From Paenibacillus sp. FSL H7-0357 (lineage in GTDB: Bacteria; Bacillota; Bacilli; Paenibacillales; Paenibacillaceae): a stretch of DNA of 64,000 bases. The notes below the pieces were generated by a model. The model worked only from the letters and a program-made list of their open reading frames with translations, ran no database searches and was not told where the DNA came from. This document shows positions 1 through 64,000 of the stretch, one piece after another (position 1 is the stretch's first letter; each line of letters starts with the position of its first letter). The position numbers and the translations under genes are program-made. The DNA lies in NCBI RefSeq assembly GCF_000758525.1, contig NZ_CP009241.1, positions 4,526,001-4,590,000 of the forward strand, in the 5' to 3' direction.

Positions 1-20
1 AAACTGAAGGAGGTACAAGC

Positions 21-851
21 TTGATACGCAAACTGAATGAAGCCGACCGGGAGGATTTGATGGAACTGGTAGGCAAAAATCCGGCTATCAATTTATACAT
101 TATCGGAGACGTGGAAAATTTCGGGTTCGAGCAGGATTTCATGGAGCTTTGGGGAGAAAGCGACTCCGTAGACGGGCCGTTAAAGGCGGTGATACTGCGT
201 TTCTACGGAAGTTATTTGCCATATTCAGAGGGGCCTTTTGATGCGGAGGGTTTTGCGGAACTGCTGCGCAGAAACAAAAACGCCGAAATGATCTCAGGCT
301 CTTTAGAGGTCGTGCGGACACTCAGTAAATGGTTGAATATCCGGCAGGAAAAAGAGATGCTTTTCGCCGAGCTGACAGAGATGAATGAGGAAATCCGTAC
401 AGCGGCATCCGCTCCTGTGCCCATCCAAAAAGCCACGACACAGGATGTGGATGCCATTTGTACATTGACGGATGTTATTTCAGAGTTCACCAGCAGTCCG
501 GAGGACGCGCGTAAAACCCTGCATAAAACGCTGGAAAGCGGAACCGGCCGCACCTACTTCGTGGAACAGAACGGGGAAGTAATTGCAACCGCGTCAACCG
601 CGGCGGAAAATTCGCGGTCAGCGATGATAGTCGCCGTAGCCACCCATCCGGAATACAGAGGACAAAAATTAGCTTCACGGGTAGTCGCACAGCTTTGTGC
701 CGATATTCTGGCCGAGGGAAAATCGCTATGCCTTTTCTATAACAATCCTCAAGCAGGCTTAATCTACAAAAAGCTCGGCTTCCGCGATATCGACAAATGG
801 TCCATGACTTATTTACATAAAGAAAATCAACTTACAGGCGCAGGTATATAA
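21..851 (+). CDS. GNAT family N-acetyltransferase
   Basis: Predicted acetyl-CoA-dependent N-acetyltransferase; substrate unknown. The 276-residue protein has an N-terminal region (about 1-125) without a clear acetyl-CoA site and a C-terminal GNAT domain (about 135-268). The domain carries the acetyl-CoA loop HPEYRGQKLASR at 209-220 and the usual late helix YKKLGFRD near 249-256. The two-part layout resembles GNAT proteins with a degenerate first half. The TTG start is chosen because AAGGAGG lies 7-8 bases upstream. It is convergent with the next gene, 28 bases away. The family call is firm; the substrate cannot be read from the sequence. Confidence 0.9.
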   Translation: MIRKLNEADREDLMELVGKNPAINLYIIGDVENFGFEQDFMELWGESDSVDGPLKAVILRFYGSYLPYSEGPFDAEGFAELLRRNKNAEMISGSLEVVRTLSKWLNIRQEKEMLFAELTEMNEEIRTAASAPVPIQKATTQDVDAICTLTDVISEFTSSPEDARKTLHKTLESGTGRTYFVEQNGEVIATASTAAENSRSAMIVAVATHPEYRGQKLASRVVAQLCADILAEGKSLCLFYNNPQAGLIYKKLGFRDIDKWSMTYLHKENQLTGAGI

Positions 852-879
852 GCCTCAGGGCGACAGAATTCCCAACCGA

Positions 880-2343
880 CTACCGCTGATTCCTCATGGA
901 CTCTTTCCCGGTCCACAGCGGACGGATATCCCGCGATTCATCCCAGGTCTGTTCCGCGGAGATGCAGCGGAACAGCGGTTCTACGTAAGGGGCGGCGCGC
1001 GCGTAGCCGTCCAGTGCGCGAAGCTGGGCCTGCAATGGAGCCCAGGCGGCGCGCAGCGGATCTTTGCTGCCGCTGTAATAGGCGGCATGCAGCTCTTCCC
1101 GGTCCAGCGGGCGCTGCGTCAGGTCTTCATAGCGGCTCACGATCAGGTGAGCCAGGAAGACCGCGCCTTTGGCGATGACCGGGGACACCAGGAAGCTCGG
1201 CAAGGTCCGGTATTCAAAGCCGCCATGCGGCTGAATACGGAAATCGCCGAGCACCCCGTAACGCGGACGCCGCGCCGCAGCCCGGGCGTCCTCCAGCAGC
1301 AGCAGCGGCAACGCCAGATAGTTGTCGAGCGCGCGCAGCAGCGGCGCCGTCAGCCGGACGCCGCTGAAGTGCAGGTGGCCGCCGAGGGCCCAGCCCCGCA
1401 GCGGCATGCCTCCCGCCCGCCAGCGGAGCGAGCGGTCGGATACCATCCGGTCCGCCGTGGCTGCGGCGGACATCAGCTGCGCCAGCAGTGCGCGCGGTTC
1501 CCCGCGCGGCGCAGGGCGCAGCTCGGCGACCGGGAACATGCCGCGCGTTCCCGGAGGTCCGGCGTCGCAGCCCGCGACGCCGTCTACGGGCAGGAACCGC
1601 GACGCGGGCACGACGCGGCCGGAGGTTTCCCGGAGCAGGAGAAACTCCGGGTCCATGCCCATCAGCATGCCTGGACGGCCAGGCAGCTCCCGGGCCAGGT
1701 CGCGGGCCAGCGCCAGCGACGCTGTACAGTAAGGCTCCGGCAGCGGCTTGCCGGCAGGTTCTGCGAGCGGGAGGATTTGTTCCACAAGGTATCTCCTTCC
1801 GCCCATAGCCTTTAGCCGGACTTCACCGCTGTCCAGCCCCAGGCTGTATAAAGCTCTAACAGCAATTCCCCTCACCAGTCCGGCAGTTCCGCGCCGCTCC
1901 GGGCCGGGACTGTAATGCGCCTGTTCACCGAGTATTCCGTAATCTCCGGGATTTCCAGGGTCTCCATGATCTCCATGGTTATCAATTTCACCCTCATCTA
2001 GCAAGCTAACACCGGTACCCCCGGACACACTATCTCCACCGATTGAGGTAGCTGGGCGGGAATTCCCCGCTGCAGCACTCATGGCCCGGCCGGTACCCAG
2101 TGGTGTGATCTCAAGCACTGCCAGATTGAATACCTTAACCAAGTATTGCTGTTTGTGTCTGTCCATATCAGGACCCTTCTTATATGTATGGCCATTTGCA
2201 ACAGCTATTCTTCCGGCTTGCCCTGCATCCCTCTCCAAGCGATTCCCGCCGGCAGACAGAGCAGCCTCCAGTCCACAGCGCCGCAGCCGGAGCTCTTGTT
2301 GCTCCGGAGTTAGCTGCAGGTACTCCTTTAACCCTTCATTCAC
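880..2343 (-). CDS. Putative COOH-NH2 ligase type 2 (amidoligase-like) protein
   Basis: This 487-residue protein resembles the phiEco32-like COOH.NH2 ligase family (PF14395), a glutamine-synthetase-like fold predicted to form amide bonds. Visible features are MGMDPEFLLL at about 228-237, ELRPAPRG near 275 and GGHLHFSG at 321-328, which would supply the acidic and histidine metal ligands. Between the N-terminal part (1-100) and the ligase core is a low-complexity stretch rich in Gly, Asp, His and Asn (about 117-137). The GTG start has AGGGAGGAG five bases upstream. The gene lies behind cotE in the same direction but beyond a terminator. The first half of the reverse-strand ORF is strongly GC-rich. 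The family assignment is from motif memory; the substrate is unknown. Confidence 0.7.
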   Translation of the reverse strand: MNEGLKEYLQLTPEQQELRLRRCGLEAALSAGGNRLERDAGQAGRIAVANGHTYKKGPDMDRHKQQYLVKVFNLAVLEITPLGTGRAMSAAAGNSRPATSIGGDSVSGGTGVSLLDEGEIDNHGDHGDPGNPGDYGILGEQAHYSPGPERRGTAGLVRGIAVRALYSLGLDSGEVRLKAMGGRRYLVEQILPLAEPAGKPLPEPYCTASLALARDLARELPGRPGMLMGMDPEFLLLRETSGRVVPASRFLPVDGVAGCDAGPPGTRGMFPVAELRPAPRGEPRALLAQLMSAAATADRMVSDRSLRWRAGGMPLRGWALGGHLHFSGVRLTAPLLRALDNYLALPLLLLEDARAAARRPRYGVLGDFRIQPHGGFEYRTLPSFLVSPVIAKGAVFLAHLIVSRYEDLTQRPLDREELHAAYYSGSKDPLRAAWAPLQAQLRALDGYARAAPYVEPLFRCISAEQTWDESRDIRPLWTGKESMRNQR

Positions 2344-2420
2344 GCTGGCTCCTCCCTAGTGGTTCGTTCCCCTAACTTTAGATCTTCCAGTTCTTGATGC
2401 TGAAAAATAAATAAAAAATA

Positions 2421-2442
2421 AAAAGGAGGGCATTCGCCCTCT
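2421..2442 (-). terminator. Intrinsic terminator after cotE
   Basis: A GAGGGC/GCCCTC hairpin with a four-base loop is followed, on the minus strand, by a long T-rich run (A-rich on the plus strand from about 2404). It lies about 75 bases past the cotE stop. Confidence 0.7.
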
Positions 2443-2514
2443 CGCCGCCGCCCTCACTACATATAATGGATTATAACCCACCCGATATTCAGTTGGCGGC
2501 GGCGCATTCCTTCC

Positions 2515-3072
2515 TTACAGCTCATCATCCAGGGCGTCAGGATCCAGATCATCGAAATCAAAGCTTTCACCGTCGAAATCGTAATCCTTGTCTTCCGGAT
2601 CATCCGTTTGATCAGTGACAAACACGCGAACCTTGGTCTCAGCCACCAGTTCCGCTTCGAATTCCCGCTCTACGCGAAGTGTCACACTGCCGCCGCCCGG
2701 AGAGACACCGGCTTCCACACAATTTGGTTCCTGCGTTGCCTCCGCAGAGACCTCTACCGTGGAAGCACGGTGTCTCGGATCCAGATACGACAGCGGAATG
2801 AGCTCCACGTAGGAGACCGTTTCCTTGGCTACCTCGGTCTGCTTGTTTTTGTCGTACGAATACCAGATGTTCACATCGTAAGTACCGATTACTTCGATTC
2901 CGTTTCCGGCGGCAACCGCTTCGTACTGGTGGTTAATAATCCAAGCCCCCAGAATACTTGTCGGATGATGTGGCGGAGTCACGGTATGAGTTGCGGTAGA
3001 GAACTTACGACCTTTGCCGCAAATTGCCTTCGTAATGATCTCCCTTGTTTGACGTTTATGACTTAATGACAT
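2515..3072 (-). CDS. cotE: Outer spore coat morphogenetic protein CotE
   Basis: CotE directs assembly of the outer spore coat on the mother-cell side of the forespore. The 185-residue product matches the size of Bacillus subtilis CotE (181) and shows the family pattern: an N-terminal REIITKAICGKG segment, the PxxxLG.W.INH stretch near 35-45, a beta-rich middle with WYSYDK, and a very acidic Asp/Glu-rich tail that ends in DDEL. I chose the ATG at 3072, which sits 7 bases after GGAGGAGG; an upstream in-frame start would overlap that ribosome site. A sigma-E-like -10 box is visible upstream. It marks the organism as a spore former. Confidence 0.95.
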   Translation of the reverse strand: MSLSHKRQTREIITKAICGKGRKFSTATHTVTPPHHPTSILGAWIINHQYEAVAAGNGIEVIGTYDVNIWYSYDKNKQTEVAKETVSYVELIPLSYLDPRHRASTVEVSAEATQEPNCVEAGVSPGGGSVTLRVEREFEAELVAETKVRVFVTDQTDDPEDKDYDFDGESFDFDDLDPDALDDEL

Positions 3073-3106
3073 CTTTAAACCTCCTCCATACAATCATTCA
3101 CTATCA

Positions 3107-3114
3107 AGTGTATG
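3107..3114 (-). promoter_or_regulatory. Possible sigma-E -10 element of cotE
   Basis: On the minus strand CATACACT matches the sigma-E -10 consensus (CATACAnT) 35 bases before the cotE start. The matching -35 region is weak. Known cotE genes use sigma-E and sigma-K promoters, so the inference fits but rests on one short box. Confidence 0.35.
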
Positions 3115-3237
3115 CACGTTCTGGGCATTTGTTGATTGTTAGAGTAGAAATAAATTTGGGTAAGCCCTCCATGCGCCCCGTTATAAGATTCATAGTTCAT
3201 TTTATTGCAATAATCCCCTGGTTATGAGTACATAGCA

Positions 3238-3365
3238 AAAAACGGACAGCCCACAGGCAACCGTAGACCTTCCGTCAAGTCGTAACTCCACTCCTGCTAT
3301 TGGAGCCCGTTATTCTTCTTACCAGAAAGGCAAAGACACCCGCAGCAACCGCCTGCGGGTGTCTT
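3238..3365 (-). terminator. Two tandem minus-strand terminator-like hairpins
   Basis: The first hairpin past the HD-GYP gene (3333-3365) has 13 perfect pairs (AAGACACCCGCAG with its complement) and a modest T-rich tail. The second (about 3238-3279) is an ACGGA/TCCGT hairpin followed by six Ts on the minus strand. The 3073-3376 gap otherwise holds only the cotE upstream region. Confidence 0.6.
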
Positions 3366-3376
3366 CATACGAGGTG

Positions 3377-4399
3377 TTATAACGGTATTACCCGCATAAT
3401 CCCCAAATCTCGGTGCCTGCTGAGATCAATGAAATCCTCATCAATATTAACCAATGGCCGCAGCGGATCATGCGCGAGAATCATGATGATTTTGCCTATC
3501 CGCCCATCCGAGAGCACTACTTCATTGCCTATCATTGACTGCATCAGCTTATTGATAAAGACACTGCAAATATAAGGATCAAGCTTGCCGTAGACATTAT
3601 CCTCCATCTGCCTCAAAACCTCATATAAAGGCGAGGCCTTCCGGTAGTAGCGGTCAGAAGTCATCGCATGGAAAATATCCACCACAGCAACTATTTTACT
3701 GAAATCAGTAATTCGGTGGCCCAGAACACCAAAAGGGTATCCGCTGCCATCCATGCGTTCATGATGCTGCAGCGCAACGAGTGCCTGCATATGATTGGTT
3801 CCGACCGTATCCCTGATCATCTCGTATCCGATAGTGGTATGCTTTTTCATCATCGCAAGCTCTTCTTCATTCAGGGGTCCGGGCTTGGACAGAATTTCAG
3901 CAGGTATCATAATTTTCCCGATATCATGAAGCGTTGCGGCAATGGTCAGCATACTTAGTTCTTCCGGTTTCAGCTTGAGCCACTTCCCCAGAAGTGTAGA
4001 CAAAATTCCGACTGCAACATTATGTCTGTATGTATAATCATCCTTGGACTGCAACGCAGCCAATATTCCGTAAAAATCGTTTTTCTCACTAACCCGCTGG
4101 ATAAAGGGAATGACTTCATTGCGCAGCTCAATCATGGGCAGCCGTTTGCTCTTGTTAAAACGTAGTTGCTCAAAGATACTCTCCATCGCAGACGTACACT
4201 CGTCAACCGCAATCTGATAGAAAGCTGCACTGTCCACTTGAACCACATCATGCGGCTCGAGAAAGATCTTGTGCTGACTGATCAGACGGATATGATCACT
4301 GCTTAACAAAGTCAGTGCGGGCAGAACAAACACGCCATTATGGTTGAAGAGATTCTCAACAAGCTGTTTACCGATATATTGTTCATTGCTGTTGTTCAA
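3377..4399 (-). CDS. HD-GYP domain cyclic-di-GMP phosphodiesterase
   Basis: Predicted to hydrolyse cyclic di-GMP. In the 340-residue protein the HD-GYP core runs from about 118 to 290, with H126, the HDIGK metal motif at 158-162, the HHERMDGSGYP motif at 212-222 (the extended HD-GYP signature) and a VVDIFHAMTSDR segment near 239-250. The N-terminal 110 residues have no recognised sensor domain, and no transmembrane helix is evident, so it is probably cytosolic. The start is TTG, preceded by TAGGTGAGG. It stands alone between terminators and an oppositely unrelated promoter region. The catalytic residues look intact. Confidence 0.92.
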   Translation of the reverse strand: MNNSNEQYIGKQLVENLFNHNGVFVLPALTLLSSDHIRLISQHKIFLEPHDVVQVDSAAFYQIAVDECTSAMESIFEQLRFNKSKRLPMIELRNEVIPFIQRVSEKNDFYGILAALQSKDDYTYRHNVAVGILSTLLGKWLKLKPEELSMLTIAATLHDIGKIMIPAEILSKPGPLNEEELAMMKKHTTIGYEMIRDTVGTNHMQALVALQHHERMDGSGYPFGVLGHRITDFSKIVAVVDIFHAMTSDRYYRKASPLYEVLRQMEDNVYGKLDPYICSVFINKLMQSMIGNEVVLSDGRIGKIIMILAHDPLRPLVNIDEDFIDLSRHRDLGIMRVIPL

Positions 4400-4616
4400 T
4401 AGTCCTCACCTACCTGCGCAGAAATTCACCTATGCGAACCGTCTGCAGTAATTGGAACTTTCACTGCCCCATCTTCTAATGAATAACACATTAATCCTGT
4501 TGCCTGAACAAAAACTGAACGACGGGACAATTACCAGCTCACTTTTAGTTCTTACATATCTTATCGTTATTTTACGCAGCAATGTTAATACCTCACTGAC
4601 ATTTACATTTTATAGA

Positions 4617-5606
4617 TTACGAGGGGCCACGGAAAGCGGCCGGTCGTTTCAACGGTTTGGCTTCAACCGGAACCTTATGGCGTTTGGCAATTTTCAGATA
4701 AAGTGCCAGCTCCCGGCAGAGCTGCAGAATCGCAGAACGGACCTCGAACTCTTCACGGGTTTCCGGCAGCTCCATCCGCTCGAACTCCTGCTCAAGCGCA
4801 TCCAGCAGCCGCTCCGTCCGTCCGGTGTATTCCTCTGCCAGTACATCATTAGAAAGCTGATCGAACAATTCGGCAACCATATCTCCATGCGGCAGCTGAC
4901 GGTACACCTGGGAGAGCAATTGCATCATATTCTGGATCGACTCCAGTTGCTCCTTTCGCATATAGAAATAAATATTCCAGGCCTCATCGGGATGAATCAC
5001 ATGATTTTCCATTTCCCTGGACGCAGCCGTAAGTCCCCGCTGCACGGCCTCGTTCGCGCCGATAAGCTCCTTACCGTCCCATACATAACCCGGGTCCCGC
5101 AGCGTCCTTGCCATTTGTACAAATATGATCGAAAAGTACTTGTCGACCTCCTTGCGGATACCCGCAATTACCCCGCCAGTCTGCGGCATATAGATCAGAT
5201 TGACCAGCCCCGCCGATCCCAGACCCACTACCAGCAGCTCAATCTGCTGCAGCAGAACATGAAGTGACAGCTCAGCTTGTCCGAACACGCGGAACACGAT
5301 TACCGAGCTGGTAACGATGCCCTCCTTAAAGCCCGATTTAACGATCAGCGGAAAACCGAACAGCACATACAAGCCAAGTACCCAATAATGAAAGCCCAGG
5401 GTGAAAAACAGAATACAGCCTAAAAAGAGTCCCACAAGCGAGGCTGAGAAACGCGCCATTATCGTTCGGAGACTCCTTTTACGCGTAGTTTCCACTCCGA
5501 GGATCGCAAGCAGGCCCGCGCTTTGCGCGTTGGGTATACCTATAGCTGCTGCCAGCAGAATGGACAGCAGCGTTGCCGCCGCTGTTTTGATAATTCGAAA
5601 TCCCAT
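4617..5606 (-). CDS. Aromatic acid exporter family (YqjA-like) membrane protein
   Basis: This 329-residue protein resembles the Bacillus YqjA / aromatic acid exporter (ArAE_1) family: an N-terminal membrane half (about 1-140) with four to six hydrophobic helices and a cytosolic helical C-terminal half containing PDEAWNIYFYMRKEQ. The family is related to FUSC-type transporters thought to export aromatic or amphipathic acids; the substrate here is unknown. I start it at the ATG at 5606 because AAGGAGAGG lies just upstream; the ORF stays open for another 31 codons without an RBS. It ends 90 bases before the reverse-strand ABC permease gene begins on the other side, and it is not obviously co-transcribed. 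Confidence 0.8.
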   Translation of the reverse strand: MGFRIIKTAAATLLSILLAAAIGIPNAQSAGLLAILGVETTRKRSLRTIMARFSASLVGLFLGCILFFTLGFHYWVLGLYVLFGFPLIVKSGFKEGIVTSSVIVFRVFGQAELSLHVLLQQIELLVVGLGSAGLVNLIYMPQTGGVIAGIRKEVDKYFSIIFVQMARTLRDPGYVWDGKELIGANEAVQRGLTAASREMENHVIHPDEAWNIYFYMRKEQLESIQNMMQLLSQVYRQLPHGDMVAELFDQLSNDVLAEEYTGRTERLLDALEQEFERMELPETREEFEVRSAILQLCRELALYLKIAKRHKVPVEAKPLKRPAAFRGPS

Positions 5607-5695
5607 GTAAATACCTCTCCTTGGCGTTTCATCGTTCAGGTAAAGATATAAACATGGTACAAGATTTTCTGGGGAGACACAATATGACATGTTTC

Positions 5696-6532
5696 TCACC
5701 GCCTCGACAACAACAGCTTCTCCACATAGACGACCATCTGGTACATCGCCGTAGCCACCGCTGCAATAATCAGCAGACTGGACATGACAAGAGTGAAATT
5801 GAACACCTGAAAACCATATATGATCAGATATCCAAGCCCCGACCTTGCGACTAAAAATTCACCGACAATTACACCCACCCAGGACATGCCAACGTTTACC
5901 TTCAAGGTTGAAACAACGGTAGGAAAGGATGCCGGCAGGATAACCTTAAAGAACTCCTGTACCCTGGTCGCCCCAAACGACCTGACCACCTTCACGAGAT
6001 TCGGGTCTACGCTGCAAAAGCTGTTATACACAACAAGTGTCGTAATGAGAACAGTGATGGATAAAGTAGTGATCACGATTGCGGTAAATCCGGCACCGAA
6101 CATCACGATAAAGATAGGCCCCAGCGCCACCTTAGGCATACTGTTAAACACGACCATGTACGGGTCAAGCACCGCTGATAAAAAAGGCGACCACCAGATG
6201 ATCACTGCCAGCAATGTTCCAAGCAGCGTTCCGAGTACAAAGCCAACCACGGTCTCCCCTACGGTAATCCCCAAATGCGGCCAGAGGCTTCCGCTGATCA
6301 TGTCTTCCCAGATCTGACGGAAGACCTTCGTCGGATAGCTGAACAGCAGTTCGTCAATCCAACCCAGCCGGGCTCCTGCTTCCCATAGCAGAAAAAACAG
6401 CAGCAGCAGACTGCCCCGCACGGCCATGACTCTGCTCTGCCAGCGCCGTTTTTTCTTCCTGTAATCGCTATGCTTCTGCTCCAGCCATTGTGCACGGGAA
6501 GCGGTTATTTCGCTTTGCTGACTTGATTTCAC
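5696..6532 (-). CDS. ABC transporter permease, SsuC/TauC (NitT/TauT) type
   Basis: Inner-membrane permease of a nitrate/sulfonate/taurine/pyrimidine-precursor type importer. The 278-residue protein begins with a basic cytosolic tail and then has about six hydrophobic helices; the EAA-type loop GATRVQEFFKVILPASFP lies at about 188-205. The start is GTG and overlaps the stop of the ATPase gene in a GTGA arrangement, so it is translationally coupled as the last gene of a three-gene operon (binding protein, ATPase, permease). Confidence 0.9.
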   Translation of the reverse strand: MKSSQQSEITASRAQWLEQKHSDYRKKKRRWQSRVMAVRGSLLLLFFLLWEAGARLGWIDELLFSYPTKVFRQIWEDMISGSLWPHLGITVGETVVGFVLGTLLGTLLAVIIWWSPFLSAVLDPYMVVFNSMPKVALGPIFIVMFGAGFTAIVITTLSITVLITTLVVYNSFCSVDPNLVKVVRSFGATRVQEFFKVILPASFPTVVSTLKVNVGMSWVGVIVGEFLVARSGLGYLIIYGFQVFNFTLVMSSLLIIAAVATAMYQMVVYVEKLLLSRR

Positions 6533-7308
6533 ACGTCTTCCCTCCCAGCCGACTCCATTTCCTTCCAGACTCCATGAAAAAGCTCCGCGAAACCGGGCAA
6601 GTCCCTCGCATACAGCGGGGGTGTATTGCGGATTTCCTCCGGAACGGTAAATATTTTACGTATTCTTCCCGGGTTCCGCTGCAGCAGAATCACCCTGCTG
6701 CTGACGGCGATTGCCTCTGACAGATCATGGGTAACCAGAACCGCCGTGGTTCCGCGGCGGCGCAGTGTCTCCGATACCAGATCCTCGAGCTGCAGCTTGA
6801 TCTGATAATCAAGCGCAGAGAACGGCTCATCCAGCAACAGCAGCCCCGGGTCGGTGGCCAGTGTCCGTACCAGTGCCACACGCTGGCGCATGCCGCCGGA
6901 CAGCTGTGACGGATAGGCTTGCTCCTTGCCCTCCAGCCCCATATCCTTCAGCAGCTCCAGCGTCTTTTGACGTGTGTTTTCGTTCAGATTTCCGGTGAGC
7001 TCCAGTCCAAGTAGCGCGTTGTCCAGGATCGTCCGCCATGGAAAAAGGTAATCTTGCTGGAGCATATACCCTACCTCCGGGGAGGGTCCCTTGAGACTAT
7101 GTCCGTTAACGAACACTTTGCCGCGGGATGGACTGAGCAGCCCGGCAATGATCGACAGCAGTGTCGTCTTGCCGCAGCCGCTAGGCCCGACGAGACTGAC
7201 GAACTCCCCTTGTTCAACACTGAGGCTGAGGTCCTCAATGGCCAGAGAAGCCTCGCGGTCACCCAGATAGGCATGCGTCACTTCCTCCAATTGCACTACT
7301 GGCAGCAT
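6529..7308 (-). CDS. ABC transporter ATP-binding protein, SsuB/TauB type
   Basis: ATPase subunit of the same importer. The 259-residue protein has Walker A GPSGCGKTT (about 42-50), signature LSGGMRQR (about 141-148), Walker B LLLLDEP (about 161-167) and the switch histidine in LVTHD (near 195). It follows the binding-protein gene by 43 bases and overlaps the permease start by four. All catalytic motifs are intact. The substrate is set by the binding protein. Confidence 0.93.
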   Translation of the reverse strand: MLPVVQLEEVTHAYLGDREASLAIEDLSLSVEQGEFVSLVGPSGCGKTTLLSIIAGLLSPSRGKVFVNGHSLKGPSPEVGYMLQQDYLFPWRTILDNALLGLELTGNLNENTRQKTLELLKDMGLEGKEQAYPSQLSGGMRQRVALVRTLATDPGLLLLDEPFSALDYQIKLQLEDLVSETLRRRGTTAVLVTHDLSEAIAVSSRVILLQRNPGRIRKIFTVPEEIRNTPPLYARDLPGFAELFHGVWKEMESAGREDV

Positions 7309-7351
7309 ATCAGCCCCTCCTAACCCTTAATCAATTTGACGAAGACAACGC

Positions 7352-8359
7352 CTACTTGACGTTGTCTTTCGCTTTTTCCGCAAAGCTGTTGTTCACAATT
7401 TTCTCCGCCGGAACCCGCTCTTTCAGCTCTCCGGCATTATCCATCACATCCAGCAGATTGTTCCACTCTTCGTTGTCCACGACCGGATCCACGGCATAGG
7501 TGTCCTGCTCTTTATAGCGCTTGATCGCGGAGATCACAATCTCACGCTCCGTTTTATCAAAATACGGAAGTACCGCATCGGCAATCTCTTCCGGACTATG
7601 CTCTTTCACCCATAGCTGTGCACGCTGGATTGCATTGGTAAATTTTTGCATTGTATCAGTATTTTTTTTGATATAACTCCCCTTGGACATAAAAGCCGTA
7701 TAAGGAAGATAACCGCTCTCCACCCCAAAGGATGCCACCACCTGGCCCCGGTCTTCACTCTCAAAAATGGAAGCCTGCGGCTCAAACAGCTGTACATAAT
7801 CACCTGTCCCGGAGGCGAAGGCACCGGCAATATTGGCGAAGTCGATATTTTGAATCAGCGTGAGATCCTTTTCGGCATCAATCCCTTTGTTAAACAAAGT
7901 AAAGGCACCCGCCATTTGCGGCATTCCCCCTTTTCTTTGTCCGAGGAAGGTCGACCCCTTTACTTTATCCCAGTTAAAGTCCGCATCCGGTTTGCGGGCG
8001 AACAGGAATGTACCGTCCCGCTGGGTCAGCTGGGCAAAAGTGATAACGGGATCATCCGCTCCCTGCTGATAGACGTAAATTGAAGTTTCTGGACCAACAA
8101 GCGCCACGTCAATGGCTCCTGAGAGCAGTGCAGTCATTGTTTTGTCACCGCCGGGTATGGTCTGAAGCTCAACATCCAGCCCTTCTTCCTTGAAGAAGTT
8201 CTGGGATAATGCCACATATTCGGGCGCATAAAAGACGGATCGGGTGACTTCGCCGATCTTCACTTTTACCGCAGCCGAGTCTCCGCCGCAGCCGGCGAGC
8301 ACTGAAAAACACAAGGCGAGAATCATGAGCGACAGCGACAGCTTTTTCTTGTTTTTCAT
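7352..8359 (-). CDS. ABC transporter substrate-binding lipoprotein, SsuA/NMT1-THI5 type
   Basis: Extracytoplasmic lipoprotein that should capture the substrate for the importer encoded downstream. Its 335 residues start with a lipoprotein signal peptide ending in the lipobox LAGC (Cys near 24), followed by a bilobal NMT1/THI5-like domain with YVALSQNFFKEEGLDVEL near 49-66 and DVALVGPE near 84. The family includes binding proteins for sulfonates, taurine and pyrimidine precursors of thiamine. I see no thiamine-pyrophosphate riboswitch in front, so a thiamine role is not supported. It is the first gene of the three-gene operon. Confidence 0.9.
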   Translation of the reverse strand: MKNKKKLSLSLMILALCFSVLAGCGGDSAAVKVKIGEVTRSVFYAPEYVALSQNFFKEEGLDVELQTIPGGDKTMTALLSGAIDVALVGPETSIYVYQQGADDPVITFAQLTQRDGTFLFARKPDADFNWDKVKGSTFLGQRKGGMPQMAGAFTLFNKGIDAEKDLTLIQNIDFANIAGAFASGTGDYVQLFEPQASIFESEDRGQVVASFGVESGYLPYTAFMSKGSYIKKNTDTMQKFTNAIQRAQLWVKEHSPEEIADAVLPYFDKTEREIVISAIKRYKEQDTYAVDPVVDNEEWNNLLDVMDNAGELKERVPAEKIVNNSFAEKAKDNVK

Positions 8360-8737
8360 TCTTCATTCTCCTTTCTTCCCGGGTCTTTTGCCCTTGCTTG
8401 CAGCATATGCGAATGCCTACGAAAAGGTTAAAGAGTATGTGTAGTATCGTTTGCGCTTCATTATAGAACTTCAAAGTGAAAGAACTGGCGAATATTTCGG
8501 TTCCTTGTATGAAATTATTTTAATGAAAGTACGATTTTCCGCATAAACACGAGATATCAGAAGAATACAAACAATAATCAATGATATATCACTATAAATC
8601 TTCATAAATCGCTTAATTCGTTAATTTTTCGTTTGTGCAAACGTTTTACCAAAATCATGCATTCGACTAAGATATCAATAAAGCGCTTATCACATCAACA
8701 TACTAATGAAGCTATTTATTGGAGGGGTCCGCAACAG
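8360..8737. other. Intergenic region between two divergent genes
   Basis: An AT-rich 378-bp divergent spacer. It holds the minus-strand ribosome site of the binding-protein gene. On the plus side, two short inverted motifs with a central CG, GCAAACGTTT near 8637-8646 and AAGCGCTT near 8681-8688, resemble half-matched catabolite (cre) or other LacI-family operators in front of the amylase remnant. Neither is a full consensus match. Confidence 0.35.
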
Positions 8738-9690
8738 ATGCAGCGCCAGCCTTTAACCTTGACTAACCGCCGCATGATGTGCACTTTGGCCATCGCAGGC
8801 ATAACTGCTGCCCTGCTTGCCGGATGCTCTGACAACAACAGTACAAGCGCCGTCCAGCCTACCGCTTCTACGGCACCAGAACTTTCACTCGCGGCGCGTA
8901 TATCGTAGGGGAGGTATGGGAGAATTCAGCTGTTTCCGTAGGGGCCTATCTGGATCAAGCATTTGATTCGGGGTTTAATTTCGGCCTGGCCGAAGCAGTG
9001 CTGAATTCTGCCAATTCAGAAAAAGACAGTGGGATTGCCTTTACTCTGGAGCGAACTTATAAGCTATATTCGCAGATTTCAGGGGGAGCCTTTACAGATG
9101 CCACTTTCCTGAATAATCATGATAAGAACAGAGTTATGAGCCAGCTTGCGAACAATCCGGATCATGCCAGAATGGCCGCCGCTATTCTGCTGACCTTACC
9201 GGGCAACCCGTTTATTTATTATGGGGAAGAGATAGGAATGCTTGGAGTGAAGCCCGATGAAGGCCTCCGTGAGCCTATGAAATGGACTGCCGATGGTCAA
9301 GGAGATGGCCAGACCACCACTTGGGAGCAGGCGAAGAATAACGCCGCTAATTCCGGTGCTGATGTGGAGAGTCAGCTGCAGAACAGAGGTTCTCTGCTGG
9401 AGCATTACCGTCAGCTTATTTCCTTGCGCAATGAAGTACCTGCACTGAGAGACGGTGGAATTCGCGAATATTCTTCCGGAAACAGTGGCATTATGGCCTT
9501 CGAACGGATCACTGCCGGAAAGCAGGTATTGGTGGTTCACAATTTAACTGACGGGACACAGAACATTCCGCTACATCCCGGCACGAACACCGTTACTTAT
9601 TCTTCTATACTCAAGACGCTCCGGGGAGAAGCGGGTCTGGCGGACAGCATGCTTACACTGCCTGCTTATTCCACAATCATTCTGGAGTAA
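8738..9690 (+). pseudogene. Broken lipoprotein alpha-amylase (GH13) gene with internal deletion
   Basis: The reading starts at ATG 8738 behind TGGAGGGG and encodes a lipoprotein signal with lipobox LLAGC and a Ser/Thr-rich linker (about 48 residues). Near 8880 the frame shifts, and the other frame continues as the second half of a GH13 alpha-amylase: the acid/base motif YIVGEVW (about 8899-8919), FLNNHD with the third catalytic Asp (about 9107-9124), the GNPFIYYGEEIGM motif and a C-terminal beta domain ending at 9690. The first half of the barrel with the nucleophile Asp, roughly 200-300 residues, is missing. The upstream frame stops at 8908. An internal start at GTG 8998 would give only a catalytically incomplete fragment. 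Confidence 0.85.
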
Positions 9691-10345
9691 ACACTGGAGA
9701 TGTTTGCTGTACCCACTCATAGAGAGCAGAGCATATCTGCGCTTTCGTAACTGGAATGGCAACCATCCAGTCCTCCGCGGCTTCGCAGCTCATACGCAGC
9801 AGCCAGCCGCTGGAAGTATCTTCAATAAAAAAGGCATGCTGAAGCTTACACTCCTCTTTACTGCGTGAACACAGCTTAAGCTCTCCTTCAGCCGTTTTGT
9901 TCTTCATGACCTTCGCAAGCTGTGCGGATTGCAGCAAATCCCCTGTTTCCGCTGTCAGACATTCTGCCAAAAAACACAAGCTGTAGGTTGCGGCGCTTTC
10001 CTTTAGCTCCTCATATCTCCGTCTGGACAGATGCAGACACGGTACATCCTCTACGCTAAACTCTTCAGGCTCAAAGCAATTAAACAGATAATAACAAGCG
10101 CGCTGCACCTTCTGTGGATCGCTCAGTCTATAGACGAAGGAATCTGAGGGCTCAATGCCTGCGATCAATGTTATATCCTTATGTACCTGCAGGCAGATAT
10201 CCTGCACTTGATCACCTTCACAGTATTTTAACCGGCATATTCGGTCCGCGGATGCTGCCATTTGCATCAGATCCGAAATTTCCTTCCCCGCTGGCTTATC
10301 TGGGAACAGAAAATTAGCTAAATATACCTTATCCTTTTTATTCAC
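9677..10345 (-). CDS. Hypothetical protein
   Basis: I do not recognise this 222-residue protein. It looks soluble and globular, with no signal peptide or membrane helix; it is rich in Cys and has two Trp-containing segments near the C-terminus (SGWLLRMSC and AEDWMVAIP). The GTG at 10345 is chosen for the AAGGA nine bases upstream; the ORF is open to 10408 from a TTG. Its last bases overlap the end of the convergent amylase remnant by 14 bp, which suggests that gene decay did not affect it. Confidence 0.6.
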   Translation of the reverse strand: MNKKDKVYLANFLFPDKPAGKEISDLMQMAASADRICRLKYCEGDQVQDICLQVHKDITLIAGIEPSDSFVYRLSDPQKVQRACYYLFNCFEPEEFSVEDVPCLHLSRRRYEELKESAATYSLCFLAECLTAETGDLLQSAQLAKVMKNKTAEGELKLCSRSKEECKLQHAFFIEDTSSGWLLRMSCEAAEDWMVAIPVTKAQICSALYEWVQQTSPVFTPE

Positions 10346-10517
10346 ATTGATATATCCTTCCCGGATCCCGCTAACATTGGAATCACACTGCAATAAAAAA
10401 AGTCCCAAACTATAAAACTTGTAATCTTTATGTTATCATAAGCTAATTTTAAGGTAAAATTAAGAAACGAGGGGTATGATCTATATCATGAAATACTTGT
10501 AGCGAGGTGATTTCAAA

Positions 10518-10757
10518 ATGAGAATGCTCATCACATTTCAGAACAAGCTTGTACCTGTGTACTTCACTACAGAAAACAAACAGCCCACCCAGAAGGTTAT
10601 CCGGTTGCTGAACAGCACACTGGAGCTAAAAATCCAGAAGGGCAAAAGTGCGCTGCAGAAATGCTTAAATTCTCTGATTAGTATCGAAATTAAAGGCTCT
10701 GAAGCTATATTGCACAGTTATAGTGAAAATGATTCATTGGCGCTATCCCTCTATTAA
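10518..10757 (+). CDS. Small hypothetical protein
   Basis: A 79-residue protein of unknown function. It starts with a hydrophobic strand (MLITFQNKLVPVYF), followed by a basic helix and a second beta-like segment; there is no clear signal peptide. An AGCGAGGTGA ribosome site precedes the ATG and a strong terminator overlaps the stop codon, so the gene looks like a complete single transcription unit. The translation has normal amino-acid composition. Confidence 0.6.
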   Translation: MRMLITFQNKLVPVYFTTENKQPTQKVIRLLNSTLELKIQKGKSALQKCLNSLISIEIKGSEAILHSYSENDSLALSLY

Positions 10758-10776
10758 TTAGAGGGGTAGTTTTTTT
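10743..10776 (+). terminator. Intrinsic terminator of the 79-residue protein gene
   Basis: A ten-pair stem (CTATCCCTCT with AGAGGGGTAG, one G-T pair) with a 7-base AT loop is followed by TTTTTTT. The stem begins inside the last codons. Confidence 0.85.
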
Positions 10777-10782
10777 GTGCAG

Positions 10783-10819
10783 AAAAAAAGCACACCCCTT
10801 CATTAAGATGGGATGTGCT
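10783..10819 (-). terminator. Intrinsic terminator of the minus-strand small gene
   Basis: On the minus strand AGCACATCCC pairs with GGGTGTGCT and is followed by seven Ts. It sits 50 bases beyond the stop of the 45-residue ORF and faces the terminator of the plus-strand gene. Confidence 0.8.
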
Positions 10820-10868
10820 CTGCTCGCTCTATATGTTGGCCGGGTATCTGTACTTCAGCGGCATATCT

Positions 10869-11006
10869 TCAACTAATCCGGTGATTTCTGTTCTCTTCCT
10901 TTTCTGCCTTCTGAATCCGCAGTTTGAACAACTTCACTAAGTTGCGACGAGTCTGCTCTTCGTGACAGTTGTCCAGTTTTTTAATGATAAAACGGTCGAT
11001 GGACAT
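10869..11006 (-). CDS. Small basic hypothetical protein, 45 residues
   Basis: A short ORF with AAGGAG eight bases before its ATG and a proper terminator downstream. The product is highly charged (starting MSIDRFIIKKLDNC, then alternating Arg/Lys and Glu), consistent with a single amphipathic helix. Upstream at 11087-11112 the minus strand has GTTTAA, 14 bases, then GGTTAT, which resembles a general-stress (sigma-B) promoter with one mismatch; whether this organism has that sigma factor is not visible here. Function unknown. Confidence 0.5.
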   Translation of the reverse strand: MSIDRFIIKKLDNCHEEQTRRNLVKLFKLRIQKAEKEENRNHRIS

Positions 11007-11264
11007 GTCAATCGCTCCTTCTTCAATAAGTTGTATTGCCAACCTGAGGTGAGGAAATCATTTCCTTTAATCCTTGTAACACCTATATAACCGGGTCCTG
11101 TATTCCTTAAACTTTGCCCAAAAATGAAAAAAAAGCTGAGTCAAAGCGGTTTCACTACATATTGATGTTCTGCCAAAAAAACAATTCGTCCATTAAGAGA
11201 TGTAGTAGCCCTGCAAAGAAAAGGCCTTTGCTGTCGAGCAAATAAAAATTTGTTTCGACTGTTA
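11007..11264. other. Intergenic region between divergent small gene and azoreductase
   Basis: Apart from the possible sigma-B-like promoter at 11087-11112 (minus) I see only AT-rich sequence, including a run of As near 11128-11135. No ORF is supported. Confidence 0.4.
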
Positions 11265-11293
11265 TTTACAAACTAAATATTAAATGCTATATT
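11265..11293 (+). promoter_or_regulatory. Sigma-A-type promoter of the azoreductase gene
   Basis: TTTACA and TATATT are separated by 17 bases, 43 bp before the ATG. Between promoter and ribosome site, at about 11312-11324, lies ATATATATCTAA, a half of the perfect palindrome found before the ArsR-DUF2087 gene at 15862, which may be a shared operator half-site. Confidence 0.6.
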
Positions 11294-11335
11294 ATTGATA
11301 GTAAGTATTAAATATATATCTAAGGAGAAATCATA

Positions 11336-11962
11336 ATGTCTAATGTACTTTTCATCAAAGCCAATAACCGCCCTGCAGATCAATCCGTAAGCGTTCAGCT
11401 TTACAACGAATTCCTGGCAAGCTACAAGGAGTCCCACCCGCAAGACGAAATCACTGAACTGGATTTGTTCGCAGAGCAACTTCCATATTATGACAACACA
11501 CTGATTACCGGTGTTTATAAAGCTGCTCAAGGCTACGAAGCTACTCCTGAAGAAGCTGCCGGCGCTGCACTGGTTAAGAAATACCTGAATCAGTTCCTTG
11601 CCGCTGACAAGGTAGTATTTGCTTTCCCGCTCTGGAACATGACTGTTCCGGCTGTACTTCATACTTACATCGACTACCTGAACCAGGCAGGCACCACATT
11701 CAAATACACTGCTGAAGGTCCAGTTGGATTGCTGACTGACAAAAAAGCTGCTGTACTCAATGCCAGAGGCGGCATCTATTCCGAAGGACCGGCAGCAAGC
11801 GCTGAAATGGCTGTTAACTTCATCATGGGCAACCTGAACTTCTGGGGCTTCAAAGATACTACTCAAGTGATTATTGAAGGCCACAACCAGAACCCTGCAC
11901 AATCCGCAGAAATCATCGCGAGCGGTTTGCAACTGGCCAAGACTGCTGCTGCATCGTTCTAA
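11336..11962 (+). CDS. azoR: FMN-dependent NADH:quinone oxidoreductase / azoreductase
   Basis: Cytosolic flavodoxin-fold homodimer that reduces quinones and azo compounds by two-electron transfer from NADH. The 208-residue length is that of AzoR. Visible are the N-terminal LFIKANNRP strand-loop for FMN phosphate, FAFPLWNMTVPAVLHTYIDY at about 94-113 (FMN and dimer contact) and a NARGGIYS loop near 141-148. It has its own promoter and an AAGGAG site. In Bacillus the homologues are induced by quinones and thiol-reactive electrophiles, which fits the bacillithiol reductase gene 4 kb away. Confidence 0.93.
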   Translation: MSNVLFIKANNRPADQSVSVQLYNEFLASYKESHPQDEITELDLFAEQLPYYDNTLITGVYKAAQGYEATPEEAAGAALVKKYLNQFLAADKVVFAFPLWNMTVPAVLHTYIDYLNQAGTTFKYTAEGPVGLLTDKKAAVLNARGGIYSEGPAASAEMAVNFIMGNLNFWGFKDTTQVIIEGHNQNPAQSAEIIASGLQLAKTAAASF

Positions 11963-12060
11963 GAACACACCAGTATTAAAGGTCCGGTTCTAAAGATAGA
12001 CATCCGCACTTTAATTAGGTATATGCATTGCAATTAGCCGGACTTTTATTTATATATAGC

Positions 12061-12145
12061 AAGGGCGCAGCTTCTCTGGAGCTGCGCCTTTGCGTTACAA
12101 GAGGGTCTCCTTACAGCCATTCTAAGGCTTCAAGGGACCCTCTTG
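12061..12145. terminator. Two terminator hairpins between convergent azoR and rsgA-like genes
   Basis: At 12061-12091 AAGGGCGCAGCT pairs with AGCTGCGCCTTT. At 12098-12145 CAAGAGGGTC pairs with GACCCTCTTG across a long loop, symmetric enough to act for the minus-strand GTPase gene. Together they separate the two convergent genes. Confidence 0.7.
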
Positions 12146-12177
12146 TTCAGGTTACTGTTGCTTAATTATACTGTTCC

Positions 12178-13269
12178 TCAATATTCCTCCAGCTCCCGGC
12201 GCCAGCCGGAATTTCTGGAACGGGAAGGCGCTGCCTTGGTCGCAGCGGCTGCTGTTTTCCGCTTCTGCTTCACCTCTTTGCTGCTCTGGTATAGCAGCTC
12301 CTTCTGGGTTTTGCGGTAATTCAGCAGCCGTTTCTCTTCCAGCGCACCGTTTGATACTGCCGCAAGAACTGCGCAGCCCTCTTCGCGTTCATGTCTGCAA
12401 TCGCTAAAACGGCAATCTGCTGCCAGACTGCTGATATCCCCGAATGCGAGATCAAGTCCGCCTTCATCCTCCCACAGCTGCAGCTCGCGCATTCCCGGGG
12501 TATCGACAATGATACCGCCGTCCGGGAGGATGAACAGTTCCCGGTGAGTGGTTGTGTGCCGCCCCCGGCTATCCCCTTCCCTGACATCCTGGGTGAGCTG
12601 CAGGGTTGCTCCGCTAAGCCAGTTAACCAGCGTTGACTTCCCGCAGCCCGAGGAGCCGGTCAGGGCCACTGTCTGACCGCTGCCAATATAGGGCAGCAGT
12701 TTATCCCGCCCGTCTCCGAGCAAGGCGCTGACTGCGTACACGGCCACTCCGGGTGCTGCCCGCTCCATCTCTGCAATTTTGCTCTCTGCATCATCACACA
12801 AATCCGCTTTGGTCAGCAGGATTACCGGGTTTGCCCCGCTGTTCCAGGCCATGATCAAATATCTTTCCATCCGCCGGACATTAAAATCGTCATTTAACGC
12901 ACTGACAAGGAATAAAGTGTCTACGTTGGAGGCCACAATCTGTTCCTCATTTGTATTTCCCGCCACCTTCCGCGAGATCACACTTTGCCGGGGCAGCACG
13001 CCATGAATAACGGCATGTTCTCCACCATCCATCATCGCCAGCGACACCCAGTCACCGATTGCCGGATAATCCCCGGAATCGGTTAAGGTATGTCTGAGCC
13101 TGCCTGCCAGCTCACCCCAGGTTTCTCCCGTTTCCGTCATAACCCTGTACTTGCTGCCGAAATCGCCGACAATTCTGCCGGGTACAAATGTTTTGTTTTC
13201 CAGACTTTGATGCAGTTCGTTCCACTTGTTCATCCAGGTTTCATTCCAGCCATATTGTACTATTGTCAT
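12178..13269 (-). CDS. rsgA: RsgA-type circularly permuted ribosome biogenesis GTPase
   Basis: Cytosolic GTPase that assists late maturation of the 30S subunit. The 363-residue protein has an N-terminal OB-fold (about 28-100), the permuted motif order TKAD (153-156), then Walker A GSSGCGKST (205-213), then DTPG (256-259), and a C-terminal zinc knuckle with C286, C291, H293 and C299. A basic tail follows (about 330-363). GGAGG precedes the ATG. Many Paenibacillus genomes carry more than one rsgA-like gene, and this isolated copy with its long basic tail may be the paralogue rather than the housekeeping gene. A GAAA-loop hairpin lies in its leader at 13308-13327. Confidence 0.9.
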   Translation of the reverse strand: MTIVQYGWNETWMNKWNELHQSLENKTFVPGRIVGDFGSKYRVMTETGETWGELAGRLRHTLTDSGDYPAIGDWVSLAMMDGGEHAVIHGVLPRQSVISRKVAGNTNEEQIVASNVDTLFLVSALNDDFNVRRMERYLIMAWNSGANPVILLTKADLCDDAESKIAEMERAAPGVAVYAVSALLGDGRDKLLPYIGSGQTVALTGSSGCGKSTLVNWLSGATLQLTQDVREGDSRGRHTTTHRELFILPDGGIIVDTPGMRELQLWEDEGGLDLAFGDISSLAADCRFSDCRHEREEGCAVLAAVSNGALEEKRLLNYRKTQKELLYQSSKEVKQKRKTAAAATKAAPSRSRNSGWRRELEEY

Positions 13270-13307
13270 CTAAATCCTCCTGATTGTTTAGTTCGTACAC
13301 TCCCGGC

Positions 13308-13327
13308 CCGGCTTCGAAAGAAGCCGG
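13308..13327 (-). other. Perfect 8-bp stem with GAAA/TTTC loop in the rsgA leader
   Basis: CCGGCTTC and GAAGCCGG flank a four-base loop, 39-58 bases before the rsgA-like start. No T-run follows, so it is not a terminator; it could stabilise or shape the leader RNA. Confidence 0.4.
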
Positions 13328-13380
13328 CGGCGGAAATAAATCACTTCGTTTCTTCTGACTAACGTGTATTACGGGAACAC

Positions 13381-13466
13381 AAAAAGCCGCCGGAATCCTC
13401 AATCCGGCGGCGGACTTCACAGAAACTCTCCCCTGCACTATGGCAAGGGACAATTTCTGTGAAGTC
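13381..13466 (-). ncRNA. Possible structured RNA: long hairpin followed by terminator
   Basis: On the minus strand GACTTCACAGAAA (13466-13454) pairs perfectly with 13425-13413, with an inner CCCTTGC/GCAGGGG helix; directly after it a nine-pair GCCGCCGGA/TCCGGCGGC hairpin ends in five Ts (13411-13381). A Shine-Dalgarno-like GGGGGAGGA just upstream leads only into ATG CTC TGA, so no useful peptide is encoded. This may be a small RNA or a riboregulatory leader of the rsgA-like gene. No promoter is obvious. Confidence 0.35.
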
Positions 13467-13574
13467 AAGATCAGAGCATGCTATTCCTCCCCCAAAGAGG
13501 AGAACCAGCACATTTCTGAGCGTGAATCCGGTATGCACGAATACAATAACCGTATCCGTACTTACCGATCCACG

Positions 13575-13612
13575 CAAAAAAGCCGCCGGAACACATACGG
13601 TTCCCGGCGGCT
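13575..13612 (-). terminator. Intrinsic terminator of the small peptide gene
   Basis: AGCCGCCGGGAA pairs with TTCCGGCGGCT (one bulged base) and is followed by TTTTTT on the minus strand, 20 bases past the peptide stop. Its stem resembles that of the terminator at 13381-13411. Confidence 0.8.
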
Positions 13613-13631
13613 CTAAAAGGCATCGTAGAGC

Positions 13632-13742
13632 TTACCCGCAAAGCTGCGTGTTACTTACACTGCAGCTGCTGTTCCCGGAAGACACGTATCCACAACAGTT
13701 GTTACCAATCGCGCAATTGCAATATAAACTGTCATATAACAT
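13632..13742 (-). CDS. Possible Cys-rich small peptide, 36 residues
   Basis: A short ORF between a good promoter and a strong terminator. The product has six Cys in 36 residues (positions 8, 10, 16, 17, 27 and 35), with Gly, Ser and Asn making up much of the rest, for example CNCAIGNNCCGY at 8-19. There is no hydrophobic signal peptide. AAGGAG lies only three bases before this ATG, which is short. A second ATG five bases further on, in another frame, has a ten-base spacing and would give a 26-residue hydrophobic peptide instead, so the frame is not certain. Cys density favours the 36-residue reading. Function unknown. Confidence 0.4.
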   Translation of the reverse strand: MLYDSLYCNCAIGNNCCGYVSSGNSSCSVSNTQLCG

Positions 13743-13769
13743 CGTCTCCTTCCGAACTAATATGCTGTA

Positions 13770-13799
13770 ATAATAAACTTGCCGGCAGCATATTGTCAA
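13770..13799 (-). promoter_or_regulatory. Sigma-A-type promoter of the small peptide gene
   Basis: On the minus strand TTGACA (13799-13794) is followed after 18 bases by TATTAT (13775-13770). The predicted start of transcription is about 20 bases before the peptide ATG, leaving room for little more than the ribosome site. Confidence 0.6.
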
Positions 13800-13807
13800 C
13801 AGCAAAG

Positions 13808-14479
13808 CTAAAGAATCCCCTTCAACTCATCAAGCTCATGGATGGTTTTCCATGGATGCACATCCAGCTTGTCATCCCATTCATGATTACGCTTCAGCCA
13901 GATTGTTTCCATACCTGTCTTGCCTGCACCCCAGATATCGTTCACCGGATGATCGCCGATGAACAGCGTCTGTTCCGCTGTTGTGCCCAGACGCTCCAGT
14001 GCAAGACGGTAAATAGCCGGATCCGGCTTGCTGATTCCGGCTTCGCCGGAAATGACTATCGTCTTAAAGAAGCCGCGCAGTCCAAGAAGATCGATTTTGC
14101 CATATTGGATCTGTTTCTTGCCGTTCGTAACCAGACCAAGAATATACCCCTGCTCCCGGCAGTAGTTCAAAATATCTTCGGCGTACTTCATAAGCGCTCC
14201 GTGCCCGGTGTAGGTCTCATCATAATAGGCCCGGATGTCCGCAGCCGACACAGCCTTCTCCCATGGCAGCACCTCGCTGAGCTCGGCAAAAAAACCGTCC
14301 TTGTCCCGGTACCCGTCGGCATCACGCACAATAATATCCTCAACTACCCGCCGTGCTTCTTCCGGCTGCAAATGCCCGAGGAAATCACTTACAAATTGTT
14401 CGCTGAAACTGCGGAAGGTTGAATCACGGTCCATGAGCGTGTTATCCAGATCAAACAGAAGTGCTTGTACTTTGTTCAT
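13808..14479 (-). CDS. HAD-superfamily phosphatase (YjjG-like subfamily IA)
   Basis: Cytosolic haloacid-dehalogenase-type phosphohydrolase. Motif I is LLFDLDNTLMD (about 7-17, nucleophile Asp), motif II is GLVTNG (about 114-119), the conserved Lys is in GISKPDP (about 147-153) and motif IV is FIGDHPVNDIWGA (about 172-184). The helical cap between motifs I and II resembles the nucleotidase/phosphoglycolate-type subfamily IA. The 223-residue length is typical. The true substrate is not predictable. It stands alone, divergent from nothing and followed by the small peptide promoter on the same strand. Confidence 0.88.
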   Translation of the reverse strand: MNKVQALLFDLDNTLMDRDSTFRSFSEQFVSDFLGHLQPEEARRVVEDIIVRDADGYRDKDGFFAELSEVLPWEKAVSAADIRAYYDETYTGHGALMKYAEDILNYCREQGYILGLVTNGKKQIQYGKIDLLGLRGFFKTIVISGEAGISKPDPAIYRLALERLGTTAEQTLFIGDHPVNDIWGAGKTGMETIWLKRNHEWDDKLDVHPWKTIHELDELKGIL

Positions 14480-14552
14480 GCAATAATTCTCCTAATCTAT
14501 GAATTCTTCCGGAACGTGTTACCAGAAATTCATTGTACTATGCCAGCATGAA

Positions 14553-14609
14553 CAAAGAAAAGACCGTTCTGCTGACAGGCGCCTCAGTGCCCCTCAACTG
14601 AACAGTCTT
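14553..14609 (-). terminator. Terminator-like hairpin after the 151-residue protein gene
   Basis: On the minus strand AAGACTGTTC pairs with GAACGGTCTT with one mismatch and a long loop, followed by TTCTTTG. It lies 27 bases past the stop of the upstream gene. Confidence 0.5.
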
Positions 14610-14635
14610 CCTCGTGTTAAGTGTAAATCGTTCAT

Positions 14636-15091
14636 TCATTCAAAATGCTCCGGCCGATGGGTCAGCATCATCTCTTCCTCCGTGATGTACAGGGGAAATG
14701 GCGGTGTTTCTTTCAGATAACGTTCAGTGTGCAGCAGGCGGTAATGAACCTCCGGCAGCCAGGTGTCCTCAAGCAGCGGCAGCTTGCCTGTGTCGTTGAT
14801 ATAATTATCCACAGCCGACTGAACCATATCAATATAATAAGGCACCATCTTGTCAGCTTCCTCAAAAATTTCGAACGTTTCCCGCGACATGTAAAACTTC
14901 TGATGAGGCACTCCGCCCAAATATCTCTTGAGCCGGATAAGGTCAATGCTCTTATCCTCCAGAATCAGTGCGGTACGGTTGATCGGAGCAGGCATATCTT
15001 CTTCAAATTGCCTAACAGCTTGCTTGATCTGCGGCAAAGTAACAGTGAGATGAACGGGAGGTGTATTTTTTTTCGCGCGTTTGAATATCAT
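14636..15091 (-). CDS. Hypothetical protein (possibly DUF3939 family)
   Basis: A 151-residue soluble protein with no signal peptide. It is alpha/beta in character, with a Tyr/Phe-rich middle (KFYMSRETFEIFEEADKMV) and a conserved-looking LPLLEDTWLPEVHYRLL segment near 105-121. It resembles an uncharacterised Bacillales family that I believe is DUF3939, but I am not certain. An AAGGAG site precedes the start and a terminator-like hairpin follows, so it is a single-gene unit. Confidence 0.6.
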   Translation of the reverse strand: MIFKRAKKNTPPVHLTVTLPQIKQAVRQFEEDMPAPINRTALILEDKSIDLIRLKRYLGGVPHQKFYMSRETFEIFEEADKMVPYYIDMVQSAVDNYINDTGKLPLLEDTWLPEVHYRLLHTERYLKETPPFPLYITEEEMMLTHRPEHFE

Positions 15092-15212
15092 ACTGAAAGT
15101 CTCCTTTCGAAGTATATGTCAGATAACGCTTACAATTCCAGTTTATTCGTTATTCGGACATTTAATCAGTCGAACCTTCAATTGTCACAAAAAATCCCCA
15201 TATATTAGATCA

Positions 15213-15818
15213 TTATTTGACATTTTCCCAGTGAGTCCACATCTCCGGCGGGTTAAGCTCGTATTTGTCATTTTCCCGGTACATAAACTGGTGCATGATG
15301 AACTCCCGGCGGATCGTGGCATAATCCTCATGGAATGGTTTGATAAACTCGTTGATTTCTTTTTCCGTATACACCACACCGGGTTCAAGCTTCTCAACCA
15401 TATATTGCAGTGCGATCAGCTTCTTCTTGTATTGTGCGGGAATCTGGCGCAGCCGGCCGTCTTTGGCAAAAAAGTTGCGCAGCACTGAGTCCTTCAGACT
15501 CTTTTCTGTAGATAACTCGTCCATATCTTCTGCCCCCTTGGCAAAAATAAATTTAAGCGATGCCTCTGAACCGGCCTTGATAAACTCGGGGTTCAGCGAA
15601 AAGTAAACCGTATTCTTGTCTCTGCGCTCCTTGATCATTGCGGCCTCACGGAGCTTGGCGGCATGATGTGTTACGGTAGGCTGTGATAAATTAAGTTTCT
15701 CCGCCAGCGCCTGTCCGTGCACCTCCCCCTTGGACAGCAGCAGCAGCATGCGCAGGCGTGTCGGGTCGGATAAAGCTTTATGGTAATTCACAATTTTCTC
15801 CAGCTGCATCGGGGTCAC
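15213..15818 (-). CDS. ArsR-type winged-helix regulator with C-terminal DUF2087
   Basis: DNA-binding regulator. Residues 1-85 form an ArsR-like winged helix (HKALSDPTRLRMLLLL at 13-28; recognition helix in LSQPTVTHHAAKLREA near 43-58). Residues about 115-198 match DUF2087, a domain often attached to such regulators, with a RLRQIPAQYKKKLIAL start. No cysteine pair of a metal-sensing type is visible. A perfect 16-bp palindrome lies 44-59 bases before the start, a place that suits self-repression. The ligand is unknown. Confidence 0.85.
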   Translation of the reverse strand: MTPMQLEKIVNYHKALSDPTRLRMLLLLSKGEVHGQALAEKLNLSQPTVTHHAAKLREAAMIKERRDKNTVYFSLNPEFIKAGSEASLKFIFAKGAEDMDELSTEKSLKDSVLRNFFAKDGRLRQIPAQYKKKLIALQYMVEKLEPGVVYTEKEINEFIKPFHEDYATIRREFIMHQFMYRENDKYELNPPEMWTHWENVK

Positions 15819-15861
15819 TCTCCTATAACATTTGCAAGCAATTTTTACGATTAAACTATGT

Positions 15862-15877
15862 TTAGATATATATCTAA
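15862..15877. promoter_or_regulatory. Perfect 16-bp palindrome, probable operator of the ArsR-DUF2087 gene
   Basis: TTAGATATATATCTAA reads the same on both strands and lies just upstream of the regulator. The half ATATATATCTAA recurs before the azoreductase ribosome site at 11312-11324. Confidence 0.5.
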
Positions 15878-16002
15878 TTATACTCTAATCCAATCTCCAG
15901 AGCAATAACGATTAGCTGAATATGCTGCACAGATAGCAAAAACATTAAATATAAGGTACGATTTAGAGAAAAGAAAGTATACACCAGGAGGTTGCCATCC
16001 AT

Positions 16003-16986
16003 ATGAAAGACGTCATTATTATCGGGGCAGGCCCGTGCGGGCTTTCGGCCGCAATGGAATGCCAGCGCCAAGGGCTGTCCAGCCTGATTATTGAAAAAAA
16101 CTTTATTGTCCACTCCATTTATCTGTATCCGACCAGCATGCAGTTCTTCAGTACAACCTCTTTATTGGAGATTGGCGATGTGCCTTTTACCTCACCCAAT
16201 GACAAGCCTTACCGCCATGAAGCACTCGTCTATTACCGCCGCGCCGCCGAGCAGCATGGACTCGATATTGCCGCTTACGAAGAAGCGCTCTCAGTCGAAC
16301 GTCTGGAGGACGGAAGTTTCGCTGTACATACGATCACTAAACGGGGGGAACAGCTAACCCATGCAGCCTCAAACGTGGTGATCTCCACTGGTTACTTCGA
16401 CCAGCCCAATATGATCGGCATCCCCGGGGAGGAGCTCCCTAAGGTCACGCACTATTTCGGTGAAGCCCATCCCTATACGGGGATGAAGGTTACTGTCATC
16501 GGCGGCAGCAATTCTGCTGTGGATGCGGCACTTGAGTTAATGCGGGTGGGCGCTTCCGTAGATATGGTCTACCGGGGAGCCAGCATTTCGCAGAACATCA
16601 AACCGTGGGTACGGCCTATCTTTGAAAGCATGGTAGCTAAAGAAAAGATAACGCTCCATCTGGAATCACGGGTAACCGAAATTACACCTGGTTCAGTCAT
16701 TGTTACTAAATCAAACGGTGAGACGCTTGAACTCGACAATGATTTTGTACTCGCCTTAACCGGCTTCCGCCCCAGCAGGACACTTTTGTCTTCCGCAGGG
16801 GCAATAATGGACGACGAACAGGATAAACCTGCCTATAACCCGTCCACGATGGAAACTAACATCCAGGGACTTTATGTAGCCGGTGTTATCGCCTCCGGAC
16901 GCAATGCCAATGAGGTATTCATCGAAACCGGCCGGGGCCACGGGAAGCTGATTGCAGATCACATCATTTCAAAACGGCTTACTTAG
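16003..16986 (+). CDS. ypdA: YpdA-family bacillithiol disulfide reductase
   Basis: FAD/NADPH-dependent flavoprotein that reduces bacillithiol disulfide in the cytosol. The 327-residue protein has the FAD motif GAGPCGLSA at 8-16, the NADPH motif VIGGSNSAVDAALE near 165-178, and the C-terminal GLYVAGVIASG segment that contacts FAD. As in other YpdA proteins there is no CxxC redox pair of the thioredoxin-reductase kind. CAGGAGG precedes the ATG. It sits 21 bases before the DUF441 gene, probably in one operon, and fits the bacillithiol-using lifestyle of Bacillales. Confidence 0.93.
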   Translation: MKDVIIIGAGPCGLSAAMECQRQGLSSLIIEKNFIVHSIYLYPTSMQFFSTTSLLEIGDVPFTSPNDKPYRHEALVYYRRAAEQHGLDIAAYEEALSVERLEDGSFAVHTITKRGEQLTHAASNVVISTGYFDQPNMIGIPGEELPKVTHYFGEAHPYTGMKVTVIGGSNSAVDAALELMRVGASVDMVYRGASISQNIKPWVRPIFESMVAKEKITLHLESRVTEITPGSVIVTKSNGETLELDNDFVLALTGFRPSRTLLSSAGAIMDDEQDKPAYNPSTMETNIQGLYVAGVIASGRNANEVFIETGRGHGKLIADHIISKRLT

Positions 16987-17007
16987 GATAAGGAGTGTTT
17001 CGTTACG

Positions 17008-17451
17008 ATGGATATCACCTCGCTCCTCCTGCTGGGCCTCGCAGCCCTCGGCATTATCAGCAGCAATACGCCGGTAACGATCGCAATGGTTGTGCTGCTG
17101 CTGCTGAGGGTGCTTGGACTGCAGCAGGCTTTTCCGTGGCTCGAAAAGTATGGCCTGACTGTCGGGATCATCATCCTCACCATCGGCGTGATGACTCCGC
17201 TGGCGAGCGGTAAAATATCGCTGCAAATGATCTGGCATTCGTTTTACCACTGGAAATCGCTGCTTGCCATTGGGATCGGTATCCTTGTTGCCTATTTGGG
17301 TGGGCGTGGAGCAGTGCTTATGGGCAGCCAGCCTACGATCGTTGCCGGCCTGCTGATCGGCACGGTTATCGGTGTCGCTTTTTTCAAAGGCGTACCCGTA
17401 GGTCCGCTGATCGCGGCAGGTATCCTCTCCCTGCTGATTGGACGTGGATAA
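17008..17451 (+). CDS. DUF441 (YtwI/YeaL-like) membrane protein
   Basis: A 147-residue integral membrane protein of four or five hydrophobic helices with the family patterns [22 protein letters not shown] stretch (about 50-68) and [21 protein letters not shown] near 120-140. The function of the family is unknown. TAAGGAG lies before the ATG, 21 bases after the ypdA stop, and a strong terminator follows at once, so the two genes probably form one transcript. Confidence 0.88.
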
Positions 17452-17467
17452 TGGTTTAAAGATGGAG

Positions 17468-17515
17468 ACAGGCAGGCCACTCTGCTCACTATGAGCGGAG
17501 TGGCCTGCCTGTTTG
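17468..17515 (+). terminator. Strong intrinsic terminator after the DUF441 gene
   Basis: A stem of about 20 pairs starting ACAGGCAGGCCACTC pairs with GAGTGGCCTGCCTGT; only three Ts follow, but the stem is very stable and may serve both strands. Confidence 0.75.
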
Positions 17516-17538
17516 GTATGTCGGGATGCGGATGAAGC

Positions 17539-18108
17539 TTATAAACCTGTTCCCTCAACCCGGTATTTTTCCTCGAGTTCTGAGCGGTAATGGGGGTCAT
17601 AGCGAATGAGCTTGGGAAGTGAGCAATCGACCATTCCGCTGTCGCTGCCGTCCGGATGAGTGCTCGTTGGCTCAGTTAGGGCCTGTTCTTTGACTCTTCT
17701 AATGACCTCCTCGTCTATTTCTACCGTTTCCTCATCCACACTTTCTGCATCAACAATGCTAAGCGGGACGAGCACTGTTTTACAGATCTCCATGCCACAG
17801 TGATCTATGAATGACACATGAATGCTCAAGCTGACTAAGCCGCAATCCATAGGCTGGATTGTATAGATCCCTAATAAAAGGTCATTTGGTATTTCGGGCT
17901 GCTCAATAATGACTCTGCCACTGGTATCCTGTGGATAGCCCTTTGCTTTCCCGTCCCAATGGATCCCTGATGGAAGCTGCAGTTCAAGTACCGCTTGCTT
18001 CCCTCCGCCAAGTGGCTCCAAATGGACCCAGAGGTGATTCATTCCCTCTTCATTCTCCAGCACAGACTTTGCAAGACGCACCTCGATCGTGATTGCCGCT
18101 CCAGTCAT
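17539..18108 (-). CDS. Hypothetical protein coupled to a MerR regulator
   Basis: A 189-residue protein that I do not recognise. The first 120 residues look beta-rich and soluble (strands such as ITIEVRLAKS and GLVSLSIHVSFID), followed by a charged helical segment (VDEETVEIDEEVIRRVKEQ near 126-144) and a polar tail. Its start overlaps the MerR stop by four bases, so the two proteins are made together. It may modulate the regulator or share its signal; nothing in the sequence decides this. Confidence 0.65.
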   Translation of the reverse strand: MTGAAITIEVRLAKSVLENEEGMNHLWVHLEPLGGGKQAVLELQLPSGIHWDGKAKGYPQDTSGRVIIEQPEIPNDLLLGIYTIQPMDCGLVSLSIHVSFIDHCGMEICKTVLVPLSIVDAESVDEETVEIDEEVIRRVKEQALTEPTSTHPDGSDSGMVDCSLPKLIRYDPHYRSELEEKYRVEGTGL

Positions 18109-18524
18109 GGGGTGTTGCCTCCCTTCAGCAGCCGGTTCACCGTTTCAACCAGCTCGGACTTTAGTTCTGCAGATATGCGCGGACTAACCATAAGCATCAC
18201 ATCTTCATTAATGACTAGGGTCTCATTGCGGAAAATATGCTCCGTTTGGTAGAAACGCAGACGATCGCCAATCTTAGCCACTTCCTCCTCAGGCAATCCC
18301 GCAAGCTTCTCTTGAATATCTGCCAGACTCTCCCCGCTTTTGGACAAGGTGAGGATCGCCCGCAAATATTCCAGATGCCGGTCGGTATAGACCCGTTTGT
18401 TGCCGGATAATTCCAGCGGTGGCAGAAGCCCGATTTGCGTATAGTACCGTATCGTTCTTAGATTCATATCCGGCTCTTCTCTCTGAAGAAGTTCGGCAAG
18501 CTGTTTGCCGGTATAGGTATTCAT
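18105..18524 (-). CDS. MerR-family transcriptional regulator
   Basis: A 139-residue DNA-binding protein. The N-terminal winged helix (about 1-70) contains NLRTIRYYTQIGLLPP at 21-36 and NKRVYTDRHLEYLRAI at 42-57, as in MerR proteins, followed by a dimerisation helix. The C-terminal part is short and lacks the Cys ligands of metal sensors. A 20-bp perfect palindrome lies at 18589-18608, about 65 bases before the ATG, next to a TATAAC -10-like box on the minus strand, which fits an autoregulated MerR promoter. The signal is unknown. Confidence 0.88.
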   Translation of the reverse strand: MNTYTGKQLAELLQREEPDMNLRTIRYYTQIGLLPPLELSGNKRVYTDRHLEYLRAILTLSKSGESLADIQEKLAGLPEEEVAKIGDRLRFYQTEHIFRNETLVINEDVMLMVSPRISAELKSELVETVNRLLKGGNTP

Positions 18525-18588
18525 CCAACCATCCTCCCGTTCGCAAAAATGATTTAAACTTCCGACATCAGTTACACTTCACTGTTAT

Positions 18589-18608
18589 AGTTACAGTATA
18601 CTGTAACT
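18589..18608. promoter_or_regulatory. 20-bp perfect palindrome, probable MerR operator
   Basis: AGTTACAGTATACTGTAACT is fully self-complementary and is followed on the minus strand by TATAAC. MerR proteins bind dyads between -35 and -10; a weak TTGAAT lies on the far side. Confidence 0.6.
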
Positions 18609-18625
18609 TAAATTCAAATGCAAAG

Positions 18626-18650
18626 AAAAAGCGGTTCCCGAAGGAACCGC
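18626..18650 (-). terminator. Intrinsic terminator of the ABC exporter gene
   Basis: On the minus strand GCGGTTCC-TTCG-GGAACCGC is followed by TTTTTC, 18 bases past the exporter stop. Confidence 0.85.
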
Positions 18651-18667
18651 ATAGCAGTAAACACTAT

Positions 18668-20416
18668 TCAAGCATCCAGCCGTTGTACATTGAACAGCCG
18701 GGCGTAACTTCCGTCAAGCGCCATAAGCCCTTCGTGGGTCCCCCGCTCGGTGATCTCTCCATTCTCCAGCACAACAATCTGGTCTGCATGGGTAATCGTG
18801 GACAGTCTGTGGGCGACAATCAGCGTTGTGCGCTCGGATGAAAGCGACTGGAGCGCCTGCTGGATCAGATGCTCCGATTCCAGGTCCAGTGCCGAGGTAG
18901 CCTCGTCAAGAATAAGCACCTTCGGGTCCTTGAGAAATACCCGCGCAATCGCCACGCGCTGTTTCTGGCCTCCCGACAGCTTCACCCCCCGCTCTCCTAC
19001 CTCAGTATCATAGCCATCAGGAAGCTGCATGATGAAATCATGCGCGTTAGCCGCCTGTGCTGCGGAGACAATTTCCGCCTCACCAGCCGCCGGATTGCCG
19101 AAGAGAATATTCTCGCGCACCGAACCGCTGAACAGGAAATTATCCTGCAGTACCATGCCGACAGTCCGCCGCAGACTCTCCTGCGTCAGCCCCCGGATAT
19201 CATGCCCGTCCATTCGCAGATTGCCTTCACTGATATCATAGAACCGCGGGATCAGACTGATTAGAGAGGACTTTCCCCCGCCGCTCATCCCTACAAAGGC
19301 CACCGTCTGTCCGGGGTTTATCCGCAGATTAATATCCTTCAGCACATATTCGTTCTCATCGCCATATTTGAACCATACCTGATCGAACTCTATATCTCCT
19401 GTCGGATTGTTCAGCGGCTTTGCTCCAGGCTGATCGACGATATCGTAAGGTTCGTCCAATAGCTCCATGACCCGCTCCAGCGATGCGGAGGCCTGAGTCA
19501 ACACGGTGGAGGAATTAATCAGCCGCCGCAGCGGGGCATACATCCGGTCCAGGTAACCGAAGAAGGCAACAAAGGTACCCAGCGTCAGATTGCCGTGTAT
19601 CACCTGATATCCCCCATAACCGATCACAAGCAGCGGGGCGATGTCCGTTAAGGTATTGATAATAGCAAAAGTAACGGCGTTCCAGCGCGTTTGGGCCATC
19701 GCCTTTTCCAGAAACTTGCCGTTGATAGCCTCAAATTGCTTCTGGTCCACCCGCTCCATCGTGAAGCTGCGGATAATCGCAATGCCCTGAATCCGCTCAT
19801 GCAAATAGCCTTGAATCGCTGCCAGCGCCTGGGAACGGTCCTTGGTCAGCAGCTTGAGCCGCTTATAAAGTGTGTTCACGGCAATGCCGTACAGCGGCAG
19901 GATGGCTATGGATACGAGCGCCAGCACCGGATTGAGGTAGAACATGAAACCTAGTGCAAAGACGAGCGTGAACATATCCAGCCAGACGTTCATCATCCCG
20001 ACTTCCACGAGATTCTTTGACTGCTCCACATCATTGATGAATCTGGATATGGCCTCGCCTACCTTTGTATTCTGATAGTAACGCAGTGACAGGCGCTGCA
20101 AGTGGCTGTACAGCTTGTTGCGCATGTCGAACAGCACTTTGCTTGTGATCAGCTGTGCAAAATACTGACGGAAATACTCAACAGGACCTCTGACAATGAC
20201 AAACAGGAATAATGCGCCTCCGAGGATATACATCAGTTTCGAGACGCGTTCCGCGACAGTCAGTACGGAGTTGCTCAGAAGATCATCCACCACATATTTC
20301 AGAATCAGCGGCAGTGTTAGCGGAATGCTAAATTTGATCATGCCGATAATCAGCGTCAGCACAATCCATTTCATATAAGGCCGGACAAAAACAAAATAAG
20401 ATTTCCATTGTTTCAC
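18668..20416 (-). CDS. ABC exporter, fused permease-ATPase (MsbA/YgaD-like)
   Basis: A half-transporter that should work as a homodimer to export lipids or drugs. In the 582 residues, six membrane helices span about 15-320 and the ATPase about 340-580: Walker A GMSGGGKSS at 376-384, signature LSGGQ at 480-484, Walker B LILDEATSALD at 501-511 with an intact catalytic Glu, and the switch His in VAHRLS near 535. Size and layout fit YgaD/BmrA-type exporters. It stands alone; the MerR gene beyond its terminator could control it but no operator is visible here. Confidence 0.9.
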   Translation of the reverse strand: MKQWKSYFVFVRPYMKWIVLTLIIGMIKFSIPLTLPLILKYVVDDLLSNSVLTVAERVSKLMYILGGALFLFVIVRGPVEYFRQYFAQLITSKVLFDMRNKLYSHLQRLSLRYYQNTKVGEAISRFINDVEQSKNLVEVGMMNVWLDMFTLVFALGFMFYLNPVLALVSIAILPLYGIAVNTLYKRLKLLTKDRSQALAAIQGYLHERIQGIAIIRSFTMERVDQKQFEAINGKFLEKAMAQTRWNAVTFAIINTLTDIAPLLVIGYGGYQVIHGNLTLGTFVAFFGYLDRMYAPLRRLINSSTVLTQASASLERVMELLDEPYDIVDQPGAKPLNNPTGDIEFDQVWFKYGDENEYVLKDINLRINPGQTVAFVGMSGGGKSSLISLIPRFYDISEGNLRMDGHDIRGLTQESLRRTVGMVLQDNFLFSGSVRENILFGNPAAGEAEIVSAAQAANAHDFIMQLPDGYDTEVGERGVKLSGGQKQRVAIARVFLKDPKVLILDEATSALDLESEHLIQQALQSLSSERTTLIVAHRLSTITHADQIVVLENGEITERGTHEGLMALDGSYARLFNVQRLDA

Positions 20417-20540
20417 AGATGGTTACGCCCTTTCTCTTCACCTTGTTGACTGGGTACTGTTGACATTTGCGCTCCACAGTGTTTTTATATTTTTAAGTCC
20501 ATAAGTACGATTGCAGTACCTGAACTTCAGGAGGATAACG

Positions 20541-21056
20541 ATGTCTAGACAATTTGTGACAGAAGCGGTCATGATGGCAATTTATGGCCAGCTTCTCATC
20601 CCGCAAAGCCCTGTAGAATATATAGTGCCCTATACAACCATCATGGAATTGTATGAACTGCGGGACAGTGACGAGCCGTTAATGAACCGGGCGGATGATG
20701 ATCAGCACGTCAAATTGAAGATCCGTGAACTGATCGCCTATTTCGAGGAACCGCTCAATTCCAAGAAGATCAACCGCTGTCTGGCTGTTCCATGGGCCAA
20801 GAGCTCCGGCATTCTGCTCGGAGGGCAGGCACAGATCACCATCATCAACAGCATTGATAATGCTACATACGGAGAGCTGTTTGATCCGATCGAAACCGAG
20901 CTGCTGCTCTCTTCCCAGCGTGAGAAAGTACCGATTCTGACCGACCAGTTCGAGCTTATTCAGCGCATCATCGAAGGCGGAGTCCCCGTCCAGGTGTATG
21001 ACATTGATGACTTTGATTTCGCTATGGAGGAAGAGACCTTCCGCAGCTCGCCCTAA
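20541..21056 (+). CDS. Hypothetical protein
   Basis: A 171-residue soluble protein with no motif I can name. It has a helical N-terminus (TEAVMMAIYGQLLIPQ), a charged middle, and alternating strands near 100-160 ending in an acidic tail. I choose the ATG at 20541, six bases after AGGAGG; the open frame reaches back to 20511 without an RBS. I believe close homologues occur across Paenibacillus, which is from memory. A terminator follows, so it is a single-gene unit. Confidence 0.6.
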   Translation: MSRQFVTEAVMMAIYGQLLIPQSPVEYIVPYTTIMELYELRDSDEPLMNRADDDQHVKLKIRELIAYFEEPLNSKKINRCLAVPWAKSSGILLGGQAQITIINSIDNATYGELFDPIETELLLSSQREKVPILTDQFELIQRIIEGGVPVQVYDIDDFDFAMEEETFRSSP

Positions 21057-21118
21057 TGACGTTTTAGGATTTATAGGCCCAACCTTATAGATTCTTGTAT
21101 CCGTAAATTCTCTTTCTG

Positions 21119-21150
21119 AAAAAGCCCCTGCCTTTTGGCAAGGGCTTTTT
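21119..21150. terminator. Bidirectional intrinsic terminator
   Basis: GCCCCTGCC-TTTT-GGCAAGGGC (one mismatch near the loop side) is flanked by AAAAA and TTTTT, so it can stop the plus-strand gene and the convergent HesB-like gene. Confidence 0.8.
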
Positions 21151-21197
21151 CAGATAGTAACCTGTGCTGTAGCATAACCAGTCTGCACTGGGTAGAA

Positions 21198-21515
21198 TTA
21201 CTGCTGCACTCCACCGGCCACCGGCAGTAACTCATACTGGTAGTCGATATCATCCTCAGCCTCCACATAGACAATGGATAGGCTGTATCCCTCCATATAC
21301 CACAAGTCCTGCTCTTCCATATAAAAAATCAGGTCTCCCTGCTCAGTCTGCACAGCAGGACGTCCCGGCAGTTCGGTGGCGATTCCCAGTGAAAACCCTG
21401 GATGCAGTCCTCCTCCTGAACTGTAACGGGGAAATAACCGGATATGCGCCCCTGTCTGCAGATCTAATTCCCGCTTAAACCAGGCGGCGGCTTCTGGGCT
21501 GATTACCATCTTCAT
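21198..21515 (-). CDS. HesB/IscA-like protein without Fe-S cysteines (YneR-like)
   Basis: A 105-residue single-domain protein of the Fe-S biosynthesis (HesB-like) superfamily. It begins MKMVISPEAAAWFKREL and has the family beta layout with RLFPRYSSGGGLHPGFSLG near 28-46, but lacks the three conserved cysteines of true A-type carriers, as in Bacillus YneR. The ATG at 21515 is chosen for GGGAGGAG 9 bases upstream; the frame remains open to 21566. The role of these Cys-less members is unknown. Confidence 0.8.
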   Translation of the reverse strand: MKMVISPEAAAWFKRELDLQTGAHIRLFPRYSSGGGLHPGFSLGIATELPGRPAVQTEQGDLIFYMEEQDLWYMEGYSLSIVYVEAEDDIDYQYELLPVAGGVQQ

Positions 21516-21626
21516 GTCTTTTAGCTCCTCCCGTTTCTTCTTATCATACTGAAAAAAAGTCCTCATTCCAAATTATCGCAACGTATTTTATCATACTGCT
21601 AATTCGAAATTTGTTCAAAATTATAT

Positions 21627-21656
21627 TTGACAATTCTTAACGGCGGATGATAAACT
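21627..21656 (+). promoter_or_regulatory. Promoter of the bmrCD-like leader
   Basis: TTGACA at 21627-21632 and TAAACT at 21651-21656 with 18 bases between. It would give a transcript that starts about 50 bases before the leader ORF. Confidence 0.5.
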
Positions 21657-21713
21657 CTGAACATAACGAAGCGTCTTCAAGTTATTACCAAAACTAAGGA
21701 AAGGGTGAGCGCG

Positions 21714-21806
21714 GTGTTTAACCTTGTTAAAGTTGATTTTTATACTATTGTCGGCAACTGTACACAACTGAATACCAAAGCAGCCCAAGTAGTGGAAAGC
21801 ACCTGA
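21714..21806 (+). CDS. Leader peptide of the bmrCD-like operon (BmrB-like)
   Basis: A 30-codon ORF with a GTG start behind AAGGAAAGGGTGA. The peptide starts MFNLVKVDFYTIVGNC and ends in VVEST; it has no signal sequence. Its TGA stop lies inside the 5' arm of an RNA hairpin (21801-21844), which is followed by a second hairpin, an alternative pairing and an intrinsic terminator before the exporter genes. In Bacillus subtilis the bmrCD exporter is preceded by the leader gene bmrB, whose translation controls a terminator; the arrangement here is the same in kind. Sequence homology to BmrB was not tested. Confidence 0.6.
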   Translation: MFNLVKVDFYTIVGNCTQLNTKAAQVVEST

Positions 21807-21947
21807 AGAATCATGTATGTAACGCGTACATCTTGATTTCAGGTTATGCAAGTCTCTTCCATGTCTCTGTGCTGTCTTAGCACCGTGGACATGATAACTG
21901 CTGTATATCACAGGCATATCATCCGTTTTCGGATGATATGCCTTTTT
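21801..21947 (+). promoter_or_regulatory. Transcription attenuator of the bmrCD-like operon
   Basis: Four elements are visible in order. Stem 1: ACCTGAA 21801-21807 with TTCAGGT 21838-21844, overlapping the leader stop. Stem 2: CATGTC 21860-21865 with GACATG 21888-21893, plus GTGCT/AGCAC inside. Terminator: GGCATATCATCC 21913-21924 with its complement 21931-21942, then TTTTT. An alternative pairing of GGA..TGATA (21887-21896) with TATCATCC (21917-21924) would break both stem 2 and the terminator, acting as an antiterminator. Ribosome position on the leader would select between them. Confidence 0.65.
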
Positions 21948-22028
21948 GTATGCTGTTAAGAGCTGAACCACTATTCGCACCATTCCAACAGCCGGCAATC
22001 AATTCAATACGAAAGGAAGGGATTTCCC

Positions 22029-23777
22029 TTGTTCTCCGTTCTCCGAAATCTCGGTTGGTTCTTCCGCCGGGAGAAAAGGCGCTACACAGTAGGCCTGATT
22101 TTATTAATTGTAGTTGGTGTGCTTGAACTGCTGCCTCCTCGTCTGCTCGGCAATGCCATTGACGAGATCGTACGCGGCTCGATAACCGCCGGTTCCCTAA
22201 TGAAGTATATTGGCCTGATCGTCCTCATGCTTCTAATTATTTATTGGATCACCTACATATGGATGCATAAGCTGTTCGGGGGTTCCAACCTTGTGGAGCG
22301 TCTGCTCCGCTCCCGCTTTATGAATCATCTTATGACGATGACGCCTTCCTTCTTCGAGCGCAACCGTACCGGTGACCTCATGGCCCGGGCAACCAATGAT
22401 ATCCGTGCCGTATCGGCAACCGTCGGCTTCGGGATGCTGACTCTGGTGGATTCAACGGTTTACCTTACCGTTGTGCTGCTGGCCATGGGCTTTCTGGTCA
22501 GCTGGAAGCTGACACTCGCGGCAGTGCTGCCGCTTCCGCTGATCGCCATCGCCATGATTTACTATGGCAAGGCCATTCATGACCGGTACAGCCTGGCACA
22601 GGATGCCTTCGGAGATATGAACGACCAGGTACTGGAATCCGTATCCGGTATTCGCGTGATCCGGGCCTACGTACAGGAACGTATGGACGAGAAACGATTC
22701 TCCGACATTACGGAGGATGTATACCGCAAAAATATGGCGGTAGCCCGCGTTGATGCCTTTTTTGAACCAACGATCCGCTTTTGTGTGGGACTAAGCTATA
22801 TTATCGCGCTTACCTACGGCATTTATCTTGTATTCCGCAATCAAATTACACTTGGAGATTTGGTTTCCTTCAATATGTATCTGGGGATGATCGTGTGGCC
22901 GATGTTCGCGATCGGTGAGCTGATCAATATTATGCAGCGCGGCGGAGCATCCCTTGAACGGATCGATGAGACGCTGAATTCCCGTCCTGATGTTGAGGAT
23001 ATTGCTCATCCGGTTCCGGTTGAATACCCGACCCGTATTGAGCTAAAGGATGTAACGTTCCGTTACCCTACTTCGACCATCGACAATCTAAGCGGCGTCA
23101 GCTTCTCCCTCTCCCAGGGACAGACGCTCGGGGTAGTCGGACGCACAGGCAGCGGCAAATCAACCTTGCTGAAACAGCTGCTTCATGAATATCCGTCCGG
23201 TAAAGGTGACATCCTGATCTCCGGTGTGCCGATTGGGCAAATTGCCCTCGACCGCCTGCACGGCTGGATGGGTTATGTGCCGCAGGAGCAAATTCTGTTC
23301 TCCAAATCGGTTCGTGAGAACATCCAGTTCGGGTACAATAATGCCAGCGACGAACGGATTATGGAAGCCATCACGGCAGCGGCTTTCCAGAATGACCTCG
23401 GTACCTTGTCTGACGGCCTGGATACCTTAGTGGGTGAACGCGGTGTCTCTCTTTCCGGAGGCCAGAAACAGCGCGTCTCGATCTCCAGAGCCTTTATCGC
23501 AAATCCCGATATTCTGATCCTGGATGATGCGCTTTCTGCCGTTGACGCACGTACAGAAGCCAAAATTATCGAGAACATCCGCTCGGAGCGTGCCGGCAAA
23601 ACCACGCTGATCTCCACTCACCGTCTCTCTGCTATTGAGCATGCCGATCTGATCGTTGTACTGGATAACGGACATATAACAGAGCGGGGCACGCATCAGG
23701 AGCTGCTGAACATGAACGGCTGGTATCGTGAGCAGTTCGACCGCCAGCAGGTGGAGAACAATTTAACGAATGAATAA
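22029..23777 (+). CDS. bmrC: Heterodimeric ABC multidrug exporter subunit, BmrC-like
   Basis: One half of a two-gene multidrug exporter. The 582-residue length agrees with BmrC (585). Six membrane helices (about 20-300) precede the ATPase domain with Walker A GRTGSGKST near 368-376, signature LSGGQ near 477 and Walker B LILDDALSAVD, where the usual catalytic Glu is Asp. That substitution is characteristic of the degenerate-site subunit in heterodimeric exporters such as BmrCD and TM287/288. The start is TTG behind AAAGGAAGGG. The partner gene follows 54 bases later. The upstream attenuator should make expression depend on leader translation. Confidence 0.9.
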   Translation: MFSVLRNLGWFFRREKRRYTVGLILLIVVGVLELLPPRLLGNAIDEIVRGSITAGSLMKYIGLIVLMLLIIYWITYIWMHKLFGGSNLVERLLRSRFMNHLMTMTPSFFERNRTGDLMARATNDIRAVSATVGFGMLTLVDSTVYLTVVLLAMGFLVSWKLTLAAVLPLPLIAIAMIYYGKAIHDRYSLAQDAFGDMNDQVLESVSGIRVIRAYVQERMDEKRFSDITEDVYRKNMAVARVDAFFEPTIRFCVGLSYIIALTYGIYLVFRNQITLGDLVSFNMYLGMIVWPMFAIGELINIMQRGGASLERIDETLNSRPDVEDIAHPVPVEYPTRIELKDVTFRYPTSTIDNLSGVSFSLSQGQTLGVVGRTGSGKSTLLKQLLHEYPSGKGDILISGVPIGQIALDRLHGWMGYVPQEQILFSKSVRENIQFGYNNASDERIMEAITAAAFQNDLGTLSDGLDTLVGERGVSLSGGQKQRVSISRAFIANPDILILDDALSAVDARTEAKIIENIRSERAGKTTLISTHRLSAIEHADLIVVLDNGHITERGTHQELLNMNGWYREQFDRQQVENNLTNE

Positions 23778-23831
23778 ATGATGAGCATAGGCTTTTTGAA
23801 GCTCCCTAAAAACGTTTAGGAGGTGTCACCG

Positions 23832-25925
23832 TTGACACAAAGTACGGGCAAACGCCTGCTGCAGTACGCATTAACTGCCAAAAAAACATTTATCGCAGCA
23901 CTACTGCTGCTTACTATCGGAGTGGCAGCCGAGCTGGCAGGGCCTTTTATCGCCAAGAGCATGATCGACAATCATCTGCTGGCCATAGAGAAGCCCTACT
24001 TCCAGACGGACTCTTCCAAGGATGCCGCTGAATATAATAATTCCTTCTACAAACGCGGTGACCGGTTTGCCGAAGGCGAAGCCAAAGGCCAGGAAATCCG
24101 CCTGCTACAGGTCGGAAAAAGCTTCTACTTCATCAATGAAGCCGTAGCGCAGCCTGCAGGCGAGCGGACCTTCCGTGACGGAGAGATGCATATCCAATAC
24201 GGAGACACTCTGAGTGTCTATCCTGCCGAGAAGCTCTCGGCAAATGAATTATTCGCTTTTTACAAACCTGAATTCCCCGGCATTTATAAACTGGTAGGAC
24301 TGTACGCGATATTCCTGGTCATCTCGATCATAGCGGAATTCGGTAAAACCTACTGGCTGCAATCGTCGGCCAATCAGGTCATCCGCAAGCTGCGGACCGA
24401 TGTGTACGCCCATATCCAGCGGCTGCCTGTTTATTTCTTCGACAATCTGCCTGCCGGTAAGGTCGTCTCCCGGGTTACGAACGATACGGAAGCGGTCAAG
24501 GATCTGTTCATAGCCGTATTATCCAACTTCAGCACAGGGATTATCAATATCATCGGCGTTTATGTCGCCCTGTTCCTGCTGGATATTCACCTCGGACTGG
24601 TCAGTCTGTTCATTGTCCCGATTGTGATCCTCTGGATCGTGCTGTACCGCAAAGTTGCCACCAAATATAATACCATCATCCGTTCGCGGCTTAGTGAGAT
24701 CAACGCCATCATCAATGAATCGATTCAAGGGATGTCGATCATCCGCATTTTCCGCCGCCAGAAGCAGAGCAGTGAAGAATTCGAGCGCCTGAACGATGAT
24801 TATCTGAAATATCAGAATAAAATGCTCAACCTGAATGCCTTCACTTCCCACAACCTGGTGAACTCGCTGCGCAGCCTCTCCTTTGTACTGGTATTATGGT
24901 ACTTTGGATTCGGCAGCCTGGATGGCTCTACCTTTGTGTCGCTGGGTGTGCTGTACGCCTTCGTCGACGTGCTCGGACGGATGTTCCAGCCAATTACCGG
25001 GATGGTCAACCAACTGGCCAATCTGGATTCCTCGATGGTCTCTGCCGGCCGCGTATTTACACTTATGGATGAACCCGGCGAACCGGTGACCGATGGTTCC
25101 ATGCCGCGTTACAAGGGAGATGTGGTGTTTAAAGACGTTTCCTTTGCTTACAAAAAAGACTTCGTCCTGCGCGACATTTCCTTTGAGGCCCGCTCTGGTG
25201 AAACTGTCGCTCTGGTGGGACATACCGGCTCCGGTAAAAGCTCGATCATCAATCTCCTGTTCCGCTTCTATGATCCGCAGCGCGGAAGCATTACCATTGA
25301 TGGTCAAGAAGTTAAAGATCTGCCGAAGCAGTGGCTGCGAAGCCATATGGGAATTGTGCTTCAGGATCCTTACTTGTTCACAGGGACCATCGCTTCCAAT
25401 GTCAGTCTCGGGGACGAGCGGATCACACGGGAGCGGGTGGAACGGGCACTGCGGGAAGTCGGTGCGGATAAGCTGCTGTCTCATCTGCCCAAGGGCTTCG
25501 ACGAACCGGTGGTGGAGAAAGGTAGCACGCTTTCGGCCGGCCAGCGTCAGCTGATTTCATTTGCCCGGGCGTTGTCCTTTGATCCGGCCATTCTTATCCT
25601 GGATGAAGCGACCTCCAACATCGATACGGAGACAGAAAGCATCATTCAGGAAGCGCTGGAGGTGCTGAAGAAAGGCCGCACCACCTTCATCATCGCTCAC
25701 CGCTTATCCACAATCCGCAGTGCGGATCAGATTCTTGTCCTGCATCACGGTGAAATCGTTGAGCGCGGCAGCCATGATGAGCTCATGGCGCTGGGTGGTC
25801 GCTACTTCCGCATGTACCAGCTTCAACTCGGTGCCGGTGCGGAAAACGGAGCTGCGGCCGGCTCGGCTTCCGCATCTTCTTCCGCCTCTGCCGCAGCCCT
25901 GCAGCCTTCGTTCAAGCAGGGCTAG
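23832..25925 (+). CDS. bmrD: Heterodimeric ABC multidrug exporter subunit, BmrD-like
   Basis: Partner of the preceding subunit. The protein has 697 residues, longer than most half-transporters because of an extra segment of about 110 residues between membrane helices 1 and 2 (about 47-155), as in BmrD. Walker A is GHTGSGKSS near 458-466, Walker B LILDEATSNID carries the catalytic Glu, and the signature is the non-canonical LSAGQ, which pairs with the Asp-bearing partner to form the degenerate site. The C-terminus ends in a Ala/Ser-rich tail. I prefer TTG 23832 with AGGAGG nine bases upstream over GTG 23823, which would overlap that site. Confidence 0.9.
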   Translation: MTQSTGKRLLQYALTAKKTFIAALLLLTIGVAAELAGPFIAKSMIDNHLLAIEKPYFQTDSSKDAAEYNNSFYKRGDRFAEGEAKGQEIRLLQVGKSFYFINEAVAQPAGERTFRDGEMHIQYGDTLSVYPAEKLSANELFAFYKPEFPGIYKLVGLYAIFLVISIIAEFGKTYWLQSSANQVIRKLRTDVYAHIQRLPVYFFDNLPAGKVVSRVTNDTEAVKDLFIAVLSNFSTGIINIIGVYVALFLLDIHLGLVSLFIVPIVILWIVLYRKVATKYNTIIRSRLSEINAIINESIQGMSIIRIFRRQKQSSEEFERLNDDYLKYQNKMLNLNAFTSHNLVNSLRSLSFVLVLWYFGFGSLDGSTFVSLGVLYAFVDVLGRMFQPITGMVNQLANLDSSMVSAGRVFTLMDEPGEPVTDGSMPRYKGDVVFKDVSFAYKKDFVLRDISFEARSGETVALVGHTGSGKSSIINLLFRFYDPQRGSITIDGQEVKDLPKQWLRSHMGIVLQDPYLFTGTIASNVSLGDERITRERVERALREVGADKLLSHLPKGFDEPVVEKGSTLSAGQRQLISFARALSFDPAILILDEATSNIDTETESIIQEALEVLKKGRTTFIIAHRLSTIRSADQILVLHHGEIVERGSHDELMALGGRYFRMYQLQLGAGAENGAAAGSASASSSASAAALQPSFKQG

Positions 25926-25945
25926 TGATTCAACTGCTTCTCCCC

Positions 25946-25989
25946 AAAAAGAGACAGTTCCTCATATATTGAGGAGCCTGTCTCTTTTT
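25946..25989. terminator. Bidirectional terminator between bmrD and the DUF4097 gene
   Basis: AAAGAGACAG pairs with CTGTCTCTTT around an inner CCTC/GAGG helix; A- and T-runs flank it on both sides. Confidence 0.8.
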
Positions 25990-25992
25990 AAT

Positions 25993-26865
25993 TTACTTAA
26001 TAGTAATACTTCCTGATTTACTTTTGACTTGCAGTAAATTCTCCCCATTGCCAATAGTTCCATCTACATTCTTGTCTGTATTCTTCGTGGGCAAGAGCTT
26101 CTTCAAGTGAACCGTCGTATCTCCTTTTGCATTATCCACTGCTACTTTCAAGTTGGATGGCTCAGTTTGATACCCTACTTGAATATCTCCAGTTGATGTT
26201 TCGACTCTCATTTCACCTTTTTCCACAACCCCGCCAAGAACGATTTCGCCACTTTTAGAATAAAGATTCATAACAGAACTGGTTACATTTTTAAAATAAA
26301 GGTCATTCCCCCTGGCAGCTACGTCTATTCTATCAAATGAGCTATCCTTTACATTCAGGTCCCCTTCTATGAGATTTAGGTCCCCTGAATCTGCTTCAAC
26401 TTGATTAAATTTCACACTGCCTGCTTTATTTTCAACGATTAAATTATGGGTTGCCAACGTTCGAATATTGATATCTCCATCATTGTTGACCATTCTGACT
26501 CTTTCTACTGTATTTTTGGGAATTAAGACTGTGATAGTTCCCTCTTTATGAAAAGAAAAAGCTGAAAAGGCCCCGCCAATTTGCTTATCTTGTTGTATCA
26601 CCAAGTTATTAGAATTACGTGTCACTACAACAGGAGCCTTCTGCTTGTCCGTCTGATAACCCACAATATCTACATGAACTTGATTGTCTGTTGATTCCTT
26701 CACTACAAGATCCCATGAATCATTATTCATTTCAATACTCTGAATTTCATTCGCCGGGAAGTCTTCTGTCAACTCAAAATCTTGAGCTCCACCTTGCAAG
26801 CCAACAACAAGGATTCCCACCAGAACAACCGCCATCGATATCCAAATCCACTTATTAGTTTTCAT
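25993..26865 (-). CDS. DUF4097 beta-repeat membrane-anchored protein
   Basis: A 290-residue protein with one N-terminal membrane helix (about 7-24) and an outward-facing right-handed beta-repeat domain: repeated short strands with Asn/Asp/Gly turns such as NNDGDINIRTL, NKAGSVKFNQ and SKSGEIVLGG, ending in SKSGSITIK. This is the DUF4097 pattern also seen in LiaG-type proteins linked to envelope stress. It is the last gene behind the BcrAB-type transporter with only three bases between them, which suggests a role in cell-envelope defence or sensing. The function is not established. Confidence 0.82.
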   Translation of the reverse strand: MKTNKWIWISMAVVLVGILVVGLQGGAQDFELTEDFPANEIQSIEMNNDSWDLVVKESTDNQVHVDIVGYQTDKQKAPVVVTRNSNNLVIQQDKQIGGAFSAFSFHKEGTITVLIPKNTVERVRMVNNDGDINIRTLATHNLIVENKAGSVKFNQVEADSGDLNLIEGDLNVKDSSFDRIDVAARGNDLYFKNVTSSVMNLYSKSGEIVLGGVVEKGEMRVETSTGDIQVGYQTEPSNLKVAVDNAKGDTTVHLKKLLPTKNTDKNVDGTIGNGENLLQVKSKSGSITIK

Positions 26866-26868
26866 GGT

Positions 26869-27588
26869 TTATGCAACATCCGTTCTGTCAATTTTTCGAT
26901 AGGATAAATAAGCTAGGGCCAACCCTAACAAGCAGAAAACTATAGGTACGCCGATAAATTGAAACATGGATACAGAACTGCTGCCATCAGAAATCATAGA
27001 ATTTAGCAGAATCCCTAAGATTACTGAACTAGTAATTGTTGTGGCTGTAGATTTTTTACGCATCCCGAAAGACAATGGAATAAGACTTAAGCCAGCTGTC
27101 ATTGCCGAAGCCATAAGAATGGCTGGGAAGGTAGCCAGCACATCTTCTTTTGATGCAGCTGTTTCAAAAAAATGAGCTGCCGGATTTAATAACACTGTCA
27201 ATACTTCAATGATGAAGGTGGAAATCACTAGACATGTGAAACAGAAGACTAATACGATCATCAACTTTGCTTGCATCACTTTTTTGCGTTGGATGGGATA
27301 GGTAAATAACAATTGAATGGTCTTATTCTTATATTCATCAATCACAAGTCTGGAAATAATGATGCCTGAAAAAACAACAAAGGTAACGCGAATAAAGATG
27401 TTAGCCAGTGACATAAAGGCTGTAAAATCTAAAAACATTGGTTCATCCTGAGCATTTGACATGACAGCCATTCCTGCAACCATTCCAAATATAATCATCA
27501 TACTAATCACGGCCCTAATACTATATCCCGCCAGATTATTTCTCTTCCATTCAATCTTCATTAGTCTAAGCATGTTGTCTGCCTCCAT
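26869..27588 (-). CDS. ABC-2 permease, BcrB/lantibiotic-exporter type
   Basis: A 239-residue integral membrane protein with six predicted helices, of the type that pairs with BcrA-like ATPases to remove bacitracin or lantibiotics from the envelope. The first helix follows the basic start MLRLMKIEWKRNNL (residues about 6-19). Its start lies 23 bases inside the ATPase gene; an internal start at the second Met (27573) would still overlap it. It is the second gene of a three-gene operon. The drug specificity cannot be seen. Confidence 0.85.
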   Translation of the reverse strand: MEADNMLRLMKIEWKRNNLAGYSIRAVISMMIIFGMVAGMAVMSNAQDEPMFLDFTAFMSLANIFIRVTFVVFSGIIISRLVIDEYKNKTIQLLFTYPIQRKKVMQAKLMIVLVFCFTCLVISTFIIEVLTVLLNPAAHFFETAASKEDVLATFPAILMASAMTAGLSLIPLSFGMRKKSTATTITSSVILGILLNSMISDGSSSVSMFQFIGVPIVFCLLGLALAYLSYRKIDRTDVA

Positions 27589-28489
27589 GAATAAGATCCA
27601 GGAAATACTCTTCTAAGTTGCTTTGCTGTGTTCCGATACGATTTACAACGATATTATTGAGCACCAGCTCTTTATTAATGACCGATTGAGATACATCTTG
27701 TTGATAGACCCGGATGGTTTCCAGATCAACCGCTTCATAGTCATGGATGTTTAATTTTCTCTCCAGCACAAGTGAAGCCTGCTTACTGTCAGTCACTTTT
27801 ATCTCCAGGTATTCAACATTTTCGCTGATGATTTCACTCATCTTAACTTCCTTAATTAATTGTCCATGATTAATGATTCCGATCGTATCTGCAATCGATT
27901 CAATCTCTGAAACAATATGGCTGGAGACTAAAATTGTCATACCGCACTCCTTCTTAAGCTTCAGCAAAAGCATGCGAATATCCTTAATTCCCACAGGGTC
28001 TAAACCATTAATCGGTTCGTCCAGAATCAAGATCTCAGGCTTTGTGAGGATGGCTCTGGCAATACCCAATCGCTGTTTCATTCCTAAAGAAAACTCATGT
28101 ACTTTTTTATCCTCCACACCGGTTAAGCCAACCGTTTCTAAGACCTCATGAATCCGGTCCTCAGCATGAATCTGCGTATAATCACAATGATATTGTAAGT
28201 TTTCGGCAGCTGTCAGCCGTTCATAAAAAACGGGATATTCAATGATACTGCCGATATGTCCTAAGTATTGAAAAGAGGTTTGTAACACAGGTTGATTGAG
28301 TACAAAAATTTCGCCGGATGTTGGCTTCACCAAATTAAGAATCATTTTCATAATTGTTGTTTTTCCCGCACCGTTTGGTCCTAAGAAACCGTAGATTTCA
28401 CCAGATTCAATATGCATGGTTACATTTGACACTATTTCGTTTCCCTTATAAGCCTTTGATAGTTGGTTAATCATGATCATGGTCCCCAT
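27566..28489 (-). CDS. ABC transporter ATP-binding protein, BcrA type
   Basis: ATPase that powers the adjacent permease. The 307-residue protein has Walker A GPNGAGKTT near 37-45, signature SLGMKQR near 137-143, Walker B LILDEP near 158-163 and SSH switch near 194, plus the C-terminal extension of about 90 residues usual in BcrA-type exporters. Several Met codons lie near the N-terminus (1, 4 and 6), so the exact start is open; GAGGCGGGG favours the first. Its start codon is only 20 bases from a MITE-like element, which leaves no room for a promoter of its own outside that element. Confidence 0.9.
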   Translation of the reverse strand: MGTMIMINQLSKAYKGNEIVSNVTMHIESGEIYGFLGPNGAGKTTIMKMILNLVKPTSGEIFVLNQPVLQTSFQYLGHIGSIIEYPVFYERLTAAENLQYHCDYTQIHAEDRIHEVLETVGLTGVEDKKVHEFSLGMKQRLGIARAILTKPEILILDEPINGLDPVGIKDIRMLLLKLKKECGMTILVSSHIVSEIESIADTIGIINHGQLIKEVKMSEIISENVEYLEIKVTDSKQASLVLERKLNIHDYEAVDLETIRVYQQDVSQSVINKELVLNNIVVNRIGTQQSNLEEYFLDLIHGGRQHA

Positions 28490-28509
28490 TGTTCCCCGCC
28501 TCTCGTTCT

Positions 28510-28721
28510 ATATAAGTTGAACTTTAGACTTACCAAGCCGGCATAGAACGCAACTCCGGTGAATGTTTGGACTTCCGGCCGCTGTTGTCTACAGATTTCT
28601 TGATTTATACCGCTATTTGCGGTTGAAATCCGTAGACAAAGGCGGTCGCTATCGCTCCTACAGTTCCAAACTTCCCCTCCGCTGCTTTTGCCTCTAGGTA
28701 GTTCTTTTGTTCAACTTATAT
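28510..28721. mobile_element. MITE-like element, 212 bp with 13-bp terminal inverted repeats
   Basis: ATATAAGTTGAAC at 28510-28522 is repeated perfectly in inverse at 28709-28721. Inside, GTTTGGA (about 28565) and TCCAAAC (about 28664) and the longer TGTCTACAGATTTC (about 28587) and GAAATCCGTAGACA (about 28625) form a large imperfect hairpin. No ORF is present, which fits a non-autonomous miniature element. I recall similar sequences as dispersed repeats in Paenibacillus, which is not checked here. No clear target-site duplication is seen beyond a TA. Confidence 0.7.
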
Positions 28722-28869
28722 TGATAAAATTCCACAACTCCAAACCACGATAACGATGGAGTGTAGTTTATTGTTGTAGCACTTTTACAGCATAAGGCTT
28801 TTGCCCTCCATTCAAGAGCCTCATCGCACCAAATGTCCTTTAACCTTCATAGACGGTACTTTTTCATAC

Positions 28870-28912
28870 AAAAAAAAGCGCTAACAGCCATATAAGATAT
28901 AGCTGCAGCACT
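28870..28912 (-). terminator. Terminator after the LytTR response regulator gene
   Basis: On the minus strand AGTGCT...AGCTATAT-CTT-ATATGGCT...AGCGCT forms a long imperfect hairpin, ending in eight Ts, 12 bases past the regulator stop. Confidence 0.75.
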
Positions 28913-28923
28913 TCGTATGTAAC

Positions 28924-29673
28924 TCAAAACTCATTTTTCCTTAACGCTTCCATCTTTTCAAGGGTTTCCTTTTGCAGTCTTCTTGAAACTGAACAACTTT
29001 CATCATTATCAAACAAGACCAGCTTGTTCTTTTTATCCACGGATCTAATATTAGCTAAATTAACTACAAATGCCCGGTGGCAACGGAACAGACGTTCATC
29101 ATAACCTGCAATTTCATTTAATTCAGCGTAAAAATCAAGAACTTTGGATTTTGTTATTAATCTTATTTTATGTGCAATTTCCATGGTCTCAAAATAAAGG
29201 ATATCGGAAAATGGAATTTGGAAGCTGGTATACTTATTCTCAAATGAAAAGTTATCAGAACTTACCGGAATCGTCCGGCGCGAATCAGCAATCAAAAGAC
29301 ACTCTGTAACCTTTTCAATAAATTCTGTTTCCGGTAAATCCTTTTCAATAAAATCTAAAGCAGCCACTCGATATGTAAAAGTTATTGGCGCTAACTCGGA
29401 ATGTGTGGTAACAATAACAATCGTCCCAAAAGGATCTTTTTTCCGGATCTCCTTAGCAACCTCCAACCCCTTCTGATCCTCATGATTGATCTGCAAATCA
29501 AGAAAATATAATTGATGGTCAGCCACTTTCTCGATCTGCGATAACAGATCATCAGGTCTTGCGGTCGAAATTAAACTCCGGTAACGGATCTGATGCTTCA
29601 GCGCTAATGTTTTGATGAGCCGTTCTAAACGCTGCTGCTGAATTAAATTATCTTCTAAAATAAATATATTCAT
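28924..29673 (-). CDS. LytTR-family response regulator (AgrA/ComE type)
   Basis: A 249-residue two-domain transcription factor. The receiver domain (about 1-125) has the acidic pair near ILEDN (residues 4-8), the phospho-acceptor Asp in LYFLDLQINHED near 59 and the Lys in EKDLP near 107. The LytTR DNA-binding domain (about 145-245) has YFETMEIAHKIRLIT and LFRCHRAFVVNLANI, the typical pattern. It starts in an ATGA overlap with the kinase stop. Such pairs often control peptide exporters or density-dependent genes, and the BcrAB-type operon just downstream is the likely target. Confidence 0.9.
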   Translation of the reverse strand: MNIFILEDNLIQQQRLERLIKTLALKHQIRYRSLISTARPDDLLSQIEKVADHQLYFLDLQINHEDQKGLEVAKEIRKKDPFGTIVIVTTHSELAPITFTYRVAALDFIEKDLPETEFIEKVTECLLIADSRRTIPVSSDNFSFENKYTSFQIPFSDILYFETMEIAHKIRLITKSKVLDFYAELNEIAGYDERLFRCHRAFVVNLANIRSVDKKNKLVLFDNDESCSVSRRLQKETLEKMEALRKNEF

Positions 29674-31007
29674 TTCTGTTCTCCAGTCTTTCTTAATGTA
29701 AGCGTCTGTGAGAATAGGCCAGATTGGAGCGCTGTTTCTAATGACGCAAAGTTATTTTCTTTTATAATTTGCTGCACATTATATAAACCTAATCCGCGTC
29801 CCTTGCCTTTTGAGGAATATCCGCGTTCTCCCAACCGTCGCAAATTGACTTCCTCACCGCAACTATTTTCAATTCTTATCAGTTGTATGTCCGTATCCTC
29901 CAATAACACAATGCCAATCTTTGATTCTTCCGTATCTGTTGCTGCTTCAATCGCATTATCCAGTAGTATGGAGAGAATCCTTGTAAATGAAATCAATTCC
30001 ATTTGAATGGCATGAACGGGATCTTCAATTTCCAAAGCAACATCAATTTTCATTTGCTGGGCGATTAAAATTTTGGCGGCGAGAATACTTTTGATCTCTG
30101 ATACATGCAGGTTGCGCAGCTTGACAAAGCTATACTCATTCTTACGCATCAATTGCCCCGTTGGCTTAACTGTTTGTTCATATACCTGCTTGACTTGATC
30201 CCAATCTTCCCGATGAATCCCTTCCTCCAGAGTCAATAGGATATTCGCATAGTCATGACGGAAGCTTCTGAATTCATCATAAATTTTTTCGAGCTGCGTT
30301 GCATAATCCGTTAGTTGTATCAATTGCTCACTTTTAGATTTTTCAATTTCTCTTTTCCGGATATGATTGTATTGAAACTGCATATACAGCAAAGCAATGA
30401 TAAATAGCAGCCACATCCCTAATAATAATGTTCGATGAAACGAGTTGAAATCACCAGTCTTATTACCAATGGATAAAATCGGATAGACCGAAAGGATAAT
30501 GATGATTAAAAGAATGATCACCGGAAAAAGAATCACTTTGCTGGATTCCCGCAGAATTTCTTTATTGAGCTGTGGAACATAGTGGCGTACCACTCTTAGG
30601 CCGATCTCATTCATTATGGGTGGCGCCATAGCTGTAAAAAGATAAGGAAGATAGTCTATATTAACCGATGATTGTCTAAAAACAAACTCAATTAAGTTTG
30701 TAATCGGATCTGCTGCGAGATAACCTAAAAATGAATTCATGACCAAGGCATACGCCCCGTAAAACACACCTAAAGAGGTAAACGTTTTTTGATTTTTAAA
30801 ATAAGACATGCCCACAAAACAGAAAAATAGAGCAACGGCCCCCCATACTCCGATAAAATATGTAGAAACAACTCCAATGCTTATGAATATCATTAGCCAG
30901 ATTGTTATTTCTTTGACACTAAAGTGATAGCGGGAAACGGATTGATAAATAAAAAAGAAGCTTACGATTTGAATTATCATTATTAAATGAATCATTTTAA
31001 ACACCAC
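29670..31007 (-). CDS. Sensor histidine kinase, AgrC-like GHKL type
   Basis: A membrane histidine kinase of 445 residues. The first 215 contain six or seven hydrophobic helices. The phospho-acceptor motif FRSFRHDYANILLTL lies near 246-260, followed by a GHKL ATPase domain with the N-box ILSILLDNAIEAATD near 332-346 and the G2 box KGRGLGLYNVQQI near 405-417. No extracellular sensor domain of known type is seen, as in AgrC. It is the first gene of the pair with the LytTR regulator. No cognate peptide gene is visible beside it. Confidence 0.9.
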   Translation of the reverse strand: MVFKMIHLIMIIQIVSFFFIYQSVSRYHFSVKEITIWLMIFISIGVVSTYFIGVWGAVALFFCFVGMSYFKNQKTFTSLGVFYGAYALVMNSFLGYLAADPITNLIEFVFRQSSVNIDYLPYLFTAMAPPIMNEIGLRVVRHYVPQLNKEILRESSKVILFPVIILLIIIILSVYPILSIGNKTGDFNSFHRTLLLGMWLLFIIALLYMQFQYNHIRKREIEKSKSEQLIQLTDYATQLEKIYDEFRSFRHDYANILLTLEEGIHREDWDQVKQVYEQTVKPTGQLMRKNEYSFVKLRNLHVSEIKSILAAKILIAQQMKIDVALEIEDPVHAIQMELISFTRILSILLDNAIEAATDTEESKIGIVLLEDTDIQLIRIENSCGEEVNLRRLGERGYSSKGKGRGLGLYNVQQIIKENNFASLETALQSGLFSQTLTLRKTGEQK

Positions 31008-31171
31008 CAGTCTTCACACGAAAAATCCCCTTTACCACCAATTGCCATATTAACTTAATGATACTCTCCAGTCTATCACTAAACTTCCCTTACTCCTGCT
31101 AAATTGTATTTGTGTACAGAACATTTGTTCTATATAATGGAATCTAATACATATGATTGGAGTGATCGATA

Positions 31172-32428
31172 ATGATTACCTACAACATAAGCAAGAAGCA
31201 GGCTAGACTTTTTTTGCTGCAGCATCAGGGGCTGATCGCCGGTGGTCTTCCTGGCGGCAAGACAGGTATTTATGAATTCGTTCGCCATGTAGGCTGTATT
31301 CAATATGATCCGCTGAATATTGCCGGGCATAATCATGAGCTTGTGCTTCAGGCACGGGTTCCCGGCTTTATTCCCGCTCAAGCCAATGAGCTTCTGTACC
31401 AGGACAGGCTGCTGATCGACGGCTGGGACAAGAACATGTCGATCTATTGCACGGAAGACTGGCCCTGCTTCCAGCGGCTGAGGGAAGCAGCCTCCGGGCA
31501 TCACCAGGGAAATGAACCTTTGGAAGCAACGGTGCTGCAAGTCCGTGATGCGCTGAGTCAGCGCGGCCCCCTCTCTTCTCTGGACCTGGAAGGCAAAGAG
31601 AAAATTAACTGGGCCTGGGCCCCTGCCAGATTGTCTCGGGCAGCTCTGGAAACCATGTACTTCCGGGGTGAAGTGTCCATTCATCACCGTGTGCATACCC
31701 GCCGCTACTACGATTTCACGTCACGCCTGCTGCCGGAGCAGGTCGTTGCAGCAGCCGATCCCAATCCCACGACTGAACAATACCATGACTGGTACGTGCT
31801 GCGGCGCATTGGCAGCATCGGACTCCAGTGGAATAAATCAGGTGATGGATGGCTTGGCATATCCGGTCTGAAGAGCAAAGAGCGGACCGCGGCAGTGCAG
31901 CGCCTGCTGCAGAATGACAGCCTGCGCGAGGTGCACGTGGAGGGTATTAAGCTGCCGCTTTACATGCGGACAATGGATGCGCCCGAGCTTGAAGCTGTGC
32001 TGCAGCTGGGGGAAGAGGCAGAAGATCCCGGAAGTAGATTTTCTCCGGGAAGTTTCGCCGCTGCTCTGGCTCCCTTGGACAATCTGTTGTGGGACAGAGA
32101 ACTGATCCGGCAGCTGTTCGGATTTCATTACCGCTGGGAGGTATACAAACCTGTGGTGGAACGGGAATATGGTTACTACGTGCTTCCGCTCCTGTACGGT
32201 GACCGTTTTATCGGCCGGTTTGAGCCGGTCATGAACAGAAAAAGCGGCATCCTTACCATCACCCGCTGGTGGTGGGAGCCTGAAGAGGTGCTTACTGCAG
32301 AGAGGGTACCCGCACTGCGGCAGGCTCTGTCTTCCCTAGCGCGCTGCACAGGAGCATCCGCTATCCAATTTGCCCCGGAGGTGATCAAGGCATGTGGACT
32401 TGAAGCGCTGGAGACAGCAAATCTGTAG
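31172..32428 (+). CDS. YcaQ-like winged-helix DNA glycosylase family protein
   Basis: Resembles the HTH_42/YcaQ (AlkX) family, of which the Escherichia coli member removes DNA interstrand crosslinks and Streptomyces members protect against azinomycin-type agents. The 418-residue protein contains GCIQYDPLNIAGHNHELVL near 48-66 and APLDNLLWDRELIRQLFGF followed by YRWEVYKP, both hallmark stretches of the family. GGAGTGA precedes the ATG. It stands alone. Activity on a given lesion cannot be inferred. Confidence 0.87.
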   Translation: MITYNISKKQARLFLLQHQGLIAGGLPGGKTGIYEFVRHVGCIQYDPLNIAGHNHELVLQARVPGFIPAQANELLYQDRLLIDGWDKNMSIYCTEDWPCFQRLREAASGHHQGNEPLEATVLQVRDALSQRGPLSSLDLEGKEKINWAWAPARLSRAALETMYFRGEVSIHHRVHTRRYYDFTSRLLPEQVVAAADPNPTTEQYHDWYVLRRIGSIGLQWNKSGDGWLGISGLKSKERTAAVQRLLQNDSLREVHVEGIKLPLYMRTMDAPELEAVLQLGEEAEDPGSRFSPGSFAAALAPLDNLLWDRELIRQLFGFHYRWEVYKPVVEREYGYYVLPLLYGDRFIGRFEPVMNRKSGILTITRWWWEPEEVLTAERVPALRQALSSLARCTGASAIQFAPEVIKACGLEALETANL

Positions 32429-32448
32429 CACAGCTCCTCATTAAACAC

Positions 32449-32500
32449 AAAAGAAACTCTCCTATGGACAGCATTTCTGTTATCCGGGAGAGTCTCTTTG
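32449..32500. terminator. Terminator between convergent genes
   Basis: AAGAAACTCTCC pairs with GGGAGAGTCTCTT (one bulge) around a long imperfect loop; A-rich and T-rich flanks suggest action on both strands. Confidence 0.65.
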
Positions 32501-32518
32501 CTCTACTATGTATACATG

Positions 32519-33136
32519 TTAGCGAAGCGGTTTCTGCACGATATAATCTACAAAACCCTGGGTGATCAGTTGACCGTCATATATTCGCTGCAGCACCCTG
32601 TCTTCCTTATACAGCAACTTCATCCCGCTGAACAATTCATCCGGTTCTGTAGCGGTATAGTAAGAGTGGATCACCGGCAGATCATCGTCAAACTGCTCGT
32701 ATTGATTCTGTCCAAGATCGCCGCCTTCACCGCAGCGGAAATCATTCACCGTCAAAAAGTTAACAAACATGATCCCGCCAGGCTTCAGCACTCTCTTCAT
32801 TTCTTCTATGGATTGTGCGACCTCCAATTTCCTCATATGAAAGATAGAATTATAGGAGTAGACGAAGCTGAATGACTCATCATCAAAGGCAAGCTGCCGC
32901 ATATCACCTTGCTGTATTTCCAGTTCATAGCCCTTTTCTGCAGCCCAGGTCTGAGCTACATCTATTTGCTCCGGATTACAGTCTATGCCGCTGGCCACAT
33001 ACCCATACTGGGCGAATAAGCCAAGTGGAGGGCTGTCTCCACCTGCTCCGCAATCCAGCACAGTCCGTTCGAGGTCACTTTCATTACAGAAACTAAGGTA
33101 TCTGTACAGTGGAATTTGCTTATAAACTTCATTCAC
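32519..33136 (-). CDS. Class I SAM-dependent methyltransferase
   Basis: A 205-residue Rossmann-fold methyltransferase. Motif I is VLDCGAGGDSPP (about 27-38), the acidic residue after strand 2 lies in ASGIDCNPEQI (about 48-58), motif II is GDMRQLAFDDESFSFVYS (about 77-94) and motif III is RVLKPGGIMFVNF. These bind S-adenosylmethionine; the substrate is unknown. Its GTG start overlaps the stop of the upstream HEPN-like gene by four bases, so the two are translated together. Confidence 0.88.
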   Translation of the reverse strand: MNEVYKQIPLYRYLSFCNESDLERTVLDCGAGGDSPPLGLFAQYGYVASGIDCNPEQIDVAQTWAAEKGYELEIQQGDMRQLAFDDESFSFVYSYNSIFHMRKLEVAQSIEEMKRVLKPGGIMFVNFLTVNDFRCGEGGDLGQNQYEQFDDDLPVIHSYYTATEPDELFSGMKLLYKEDRVLQRIYDGQLITQGFVDYIVQKPLR

Positions 33137-33597
33137 ATTAAATCCTCCTCCTCAAGTCCCAATTTCGTGTACATCTCCGTACAGTAGCCCTGCAGCTTGA
33201 TTTCCAATCTTCTGGCCTTGTTCTTGAAACGCTTCAGCTCACGGATCATGTGGGCCCTGCCGGCCGGAGTGAAGGTCTCCTGAATACGCTCCTTGAAATA
33301 GTCATGGACAATATGGTTGCGCTGCTTCCAGACTGCTTGCAGCTGCACCGTCTCCTCTTCCGAGAATGGAAAATGATGCTGGATTTCTTTGATGAGCTGG
33401 CCGAGTGAATTGCTGAGTTTGCGCTGATACAGATCTGCGAGATCCGCTTCAGTAGGTGTCTTCCCCTGAGACAGCTTCGTAAGCAGCAGCAGATTGGTCA
33501 ACTGCTGCTCCAGAGCCTGACAATAATAGACTGCCAGCCCGAAATAAGCAAATAGCTCTTTGGATTGTTCACTCTCCGGTATTTGTGTATCCTTCAT
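33133..33597 (-). CDS. HEPN-like hypothetical protein
   Basis: A 154-residue all-alpha protein. It begins with a helix of the pattern FAYFGLAVYYCQALEQQL and has WKQRNHIVHDYFKER near 90-104, where RNHIVH matches the R-x4-H motif of HEPN domains, whose active members are RNases. A basic coiled-coil-like helix follows (about 118-135). Similar proteins are common and uncharacterised in Bacillales. Translational coupling to the methyltransferase is clear. Whether it is a nuclease is an inference from one motif. Confidence 0.6.
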   Translation of the reverse strand: MKDTQIPESEQSKELFAYFGLAVYYCQALEQQLTNLLLLTKLSQGKTPTEADLADLYQRKLSNSLGQLIKEIQHHFPFSEEETVQLQAVWKQRNHIVHDYFKERIQETFTPAGRAHMIRELKRFKNKARRLEIKLQGYCTEMYTKLGLEEEDLM

Positions 33598-33669
33598 CTT
33601 TCCTCCCGTTTCTCTCTCTCTTCGTTTTTCAGAAAATGAATTTAAATGGCTTCACGCCAAGTCTGTTTC

Positions 33670-34380
33670 TCACAAGTTTTTGTTAACATCCATTCGGCTG
33701 GTGCGGTACAAATAAAAGCCGGTCAGCACAGAAATGTAGGCCAGCGTGTGGGCGAAGGAACCCAGCAGTGCTGAAGCAGGCAAATCATCCGCGTTCATCA
33801 AAGCATCCATAACCGGTGACACCGGCGGCAGCAGGATAGGCATGACAGGACCCGGGACAAGCTCCTGCAGTTGGGTACCCCCTATAGACAGCGTGATGAT
33901 GATCAGCATTGATCCCGCAGCATAGCTATTTTTGGAAACCCAGGAGGACTGCAAATAGAGCGAGATTGCAATTCCCAGGAACCCGAGCAGCGCATGTCCG
34001 GCTAAAGCAAGAAATAAACGGTACCCTCCCACGGGATCGCTAAAATTCCCCGTAACTATAGGATACATCACAATCACGAAGCTGAGCAGCAGAGTAAGCA
34101 CCCCCATTGTCAGCATTTCCCCAATGCTGTGCTTAACCGCACTTCGCAGATGAACCACAGCTACCTGCCGCTGCACCGCCTGCTCATGATTCAGAAAGCT
34201 CAGTCCCAGCCAGGCACAACCGACGAACAACATCACTGCCGACGCCGCATAGCTGTTCATCACCGGGTTAGGCTTATAGGAGTAGAGAATCAGCACAGCG
34301 ATCAGAGTTCCGGCAACGGGAGCGAAATACCGCTGAGAAAAGGTATAACTGCGTAGAAAATACGCGATCAGCGATCTCAT
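33670..34380 (-). CDS. ABC-2-like membrane protein
   Basis: A 236-residue integral membrane protein with six hydrophobic helices, and the partner of the ATPase encoded just before it. No named family motif is obvious. The ATG at 34380 is set by CAGGAGG seven bases upstream and by its ATGA overlap with the ATPase stop. The transported compound is unknown. Confidence 0.78.
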   Translation of the reverse strand: MRSLIAYFLRSYTFSQRYFAPVAGTLIAVLILYSYKPNPVMNSYAASAVMLFVGCAWLGLSFLNHEQAVQRQVAVVHLRSAVKHSIGEMLTMGVLTLLLSFVIVMYPIVTGNFSDPVGGYRLFLALAGHALLGFLGIAISLYLQSSWVSKNSYAAGSMLIIITLSIGGTQLQELVPGPVMPILLPPVSPVMDALMNADDLPASALLGSFAHTLAYISVLTGFYLYRTSRMDVNKNL

Positions 34381-35336
34381 AAAGGTTGTACCTCCTGGAC
34401 AGTCTTCGGGTCCATCCATTGCATAAGCCCTGATAAGCCGCGGCGCCGTTCTACAGAAATCACCGATCCGCCCGCATCAAGCACAACCCTGAGACATTGA
34501 TCTGTCCATTCCCTTTCCACAGTTAAACCGGAACATTCCATCCCGTACTCATCCCGAACCGCTTCTATAGAGATCAACCACGGCATCTCCGCCAAAGCCG
34601 ATTTTTGTTGAGGAGCAATAGCTGTGCACATTATGTATGTGGAAGGCTTATCCTGCAGACTCGCTGTTTCTGATACCTTCATGACCGTTTGGCCTGCTTG
34701 AAGCACATGTACGCCATCGGCAAGGGTTTCCACACAAAGCGGCTCATGAACGGAGAATACCATCGCTGTACCGCCTTGCTTCAACTCTTGAAGAAGTTCA
34801 ATCAGCGTATGCTGTGCCGGAAGATCCAGGCCGGACATAGGCTCGTCAAGCAGCAGCAATTCTGGCTTCGGAAGCAGACTTTGAATCAGATTCACCTTTT
34901 GCAGCATTCCTTTAGAGAAGCTGGTCATAGGATACGTCCGGAACTGCTCCAGATGAAAAGCCTCCAGCAGCGCTGTTATGCGCTCTTGCAGTCCCGCCTC
35001 CGGCATCCCGCCGATCCGGCCCATACTGCGTAAGTACTGTTCAGCAGAAAATTTAAGACCCGGGAAAGCCTCGGGTGCATAACCAATCGAAATCGTCCCC
35101 TTGCTGCGTTGGATTGTCCCGGAAGTAAGCTGGGTAAGTCCAGCTAAAATGGAGAGCAGCGTACTTTTGCCGGAACCGTTACGTCCGATCAAAGCCAGAG
35201 CCGTTCCACTTTCCACCGTGAGTGAGACTTCACGTAAAACTGGGCGTCCTCCATAAACCTTGGTAGCCCGGGTAAGTTCAATCAAAGGACCGCTGCGGTC
35301 CGTCAATCGGTGTTCACTAATACTTCGAAACGCCAT
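34377..35336 (-). CDS. ABC transporter ATP-binding protein
   Basis: ATPase of a two-gene ABC system. The protein has Walker A GRNGSGKST, signature SFSKGMLQK, Walker B LLLLDEP and the switch histidine in FSVHEP, followed by a C-terminal extension of about 90 residues. I use the ATG at 35336 (MAFRSISEH...; GGGGG 12 bases upstream), giving 319 residues. The open frame runs to 35573, but that extension crosses the terminator of the preceding gene and is not plausible as protein. Confidence 0.85.
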   Translation of the reverse strand: MAFRSISEHRLTDRSGPLIELTRATKVYGGRPVLREVSLTVESGTALALIGRNGSGKSTLLSILAGLTQLTSGTIQRSKGTISIGYAPEAFPGLKFSAEQYLRSMGRIGGMPEAGLQERITALLEAFHLEQFRTYPMTSFSKGMLQKVNLIQSLLPKPELLLLDEPMSGLDLPAQHTLIELLQELKQGGTAMVFSVHEPLCVETLADGVHVLQAGQTVMKVSETASLQDKPSTYIMCTAIAPQQKSALAEMPWLISIEAVRDEYGMECSGLTVEREWTDQCLRVVLDAGGSVISVERRRGLSGLMQWMDPKTVQEVQPL

Positions 35337-35472
35337 TCGGCTGTCTTCCCCCTTAGCCAGAAGCCAAGCTTGCTTAGCGCATCTAATGGACAACTGGTTC
35401 TTCCACTCTATAATTCGCCGGAACTGCACTAAATTCCTTTGAGAAAGAACAGATTGAGGAGCCATTCTATAC

Positions 35473-35516
35473 AAAAAAACCAGAACCCTCAGTATAATTA
35501 CTGCGTTGGTCTGGTC
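35473..35516 (-). terminator. Intrinsic terminator of the copper-binding protein gene
   Basis: On the minus strand ACCAGACC pairs with GGTTCTGGT around an inner CAGT/ACTG helix and is followed by TTTTTTT, 35 bases past the stop. Confidence 0.8.
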
Positions 35517-35550
35517 TTGTATAGTCTGCTGCAAAACAGCAATTTTAAAT

Positions 35551-35898
35551 TTACGCGTATACCTCAACGACATCGCTGATTAGACGGCAAGCTAATGCGG
35601 CATTGCGGCAGGAATCGATGCATTCCTGGCAATGAGTATGCTCATGTCTGCTGCTCTCGTCGGCACAACGTTCGCAGATTTCAGCACATAAGCGAAGGAT
35701 TTCCGCTACAAATGGACTTTGGCGGGTCATTGCCTGAACGGCGAAGGAACAAATGTCCGCGCATTCCCGGTCAAGCCGGATGCTCTCCCGCAGTGATGCT
35801 AGATCATATTCTTTCAGGCTTGAGACATAGCTGTAGTTACAGGCGTTCATACATTTTATACAAGCGTCAATGCACTCCTGATATTGAATTCGGGTCAT
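35551..35898 (-). CDS. Four-helix bundle copper-binding protein (Csp/YhjQ-like, DUF326)
   Basis: A 115-residue Cys-rich protein of the copper-storage type. There are many Cys in helical spacing, as in CIDACIKCMNACNYS near 9-23, ECADICSF near 45-52, LCAEICERCAD near 70-80 and CQECIDSC near 90-97, with His residues in HEHTHC. Members bind Cu(I) in the core of a four-helix bundle. There is no signal peptide, so it should be cytosolic. It lies upstream of a separate ABC pair and next to a metallochaperone GTPase gene, though a terminator and 94 bases separate them. Confidence 0.9.
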   Translation of the reverse strand: MTRIQYQECIDACIKCMNACNYSYVSSLKEYDLASLRESIRLDRECADICSFAVQAMTRQSPFVAEILRLCAEICERCADESSRHEHTHCQECIDSCRNAALACRLISDVVEVYA

Positions 35899-35991
35899 AG
35901 CCTAAAACCTCCTGCAATTATTATAGGGTATGCCTATCTATTAACCTGCAAGAAAAGGAACGAACCAATTCCCCTGTCAAAGGAAGCTTGA

Positions 35992-37023
35992 TTAAAGGCT
36001 CCTCTTCACTGTACCCGGCCGGATCAATGTACGTTTCTCCAACTGAAGCAGCCTGCTGCGCAGCTCGCTTGATGAGAAGTGTTCACCGATAAATACAGCA
36101 ACATCAGGGACATCGCCCTGAGGAGTTATTTTCATGAAATCGGCTTCCCTGTAGGCATATTGGAACAGAAAGCGGCTCGCAGTGTCATTAAAAGTTACGA
36201 TCCCCTTAGCCCGGTAAACATCCCGTGGAAGCTCCTTAACGAACTGCTCGAACTCCTCACTGTTCACTGCACGTTTAAAATAATGGGTATATGCCATTAC
36301 ATGGTCATGGGTATGATGGGATTCTCCCCCATTCTCCGTATTCAAACCGCCGACCGCCGGACCGGCTGCTTCATCCTCTGCATCCTCCTCTGGACGGGCC
36401 TCCGAATGAACTCCGCCGACGCTGCCAAGCAGCACTTCCGGATCCAATTCACAGCGCACCGCAGGCATGATCTGGGCGTAGGCGTTCCATTTGCGCAGCA
36501 CAGCGGATATCTCTTCCGCTTCCTCTGTGGTTACGCGGTCGGTTTTGTTCAGTATCAGCACGGACGCGCAGCGGATCTGCTCCTGCATCAGCCTGTAGGT
36601 AGCGCCCTGCTGGGAACGGTACAGCTCCAGCAAATGTGCGGTATCCACAACGGTAATCAGCCCTTTAAGCTCCACCAGCTGGTACAGCGAGGTTTCGGTA
36701 ACGGCATCTACGATTTCCAGCGGGTTCGCCGCACCTGTCGCTTCAATGATAACAACATCGGGTGATTCTTTCTTTACCAGCGTAGTCAGTTCCGTACTGA
36801 GATCACCGCGGCTTGTGCAGCAGATGCAGCCACCCAGCATTTCTGCCATCGGTACGGATTGTTCGACCAGCAGCCCGTCGAGGTTCACCTCGCCAAGCTC
36901 GTTCATGATAACTGCCGGTCTGAGTCCCTGTGTCTTCCAGTGATCCAGCAGCCTTTGCAGCAGAGTCGTCTTGCCGCTCCCCAGAAATCCTGACAATATG
37001 TAAACTGGCAATGCCTGTTCCAA
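35992..37023 (-). CDS. COG0523 (CobW/G3E family) GTP-binding metallochaperone
   Basis: A cytosolic G3E GTPase, the group thought to hand zinc or other metals to client proteins. Walker A GFLGSGKTT is at 12-20, the CxCC metal motif GGCICC at 64-69 and NKTD at 159-162. A variable linker rich in Asp, Glu, Gly and His (about 204-241) includes HHTHDH, a likely metal-collecting loop, before the C-terminal CobW_C domain. The 343-residue length is usual. No Zur box was recognised in the 227-bp divergent spacer. Confidence 0.9.
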   Translation of the reverse strand: MEQALPVYILSGFLGSGKTTLLQRLLDHWKTQGLRPAVIMNELGEVNLDGLLVEQSVPMAEMLGGCICCTSRGDLSTELTTLVKKESPDVVIIEATGAANPLEIVDAVTETSLYQLVELKGLITVVDTAHLLELYRSQQGATYRLMQEQIRCASVLILNKTDRVTTEEAEEISAVLRKWNAYAQIMPAVRCELDPEVLLGSVGGVHSEARPEEDAEDEAAGPAVGGLNTENGGESHHTHDHVMAYTHYFKRAVNSEEFEQFVKELPRDVYRAKGIVTFNDTASRFLFQYAYREADFMKITPQGDVPDVAVFIGEHFSSSELRSRLLQLEKRTLIRPGTVKRSL

Positions 37024-37250
37024 GTTTCATCTCTCCCAACAAAATTCCGTTATGGTAGCGAGTGTACTACAAGTGCCCATATGCACGCAAGGAGGCCGGA
37101 GTCGAGCGGGGGATTTCGACTTCGGTCAAGGCCGCAGCTTGTCTTTGACTAATCCTTCCCCTAATATGGGGTAAAGAAGGATTAGGCTGAGCCCATGCCG
37201 TCTCGTTGGACAGCTGTCCGCCATAATGAATGATGAAGGAGTTGGTCTGC

Positions 37251-37766
37251 ATGTCATCTGTAGAGGAACACCGGCGTGAAGCGCCCCAAACGGTGGCCTG
37301 CCATATTATAACGGTCTCGGACACGCGTACCCTGGAGACCGACACCGGAGGCGCCCTGATAGAATCTATGCTTAAAGAGGCTGGATTTGTAGTCACAGGC
37401 CGCGACATCGTCAAGGACGATTACGAAGATATCCGCGAGCTGGTCTACAAAAGCTCCGTGCACTCCGGCATCGAAGCTGTACTGCTGACCGGGGGAACAG
37501 GGATTTCACCGCGGGATACCACTTACGAAGCCGTCGCTTCCCTGCTTGACAAGTCGCTGCCGGGCTTCGGTGAGATTTTCCGGCTGCTGAGCTTCACGGA
37601 AGATATCGGCTCCGCTGCGATCCTCAGTCGGGCTATAGCCGGGACGATCGGCAACACGGCTATCTTCTCCATGCCCGGTTCCACCGGTGCAATTAAGCTG
37701 GCCATGGAACGGCTGATTATTCCCGAGCTGCGCCATGTCATGCGTGAAATATATAAACAGCCGTAA
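37251..37766 (+). CDS. moaB: MoaB-type molybdenum cofactor biosynthesis protein
   Basis: A 171-residue MoaB/MogA-family protein that would adenylate molybdopterin before molybdate insertion. It shows IITVSDTR near 18-25, the TGGTGISPRD loop near 84-93, and SMPGSTGAIKLAMERLIIPE near 140-159. The ATG at 37251 is chosen for AAGGAG nine bases upstream. The upstream spacer carries a hairpin TAATCCTT/AAGGATTA (about 37149-37184), with no obvious riboswitch. No other molybdopterin genes are nearby. Confidence 0.9.
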   Translation: MSSVEEHRREAPQTVACHIITVSDTRTLETDTGGALIESMLKEAGFVVTGRDIVKDDYEDIRELVYKSSVHSGIEAVLLTGGTGISPRDTTYEAVASLLDKSLPGFGEIFRLLSFTEDIGSAAILSRAIAGTIGNTAIFSMPGSTGAIKLAMERLIIPELRHVMREIYKQP

Positions 37767-37777
37767 CTGGAATATAG

Positions 37778-37851
37778 GACAGAGTAATGGAATGCCCATA
37801 TTTACTGGAGCATGGACAAATGAGCAATCCCATATTTACACTTACTCTGTC
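37778..37851. repeat. Inverted repeat enclosing a direct repeat
   Basis: GACAGAGTAA at 37778-37787 and its complement at 37842-37851 enclose two copies of CCCATATTTAC (37795-37805 and 37829-37839), 34 bases apart. It lies just beyond moaB. It could be a terminator of unusual form or a small mobile remnant. Confidence 0.5.
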
Positions 37852-37934
37852 AGAGATGAGATGTGCACTATCTCCGGCTCCATGCGCGGCAAGAAGCGAT
37901 AACAGCTCTTCCAAATCATAATAATGCTGCCCTC

Positions 37935-37989
37935 AAAGGTGAAAGAACAATGCGTGCACGGTATTCACGCGGTGTTCTTTCGCCTTTTT
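37935..37989 (+). terminator. Terminator upstream of the ArsR promoter
   Basis: GGTGAAAGAACA pairs with TGTTCTTTCGCC (one bulge) around an inner CGTG/CACG helix, then TTTTT. It would isolate the next promoter from moaB transcription. Confidence 0.7.
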
Positions 37990-38007
37990 CAGCTGTGGAA
38001 AAATCCA

Positions 38008-38036
38008 TTGACAACCGGGGCTGTGAAATTTATAAT
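38008..38036 (+). promoter_or_regulatory. Consensus sigma-A promoter of the ArsR-ABC operon
   Basis: TTGACA and TATAAT are both exact matches and are separated by exactly 17 bases. Such a promoter would be strong unless repressed. Confidence 0.85.
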
Positions 38037-38065
38037 ATTGAACACTTTACGCGAAAGTGGTTTTT

Positions 38066-38085
38066 GATTAACCAAATGGTTAATC
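38066..38085. promoter_or_regulatory. Palindromic operator GATTAACC-N4-GGTTAATC
   Basis: Eight-base arms with a four-base spacer, about 23 bases downstream of the expected transcription start and 13 bases before the ArsR start codon. The position fits repression by the ArsR protein encoded next. Confidence 0.65.
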
Positions 38086-38098
38086 GGAAAGGAACGAG

Positions 38099-39133
38099 AT
38101 GAGCTCACTCTTAACCTTGCAACGCAAGATCAAAACCGTCATCAGTCCGTATCATGAACTGCTGTGCAGTCTGCATGTGCTGCATCAACCTCAGCATCAT
38201 CCGAAACGGCTGCATTGGGCCAGGGAACTTACAGCGCAAATGCCGCACTCGTTGTGCGAGGAGATTCAGACTATCGGGAGGATATCGGACGGATGGCTGT
38301 CCCTGATGACACCAGTTCGTCCCGGCTCCTCCTTGACATGCTCAGAAGGCATCGCACTGCTCAAGAGTCTGCCCGATGCAGAATTTATGCACCTTTTGCT
38401 GAACAGCAAGGTCTCGCTTGGAACGATTCTTGAATGGCAGCAGGGCAGGTTAACAAACCCTCACGGAGAACAGCCGGATGAAGCCGGGCTGTATCTGCTG
38501 AAGAATCTGAAAGACGTCCGCCACCTGCTGCTTGCTGTGCTGGAGACCTACGAGAGGGAGTATTTCCGCAAGGAATGGGATTACATCGCCCCGTGGATCA
38601 GCACAGCCGCCACACAGTTTCAGGCAGATGTAATCCGCTCGGCCGAAAAGGCACTGAATTCGCTGCACCCGCGCCTGCTCGCCGGGAGCGGAACCTTTAC
38701 CGCCCAGAAGGCAGTCACCTACTATTTCCCCTATGATCGTCTGCAGCAGGTGTATGTATTGCCTTCAACCTTCATCCACCCGCATCTGCTAATGGACTGG
38801 AGCGAGGATACACTGACCCTTCCGCTGGCCGTGGATATTCCCGGCCTGCCTTACAGCGAAGCACCTCCGGAGGATCTGCTGCGCCAGTTGAAGGCGCTCG
38901 GTGATGGAAGCCGCCTGCGAATTCTAAAGCTGCTGTGGCAGGCTCCGCATTGCACGAAACAACTGGCCCCGCTTCTCGGCATCTCAGAAGCGGCTGTATC
39001 GAAGCAGTTGAAGCAACTGGTTGAGGCCGGACTGGCGGGTTCCGAGCGGAAAGGCAATTACTTGTTCTACTTCTGCAACAAGGAAGCCTTTGACAGTCTG
39101 ATCAACTTGCAAAGGCAGTTTTTCGAACAATAA
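38099..39133 (+). CDS. ArsR-type regulator with long N-terminal domain
   Basis: A 344-residue repressor-like protein. The first 250 residues are an uncharacterised, mostly helical sensor-like region, and the last 85 form an ArsR winged helix with LKALGDGSRLRILKLL near 266-281 and LLGISEAAVSKQLKQLVEAGL near 294-314. It lacks an obvious metal-binding Cys pattern. It heads a four-gene operon with two permeases and an ATPase, below a consensus promoter and palindromic operator, so it probably represses the exporter until a ligand binds. Confidence 0.85.
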   Translation: MSSLLTLQRKIKTVISPYHELLCSLHVLHQPQHHPKRLHWARELTAQMPHSLCEEIQTIGRISDGWLSLMTPVRPGSSLTCSEGIALLKSLPDAEFMHLLLNSKVSLGTILEWQQGRLTNPHGEQPDEAGLYLLKNLKDVRHLLLAVLETYEREYFRKEWDYIAPWISTAATQFQADVIRSAEKALNSLHPRLLAGSGTFTAQKAVTYYFPYDRLQQVYVLPSTFIHPHLLMDWSEDTLTLPLAVDIPGLPYSEAPPEDLLRQLKALGDGSRLRILKLLWQAPHCTKQLAPLLGISEAAVSKQLKQLVEAGLAGSERKGNYLFYFCNKEAFDSLINLQRQFFEQ

Positions 39134-39164
39134 CGCCGATTACTGAAAAAGGAGTTGTTTCTTT

Positions 39165-39962
39165 GTGTGGCAAACCGCAATCGCAACCGCAGTCAGGAAC
39201 CAGAGATCCAATCTGAGAGCTTACCCCTGGACCTTTACCTTCGGTCATATTATTGAAGGAGGCTATCTTGTCCTAATTTCTTATTTCTCGTATTACTATT
39301 TGATCCGGGGCGAACTGGATGCACAGTTCTCTGTTTTTGCAGGCAGCAGCAACTACCTGGCCTATGTAATCATCGGAGGGGCACTAAGCATTTTCTCCAC
39401 CAGCATGATCATGAATGTCTCCCGCGCGCTGATGACAGAATGGCGGGAAGGAACCCTGGAAGCGCTGCTGCTCTCCCCCTCCAGACGGAACGGATATTTT
39501 CTGGGCAACGCCGCCCAGCAGCTGTACCGCAGCGGTTTTGAACTGGTCACGATCCTGTTGTTCGGATATCTGGCAGGCCTTCGGCTCCCCACCCCCCATC
39601 TGCTGTCGGTATTGACCAGCGGACTGCTTTTCTTGCTGTCCTGCTATGCGATGGCTCTGGTGCTGGGAAGCATCATGCTGTACACAAGAGATACATACAT
39701 CGTACAAAACACTTTTTTTGCGGTAACTACGCTTCTCTGCGGATTTCAGTTCCCGCGGCAATATTTGCCCGGTTATCTGCAGCAGGCAGCCGAGATTTTT
39801 CCGCTGACCTCTGCACTTGAGCTTCTGCGCAGCAGTCTGCTTACCGGGGAGGAAGTTGGACTGAGTGATGTTCCCCTGGTCCTGCTGCTGTCGTTCCTTT
39901 ACATCGCAGTAGGCTTATGGTGCAACCGGCGCGTGGAGCGTGGAATGTTTGAGCGATTTTAG
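39165..39962 (+). CDS. ABC-2 type permease
   Basis: A 265-residue membrane protein with six hydrophobic helices and the ABC-2 family layout: a cytosolic loop with EWREGTLEALLLSPSRRNGY near 94-113, as in daunorubicin-type exporters. The GTG start has AAAGGAG ten bases upstream. It sits between the regulator and the ATPase gene and is 31 bases from the regulator stop. Confidence 0.85.
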   Translation: MWQTAIATAVRNQRSNLRAYPWTFTFGHIIEGGYLVLISYFSYYYLIRGELDAQFSVFAGSSNYLAYVIIGGALSIFSTSMIMNVSRALMTEWREGTLEALLLSPSRRNGYFLGNAAQQLYRSGFELVTILLFGYLAGLRLPTPHLLSVLTSGLLFLLSCYAMALVLGSIMLYTRDTYIVQNTFFAVTTLLCGFQFPRQYLPGYLQQAAEIFPLTSALELLRSSLLTGEEVGLSDVPLVLLLSFLYIAVGLWCNRRVERGMFERF

Positions 39963-39984
39963 CCAGTGAAGGAGTGAATAGCAA

Positions 39985-41004
39985 ATGATTCAAATGAATG
40001 AGGTTACCAAAACGTACGAAACAAGGAACAGAACCGGCTTATTCCGCTCCGAGCTAAAGAGAGTGACTGCCGTTAAAAACCTGTCGCTGAACATTGATAA
40101 AGGGGAAATTGTCGGATTGCTGGGACTGAATGGTGCTGGCAAAACGACAACCATCCGCATGTTATCCACCCTGCTTGATCCCACCTCAGGGGATATTCAG
40201 ATTGACGGCGTCTCTTTGGCCGGAAACCGGCGTGATGTGCAGCAGAAGGTCAACATGATAGCCGGTGGAGAACGGATGCTCTACTGGAGACTCACAGGAA
40301 GAGAAAACCTGCAATATTTCGGCAAATTATACGGTCTCAGTGCTTCCAAAATTCGTGTGGAAAGTGATCGACTGCTTGCTGAAGTCGGCCTGACTGAAGC
40401 CGCAGACCAGCCTGTGGAGCAATATTCCAAAGGAATGAAGCAGCGCCTGCAGATTGCCCGCGGTCTAATCAATGACCCGCAATATTTATTTCTCGATGAG
40501 CCGACACTCGGGCTGGATGCGCCTATTGCCAGGCAGCTGCGCGGCACTGTGCGGCAGCTTGCCAAAGAGCAAGGCAAAGGCATCCTCCTGACCAGCCATT
40601 ATTTGCAGGAGGTTGAAGAGCTCTGTGACCGGGTGTATGTACTGAATCGCGGAGAGCTGCTGCTGTGCGACAGGCCGGAGGCGATTGTCCGGCAGGTTGC
40701 CGGATCGCAGACCGCCCATCTCGATGTCACCGGTTGGGATGAAGCCATGCGCCCGCAACTGCTGGAGCATCTGGGCCAGCTGGGCCATCCGGCAGAGCTT
40801 GCGGGCAGCTGCCGAAGCGATGAATCCTCATTTGGGAGCGATGCCTTCTACCGCATCTCCGTGCAGACCCCTTCCGCCGACAGGCTGATTACGGAGCTGC
40901 TGCCTTGGACCGCAGCAAACGGTCTGGTGATCACCGGTTTTTCCTGCGACAAGCCCAATCTGGAGGATGCGATCATTTTGCTCTCGGAAGGAAGGGTGTC
41001 ATGA
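39985..41004 (+). CDS. ABC transporter ATP-binding protein, DrrA/NatA-like
   Basis: A 339-residue ATPase. It has Walker A GLNGAGKTT near 43-51, signature QYSKGMKQRLQIARG near 147-161, Walker B LFLDEPTLGLD near 169-179, and a C-terminal regulatory extension of about 90 residues. The enlarged N-terminal strand (about 10-35) resembles the linker seen in some ABC-2 ATPases. It overlaps the second permease by four bases, so the operon holds one ATPase and two permeases. Confidence 0.9.
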   Translation: MIQMNEVTKTYETRNRTGLFRSELKRVTAVKNLSLNIDKGEIVGLLGLNGAGKTTTIRMLSTLLDPTSGDIQIDGVSLAGNRRDVQQKVNMIAGGERMLYWRLTGRENLQYFGKLYGLSASKIRVESDRLLAEVGLTEAADQPVEQYSKGMKQRLQIARGLINDPQYLFLDEPTLGLDAPIARQLRGTVRQLAKEQGKGILLTSHYLQEVEELCDRVYVLNRGELLLCDRPEAIVRQVAGSQTAHLDVTGWDEAMRPQLLEHLGQLGHPAELAGSCRSDESSFGSDAFYRISVQTPSADRLITELLPWTAANGLVITGFSCDKPNLEDAIILLSEGRVS

Positions 41005-41819
41005 GGCCCGGTGGTTTATGGCTGACGGTTGCAGCTGAGCTGCGCAAGCAGCACCAGAACCGTACGAAGGGCCGGACTGTGTTTTTCTCCCTGCTGTTTT
41101 GGCCGGCACTCGCCTTTTTGACTTCCTATTATTCGATGAAGCCTTATCGCAGCGGAGAGGGTTCCATGCTCTCGCAGGTTATCCCTGATGGCAGAATCCC
41201 CCTATTTTTGCTGAGCGGTTATCTGGTCTTTCAGCTGTTCTGGACAGCGGTAGAATCAGCATGGCTGTTCGAATTGGAGCGCAAAGGCGGAACGGTGGAG
41301 ACCGTCTTCCTGACCCCGTCCTCGAAGATGGGTTTTCTGTACGGGCGTTCTCTGTATTCTCTGCTTCACGGCATCTGGATGTTCGCCTCCTTTTCACTGC
41401 TCACCTTCATCTTTGTAGCGGATATGTCCTCTGTAAACTGGCTCGCGCTGCTGATGGTCCTCCTGGTAACGCTGGCAGCGGCCATAGTCTGGGGAGCCTT
41501 GCTCTGCGCGGTATCCTTGTTCTCCAGGGAATCTTCGTTTCTGTACTATATCTTCCAGGCACCGATGCAGCTGTTCGGGGGCGTGCGCATACCGCCTGCG
41601 GTCTTTCCGGCCTGGGCTACAGGATTATCTGCACTGTTCCCGGTCACCTACAGCTTGATTCTGGTGCGCGGGGCACTATATAACGACATCGGCACAGGCT
41701 GGTGGTGGTCGCTCGTCATCCTGATTATCGGCAGCCTCGCGCTGATCGGCTGCACCCGCTACACACTGTACCGGGCAGAAAGACATGCCAGAATGAAAGG
41801 CAACTGGACTTTATTTTGA
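41001..41819 (+). CDS. ABC-2 type permease, second subunit
   Basis: A 272-residue membrane protein paired with the permease at 39165, probably as a heterodimer. Six hydrophobic helices are seen, with an N-terminal basic helix and a cytosolic FELERKGGTVETVFLTPSSKMG segment near 86-107 that aligns in kind with that of the other subunit. The start is the ATG at 41001 in an ATGA overlap with the ATPase stop; the frame is open to 40905 only within the ATPase gene. A terminator follows. Confidence 0.85.
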   Translation: MRPGGLWLTVAAELRKQHQNRTKGRTVFFSLLFWPALAFLTSYYSMKPYRSGEGSMLSQVIPDGRIPLFLLSGYLVFQLFWTAVESAWLFELERKGGTVETVFLTPSSKMGFLYGRSLYSLLHGIWMFASFSLLTFIFVADMSSVNWLALLMVLLVTLAAAIVWGALLCAVSLFSRESSFLYYIFQAPMQLFGGVRIPPAVFPAWATGLSALFPVTYSLILVRGALYNDIGTGWWWSLVILIIGSLALIGCTRYTLYRAERHARMKGNWTLF

Positions 41820-41881
41820 TACTATCGAAGCATTACACGTGATAGTGTTTAGCTCACCTCATACACAAGAAATACAGATAG

Positions 41882-41916
41882 AAACAGGCCAGCCGGGAAT
41901 CGGGCTGGCCTGTTTC
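41882..41916 (+). terminator. Intrinsic terminator after the ABC operon
   Basis: AAACAGGCCAGCC pairs with GGCTGGCCTGTTT, followed by TTTCT; it may also act on the convergent small gene. Confidence 0.8.
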
Positions 41917-41969
41917 TATGCGTTGCGGGATCTTCCTCAGTTTGAGGTTTATTGCATTTCACCACAGAT

Positions 41970-42275
41970 TCAATGGGCACCCATATGTCCCCAAAGTCCG
42001 TTAAAGAACGCTTTTACCTTTTTAGAATATTTGCCCCTCTCTTTATCCATCGAGGTGTACACAATTGGAATTCCGGCTTTGTTGCCCGTTTCTGATTCTG
42101 TCACAGACGTTTCTCCTGGTGCGACCGCTCCATATACGTCCGGAATATTGCCTCTTAGCTCTGCCCGGATGGTGAATGATTGATCTGCATCATGTTGTGA
42201 AGGCTGGTTAGCGCCTGTCAGCACAGTTCCTACAGTCCAAACGGCAGCAAGCCATCCAGTAATATAGCGCTTCAT
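41970..42275 (-). CDS. Small exported hypothetical protein
   Basis: A 101-residue protein that starts with a short signal-like segment (MKRYITGWLAAVWTVGTVLTG), followed by a polar, Gly/Ser/Thr-rich region and a basic C-terminus (KERGKYSKKVKAFFNGLWGH). AGGGGG precedes the ATG. The cleavage site is not clear. No family is recognised. It is separated from the DUF1349 gene by 80 bases. Confidence 0.55.
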   Translation of the reverse strand: MKRYITGWLAAVWTVGTVLTGANQPSQHDADQSFTIRAELRGNIPDVYGAVAPGETSVTESETGNKAGIPIVYTSMDKERGKYSKKVKAFFNGLWGHMGAH

Positions 42276-42355
42276 ATCCGATACCCCCTAAGCCAAGTAT
42301 TCTTAGATCCTGTTAACTATAGGATGGCTGGGGGTTCAAAAAATATACAGCAGGA

Positions 42356-42958
42356 TTAGAGCAGCGGGGGATCCGTATGTACATCCTTATCGGGATCCGT
42401 GGTAATCCAGCGTGTGAAGACAACCTTTAATCCCGCTCTTGTAGGAGCGCAGACGTGAGGACCTGCCTGTACACCGGACTCATAAGGAAAACGGGCGACC
42501 CGCAGGGTCCGCCAGGGATGCGACTGCGTTCTGGCTCTGATGATAACTGCATCCTTCATGCGCGAAGCGCGGAAAGTTACGGTCTCTCCGGCCCATTCTG
42601 CCACGGGAGACAACGACCAGTCGGAGTATCCGTCAGTTACAACTGCACCGGCATGAGGCACGCCATCATTCATCTCTATGCCTGCTTTAATCCAGACTGT
42701 AGGGCTATGCCACAGCATAATTCCCGCCTGATCGTATAGTTCTGTGATGCCCTGCAATGAAAAGCTGATTTCAACCGCTTCTCCATCTTTCCATGGAACC
42801 AGCAGTGCATGCCCGTTGTCATGCTGAAATTCATACATCGTTTTTTGCCAATAATCGCTGCCCTCTACTGCTTCGACAATCAATTGATCGCCCTGTACAG
42901 TACAGCTCTTCGGTTCATTGGTCCATATCCCATCCTGCCAGTTGTTCGTCTTTACCAT
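42356..42958 (-). CDS. DUF1349 domain protein
   Basis: A 200-residue concanavalin-like beta-sandwich protein of the DUF1349 (YesU/regulation of enolase-like) family. It shows SDYWQKTMYEF near 34-44, DQAGIMLWHSPTVWIKAGIE near 76-95 and a VTDGYSDWSL segment near 106-115, all typical. No signal peptide is present, so it is cytosolic. The family is common in Bacilli near sugar-use genes; its biochemical role is not settled. Confidence 0.87.
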   Translation of the reverse strand: MVKTNNWQDGIWTNEPKSCTVQGDQLIVEAVEGSDYWQKTMYEFQHDNGHALLVPWKDGEAVEISFSLQGITELYDQAGIMLWHSPTVWIKAGIEMNDGVPHAGAVVTDGYSDWSLSPVAEWAGETVTFRASRMKDAVIIRARTQSHPWRTLRVARFPYESGVQAGPHVCAPTRAGLKVVFTRWITTDPDKDVHTDPPLL

Positions 42959-43183
42959 TTAGGCACCTCCACTTTCCGTTTTCACATCAGCCATTAACTT
43001 GCTAGGCACAAATTACCATAACAACAATATAACCTAACATTGCGGCGGTATGAAGCTTATAAATGCTGTGCGCTGAAATTAAGCCGGGTGTGGTGGCAAA
43101 ATAATACCTAATTTATGCAGGAACGACGTTGGTTAACTACTGGCTTTTGGGTCTTGCCCAATGTTATCCGCCTGTTCAAGCCC

Positions 43184-44854
43184 TTATTTCTTGTAGTCTG
43201 CCTGTTGCTGTTCGTAAATCTTATAGAAATCGCTCCATACCAGAACATTATCTTTTTCCTTGCCCCACCATTCCTTGTACCAGTCTTCTATTTCCTTGCC
43301 GCCTCCGTTTTCCCACTTCTTTTGCGCATCCGCCGCTGCTTGTTCGACGGTATATTTGCTGCCGCTGATAATGGACCGGGTGAAAATATCGTTTACCTCA
43401 GTAGTGACATTGTTGAATTTCACCTGCAACCCTTTGGGCAGCTGCGGCATATGCTCGGAATGGGTGAGGCCTTCACCTACCTGCAAATGGTTCATGTAGA
43501 CATCGCGGGCCTCTCTGAACAGGCGCAGCCCTTCTTGTTGTACCGGAATATCCTCATTAAACAGACTCTCTGTATACCCGGCCTTGCCTTCCTCAAGACG
43601 GCTGTAAAGCATTGCATAGTCACTCGCCCAGCTCACTTCATTTTTGTATTTCTCCTGATCGGTAATCACCATCCGGCCATCGGCTTCTACTTTATAATGA
43701 GTGCCTTCGAAACCGTTTTTAAACGTTCGTCCAGTCTCGGTTTTAGTCATAAAATCTATATATTTCATGACTGCCTCCGGGTCTTTTGCTCTCGCATTCA
43801 CCACAGCCGTCATTTGAACCGGATTGTTCCATACCATCGTATACTGTCCTACACTCGTAGTAGGTAGCGGTATCACTTTAAGTTTTGCACCTGGAACATT
43901 CTGCGTCAGCGTATCCAGCTCCTTAGCTGCAAAGCCAGTGTAATCGCCGGTCATAAAGGCATACATGCCTATTTTCCCATTCAGGAAATCCTGTTTGGTT
44001 TTAGAGCCATCCTTATCCGTCAGAAAATCCTTGTCCACCACTCCCGCTTCATAGAGGCTGCGCTTAAACGCAGTAGATTCTTTCATATTGTTAAGCCCCA
44101 CGACGATATCATTATTTTTATCCACATTCACCCAGTTAGCGTTAAACATATAGCGGAACAGCCCCGCTGTGTCTCCAAACTGCAGGCCGCCGATCCCATA
44201 CGTATCCTTCTTGCCATTACCGTCCGGGTCCTGATCGGTAAATGCCTTGGCCACCTCAATCATCTCTTCTTCGGTTGCCGGAGGCTGGAGTCCAAGCTTG
44301 TTCAGCCAGTCCTCACGAATGAAGAAGCTCATTAATGGATATACCTCATTTATGCGCCCTACTTCATACAATTTGCCATCCGTCTTGGTACCGGCTTTTC
44401 TTAATTCCGGATATTTCACAAGCAGCGCCTTATATTCGACACTGGTATTTTCAATCAGATCGTCGAGCGGCAGAAGCTGCTTCTGATCAAACAGCGTATT
44501 GCGGATACTGGTGCCGAACTCAAAAATTAAATCCGGTGCACTTCCCGATGCAAGCAGCACATTGAGCTTGGACTGTGATTCCCAGCGCGGGACTGCGGTA
44601 AACTTCACATTCGCTGGGCCGTTTTCGTTGATCCACTTTGACCACATGTTATCTTCGATCGTCCCCATACCGCTGGGTACTGCTCCCCGGTCATAGATGG
44701 TAGATGAAATATTGCCCCGTTTTTCCCCACTTTCCACCTTCGCTTGCTTGCCGTCTGCCTCTCCGCCATTACCGCCGGAACATCCGGCCAGTAGTCCAGC
44801 TCCCAATGCCCCAACCATCAAACCTTTCATCCATTTCTTGAATCCGTCAGCCAT
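43184..44854 (-). CDS. Sugar-binding lipoprotein of an LplA-type ABC importer
   Basis: A 556-residue extracellular solute-binding lipoprotein. The lipoprotein signal ends in LLAGC (Cys near 25). The large bilobal domain and the length match the LplA/YtcQ group that captures oligosaccharides in Bacillales. It is the last gene of a three-gene importer (permease, permease, binding protein) read on the minus strand and is followed by the two-component genes on the same strand but not in the same direction of order. The sugar is unknown; no glycosidase is encoded next to it. Confidence 0.9.
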   Translation of the reverse strand: MADGFKKWMKGLMVGALGAGLLAGCSGGNGGEADGKQAKVESGEKRGNISSTIYDRGAVPSGMGTIEDNMWSKWINENGPANVKFTAVPRWESQSKLNVLLASGSAPDLIFEFGTSIRNTLFDQKQLLPLDDLIENTSVEYKALLVKYPELRKAGTKTDGKLYEVGRINEVYPLMSFFIREDWLNKLGLQPPATEEEMIEVAKAFTDQDPDGNGKKDTYGIGGLQFGDTAGLFRYMFNANWVNVDKNNDIVVGLNNMKESTAFKRSLYEAGVVDKDFLTDKDGSKTKQDFLNGKIGMYAFMTGDYTGFAAKELDTLTQNVPGAKLKVIPLPTTSVGQYTMVWNNPVQMTAVVNARAKDPEAVMKYIDFMTKTETGRTFKNGFEGTHYKVEADGRMVITDQEKYKNEVSWASDYAMLYSRLEEGKAGYTESLFNEDIPVQQEGLRLFREARDVYMNHLQVGEGLTHSEHMPQLPKGLQVKFNNVTTEVNDIFTRSIISGSKYTVEQAAADAQKKWENGGGKEIEDWYKEWWGKEKDNVLVWSDFYKIYEQQQADYKK

Positions 44855-44892
44855 ACATAAGCCCCTCTTTCTTATGGAATTTATAACAACAC

Positions 44893-45762
44893 TCAGCCTT
44901 TAATGGAGCCAAGCATTACACCTTTCACAAAGTATTTCTGCAGAAATGGATATACGGCCAATATCGGAACAATCATAACAATGACCGCCGCTGATCTTAC
45001 ACCCTCAGGTGTCAGGTTGGAAACCATCGTAGGATCGGAGAAATCCTGGACCAGCGAAGTAGACTTGATCATATTCTGGACCAGTACCGTCATATTGAAT
45101 TTGACAGTGTCGTTGATATAAATCATCACGCTCATAAATGAATTCCAATAGCCCACTCCATAAAATAAGGCCAGCGTAGCCAGCATCGGTTTGGACAGCG
45201 GGAGGACAATCCGGAATAGCAGCCCCAGCTCACTGCATCCATCAATTCGTGCCGCTTCGTCCACTTCCTTCGGTAAATTCTCAAATGAAGAACGCATAAT
45301 AAGCATGTTGTACGTACTGACCAGTCCAGGCAGCCATAATGCTCCGTAGCTGTTGACCAAGCCGAGCTTTTGGACAACCAGATAAGTCGGAATCAGACCG
45401 CCGTTAAAAATCATTGTAAATACCATAGCCATGGTGAAAAATCTTCTGCTGTAGAATTGTTTTCTGGAAAGCGGATATGCAGCCATGATTGTTACAGCCA
45501 TACTGAGCGCAGTACCGATCAATGTAATCTCCACACTGTTCCAGAATGAACGCACAATCGGCGTTCCCTTGAACAGGCTCTCGAAAGAGAATAAGCTGAA
45601 GTCGACTGGCCACAGTCCTACACGTCCCGCCATCACAGCATTAGCACCACTGAGAGATAATGCTGTGACATTCAGCAGCGGCAGTATACAGCTTAAGGCA
45701 ATCAGGGACAGGACAATATAGTTGAGCGTATAAAAAACTTGTTCACCTCTTGTATCTTTCAC
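44893..45762 (-). CDS. Carbohydrate ABC importer permease, LplC/YtcP type
   Basis: A 289-residue permease with six hydrophobic helices and the EAA loop EAARIDGCSELGLLFRIVLPLSKP split around residues 178-201. I use GTG 45762 (GAGGAGGGG six bases upstream), which removes the 43-base overlap with the preceding gene implied by the longest frame. It is the second permease of the importer. Confidence 0.9.
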   Translation of the reverse strand: MKDTRGEQVFYTLNYIVLSLIALSCILPLLNVTALSLSGANAVMAGRVGLWPVDFSLFSFESLFKGTPIVRSFWNSVEITLIGTALSMAVTIMAAYPLSRKQFYSRRFFTMAMVFTMIFNGGLIPTYLVVQKLGLVNSYGALWLPGLVSTYNMLIMRSSFENLPKEVDEAARIDGCSELGLLFRIVLPLSKPMLATLALFYGVGYWNSFMSVMIYINDTVKFNMTVLVQNMIKSTSLVQDFSDPTMVSNLTPEGVRSAAVIVMIVPILAVYPFLQKYFVKGVMLGSIKG

Positions 45763-45775
45763 AGCTATCCCCTCC

Positions 45776-46747
45776 TCACCATAATCCTTCGTTAAATTTG
45801 CGGGCGATATAATTCGCACTGAAAATCAGGAGGAACGCAACCAGCGATTCGAACAGCCCCATGGCGGTGGTCAGACTGAATTGGGCGCCCTGCAGACCGG
45901 TCCGGTAAATGTATGTGCTGATTACATCCGCGATCTGGTTAACGTTTGAATTCTGGAGCATGTAGACCTGGTCAAAGCCCACTTCCATGACACGCCCCAT
46001 CGACAGGATCAGCAACAGGATAATGGTCGGCCGGATGCCCGGAATGGTTACATGCCAGATCTGGCGCAGCTTGCTTGCTCCGTCCATCCCTGCGGCCTCG
46101 TAGAGGCTCGGGTCAATGGTTGTTAAGGCCGCCAGAAAAATGATGGCATTAAACCCCATATCCTTCCATATGCCGGAGCCGACAAATATCGCGATCCAAG
46201 AGCCTTTGCTGTACATGAAGGCAAAAGGTTCACCGTAGATCTTTTCCACCAGATTGTTGACTATCCCATGCTCCATAGAGAAGACTGTCGTGACCATCAT
46301 GGCAATGATGACCCACGAGAGAAAATGCGGCATATAGACAATCGTCTGAATTGTACGTTTGAATCCCATATTCCTTACCTCGTTAAGCATAATTGCCAAA
46401 ATAATCGGAATGGGAAATCCGAATACAACGCTCAACAAACTCAAACCCACAGTGTTTCGAATAATCTCAAGTGTTCTAGAATCCTGAAACAAAGTTTGAA
46501 AATGCTGAAATCCCACCCACGGGCTGTTCAAAACTCCATCGTAAAAATTGTAATCTTTGAACGCAAGAACCAACCCTCCGATTGGCGCGTACCGAAAAAT
46601 CACATAAAATAATATGACGGGCACAAACATGATCAGCAGGGGAATATTTGATTTGAACCGTCTTAACGCTTGCTGTCTTGTTCTGTGCTTCGCGACCTTA
46701 TCTCCCGGCCGGAATACCGGGCCTCTCACTGTGCGTGCTGCCTTCAT
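45776..46747 (-). CDS. Carbohydrate ABC importer permease, LplB/YteP type
   Basis: A 323-residue membrane protein with six helices and a long basic cytosolic N-terminus. The EAA motif EAAGMDGASKLRQIWHVTIPG (residues about 224-244, read in two parts EAAGMDGASK and LRQIWHVTIPG) contacts the ATPase. The first gene of the importer; the ribosome site is GAGGAGAG. No ATPase is encoded in the cluster, as usual for this subfamily, which borrows a shared MsmX-type ATPase. Confidence 0.9.
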   Translation of the reverse strand: MKAARTVRGPVFRPGDKVAKHRTRQQALRRFKSNIPLLIMFVPVILFYVIFRYAPIGGLVLAFKDYNFYDGVLNSPWVGFQHFQTLFQDSRTLEIIRNTVGLSLLSVVFGFPIPIILAIMLNEVRNMGFKRTIQTIVYMPHFLSWVIIAMMVTTVFSMEHGIVNNLVEKIYGEPFAFMYSKGSWIAIFVGSGIWKDMGFNAIIFLAALTTIDPSLYEAAGMDGASKLRQIWHVTIPGIRPTIILLLILSMGRVMEVGFDQVYMLQNSNVNQIADVISTYIYRTGLQGAQFSLTTAMGLFESLVAFLLIFSANYIARKFNEGLW

Positions 46748-46945
46748 CTCTTCTCTCCTCTCAAGGCTGTATCCATCTGTAATCTATTCTAGTGACATCT
46801 GCAAACGCAATCATTTGATATTTACCGATGATTTATTGAAATTCTACACAAGTAGAACAATCTGCCGTCCTCTGAACGAGGTGTACCTCATTATTTGAGA
46901 AATATAAAACGGATTGATTACAGAAATATTCAATCTCTTGCATCC

Positions 46946-46975
46946 CAAAAAAACCCAGCCAATGGCTGAGTTTTG
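46946..46975 (-). terminator. Intrinsic terminator of the two-component operon
   Basis: On the minus strand ACTCAGCC-ATT-GGCTGGGT is followed by TTTTTT. It lies 28 bases past the stop of the response regulator. Confidence 0.85.
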
Positions 46976-47003
46976 GATGTTATTGTCTGGAGTCCTTTAT
47001 ACT

Positions 47004-48518
47004 TTAATCAATCAAACCTTCACCTGTTTGTTTGCGGTATTCGCTGGGCGATTTCCCGGTAAGCTGTTTAAAAACGGTCGTGAAATAACTGGAATTATCA
47101 AATCCGCTCTCCTCGGCAATTTCCAGCATCCTTAGTTTAGTTCCAGCCAAAAGCGATTTTGCCCGCTCAATCCGCAGCTGGCTAACATAGCTGGTAAATC
47201 CTATGCCTGTCTCCTTTTTAAACAGGTTACTGAGGTAATTCGGTGTCACATGCACATGCCCGGCCACTGTCTGCAGCGTGCATACCCCGCGGTAATGAGA
47301 GTCAATGTATTGCTTGGCCCGTAAGACGACATTATCCTGCTTCTCCTGCAGCCACTGTGCGAATAAGGCGATGAAATCCCTGCCCTTGCCCTCGGCCCAT
47401 TCCATAAGCTCGGGCACTGAGCGAAGCATCAGGATCGCTCCGGGATCCAGGGCTTCATATCCGGCAGCTTTCAGATGCCTGAAGTCATCCATTAGAATAT
47501 CCGAGAAAGCGGTCATCATCGTGTAGACCTCCGTTTTTCCGGACTGAAGGTCCATGATTGATGCTTTTTGAAGATAAGCTGTTATCCTTTCCCTTACCCC
47601 CTGCAGGTTGCTTGTGATCAACAAGGACAACAATTCTTCCTTGAACGGGTAGGAGCGCTGCGGATTCATCCCGTCGGGGGGAGTTTCCCCGCCGGCTGTT
47701 ATTCCGATTTTTTGGTATTTTGCCGCCAAGCCGTCAAGCTGCCGGAGAATCCCTCCATCCAGCCAGCAGACCTGAATACCAGTATAGCGGCTTACCGTGC
47801 TCCGAACTGTCGATTGATAAGCGGCGGCAACCGGTCCCGGCTCCAGCAGGAAGGCAAACTCTTCACTCCTCAATGGAAACCAAATTCCCCGCACACCATG
47901 CCTCACCATCAACTCCGCAATAATGTTGGATACCGCATAATGCAGAAGTCCTACATCCCGCAGCGTATAAGTTTTCTCATGCGGATAATAGCTTTGGACT
48001 CTTAGAATACAGAAGGAGAAGCCTGCCCACTCCCTGCTGCAGGCCTCCCCCGCCTCAAGGTCGTGGGGGCATCCGTAGAGAGCCGCCCGGAACAGATTGA
48101 TCTGCCGTTCTTTTAGCCGGACCTTTTTTTCCAGCATGTTCAGGCGGAACTTCTCATAGGCCTTGCGCAGTACGCGGTAAACTTCATCCAGAGAAAACGG
48201 TTTCAGAAGAAACTCGACTGCACCGTACCGGACCGCCCGCTGTGCGTACTCAAATTCCCGGTAACCGGTCAGAATAATCACCATGACGTTTGGATTGCTG
48301 TCCGAGAGCCTTTCTGTCAACGAAAGACCATCCATAACAGGCATATTAATATCCGTAATGACCAAATCGGGCGTGCACAGCTCCATTGCAGCCAGAGCTT
48401 CCTCCCCGTCTGCCGCTTCGCCGACTACTTCCCATCCCAGCTCATTGGTGCTGATCAACTTCATCAGCCCTTCGCGGAACCAAGCTTCGTCATCCACGAC
48501 GAGCAGCTTTCCGATCAT
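47004..48518 (-). CDS. AraC-type response regulator (YesN-like)
   Basis: A 504-residue regulator. The receiver domain (1-120) has DDE at 9-11, the phospho-Asp in LVITDINMPVMDG near 56-68 and the Lys in LLKPF near 108. A long linker (about 125-390) is usual for the family. The AraC DNA-binding domain with two helix-turn-helix units (about 400-500) ends in GFDNSSYFTTVFKQLTGKSPSEYR near 472-495, cited in parts. It starts 29 bases inside the kinase gene. It should activate the LplABC-type importer just downstream. Confidence 0.9.
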   Translation of the reverse strand: MIGKLLVVDDEAWFREGLMKLISTNELGWEVVGEAADGEEALAAMELCTPDLVITDINMPVMDGLSLTERLSDSNPNVMVIILTGYREFEYAQRAVRYGAVEFLLKPFSLDEVYRVLRKAYEKFRLNMLEKKVRLKERQINLFRAALYGCPHDLEAGEACSREWAGFSFCILRVQSYYPHEKTYTLRDVGLLHYAVSNIIAELMVRHGVRGIWFPLRSEEFAFLLEPGPVAAAYQSTVRSTVSRYTGIQVCWLDGGILRQLDGLAAKYQKIGITAGGETPPDGMNPQRSYPFKEELLSLLITSNLQGVRERITAYLQKASIMDLQSGKTEVYTMMTAFSDILMDDFRHLKAAGYEALDPGAILMLRSVPELMEWAEGKGRDFIALFAQWLQEKQDNVVLRAKQYIDSHYRGVCTLQTVAGHVHVTPNYLSNLFKKETGIGFTSYVSQLRIERAKSLLAGTKLRMLEIAEESGFDNSSYFTTVFKQLTGKSPSEYRKQTGEGLID

Positions 48519-50343
48519 ATCCGTTCTCCCCTCCCGCAGAATGATATGGAAGACGCAGGCGTACCAGCGTCCCCTTCCCTATTGCTGAGTGAATATCCAC
48601 GCCGTAAGGAGCGCCATACACCAATTCAATGCGGCGGATGACGCTCCTGGTGCCGATATGCCGGCCGCCATCGTCCGCGATGCCTGGCAACTCCAAAATG
48701 CTCCGGATCAGAGCTTGTTCCATGCCGCTGCCGTTGTCGGCGATTTCCAGAACCAGCTGCTCCGGATTTTCTTCGGCCGCCAGCATCCGATATCCGCTGA
48801 TCGTTAGGCGGCGGTCGTTTTTTTTGTTACGAAAAGCATGCACAAACACATTTTCCACAATGGGTTGAAGCAGCAGACGGATAACCTGGCAGTTCAACAG
48901 CTCGTCCGGAAGATCAATCTCTGTTGAGAGCGCCTCCTGATAACGCGCCTTCTGAATTTCAAGGTAGTTGTTAATCTGTTTGATTTCATCATGCAAGGTC
49001 GTCAAATGCTGTACCGGCTCCAACGTATACTGCAGCATCTCCGACAAATTATTGACAAGTTGCGCTGAATTCTCATCGCCGTGCATATAGAACTTCCAAA
49101 AAAACATACCTAATGTATTGTACAGAAAATGGGGGTTAAGCTGTGCCTGAATAGCTTTCAGCTCCGCTTCCTTCTCACTGATCTCCCGTTCATAGACTTC
49201 ATGTATCAACGTTTCTATCCGGGAAGTCATCCGGTTAAAGCTGTCCCCAATAAAAGCCAGCTCATCACGTGTCCTGATGCTGACCCGGGTGTCGAACTTC
49301 CCTTCACGCACCCGCCTCATTCCTTGCACAAGGCTTCCCAGCGGGCGGAGCAGCCTTCTGCTGATTACGGTGATGATTAACCAGGAACAGAAGAGACTAG
49401 CCAGGGCGGAAATAATGGCCACTTGTAAAATCACTTTACTCCGGCTTTGGATCTGTTCAAGCGAAACCTTGCTCACCAGCGAGAAATTCACCTTGTCCGC
49501 TACTTGATTCGTATATAAATAGGAGATTCCGCCCTCGTTCTGGATCAGATTCGCATCAGTGCCCAGTTCCGGCAAATCCGGAACAGATTCCGCGTCCCCG
49601 TTCAATGAATACAGCAGCTTACCGTCACCATCGAACAGATAAGCATTCGCATCCTCATGCACGCGCAAATCTTTAAGATGAGACTCAAATAAGGAGGTAT
49701 TAAACAGTATAAGCATCATTCCATAGGTCTCCAGATCAACGGAACGCATCAATCTGCCCGCCATTACCCAATTTGAAGGTTCCAACTGGCTCCCGGGATC
49801 AAGTTTGACCCGGCTCCAGACATATTCCCCAGCGGTTCCTTCCAGCCTGTCTATCATGTCTTCCAAGCAGGTTGGGTCCAGACGCTGGAAAGAACCGGAT
49901 AAAGTTCCCAGGTTCATAATATTACCCTTGAGATCATAGATTCGCATACCTATCATTTCCGGAGCGTCTAGCCGGACCTGGTATAACTGTTCATCCAATA
50001 CTCTCTCAACCTGCATTCTTTCAAAAGAAGTTGCCCCTGCCGTCTGATTAAGAATCGCTGTTTTCACCGAAGGATTAAGTGTGATATAGTCTGTAATCCT
50101 GTACATGTCCTTGACCCGGGAATCAAGCCGGGCCAGCACCTGTTTTGTGGTCTGTCTGTATTGGCGGCTGATCTCCTGATTGAACAGTGAGAGATGCACC
50201 TTGTATGTAATCAGTCCGGTTATACCCGAGATGATAAGTGTCGCCACCGACAACGCGGCTATCAGCTTGGTGCTAAATTTAAAGCGGTTACAAAACAAAC
50301 GACTGAACCTCCTCAAAAATGAATTCCGAGAGAATACTGCCAT
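48490..50343 (-). CDS. Sensor histidine kinase, YesM-like
   Basis: A membrane kinase of 617 residues with two hydrophobic helices (about 27-47 and 308-328) that enclose an extracellular sensor domain, then HAMP (about 330-385), the His_kinase motif LKAIQAQLNPHFLYNTLG with the phospho-acceptor His near 400, and a HATPase domain with ILLQPIVENVFVHAF near 500 and DNGSGM near 545. Layout and order match YesM, which senses extracellular sugars for YesN. Coupled to the regulator gene by a 29-base overlap. Confidence 0.9.
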   Translation of the reverse strand: MAVFSRNSFLRRFSRLFCNRFKFSTKLIAALSVATLIISGITGLITYKVHLSLFNQEISRQYRQTTKQVLARLDSRVKDMYRITDYITLNPSVKTAILNQTAGATSFERMQVERVLDEQLYQVRLDAPEMIGMRIYDLKGNIMNLGTLSGSFQRLDPTCLEDMIDRLEGTAGEYVWSRVKLDPGSQLEPSNWVMAGRLMRSVDLETYGMMLILFNTSLFESHLKDLRVHEDANAYLFDGDGKLLYSLNGDAESVPDLPELGTDANLIQNEGGISYLYTNQVADKVNFSLVSKVSLEQIQSRSKVILQVAIISALASLFCSWLIITVISRRLLRPLGSLVQGMRRVREGKFDTRVSIRTRDELAFIGDSFNRMTSRIETLIHEVYEREISEKEAELKAIQAQLNPHFLYNTLGMFFWKFYMHGDENSAQLVNNLSEMLQYTLEPVQHLTTLHDEIKQINNYLEIQKARYQEALSTEIDLPDELLNCQVIRLLLQPIVENVFVHAFRNKKNDRRLTISGYRMLAAEENPEQLVLEIADNGSGMEQALIRSILELPGIADDGGRHIGTRSVIRRIELVYGAPYGVDIHSAIGKGTLVRLRLPYHSAGGENGYDRKAARRG

Positions 50344-50394
50344 CTTAACGCACTGCTGTCGTCTGTTTCAATTACATTTAACAAAAAATAAAAG

Positions 50395-50436
50395 AACAGT
50401 CCCATAACCATCTTGGGAGATGATTATAGGACTGTC
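50395..50436 (-). terminator. Intrinsic terminator after the oxidoreductase operon
   Basis: On the minus strand ACAGTCCTATAATCATCT pairs imperfectly with ATGGTTATGGGACTGT and is followed by TCTTTTATTTTTT, 52 bases past the stop of the alpha-beta fusion. Confidence 0.75.
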
Positions 50437-50488
50437 TATACCCTCATATTGACTTTGACTGGACGTAAACTCCTTGGCTTAACATTGT

Positions 50489-52795
50489 TTACAAGTCTGG
50501 ATGCTCATGTTTCGCTTTCAGGCGGTTCCAGCGGCGTTGTACTTCGTTCTCGAAGCTGCGCAGCGCAGGCTCGTTCTCAGGCTTCAGCAGATGGCGGGTT
50601 TTGCCCATCGTCTTCAGCCAAACCGAGACCTCTACCCGTTTATTCTTGTCTTCCGGATTGTACGTAATATTCGTCGCTCCTTGCTCTACTTCGTAGAGCG
50701 GGAAGAAACAAGACTCGACAGCCAGGGATACGATGTCGGTTCCATCCTTGTCTTCGGACATCCAGTTCAGCGGGCAGGCAATCAGAATCTTGCCATAGAC
50801 CAGACCTTCATTCTGAGCATACCATTGTGCTTTGGCCGCTTTCTTCAGCAGATCCTGCGGGTAAGCCTCACAGCCGGTGAACACATAAGGAATGTTCGTA
50901 GCCGCCATAATTTGCGCGGTGTCTTTATGCTGTGTTACTTTGCCCTGCTGGGTTTTCCCGATGCTGGATGTCGAAGTACGGTGTCCGAGCGGTGTAGAAT
51001 ACGATTGCTGTGCGCCTGTATTCATATAACCTTCGTTATCGTACTCCACGATGATCATCTTGTGGCCGCGCAGCGCTGCACCGATGGCCGGTCCCATACC
51101 GATATCCATCCCGCCATCGCCGGTAACCATGACAAAGGTAAAGTCCTCTTGCAGGCCCAGTCCATCCAGCTCGCCGCGGCGTTTGCGTTCCCAGAACATT
51201 TCCACGACACCGGACAGCGTAGCTGCACCGTTCTGGAAGAGGTTATGAATAAACGTCGATTTGTGGGAGGAGTACGGATAACCTGTTGTGGTTACCATTG
51301 CGCAGCCCGTGTGGTAGAGAGCTACGATATCTCCTTCAATCCCTTTGAAGAATAGCTCGAGGCCCGAGAAAATACCGCAGCCTGGACAAGCACCGTGACC
51401 CGGTGACAACCGTCTAGGCTTCTTCATCAGGCTACGGACCGGAGGCACCTTCACACTCAGCTTGCCGGTCACTTCATCCTGCTTCACTGTAATCAGGCCG
51501 GTCTTGAGCGACTCGAAATTCATCGGTTTCAGCAAACGTTTCGGAGCTTTTTCCGCTTCACCAGGATTATGTCCATAATAATCGAACGGCACTTCTACGC
51601 GATCCGCGACCACAGCGTCCATGGCGAGCTGGAAGAAATGATGTCCATCTTCAGCGAAGAAATCCTTACCACCCAGTCCATAAATGCGGCTGATTACCTT
51701 GGTAGTGGTGTTGCCGTAAGTGAACAGGGCCGCCTTAATTTCGTTGACCATATTGCCGCCGTGTCCGCCAACAGAGTCAGCACGGTCCCCGACAGTGATC
51801 GCTTTAACGTTCTTCAACGCTACGGCAATTTGCTTCTGCGGGAAAGGACGAATCATATTCGGCGAGATCGCACCGGCTTTGATGCCTTGCAGGCGAAGCT
51901 GATCTACCACGTCCTTGATAATTTCGGAAGCGGAGTTCATCAGGAATACCGCTACGTCGGCATCCTCCATCCGGTATTCCTCAATCATAGGGTAATGGCG
52001 TCCGGTCAGCTCAGCAAATTCCTGGGCGATTTCCTCGAACACTTCACCAGCATTGTACATCGCTACCGATTGCTGGTAACGGTTGTTGATATAATCCGGT
52101 TCATTCATATAAGGACCTACCGTAACCGGATTGTTGCGGTCCAACGTATCGGTAAAACCGGTTGGCGGCTGTTCGCCTACGAACTTCTGAACATCCTCGC
52201 GGTGGGCGAAAGCCTGCACACGGCGTTTCTGGTGGGAGGTGAAATAACCGTCAGAAGCAACCATAACCGGAAGGCGGACCTTGGCATGCTCTGCCAGCTT
52301 CAGCGCCATCAGGTTCATGTCGTAGACGGACTGCGGATCACGGCACATCAGGATCGGCCAGCCGGTGTTCAGGGCAAAATACAAATCCGAATGGTCGCCA
52401 TGAATATTCAGCGGACCAGAAATGGAGCGGCAGACCAGGTTCATGACCATAGGCATCCGCGTACCGGCTTGTACAGGCAATTGCTCCAGCATGAACATAT
52501 AGCCTTGAGCACTGGTCGCGTTGAATACGCGTCCGCCTGCTGTAGAAGCACCATAACAAATCCCTGCCGAGCTGTGCTCGCCATCCGAAGGAACCAGCAT
52601 AATGTCATGCTGTCCGCTTGCTTTCATCGTATCAAGGAACTGGGCAACCTCCGTCGACGGGGAGATCGGGAAATAACCCATGACATGGTAATTAATCTGA
52701 TGTGCGGCATATGCCGCCATTTCATTTCCTGATTCATACAGGAATTTCTGTTCCACCTTGGCGGAACCTACTTCTTTTTCATAATCAATAGCCAC
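50489..52795 (-). CDS. 2-oxoacid:ferredoxin oxidoreductase, fused alpha-beta subunit
   Basis: Catalytic part of a pyruvate (or other 2-oxoacid):ferredoxin oxidoreductase, which makes acyl-CoA, CO2 and reduced ferredoxin. The 768 residues contain an alpha part (about 15-440; YFPISPSTEVAQFLD near 41-55 and a SDGEHSSAG loop near 69-77) joined to a beta part (about 460-768) with the cluster motif CPGCG at 470-474, a further Cys in YHTGC near 498, and the thiamine-diphosphate site GDGGMDIG at 559-566 with the Asn in DNEGYMNTG. Such alpha-beta fusion is less common than separate subunits. The exact 2-oxoacid is not certain. Confidence 0.9.
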   Translation of the reverse strand: MAIDYEKEVGSAKVEQKFLYESGNEMAAYAAHQINYHVMGYFPISPSTEVAQFLDTMKASGQHDIMLVPSDGEHSSAGICYGASTAGGRVFNATSAQGYMFMLEQLPVQAGTRMPMVMNLVCRSISGPLNIHGDHSDLYFALNTGWPILMCRDPQSVYDMNLMALKLAEHAKVRLPVMVASDGYFTSHQKRRVQAFAHREDVQKFVGEQPPTGFTDTLDRNNPVTVGPYMNEPDYINNRYQQSVAMYNAGEVFEEIAQEFAELTGRHYPMIEEYRMEDADVAVFLMNSASEIIKDVVDQLRLQGIKAGAISPNMIRPFPQKQIAVALKNVKAITVGDRADSVGGHGGNMVNEIKAALFTYGNTTTKVISRIYGLGGKDFFAEDGHHFFQLAMDAVVADRVEVPFDYYGHNPGEAEKAPKRLLKPMNFESLKTGLITVKQDEVTGKLSVKVPPVRSLMKKPRRLSPGHGACPGCGIFSGLELFFKGIEGDIVALYHTGCAMVTTTGYPYSSHKSTFIHNLFQNGAATLSGVVEMFWERKRRGELDGLGLQEDFTFVMVTGDGGMDIGMGPAIGAALRGHKMIIVEYDNEGYMNTGAQQSYSTPLGHRTSTSSIGKTQQGKVTQHKDTAQIMAATNIPYVFTGCEAYPQDLLKKAAKAQWYAQNEGLVYGKILIACPLNWMSEDKDGTDIVSLAVESCFFPLYEVEQGATNITYNPEDKNKRVEVSVWLKTMGKTRHLLKPENEPALRSFENEVQRRWNRLKAKHEHPDL

Positions 52796-52821
52796 TGTTC
52801 ATTCCACCTTTCTTCAGAAGA

Positions 52822-53838
52822 TTAAGACTGCGATATAAGATCGAATTGATGGTGCACCGTGTGACTGTCCGCATAGCCTTCCTTCTCACGCAGAATGGAC
52901 AGCGCAGAGGTCGGACAGGCGCCTACACATTTCAGGCAGCCCTTGCAATATTGATAGTCAATGCCCAGCAGGAACATTTGCGAGCGGCCTTTGCGGTCGA
53001 GCCGTTCTTCCCAGACAAAACACTGATCGGGGCAAACAGTATCGCACTGTGCACAGTGGATGCAGGATTCATTCTCATATGCAGGAATCATTCCGGAACG
53101 GGAAATACTCAGATTCTTGAGGAAGCTGCTGCCCGGGTTAATGATGGTTCCCCCCATCGGCTGGGTCTCATAGCCCAGCGCTGAAATGTCGGAACGTACA
53201 TATTCCGGCATGCTTTCGCCCTCCGGCAGCTCGAAGTCCATAAACTTCACTTCATTGAAGCCCCGTTCAAAGGTGGTAATTGCCGATTGTACAGCTTGCG
53301 GATATTTTTTGCCAAGAGATTTCTCAATTACGCCCTTCATGGTTTCGGTATCCAGGAAAGGACAAAGCCGGAACAACGCACCCAGCATCGCCATATTGAC
53401 CCGGTTCTTTTCTTTCAGGGCAATGCTTGTCGCATCGATCACCGCGATCGTGCCTGCCTTCATCTTGAGCAGCTCTTTCAGCTCCTCCGGCGTCTTGGCC
53501 GAATTCACAAGAACGGTACTGTGCTCATAAATGCCGCTTGTCACATTGACGGTTTTGGCTAGTGCTTCATGAAAAACCCCAACGACGTGTGGACGCTCAA
53601 CCGGCGAAGTATCGCGGATATGTGTGTCCAAATCACAGAAACGGATATGGGCCTTTACTGCTGACCCCTTCTTCTCCGAGCCGTAAGACGAAAAACTGAC
53701 GCCGTTCAGACCTGCGCCCACTACACCCGCTTCCGCGAGCATCTTACCGGCCAGATTCGCTCCCAGCCCTCCAATGGACTCCAGACGAATCTCAAAGAAA
53801 CCGAGATCGTTCAATTTTGGTAATTGTACCACCGACAT
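52822..53838 (-). CDS. 2-oxoacid:ferredoxin oxidoreductase, fused gamma-delta subunit
   Basis: The second polypeptide of the same enzyme. The gamma domain (about 15-200) binds CoA and begins ESIGGLGANLAGKMLAEA. The C-terminal delta part has two [4Fe-4S] ferredoxin motifs: C259, C262, C265, C269 (SCIHCAQCDTVCP) and C298, C301, C304, C308 (CKGCLKCVGACP). It is the first gene of the operon; its stop lies 26 bases from the start of the alpha-beta gene. Four ancestral subunits are thus present on two chains. The gene starts behind AAGGAAGGGG. Confidence 0.9.
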   Translation of the reverse strand: MSVVQLPKLNDLGFFEIRLESIGGLGANLAGKMLAEAGVVGAGLNGVSFSSYGSEKKGSAVKAHIRFCDLDTHIRDTSPVERPHVVGVFHEALAKTVNVTSGIYEHSTVLVNSAKTPEELKELLKMKAGTIAVIDATSIALKEKNRVNMAMLGALFRLCPFLDTETMKGVIEKSLGKKYPQAVQSAITTFERGFNEVKFMDFELPEGESMPEYVRSDISALGYETQPMGGTIINPGSSFLKNLSISRSGMIPAYENESCIHCAQCDTVCPDQCFVWEERLDRKGRSQMFLLGIDYQYCKGCLKCVGACPTSALSILREKEGYADSHTVHHQFDLISQS

Positions 53839-54193
53839 AACCCCTTCCTTAGTGTCAAGTAGAATAACATCCTTTTGACTTTTTCAACGATTGTAACTTG
53901 ATTTTGCAAGTCGCGAAGTGACATATCTTGCATTTTCCACGCTTTGGGAATCACATTTATTTATGGATTTTAGATGATTTCTTTATACGCGACAGAGTGG
54001 CGTTACTTTAATAGAAGGTAATCTGCCATACAAGCAACAATATATGAAAATTGTGTGAAAAATCCGTGTTTCCCAAGGTTTTTGTGGATACAAGGTCACC
54101 CTTAATTTAGCAATAAAATTAAAAATTAAGATGTTAAATTTATCACATTAATCATGATAAATATCACAGTTAGCATACTCTTCCCCCCACGAC
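53839..54193. other. Intergenic region upstream of the oxidoreductase operon
   Basis: About 350 bases without a supported ORF. A dyad ATTTATCA-N9-TGATAAAT lies at 54138-54162, about 300 bases before the operon start. I found no match to a Rex (TTGTGAA) or Fnr (TGTGA-N6-TCACA) site, so oxygen or redox control is not shown. The operon promoter is not clear. Confidence 0.4.
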
Positions 54194-54218
54194 AAAAAGA
54201 GCAGCCTCATAGCTGCTC
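54194..54218 (-). terminator. Intrinsic terminator of the TetR gene
   Basis: GAGCAGC and GCTGCTC pair around a six-base loop with TTTTT after it on the minus strand, about 30 bases past the TetR stop. Confidence 0.8.
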
Positions 54219-54246
54219 CACCTCAAAGCGTCAAATTATGCCCTGT

Positions 54247-54903
54247 TTATTTTGCTATAACAAGCGGCAAAAAAACATCATCAACAATCCCTATGAGGGT
54301 CTCATCCGTTACAGGCTCATGGGTTGTAAGTATTTCATACCGCAGTAAATCAGCGGGAAGCGCAATGACCCGGGCATTGATTGTCTCCAGACTAAGCTCT
54401 CCCCGTTTCTCAGCATTTTTCAAAATCGACTTCATGGCTGCTGTCAACTTGTCTTCACTTCTCGGCCGCATCAACTCCGGCAAAGAAGAAATTAAATCTT
54501 TGCCGTGGTATTCGACCATCAGACCATGCATGGTTTCAGCGCCAATCGTCTGCAGGGGTTTCGCAATTCCTTGAAGCAGGATAAACACATCCTTGCGCAG
54601 ATCGCCGGTATCGGGAGTGAAACTGGCAAGTTCAGGTTTGGGCACATGTTTGATTATAGCTGCCACAACAATCTTCGCTTTATTTGGCCAGCGGCGATAT
54701 ACGGCTGTTTTGTTGGTCTTAGCCCGAGCTGCGATTTTTTCCATCGTCAGCAGGGCATAACCAACCTCGCCCAGTTCATCCCAGGCAGCCTGCAATATCG
54801 CATTTTCGAGAATATCACCACGGCGGCGTGCGCCTGAGAGCTGATCATCATCACCCGTAACTTGGCTAGGTTGAGACACAGGGTCATTCTTTATTTCATC
54901 CAT
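54247..54903 (-). CDS. TetR-family transcriptional regulator
   Basis: A 218-residue repressor. The helix-turn-helix (about 30-75) contains ENAILQAAWDELGEVGYALL and TNKTAVYRRWPNKAKIV, the TetR pattern. The remaining helical part is the ligand and dimer domain, of the TetR_C_16-like sort. It is divergent from an MFS efflux gene, and a perfect 28-bp palindrome lies between them, so it almost certainly represses both. Inducer unknown. Confidence 0.9.
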   Translation of the reverse strand: MDEIKNDPVSQPSQVTGDDDQLSGARRRGDILENAILQAAWDELGEVGYALLTMEKIAARAKTNKTAVYRRWPNKAKIVVAAIIKHVPKPELASFTPDTGDLRKDVFILLQGIAKPLQTIGAETMHGLMVEYHGKDLISSLPELMRPRSEDKLTAAMKSILKNAEKRGELSLETINARVIALPADLLRYEILTTHEPVTDETLIGIVDDVFLPLVIAK

Positions 54904-54975
54904 GTAGATTCCCTTCTTTCACGTTTTCATCATTTCTTTATTGCTTTTATTGTGAGTATAATATATCTTATACAC

Positions 54976-55003
54976 ATTAGGTACGGTACGTACCGTACCT
55001 AAT
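54976..55003. promoter_or_regulatory. Perfect 28-bp palindrome, TetR operator
   Basis: The half-site ATTAGGTACGGTAC is followed directly by its exact complement, with no spacer. It is 73 bases from the TetR start and 24 bases from the MFS start, covering the region where both promoters must lie. Confidence 0.8.
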
Positions 55004-55026
55004 TATCTCATGAGAGGAGTCTTCAT

Positions 55027-56481
55027 ATGGTAAGAAATACTGCAAATAGCCAAAAGTCTCATAAGCCTCAGAAAGAAAAAATGGACCCGGTCATACTTAA
55101 GATAACCCTCATTCTGGTGTTTGGTGCGCTCGCACCGCTATTTGACTCGACAATGGTCAATGTGGCCATAAATACACTTACAGTGGATTTAAAAAGCACA
55201 GTCTCGCTCATCCAATGGGTTATAACAGGATATGTACTGGCCATGGGTATGACGGTGCCGGTTTCAGGCTGGGCTGTCAATCGTTTTGGCGGCAAAAAGG
55301 TATACATGTTCTCACTCGTTATATTTTTAGCCGGTTCCATTCTATGCTCTCTGTCGTGGAATCCCGGCAGCCTAATCGGCTTCCGGCTTCTGCAGGGGGC
55401 GGGTGCGGGAATCTTGATCCCGACTTTGCAAACAGTGCTTGTTCAAAGCGCTGGCGGCCGCAATCTTGGTCGTATAATGTCGATTATCGGCATTCCAACA
55501 GTGCTGGGTCCGATTCTCGGACCAGTACTGGGCGGCATTATCATCAATAGCTGGAGCTGGCGTTTTATCTTCTATGTTAATATTCCGGTCACTCTTATTG
55601 CTCTGGTGCTGGCGTGGCGGGGAATCCCGGCTGACGAACCTTCCTCAGACAAACAGTCCCTCGACATAATCGGTCTCCTGCTGATGTCACCCGCATTTGC
55701 CATACTGATTTACGGCATATCCCAGATCAGTGCTTATGGGGGTCTAAACAGTAGCAGAGTTGCGGTTCCGCTGTTGGTTGGCCTGTCCCTCATGACTGTG
55801 TTTATCGTCTACGCTTTGCGTACAAAAAAAGCACCGCTGCTTGACCTGCGTCTGTTTACATCCCGCGTTTTCTCCGCTTCGAATGTTACGGTCTTTCTTG
55901 CAGGCATGATCATGAACGGAGCCTTGCTCCTCCTGCCATTATACTATCAGCAGGTGCGTGGTGAAAGTGTACTGTTTACCGGACTCCTGTTGATTCCTCA
56001 AGGAATCGGTATGTTGTTGACCCGAGGTTGGATAGGTGGATTGGCCGATCGCATGGGATCGCGGCTTATTGTTATACTAAGTCTGGCGGTTACAATAGCT
56101 GCAACGCTTCCTTTTGCCGTAGCCGGCTTCGAAACCAGTCCGTTCTTGTTGGCAGCATCGTTGATGATACGGGGTGCGGCTTTGAACGGACTCCTGATTC
56201 CGGTCATGGTTTCAGCCTATGTAGGATTAAGCAAAGCACAAGTGCCTCATGCCAGTATTTCGTTGAGGATTTTCCAGACCATCGGGGGAGCATTCGGAGC
56301 AGCTATTCTGGCAACAGTCATCCAGCATGAACTTGCAGCTCACCCCGCACCCAATGTCAACACAGTTGCAGGGGCATATAATACTGCCTTCTGGTGGTTG
56401 ATTGGATTTGCTATTATCGCATTTTTGCCCGCACTGCTATTAACAACGCGTAAGGATAGATCGGTGTCCAAACAAATATGA
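55027..56481 (+). CDS. DHA2-family MFS drug exporter (EmrB/QacA type)
   Basis: A 484-residue proton-driven efflux pump with 14 predicted helices. Motifs typical of the group are DSTMVNVAINTL in helix 1 (about 40-51), WVITGYVLAMGMTVPVSGW (about 64-82), the motif-A loop NRFGGKKVYM (about 85-94), and motif C GPILGPVLGGIIINSWSW (about 162-179). AGAGGAG precedes the ATG. It is divergent from the TetR gene, which should repress it. Substrate unknown, probably cationic or lipophilic drugs. Confidence 0.92.
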   Translation: MVRNTANSQKSHKPQKEKMDPVILKITLILVFGALAPLFDSTMVNVAINTLTVDLKSTVSLIQWVITGYVLAMGMTVPVSGWAVNRFGGKKVYMFSLVIFLAGSILCSLSWNPGSLIGFRLLQGAGAGILIPTLQTVLVQSAGGRNLGRIMSIIGIPTVLGPILGPVLGGIIINSWSWRFIFYVNIPVTLIALVLAWRGIPADEPSSDKQSLDIIGLLLMSPAFAILIYGISQISAYGGLNSSRVAVPLLVGLSLMTVFIVYALRTKKAPLLDLRLFTSRVFSASNVTVFLAGMIMNGALLLLPLYYQQVRGESVLFTGLLLIPQGIGMLLTRGWIGGLADRMGSRLIVILSLAVTIAATLPFAVAGFETSPFLLAASLMIRGAALNGLLIPVMVSAYVGLSKAQVPHASISLRIFQTIGGAFGAAILATVIQHELAAHPAPNVNTVAGAYNTAFWWLIGFAIIAFLPALLLTTRKDRSVSKQI

Positions 56482-56540
56482 ACTTTGCCAAACTTATGTA
56501 AGAGAATGTTAGAATATAAATCTCCAGGTCTGAAAATTAC

Positions 56541-56562
56541 AAAAGCCCATCCGGAGATGGGC
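56541..56562 (-). terminator. Terminator between the MFS and GH8 genes
   Basis: GCCCATC-TCCG-GATGGGC on the minus strand, then TTTT; it lies 25 bases past the GH8 stop. Confidence 0.7.
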
Positions 56563-56587
56563 CAGGATTGCTGTAATTCTCAAAGGT

Positions 56588-57817
56588 TTAGTAAGTCCAC
56601 CAGTTACCCGACATCACAATCATCGAGAACAGCTTGATGCTGTCTTCATAGTAATCTTCCGCTGCGCTGCCTGCCGTATGGCTCCAAAGTGAATTCAGCC
56701 AGCTCTGGTTAGCCGAAGAGGTCATGGCACTTACCCCGAACGGAGCATAAAAAGCACCGCTGTTGTAGCTTCCGAAAGTGGTCCCATTGAGCTTGTAGCC
56801 ATCCTTAATATTGCCCGGCGTATTGCTGACTTTAGTCTTGATCCAGCTGTTGAGCTGGTTAAGCTGGGATAAGGCTCGGTTGTCTCCCGAGATCAGGTAA
56901 TCGGTTGTAATCCGCCATGGGGTACGACAGGAATTATAGTTATAGTGCCCGTCGTTGGCATCTTCAAGGAAGTTGGCTGGCGCCGGTTTGTATACCCCTC
57001 CAGAGTAGACCACGAAGTCGGGCAGCAAACCGGTGGTAGTGCTATAGCCTGTATACAGGCTGTTGATGATCGTATAGGTTTTATCTGCAACGTTTTGCCA
57101 GCGGGTATCTCCGGTTGCTGCTTGAAATGCCTTTAAATGACCCAGCATAAAGTCCGATGGCCGGGTAGCGGTATTGTACGAGCCGCTGTTCGCCCAATCG
57201 CCGAGACGGATGGTCCACTGCGTCTGATTGATTTCATCGTCCATAATTGCATTTATAATGTGATTGGCTGCCTGCAGATAGTTAACTGTGCCGCCGCTGC
57301 CCCACTGTTTGTCTGCGAGCAGGAGCGAGTAGGCGATATCCATATCACCGTCCGTAGCAGAATCTTCCCCCTCGATATTCTCAAAGCTGCTGTTCTGCTT
57401 CCACGACATCAGGTAAGGATTAAGAGAGCTGGGATGTTCGGTGTAATAATTATACAGTCCGTCAAAATAAGTCTGTGCGTTGCTGTCATAACCACCCATA
57501 AGTACCGTGAACAGCATACCGTAGCCATGGGCTTCGGATACAGTTTCGCCAGCCGAATTATATTTTACGTAATATTTTCCTGTGCCTGCCGGTTTCAGAT
57601 AAGCCGCTTTCCAGGCATTCCATTTGGTTTTTACCGAGTTGTCCATACTTGTCTGTGTGACATGGTTAGGCTTGATTGTGCCGCTCGTATAAGTCGTATG
57701 CTGAGGGAAAGGTTTGTTTACAGCAGCAAATGCGGAACCAGCCGGCAGGATAAGTAGCGCCAGACAGAGTAACAAGAAGCTTTTCCAGCCAAGTTTATGC
57801 TTGCCTCGTCTTTTCAT
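56588..57817 (-). CDS. Secreted glycoside hydrolase family 8 (chitosanase/endoglucanase)
   Basis: An extracellular GH8 enzyme of 409 residues cutting chitosan or beta-1,4/1,3-1,4-glucans. The signal peptide (about 1-31) ends in SAFAA. The general acid is E95 in SEAHGYGM. The family signature SATDGDMDIAYSLLLA (153-168) contains D156. The motif NFLEDANDGHYNYNSCRTPW (282-301) offers E285, which is where chitosanase-type (GH8b) members place the base. I start at the ATG 57817 (TTGAGGAG upstream), removing a 12-residue extension. A LacI-type dyad lies at 57926. Confidence 0.92.
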   Translation of the reverse strand: MKRRGKHKLGWKSFLLLCLALLILPAGSAFAAVNKPFPQHTTYTSGTIKPNHVTQTSMDNSVKTKWNAWKAAYLKPAGTGKYYVKYNSAGETVSEAHGYGMLFTVLMGGYDSNAQTYFDGLYNYYTEHPSSLNPYLMSWKQNSSFENIEGEDSATDGDMDIAYSLLLADKQWGSGGTVNYLQAANHIINAIMDDEINQTQWTIRLGDWANSGSYNTATRPSDFMLGHLKAFQAATGDTRWQNVADKTYTIINSLYTGYSTTTGLLPDFVVYSGGVYKPAPANFLEDANDGHYNYNSCRTPWRITTDYLISGDNRALSQLNQLNSWIKTKVSNTPGNIKDGYKLNGTTFGSYNSGAFYAPFGVSAMTSSANQSWLNSLWSHTAGSAAEDYYEDSIKLFSMIVMSGNWWTY

Positions 57818-57925
57818 AAATGATTCACTCCTCAATAGTAGAATAAGAATCAATTGCGAAAATTAACCGGCGAAACCAGAGCTCCCCCCTCTCAAATGGA
57901 TCAATGAAACTTTCCGGCAGCAGCA

Positions 57926-57953
57926 GTGAAAGTTAAAGCGTTTTAACTTTCAC
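57926..57953. promoter_or_regulatory. 28-bp near-palindrome with central CG before the GH8 gene
   Basis: The arms GTGAAAGTTAAA and TTTAACTTTCAC enclose GCGT; 13 of 14 pairs match. The central CG and the T/A-rich shape resemble LacI-family sites, including catabolite (cre) sites. It lies 109 bases before the GH8 start. A second small dyad AATTCAG-N4-CTGAATT is at about 57971. Confidence 0.5.
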
Positions 57954-58064
57954 AACAAAAAAGATAATTCAGTTTCCTGAATTCGTCATGAAAGTAAGAA
58001 CATCTTTAATATATTATCCCTGTTATTTTCTGTCAATCAGTATTGTGTCTTGGATACCGAAATC
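57954..58064. other. Region between the GH8 operator and pncB terminator
   Basis: AT-rich sequence that should hold the GH8 promoter, on the minus strand, with the small AATTCAG dyad mentioned for the operator. No ORF is supported. Confidence 0.4.
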
Positions 58065-58106
58065 AAAAAGCTGCCCCCATCCGCAGATTGCCTGCAGGGG
58101 ACAGCT
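58065..58106 (-). terminator. Intrinsic terminator of the pncB gene
   Basis: On the minus strand AGCTGTCCCC pairs with GGGGGCAGCT across a loop, followed by TTTTT, 32 bases past the pncB stop. Confidence 0.75.
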
Positions 58107-58137
58107 CGTCCATCACATTCTATTTAAAAAGCCTCTT

Positions 58138-59589
58138 CTACTCGATATCCTGTTGCATATGCTCAGCGATCAGCTGCTGCTTGCGGTCCCACACCTGCTC
58201 GCTGAGATTCACGCGGTACACCTCAGGATTGAGTATGCGCAGATACTCAGGCCAGAACAGGTCGAGCTGCTCCTGATGGTAGCGGCGGATCTCATTCAGC
58301 TCCGGTAATTTATAAACCTGGAAACCATTGACGTAGATTGGCTCCAGCATCGGCAGCGCCTCGTAACGGTCCACATGCTTCTTCATATACGGATGCAGCG
58401 GATTAAACAGCTTCAATCGGGCACCGCTGCGCGGGCCAGTTTCTTCAGGGAAGCTGATATAATCGGCCAGCGCCTTGCCATTGGTGCCGACAATCCGGAA
58501 CACTTCCTTCTTGCCCGGCGTAGATACTTTTTCGGGGTTGGAGGAGATTTTGATCGTCGGTACCATTTCACCGGAAGGGGACTCAATCTCCACCAGCTTG
58601 TACACTCCGCCGAGGGAAGGCTGATCGGATGCCGTAATCAGCTGTGTTCCCACACCCCAGGTATCTATGGCAGCTCCCTGCGCCTTCAAGTTCATGATCG
58701 TGTTCTCATCGAGATCATTGGAAGCGACGATCTTGACATACTGCAGTCCGGCTTCATCGAGCATCTTGCGTGCCTGGCGTGACAAATAGGCCAAGTCTCC
58801 GCTGTCGAGCCGGATGCCGTTCATGCGTTTACCCTCTGCCTCCAGCTTCTTCGCGGTGTTAATCGCATGCGGCACACCGCTGCGCAGCGTGTCAAATGTA
58901 TCCACCAGCAGCGTAACGCCATCCGGCAGCACCTTGGCATAAGCATCAAACGCCTCCTGTTCGCTGGCGAAGCTCTGCACCCATGAATGGGCATGTGTGC
59001 CCTTCGTGGGTATGCCGAACATTTTGCCGGCCAACATATTGGAGGTGGCATGGAAGCCGCCGATATAAGCCGCACGTGCTCCCCACACCGCTGCGTCGGC
59101 TTCCTGAGCACGCCGTGTGCCAAACTCAAGCAGAATATCATCCGGCGCCACCTGCTTGATACGGGAAGCTTTGGTGGCGATCAGCGTCTGATAGTTCATG
59201 AAGTTCAGGATGGCAGTCTCCACAAGCTGAGCCTCCATGATCGTTCCTTCCACACGAATCAGCGGCTCATCGGGAAAGACAAGCGCTCCTTCCTTCATGG
59301 AATGGATGCTGCCCTGGAAATGAAACTGCAGCAGCTCCTCCAGAAAAGCAGGTGCATAATTCTCCTCCTGCTCAGACAAGTAACGGATGTCTTCCTCAGT
59401 GAAACGCAATTCACTGATGTACTGAGCGATCCGCTCCAGGCCCGCGAACACAGCAAAGCCGTTCCCGAAGGGAAGCTTGCGGAAATAGGCTTCGAATACA
59501 GCCTTGCGTTTATGGCTTCCATTCACCCAGTGGGCGTACATCATATTAATCTGATATTTGTCCGTATGTAGAGCAAGCTCTCTCCTCAA
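58138..59589 (-). CDS. pncB: Nicotinate phosphoribosyltransferase
   Basis: Converts nicotinate, PRPP and ATP to nicotinate mononucleotide in NAD salvage. The 483-residue protein shows the family features: the N-terminal LHTDKYQINMMYAHW segment, the phospho-acceptor His region KGTHAHSWVQSF (about 200-211), FGTRRAQEADAA near 160-171 and GIRLDSGDLAYLS near 264-276. The TTG start at 59589 is chosen because AGGAG lies eight bases before it; the longer frame to 59613 starts with GTG and lacks an RBS. It follows pncA in the same direction 53 bases away. Confidence 0.92.
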   Translation of the reverse strand: MRRELALHTDKYQINMMYAHWVNGSHKRKAVFEAYFRKLPFGNGFAVFAGLERIAQYISELRFTEEDIRYLSEQEENYAPAFLEELLQFHFQGSIHSMKEGALVFPDEPLIRVEGTIMEAQLVETAILNFMNYQTLIATKASRIKQVAPDDILLEFGTRRAQEADAAVWGARAAYIGGFHATSNMLAGKMFGIPTKGTHAHSWVQSFASEQEAFDAYAKVLPDGVTLLVDTFDTLRSGVPHAINTAKKLEAEGKRMNGIRLDSGDLAYLSRQARKMLDEAGLQYVKIVASNDLDENTIMNLKAQGAAIDTWGVGTQLITASDQPSLGGVYKLVEIESPSGEMVPTIKISSNPEKVSTPGKKEVFRIVGTNGKALADYISFPEETGPRSGARLKLFNPLHPYMKKHVDRYEALPMLEPIYVNGFQVYKLPELNEIRRYHQEQLDLFWPEYLRILNPEVYRVNLSEQVWDRKQQLIAEHMQQDIE

Positions 59590-59642
59590 ATCCTCATCTC
59601 CTAGTATCTTCACTGCTGCATCTGCAGGTGCTATAGTTTTCT

Positions 59643-60185
59643 CTATTTTGCAGTAACTACTTTTGCTCCAAGGCTGCCCCGGAAATGGCCCAGCGCCCAG
59701 ACATGCCCATCGGCATTAAAGCTCGCCACAGCGTCTTCGTGTATGATGATTTCAAAACCTTTGTTATATGCATCCACTGCAGTATGCAGCACACAAATAT
59801 CTGTACATACCCCTATCAGATGAAGCTCGGCAATCCCGCGTTCACGCAGTTTCAGCTCCAAATCCGTGCCGCTAAAGGCGCTGTAACGGGTTTTGTCCAT
59901 CCAATAGATGTCTTTCTGGTTCGCTTCATATACGTTATGCAGTTCCCCATACAGCTCACGCCCCCGGCTGCCGCGCAGATTATGCGGTGGAAACAGTTTG
60001 CTCTCCGGATGATAGGAATCATTGGCTTCATGTAAATCTACCGCCATCACCACGAAATCGCCACTCTTCACAAATTGCTCCGTCAACTGGTTCACTCTGG
60101 ACGCAATGTCTATGCCGGGCTGTCCAACAGGCAGGCTGCCGTCAATAAAATCATTGGTGAAATCGATCACGATCAATGCCTTCAT
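59643..60185 (-). CDS. pncA: Nicotinamidase (cysteine hydrolase)
   Basis: Hydrolyses nicotinamide to nicotinate, which the neighbouring pncB enzyme uses. The 180-residue isochorismatase-fold protein has D8 in the VIDFTNDF motif (6-13), the catalytic Lys in the YWMDKTRYSAFSGTDL stretch near 98, and the nucleophile Cys in GVCTDICVLHTAVDAY near 128. TTTAGGAGG precedes the ATG. A 63-bp tandem repeat lies in the upstream spacer next to the Nudix gene. Confidence 0.92.
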   Translation of the reverse strand: MKALIVIDFTNDFIDGSLPVGQPGIDIASRVNQLTEQFVKSGDFVVMAVDLHEANDSYHPESKLFPPHNLRGSRGRELYGELHNVYEANQKDIYWMDKTRYSAFSGTDLELKLRERGIAELHLIGVCTDICVLHTAVDAYNKGFEIIIHEDAVASFNADGHVWALGHFRGSLGAKVVTAK

Positions 60186-60207
60186 TTAGTGACCTCCTAA
60201 AAGTTTT

Positions 60208-60345
60208 GTGAGCATCTACTCCATTGAATAGCTTCGTACAAAACTGCTTCGAAAGCATACGCTAAGTCTGGTGAGCATCTACTCCATTGAATAACTTCAT
60301 ACAAAACCACTTCGAAAACATCCGCCTGGTTTTGTAAGTATCTGC
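60208..60345. repeat. 63-bp tandem repeat, 2.2 copies
   Basis: The unit that begins GTGAGCATCTACTCCATTGA starts at 60208 and 60271, and a third, diverged and partial copy at 60334 reads TAAGTATCTGCTT. Units 1 and 2 agree in most positions through TTCGAA..CAT. They fill the space between the Nudix stop and the pncA ribosome site. The unit has no start-to-stop ORF in either strand that is conserved. It may be regulatory or a slippage product. Confidence 0.7.
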
Positions 60346-60346
60346 T

Positions 60347-61117
60347 TTAAGTATAAATTGATAATAATGGCTCGTGGTCCGTAAACATATAGAGCTGGGC
60401 AGGGCGCTGGGAGTATTGGTTGGAGCTGAGCGGATTGCCTGCTTCATCGCTTACTTCCTTTAATATACCCTGCCGGCTGCGGGTTGACGTAATTTTGCGG
60501 ATAAAGTTCGGTTCTTTAAATTCCGGCACTACGGTCTGAATGACCTGATACAACTCGCTCAGCGTAAAATGCCGCGGTAAAAACTGTCTGGCTATCGTCG
60601 TCTGCAGCATTTGCTGCTGAATCCGCAGATAGGCGTCGTTAATAATATCACGGTGGTCAAAAGCCAGCTCCAGCTCTTCGAGCGCTTCCTGCAGCGTAAA
60701 CAGCCCTACCTCACCCGCGTCATCGGAGGCTTGTCTCTGCTCCAGCATCCACTCCTCCACCAGTGCGAAAAAGGCGTGGCTGATAATCCAGCCGCGCGGA
60801 TCCCGGCCTGGTGTACTGTAGACACCAAGGTATTCCAAATGTCCGCCGTCCACACCGGTTTCTTCCTTCAGTTCACGTGTGGCTGCATCATATATAGATT
60901 CATCTTCCTGGCAGAAGCCACCCGGCAAGGCCCACATGCCCTCGCAAGGCCATTTCTTCCGACGGATCAGCATGACTTTCAGTTCGCGCAGCGGAAGCGT
61001 CTTCGTGACCGTCTTCCGTTCCCGTTTGGTCAGGGTAAACATGACAATATCGGCCGGAACTCCGTCCGGTGTACGGTACTTTTTGGCGTTATAGTTTTGT
61101 TCCGCGTTCTCGCTCAC
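60347..61117 (-). CDS. Nudix protein with C-terminal winged-helix-like extension, NrtR-like
   Basis: A 256-residue protein. The Nudix domain (about 20-165) has an intact Nudix box at 67-89, starting GFCQEDESIYDAA and continuing RELKEETGV, so it could be catalytically active. The C-terminal 90 residues (about 165-256) contain LSELYQVIQTV and FIRKITSTRSRQGILKEV, which resemble the winged helix of NrtR, the ADP-ribose-responsive regulator of NAD salvage. Placement beside pncA and pncB supports that role. GTG start behind AAGGATGA. It may instead be an ADP-ribose hydrolase without regulation. Confidence 0.75.
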   Translation of the reverse strand: MSENAEQNYNAKKYRTPDGVPADIVMFTLTKRERKTVTKTLPLRELKVMLIRRKKWPCEGMWALPGGFCQEDESIYDAATRELKEETGVDGGHLEYLGVYSTPGRDPRGWIISHAFFALVEEWMLEQRQASDDAGEVGLFTLQEALEELELAFDHRDIINDAYLRIQQQMLQTTIARQFLPRHFTLSELYQVIQTVVPEFKEPNFIRKITSTRSRQGILKEVSDEAGNPLSSNQYSQRPAQLYMFTDHEPLLSIYT

Positions 61118-61216
61118 TCTAGATCATCCTTTGCTGCAGCTTTAATTTAACTGTTCGTATCTTTTAATGTACCAAACCTGAACTTCTAAAATCAATTAAT
61201 TATGATGTCCTAGCTG

Positions 61217-61244
61217 AAAAAAGGGACGGATCTGCATCCGCCCC
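61217..61244 (-). terminator. Intrinsic terminator of the miaB-ricA transcript
   Basis: On the minus strand GGGGCGGAT-GCAG-ATCCGTCCC is followed by TTTTTT, 12 bases past the ricA stop. Confidence 0.85.
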
Positions 61245-61255
61245 CCGAAATTTAT

Positions 61256-61714
61256 TTAATCACCGCATGTGGACGGAGGCGCTTCAGTGCCGGCTTCCAC
61301 ATTGATTTTTTCCGACACGGTGTCTCGGATTACAGAAATAACGAGCTGCAGCAGATAGTTAATATCGCTCTGGCTCTGCTGAAATTCGTTCACGACCGGT
61401 ATGCCGTCAATTTCATCCTGCAGCACTTCAATTTCACGCTCAATCTTGGCCACCATCTCTTTATTCTTGAAGCTCTCAAAGGCCACAATCTCCTTCTGCT
61501 TCTTCTTGATCGTGGCGATCAGTCCCTGCACCCGTTCATGATTCAGAATCTTTTGCTCGGCCTGCTGGAAATGCTGCACCTCTTCGCTGGTCGAAATGAG
61601 TGAAGCGAGCTCCTTGGCTTTGCCCATAATATCCTCGCGCACGATCAGATCGCGGGTATTGTAGGTCGGCATGCCGTATTCGTTCAAACGCGGTTCTTCC
61701 TGGCTCACTGACAT
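61256..61714 (-). CDS. ricA: RicA (YmcA) / YlbF-family regulator
   Basis: A small helical protein, one of three partners (RicA, RicF, RicT) that stimulate RNase Y-dependent mRNA maturation and affect sporulation, competence and biofilm formation in Bacillus. The 152-residue product has the com_ylbF helical hairpin (about 28-130) and ends in the STCGD tail whose Cys binds an Fe-S cluster with partners in B. subtilis. It follows miaB by 18 bases, as in B. subtilis (ymcB-ymcA), so the two are one operon with a terminator behind. Confidence 0.9.
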   Translation of the reverse strand: MSVSQEEPRLNEYGMPTYNTRDLIVREDIMGKAKELASLISTSEEVQHFQQAEQKILNHERVQGLIATIKKKQKEIVAFESFKNKEMVAKIEREIEVLQDEIDGIPVVNEFQQSQSDINYLLQLVISVIRDTVSEKINVEAGTEAPPSTCGD

Positions 61715-61732
61715 CGCTCCATTCCTCTATAA

Positions 61733-63340
61733 TTAGAGGACAGCCGCGGCTTCCGCCACGCAATCCCCTTTAATGTACCATGTTTTCGTATCGGTAATTC
61801 TGACTTGCACCAAACTGCCGATGAGATCCTTCGAACCTTCAAAATGCACCAGTTTGTTGGCGCTGGAACGGCCTGAAAGCACTTGAGCGTTATTCTTGCT
61901 CTCCCCTTCCACCAGCACCTCGACCAGTTCACCGAGCATCCGGTCATTGCTGATCCGGCTCTGCTCTTTAATGAGGTCATTCAGCCGCTGCAGGCGCTCG
62001 CTCTTCACCTCAGCGGGTACATTATCCTCCATCGCAGCCGCAGGCGTACCCTCGCGCGGTGAATAAATGAAGGTATAAGCCATATCATATCCTACTTCAC
62101 GCACCAGCGACAGTGTTTCTTCGAACTGTTCCTCGGTTTCACCGGGGAATCCCACGATGATATCCGTCGTCAGCACGGCAGCCGGCACACTGGCCTTAAT
62201 CTTGCGGACAAGCTCCATGTACGCCTCACGTGTGTATTTGCGGCTCATCTTCTTCAGAACGGCAGTACTTCCGGACTGTACCGGCAGGTGAATATGCTCT
62301 GCGAGATTTCCGCCTTTTCCCAGTACTTCAATCAATCTATCGTCAAAATCGCGGGGATGCGAAGTCATGAAGCGGATGCGTGGAATGTCGATCTTGCGCA
62401 TATCGTCCATGAGGTCCCCGAATGTATAATCCAAATCCGTAAAATCCTTGCCGTATGCATTCACATTCTGCCCCAGCAAAGTCACTTCCTTAAAGCCCTG
62501 ACGGGCCAGCTCCCGAACCTCGGCGATGACATCCTCCGGACGGCGGCTGCGCTCCTTACCCCGCGTAAACGGTACGATGCAGTAGGTACAGAACTTATCA
62601 CAGCCGTACATGATATTCACCCAGGCACGCATCCCCTCCCGTTTCTTCGGCAGGTTCTCGATGATGTCGCCTTCCTTGGACCAGACTTCAACTACAAGCT
62701 CCTTGCTATAAACCGCTTCCTTAACAAGCTGCGGCAGCCGGTGGATATTGTGCGTGCCAAAGATCATGTCAACGAAGCCGTATTTGGACATGATGCGGTT
62801 AACCACGCCTTCCTCCTGTGACATGCAGCCACAGACCCCAAGCAGCAGACCCGGCTTCTCGAGCTTCAGCGTCTTGAGATGGCCCAGCTCCCCGAACACC
62901 TTATCTTCGGCATTCTCGCGGATCGCACAAGTATTCAGCAGAATAATATCAGCCTCATTGCGGTCTTCGGCAGCGAGATAACCCATTTGCTCCAGCATGC
63001 CTTTCATCGTTTCCGTATCATGCTCGTTCATCTGGCAGCCGTAGGTGGCGATGAAATAATAATGCTGTTTGTGGCGGTTTATCTCCCGGAACTGCTCCAT
63101 GGCCTGATTTGTATCAGTATCTTCAAAGTTTATAACTTCTATTTCCTGCTTGCCCCTGCGCTTGCCCTCTTTGTAGTCCGGGTTGGAATTGATCTGTACG
63201 GTACGTCCTTTGATTCTATACGTAGTTTTGCCTTCTTCTTCACTGATGACTTTGGCATCAGAAAAATCAAAATACTTCGAGTAATCTTTCGAACCACCCT
63301 TGCCGAATTTTAAGTCCGGTGAGTTATTCCCCATTGTCAT
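61733..63340 (-). CDS. miaB: tRNA (A37) methylthiotransferase MiaB
   Basis: A radical-SAM enzyme that adds the methylthio group to i6A37 of tRNA. In the 535 residues the N-terminal cluster Cys are in YGCQMNEHD (about 100-108), NTCAIRENA (about 138-146) and [10 protein letters not shown] (about 170-179); the radical-SAM motif is [15 protein letters not shown] (about 246-260); a TRAM domain closes the protein (about 460-525). An extended N-terminus of about 90 residues, charged and without Cys, is longer than in many MiaB proteins. The ATG at 63340 has AAAGGA upstream. The neighbour ricA confirms the identity. Confidence 0.95.
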
Positions 63341-63810
63341 TATTCCACGTCCTTTATATTGAAGCTTTGTAAAATAAACTCTAGAATTTTATTCTTGCTA
63401 ATAAAAAATTATAGCATAAGGATAAAATGCAATCCAAGTTTTACAATTTTAAAAGGCAATCTGGTAGAATAAACTATATCCCCTGATACAATTAAAATTC
63501 TACATACTAATAAACCCTCCTACTTTAATAAGTAAGAAGGTTCGTCTAAAGTTATTATTTCGTACATTTATTATCTGCGGATATACATCCGTAAATAGAC
63601 CAAATCGAACTTGGAATCCTTGACGCAAATACAGTAAAACATCTTCATAGCTGCACATCATCTCCCCTGAAAAGTATTGCTTGTTCCAAGTTTAGCAAAC
63701 CACCGCTACACATACGTTACACATTTCTACAAAAAACCACATATTACGATAAAATATTATATTTTTTTCAGATATAATCATTATATAATGCAACGTAGAG
63801 GGGTACAGTA
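63341..63810. other. Intergenic region between miaB and the alpha/beta hydrolase gene
   Basis: 470 bases of AT-rich sequence. The possible small ORF at 63500-63661 and its hairpin are the only structured part. On the plus side TATAAT occurs at 63774 and again at 63784 region, the likely -10 area of the hydrolase gene. Nothing else was supported. Confidence 0.4.
63500..63661 (-). CDS. Possible small protein, 53 residues
   Basis: A short ORF upstream of miaB on the same strand. It starts with two Met codons behind AGGGGAG and begins MMCSYEDVLLYLRQGFQV, with a plausible hydrophobic and basic content. Its last 15 codons overlap a 13-pair hairpin (AACCTTCTTACTT/AAGTAGGAGGGTT) at 63504-63543. The spacing of the ribosome site to the first ATG is very short. 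It may be a leader of miaB or simply chance. Confidence 0.3.
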   Translation of the reverse strand: MMCSYEDVLLYLRQGFQVRFGLFTDVYPQIINVRNNNFRRTFLLIKVGGFISM

Positions 63811-64000
63811 ATGGCTTATATTTCAAGACATGACATCGATATCCATTATGAATACGAGACGGCAAAAAACACCAGTGACCGCACAGAAACCTTGGTACTT
63901 ATCCATGGTCTGGGGTTTGATCTGAGAAGCTGGGACTTTATGGTTCCATATATGACTGACAACTACCATATTGTAAGATATGATCTCCGGGGTCATGGAT
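63811..64000 (+). CDS. Alpha/beta hydrolase, cut off at the window edge
   Basis: The first 63 residues of an alpha/beta-hydrolase: MAYISRHDIDIHYEYE, then the oxyanion segment TLVLIHGLGFDLRSWD near 34-49 and RYDLRGHG near 56-63, typical of esterase or haloperoxidase-like enzymes. AGAGGGG precedes the ATG. The nucleophile and the rest lie beyond the window, so the substrate class cannot be told. Confidence 0.85.
   Translation, partial: MAYISRHDIDIHYEYETAKNTSDRTETLVLIHGLGFDLRSWDFMVPYMTDNYHIVRYDLRGHG

Follow-up and report, generated by a model that had tools for sequence, protein, structure and literature searches.

How the progress of a ribosome along a short leader could decide whether a multidrug exporter operon is transcribed is the question raised by a locus of Paenibacillus sp. 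FSL H7-0357 (genome 7.69 Mb), which was analysed within a window of 64,000 nt (the whole stretch of DNA considered here; NZ_CP009241.1, 4,526,001-4,590,000, forward strand; positions below are those of the window). Directly 3' of the attenuator region lie genes which, from their ORF positions and their best matches among solved structures, encode a BmrC/BmrD exporter (Table 1), in agreement with the exporter type named in a first-pass annotation. That annotation also proposed that a slowed ribosome on the leader switches the operon on. The proposal stands insofar as the region is a conserved attenuator coupled to a leader ORF, in which folding calculations favour the antiterminator when a ribosome is in mid-leader, but the hairpins and antiterminator then described do not bring the ribosome into contact with hairpin 2. 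This contact is supplied by two pairings absent from that annotation, termed here A:B and B:C. On the evidence set out below, we consider it likely that the region is a ribosome-mediated transcription attenuator acting as a relay of mutually exclusive pairings.

Table 1. Features of the attenuator region and the exporter genes (window positions).
Feature	Position	Strand	Remarks
Promoter TTGACA-18-TAAACT	21627-21656	+	10/12 consensus matches
Segment A: leader Shine-Dalgarno AAAGGGTGA and GTG start	21700-21720	+	pairs with B
Leader ORF, GTG 21714 to TGA 21804-21806, 30 codons and stop, MFNLVKVDFYTIVGNCTQLNTKAAQVVEST	21714-21806	+	downstream of AAAGGGTGA
Segment B: leader codons, partner of A or C	21769-21797	+	
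Hairpin 1, leader stop codon in 5' arm	about 21802-21843	+	72.3% of cells paired
Segment C: hairpin 2 5' arm and flank, alternative partner of B	21857-21876	+	
Hairpin 2 (C:D), anti-antiterminator, without U-tract	21860-21893	+	
Segment D: hairpin 2 3' arm and antiterminator strand	21887-21904	+	21891-21896:21917-21922; 21902-21904:21910-21912
Intrinsic terminator (E:F), 14 pairs 21912-21925:21930-21943, loop of 4, U-tract	21912-21948	+	
bmrC, TTG start	22029-23777	+	best solved-structure match B. subtilis YheI, 822.5 bits
bmrD, GTG start as listed	23823-25925	+	best solved-structure match B. subtilis YheH, 847.9 bits

Layout of the attenuator and the exporter genes

Read from the sequence, a leader ORF with its own ribosome-binding site is placed between promoter and terminator, and its stop codon falls within the first hairpin, as had been noted before. 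The intrinsic terminator described earlier is also present, but counts 14 base pairs rather than 12. By eye, the proposed alternative pairing of 21887-21896 with 21917-21924 is found as well, joining ATGATA (21891-21896) to TATCAT (21917-21922) and GG (21887-21888) to CC (21923-21924); this antiterminator overlaps, and clashes with, both hairpin 2 and the terminator. The attenuator stretch folds at -90.5 kcal/mol (z -4.29), better than 200 of 200 dinucleotide shuffles. A scan of the window with 4227 Rfam families returned no match at gathering score, whether to a riboswitch, a T-box or any other family.

The next BmrC-like protein of the same genome is only 34% identical. A second half-size ABC exporter gene lies nearby on the reverse strand (18668-20416), its closest models being of the MsbA type, at scores below their cut-offs. 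At 22017-22031, a small hairpin (AAGGGATTTCCCTT) covers the spacer of the bmrC Shine-Dalgarno sequence and the TTG start; AAGGGATTTCCCTTG is kept in several relatives and weakened in others, and the hairpin might add translational control.

Conservation within the genus and sampling of relatives

Of 61 genomes of the genus (own genome included), 47 gave a BLASTN match to a 421-base region spanning the leader. None of 39 genomes of other genera did so, and a short motif pattern was therefore used instead. This pattern matches 146 of the 392 genomes of the order, chance matches included; among 30 such loci listed (L048-L077), 8 are bmrC leaders and 22 are not. Further motif loci in other genera of the family, picked by a motif variant, precede bmrC in 20 of 20 cases, and in its own genome the leader motif is found once. 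In addition, the genomes were scanned with B. subtilis BmrC, the named loci being the best 80 of 221. These best 80 include Bacillus, Metabacillus, Peribacillus, Neobacillus, Priestia, Geobacillus, Anoxybacillus, Chengkuizengella, Paenibacillus, Fontibacillus, Saccharibacillus and others, and 78 of them have a short-ORF candidate behind a strong Shine-Dalgarno sequence, some of these candidates being doubtful.

The genus alignment (A1) comprises 46 of the 47 leaders, L043 being left out because its Shine-Dalgarno sequence differs from the search string. The promoter is kept with the same sequence and spacing in 38/47 relatives and matches at 9/12 positions or more in 44/47. Also kept in relatives are the Shine-Dalgarno sequence AAAGGGTGA, the start codon, a motif like CAAnnGAATACCGAAGCAGCCC, hairpin 2, ATGATA and the terminator. 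The distance from start codon to motif is a multiple of three in all 46 aligned leaders (51, 48, 57 or 39 bases), and the leader stop lies 17 bases past GCCC in 36 of them.

Two alternative pairings link the leader codons to the switch

Segment B can pair in two ways. In A:B, the Shine-Dalgarno GGGU (21703-21706) and the start region (21713-21720) pair with GCCC (21783-21786) and TGAATACC (21769-21776); in B:C, the leader strand consists of GCAGCC (21780-21785) and GTGGAA (21792-21797), and the opposite strand of the hairpin 2 5' arm with its flank (21857-21875). Both helices emerged from pairing probabilities averaged across the 46 relatives. A:B excludes B:C, B:C excludes C:D, C:D excludes D:E and D:E excludes E:F, and these mutual exclusions make the leader a relay that holds either A:B, C:D and E:F (off) or B:C and D:E (on). 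The elements themselves, their spacing and conservation and the covariation of A:B and B:C emerge from comparison among relatives, as follows.

In the 45 distinct rows of A1, the proportion of cells paired is 87.1% for A:B, 85.5% for B:C, 83.5% for hairpin 2, 94.8% for the antiterminator, 98.6% for the terminator and 72.3% for hairpin 1, and all six helices pair more than every slid version. The number of doubly changed cells was reached in none of 500 shuffles for A:B, hairpin 2, the antiterminator and the terminator, in 5 for B:C and in 15 for hairpin 1. A stricter count, of pairs changed on both sides, was reached in 2 of 500 shuffles for hairpin 2, 53 for B:C, 54 for A:B, 93 for the terminator, 107 for hairpin 1 and 295 for the antiterminator, and some slid versions have more doubly changed cells than the true helix (A:B +1, 14 versus 11; B:C -3, 17 versus 8; hairpin 1 +2, 28 versus 18). 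Because slid versions and stricter counts rival the true helices, the within-genus covariation alone is modest, except for hairpin 2. The outer antiterminator pairs hardly vary within the genus, and the terminator is nearly invariant.

Permutation of pairing partners, which reaches beyond the genus, gives stronger evidence. With Bacillaceae-type and chance loci removed and phylogeny not modelled, 26 distinct B types (one of them, in L152, from Neobacillus) scored 17.0 with their own downstream stretch against 15.0 with those of others, a result as high in 0 of 10,000 permutations and in 0 of 2,000 for each of ten redraws of the representatives. Examples of such B:C partners are GAAGTAACC with GGTTACTTC (L176), GGAGCAACC with GGTTGCTTC (L070), GAGCAGCC with GGCTGCTC (L041) and GTGCAGCC with GGTTGCAC (L179). 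Taken by family, with L139, L141, L148, L155, L159 and L172 omitted for their doubtful leader choice, the A:B permutation gave p 0.0001 for 24 Bacillaceae-type representatives and 0.002 for 33 from Paenibacillaceae, phylogeny again not modelled, and the B:C permutation gave p 0.04 for the Bacillaceae-type set, with 0.93 and 0.87 for two control region pairs. Both A:B and B:C find support in these permutations, for Paenibacillaceae as well as for leaders of the Bacillaceae type. Leader by leader, a single-helix codon-shuffle test reached p<=0.05 in 23/63 cases for A:B and 8/63 for B:C, and a three-way test of A, B and C was significant in 14/27 Bacillaceae-type leaders and in 1/36 from Paenibacillaceae, in which B is split. 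Gapped duplex energies were uninformative for the leader pairings, as shuffled leaders often scored as well.

Bacillaceae-type leaders

In 15 Bacillaceae-type leaders, 41-52 bases separate the start codon from the beginning of B, and the end of B lies 6-28 bases ahead of the stop (16-28 bases in 13 of the 15); the B elements used for this spacing were 12 of the 14 significant by the three-way test, together with four chosen by eye, of which one could not be placed. Two or more plausible terminators precede bmrC in 18 of 28 Bacillaceae-type leaders (L117, L119, L120, L128-L131, L133, L136-L138, L140, L142, L143, L146, L147, L150 and L169), the remainder having a doubtful second terminator (1), a single terminator (6) or none found (3). 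The second of the tandem terminators often resembles the Paenibacillus terminator (GGCATATCG...), and the Paenibacillus hairpin 2 occupies the place of the Bacillaceae-type first terminator, but without a U-tract. Any ancestral order of these elements, like D:E pairing outside the genus, was judged by eye. For two leaders, from Geobacillus and Anoxybacillus (L139, L141), the upstream region is longer and contains GC-rich hairpins separated by small ORFs, and a terminator scan after the chosen leader found none in either.

Predicted switching

In the proposed mechanism, A would pair with B (codons 19-25) when no ribosome is present, hairpin 2 (C:D) would form and the terminator (E:F) would halt transcription. 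A ribosome slowed ahead of B would cover or open A and leave B free to pair with C, the 5' arm of hairpin 2; D, once released, would pair with E, the 5' arm of the terminator, and the polymerase would read into bmrCD. A ribosome that reaches the stop codon would cover the 3' half of B, and C:D and E:F would consequently form. The signal would be slow translation, brought about most likely by translation inhibitors; that drugs induce the operon here we infer from Reilman 2014. The kinetics and the direction of switching in cells are likewise inferred.

Equilibrium folding of the window sequence gives the antiterminator a probability of 0.07 in the free RNA. At ribosome leading edges from 21720 to 21765 the values are 0.22, 0.12 (at 21730), 0.27, 0.36, 0.19, 0.30 and 0.27, rising to 0.56, 0.84 and 0.53 at 21770, 21775 and 21780, then falling to about 0.42 at 21785-21792 and to 0.02-0.07 at 21800-21812 (0.02 at 21806). 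With the leading edge of the ribosome taken as 15 bases beyond the first base of the P-site codon, the on-state falls at about codons 15-18; in the window it is thus predicted for a mid-leader ribosome only.

For the genus, mean pairing probabilities were taken from 46 relatives, each RNA being cut within the loop of the terminator. The mean antiterminator probability shows a plateau of about 0.60-0.71 for codons 8-22 and drops to 0.44-0.49 near the stop; it is 0.49 with the ribosome at the first codons and 0.60 with no ribosome, so that the default state is not clearly off genus-wide. In a single-run comparison of the 46 relatives, the antiterminator stood at 0.69 with an early ribosome versus 0.46 with the ribosome at the stop, and the base of hairpin 2 went from 0.46 to 0.82. 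When the leader segment was shuffled (30 data sets), the antiterminator reached at most 0.57 and hairpin 2 was at least 0.75. The antiterminator was higher in the early state in 36/46 relatives and lower by more than 0.1 in 5/46. The leader Shine-Dalgarno sequence (21702-21709) also pairs with the terminator 5' arm (21917-21925), at 0.88 in the window and 0.35 as the genus mean, which may be an artefact of cutting the RNA at the terminator loop.

For 25 of 28 Bacillaceae-type leaders, B:C was computed as pairing of B with the 5' arm of the first detected terminator (L139, L141 and L148, for which no terminator was found, were left out). B:C was more probable with an early ribosome than with none in 25/25 (means 0.92 versus 0.41), and with the early ribosome it exceeded the value for codon-shuffled B (mean 0.74) in 22/25. 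B:C is at least 0.79 for leading edges 15-48 bases past the start and 0.42 at 60, an on-state that would extend from the start codon onward and fade by about codon 16.

RNA or peptide as the conserved entity

The claim that the leader peptide differs from that of B. subtilis is correct, but what is conserved appears to be the RNA of those codons. In 46/46 genus leaders the CAA, AAT and GCC motif codons are fixed at their third positions, and the codon following GCC always starts with C, yet encodes L, Q, R, P or H. Conservation here thus looks like an RNA constraint, in which the frame would be preserved so as to place the stop codon. By eye, the listed leader peptides contain no run of codons for one amino acid of the trp type.

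These observations bear on the possibility of a drug-specific arrest peptide, in which the conserved Q-x-N-T-E-A-A would stall the antibiotic-bound ribosome at one site, as in erm and cat leaders, and the RNA switch would follow. In its favour, 79 of 90 distinct leaders carry the motif in frame, QxNT hardly varies within the genus, and the folding optimum in the window lies just ahead of codons 18-20 (QLN). Against it stand the fixed third positions and the C-initial codon with its five different residues, together with the 11 of 90 leaders in which the motif is out of frame. The latter include at least four Paenibacillaceae bmrC leaders with other peptides (L072, L161, L179, L183), besides five from Bacillaceae (L114, L116, L147, L148, L188), one from the genus (L043) and L159, which looks like a chance match in a neighbouring gene. 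As the covariation of A:B and B:C accounts for the conservation, an arrest peptide appears unlikely.

Hairpin 1 could instead be the sole target of the ribosome: opened by a ribosome at the stop codon, its freed 3' arm would disturb hairpin 2. It does hold the stop codon, is paired in most cells, and in the window the antiterminator probability returns to 0.53 for a leading edge at 21819, with the RNA from there on left to fold, a value that misfits the relay. This gain is absent over the 46 relatives (0.49 at 21819 versus 0.46 at 21806), several Bacillaceae-type first terminators start about 10-40 bases from the stop and leave little or no room for such a hairpin, and the operon would be turned on at normal completion of the leader, all of which renders this explanation quite improbable. 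Least probable is that the ORF is incidental and that a short RNA simply ends at a constitutive terminator, or that a riboswitch senses a ligand here: the stable, nearly invariant terminator would suit it, but the window has no Rfam match, the Shine-Dalgarno sequence and start are conserved, indels ahead of the motif are multiples of three in 46/46 leaders, and leader translation is required in B. subtilis, according to the available text of PMC4191407.

The leader frame of B. subtilis bmrCD

In the portions of the report available to us, Reilman 2014 (PMC4191407) finds that attenuation of bmrCD needs translation of the leader and ribosome-bound drug, the inducers being lincomycin, erythromycin and chloramphenicol, and places the terminator inside the 53-codon bmrB, with all structures in bmrB nucleotides 60-162. 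At the locus L196 (genome G708), the BmrC sequence shows full identity to the solved B. subtilis chain across 436 residues, and the bmrB frame of the annotated type, a GTG ORF of 53 codons and 162 bases whose end lies 119 bases from bmrC, fits the published description. An ATG 16 bases upstream of the bmrB GTG opens, in another frame, an ORF of 23 codons, whose Shine-Dalgarno energy is -14.4 kcal/mol versus -5.2 for the bmrB GTG. In the B. subtilis group (L196, L106-L112, L193-L195), all 11 distinct leaders keep the ATG ORF, of 23-32 codons, intact; 7 of them have the annotated bmrB GTG and 5 a frame of 52-61 codons with that GTG, and in L110 and L111 an ATG could open 36 codons of the annotated bmrB frame.

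As the ATG ORF is intact throughout and the bmrB frame is near full length in only 5 of 11, the annotated bmrB frame is probably misannotated and not the leader ORF. In the predicted fold of L196, leader codons mask the Shine-Dalgarno sequence of the ATG ORF, and these codons pair with the next hairpin once the start is removed. Going by the published placement in the accessible text (PMC4191407), bmrB nucleotides 60-162 begin just past the stop of the short ATG ORF. The same text reports no signal from single-copy BmrB-GFP and a signal from a plasmid, so that the annotated frame can be translated, and describes a no-start bmrB construct that also altered alternative starts or ribosome-binding sites in the 5'UTR and hence cannot tell the two ORFs apart. 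A literature search of titles and abstracts found none on bmrCD leaders outside B. subtilis or on another bmrB frame.

A wider reading, which we hold at about even confidence, would be that Bacillaceae and Paenibacillaceae share one attenuator, which, being common to both, probably predates the split of the families; that a domino-like relay (A:B, C:D, E:F versus B:C, D:E) begins with the ribosome-binding site of the leader itself and reads the progress of the ribosome whatever the peptide; and that the published BmrB is a misannotated frame overlapping the true leader of 23 codons.

Comparison with known systems

The Paenibacillus attenuator very probably works like, and is homologous to, that of B. 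subtilis bmrCD. Shared with bmrB-bmrCD are the orthologous exporter and a leader with terminator, antiterminator and anti-antiterminator (as described in the available text of PMC4191407), and the A:B and B:C logic is predicted in L196, whose BmrC is identical to the B. subtilis chain. As far as that text goes, the published terminator lies inside bmrB, whereas here the leader stop is at 21806 and the terminator begins at 21912, a difference that probably reflects placement on a misannotated frame. Compared with the published bmrB in the same text, the 30-codon Paenibacillus ORF ends before hairpin 2, its Shine-Dalgarno sequence takes part in the switch and hairpin 1 is added.

In the B. subtilis vmlR leader, too, stalling in an upstream ORF blocks an anti-antiterminator, and an antiterminator replaces an intrinsic terminator (PMC9226507, available part); the ORF there is of only three codons (MIN) with a single-stranded Shine-Dalgarno sequence, the target gene is another and an extra hairpin covers the vmlR Shine-Dalgarno sequence. 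The patAB genes of S. pneumoniae likewise encode an ABC exporter behind a predicted terminator, antiterminator and anti-antiterminator; in the accessible portion of PMC4319486 the term 'leader peptide' does not occur and induction is tied to fluoroquinolones or DNA damage. The available part of a review (PMC5418344) was also compared.

For a multidrug ABC exporter already described as controlled by a leader, the relay would supply the link between ribosome and switch. It could also explain what the bmrCD anti-antiterminator does, a role called unclear by its authors in the consulted part of PMC4191407. The drug is predicted to be sensed through a reading frame different from the annotated bmrB, and this could be relevant to the missing signal of single-copy BmrB-GFP and to the codon-recoding results that this source reports. 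The relay also offers a search rule for translation sensors independent of the peptide, namely mutual complementarity of A, B and C with a roughly fixed spacing of start, B and stop. A likeness in logic also links it to the E. coli trp attenuator, in which the position of the ribosome sets alternating pairings of segments and which is off without translation. Compared with trp, the leader described here has no regulatory codon run, uses its own ribosome-binding site as a switching segment and has one more step in the relay.
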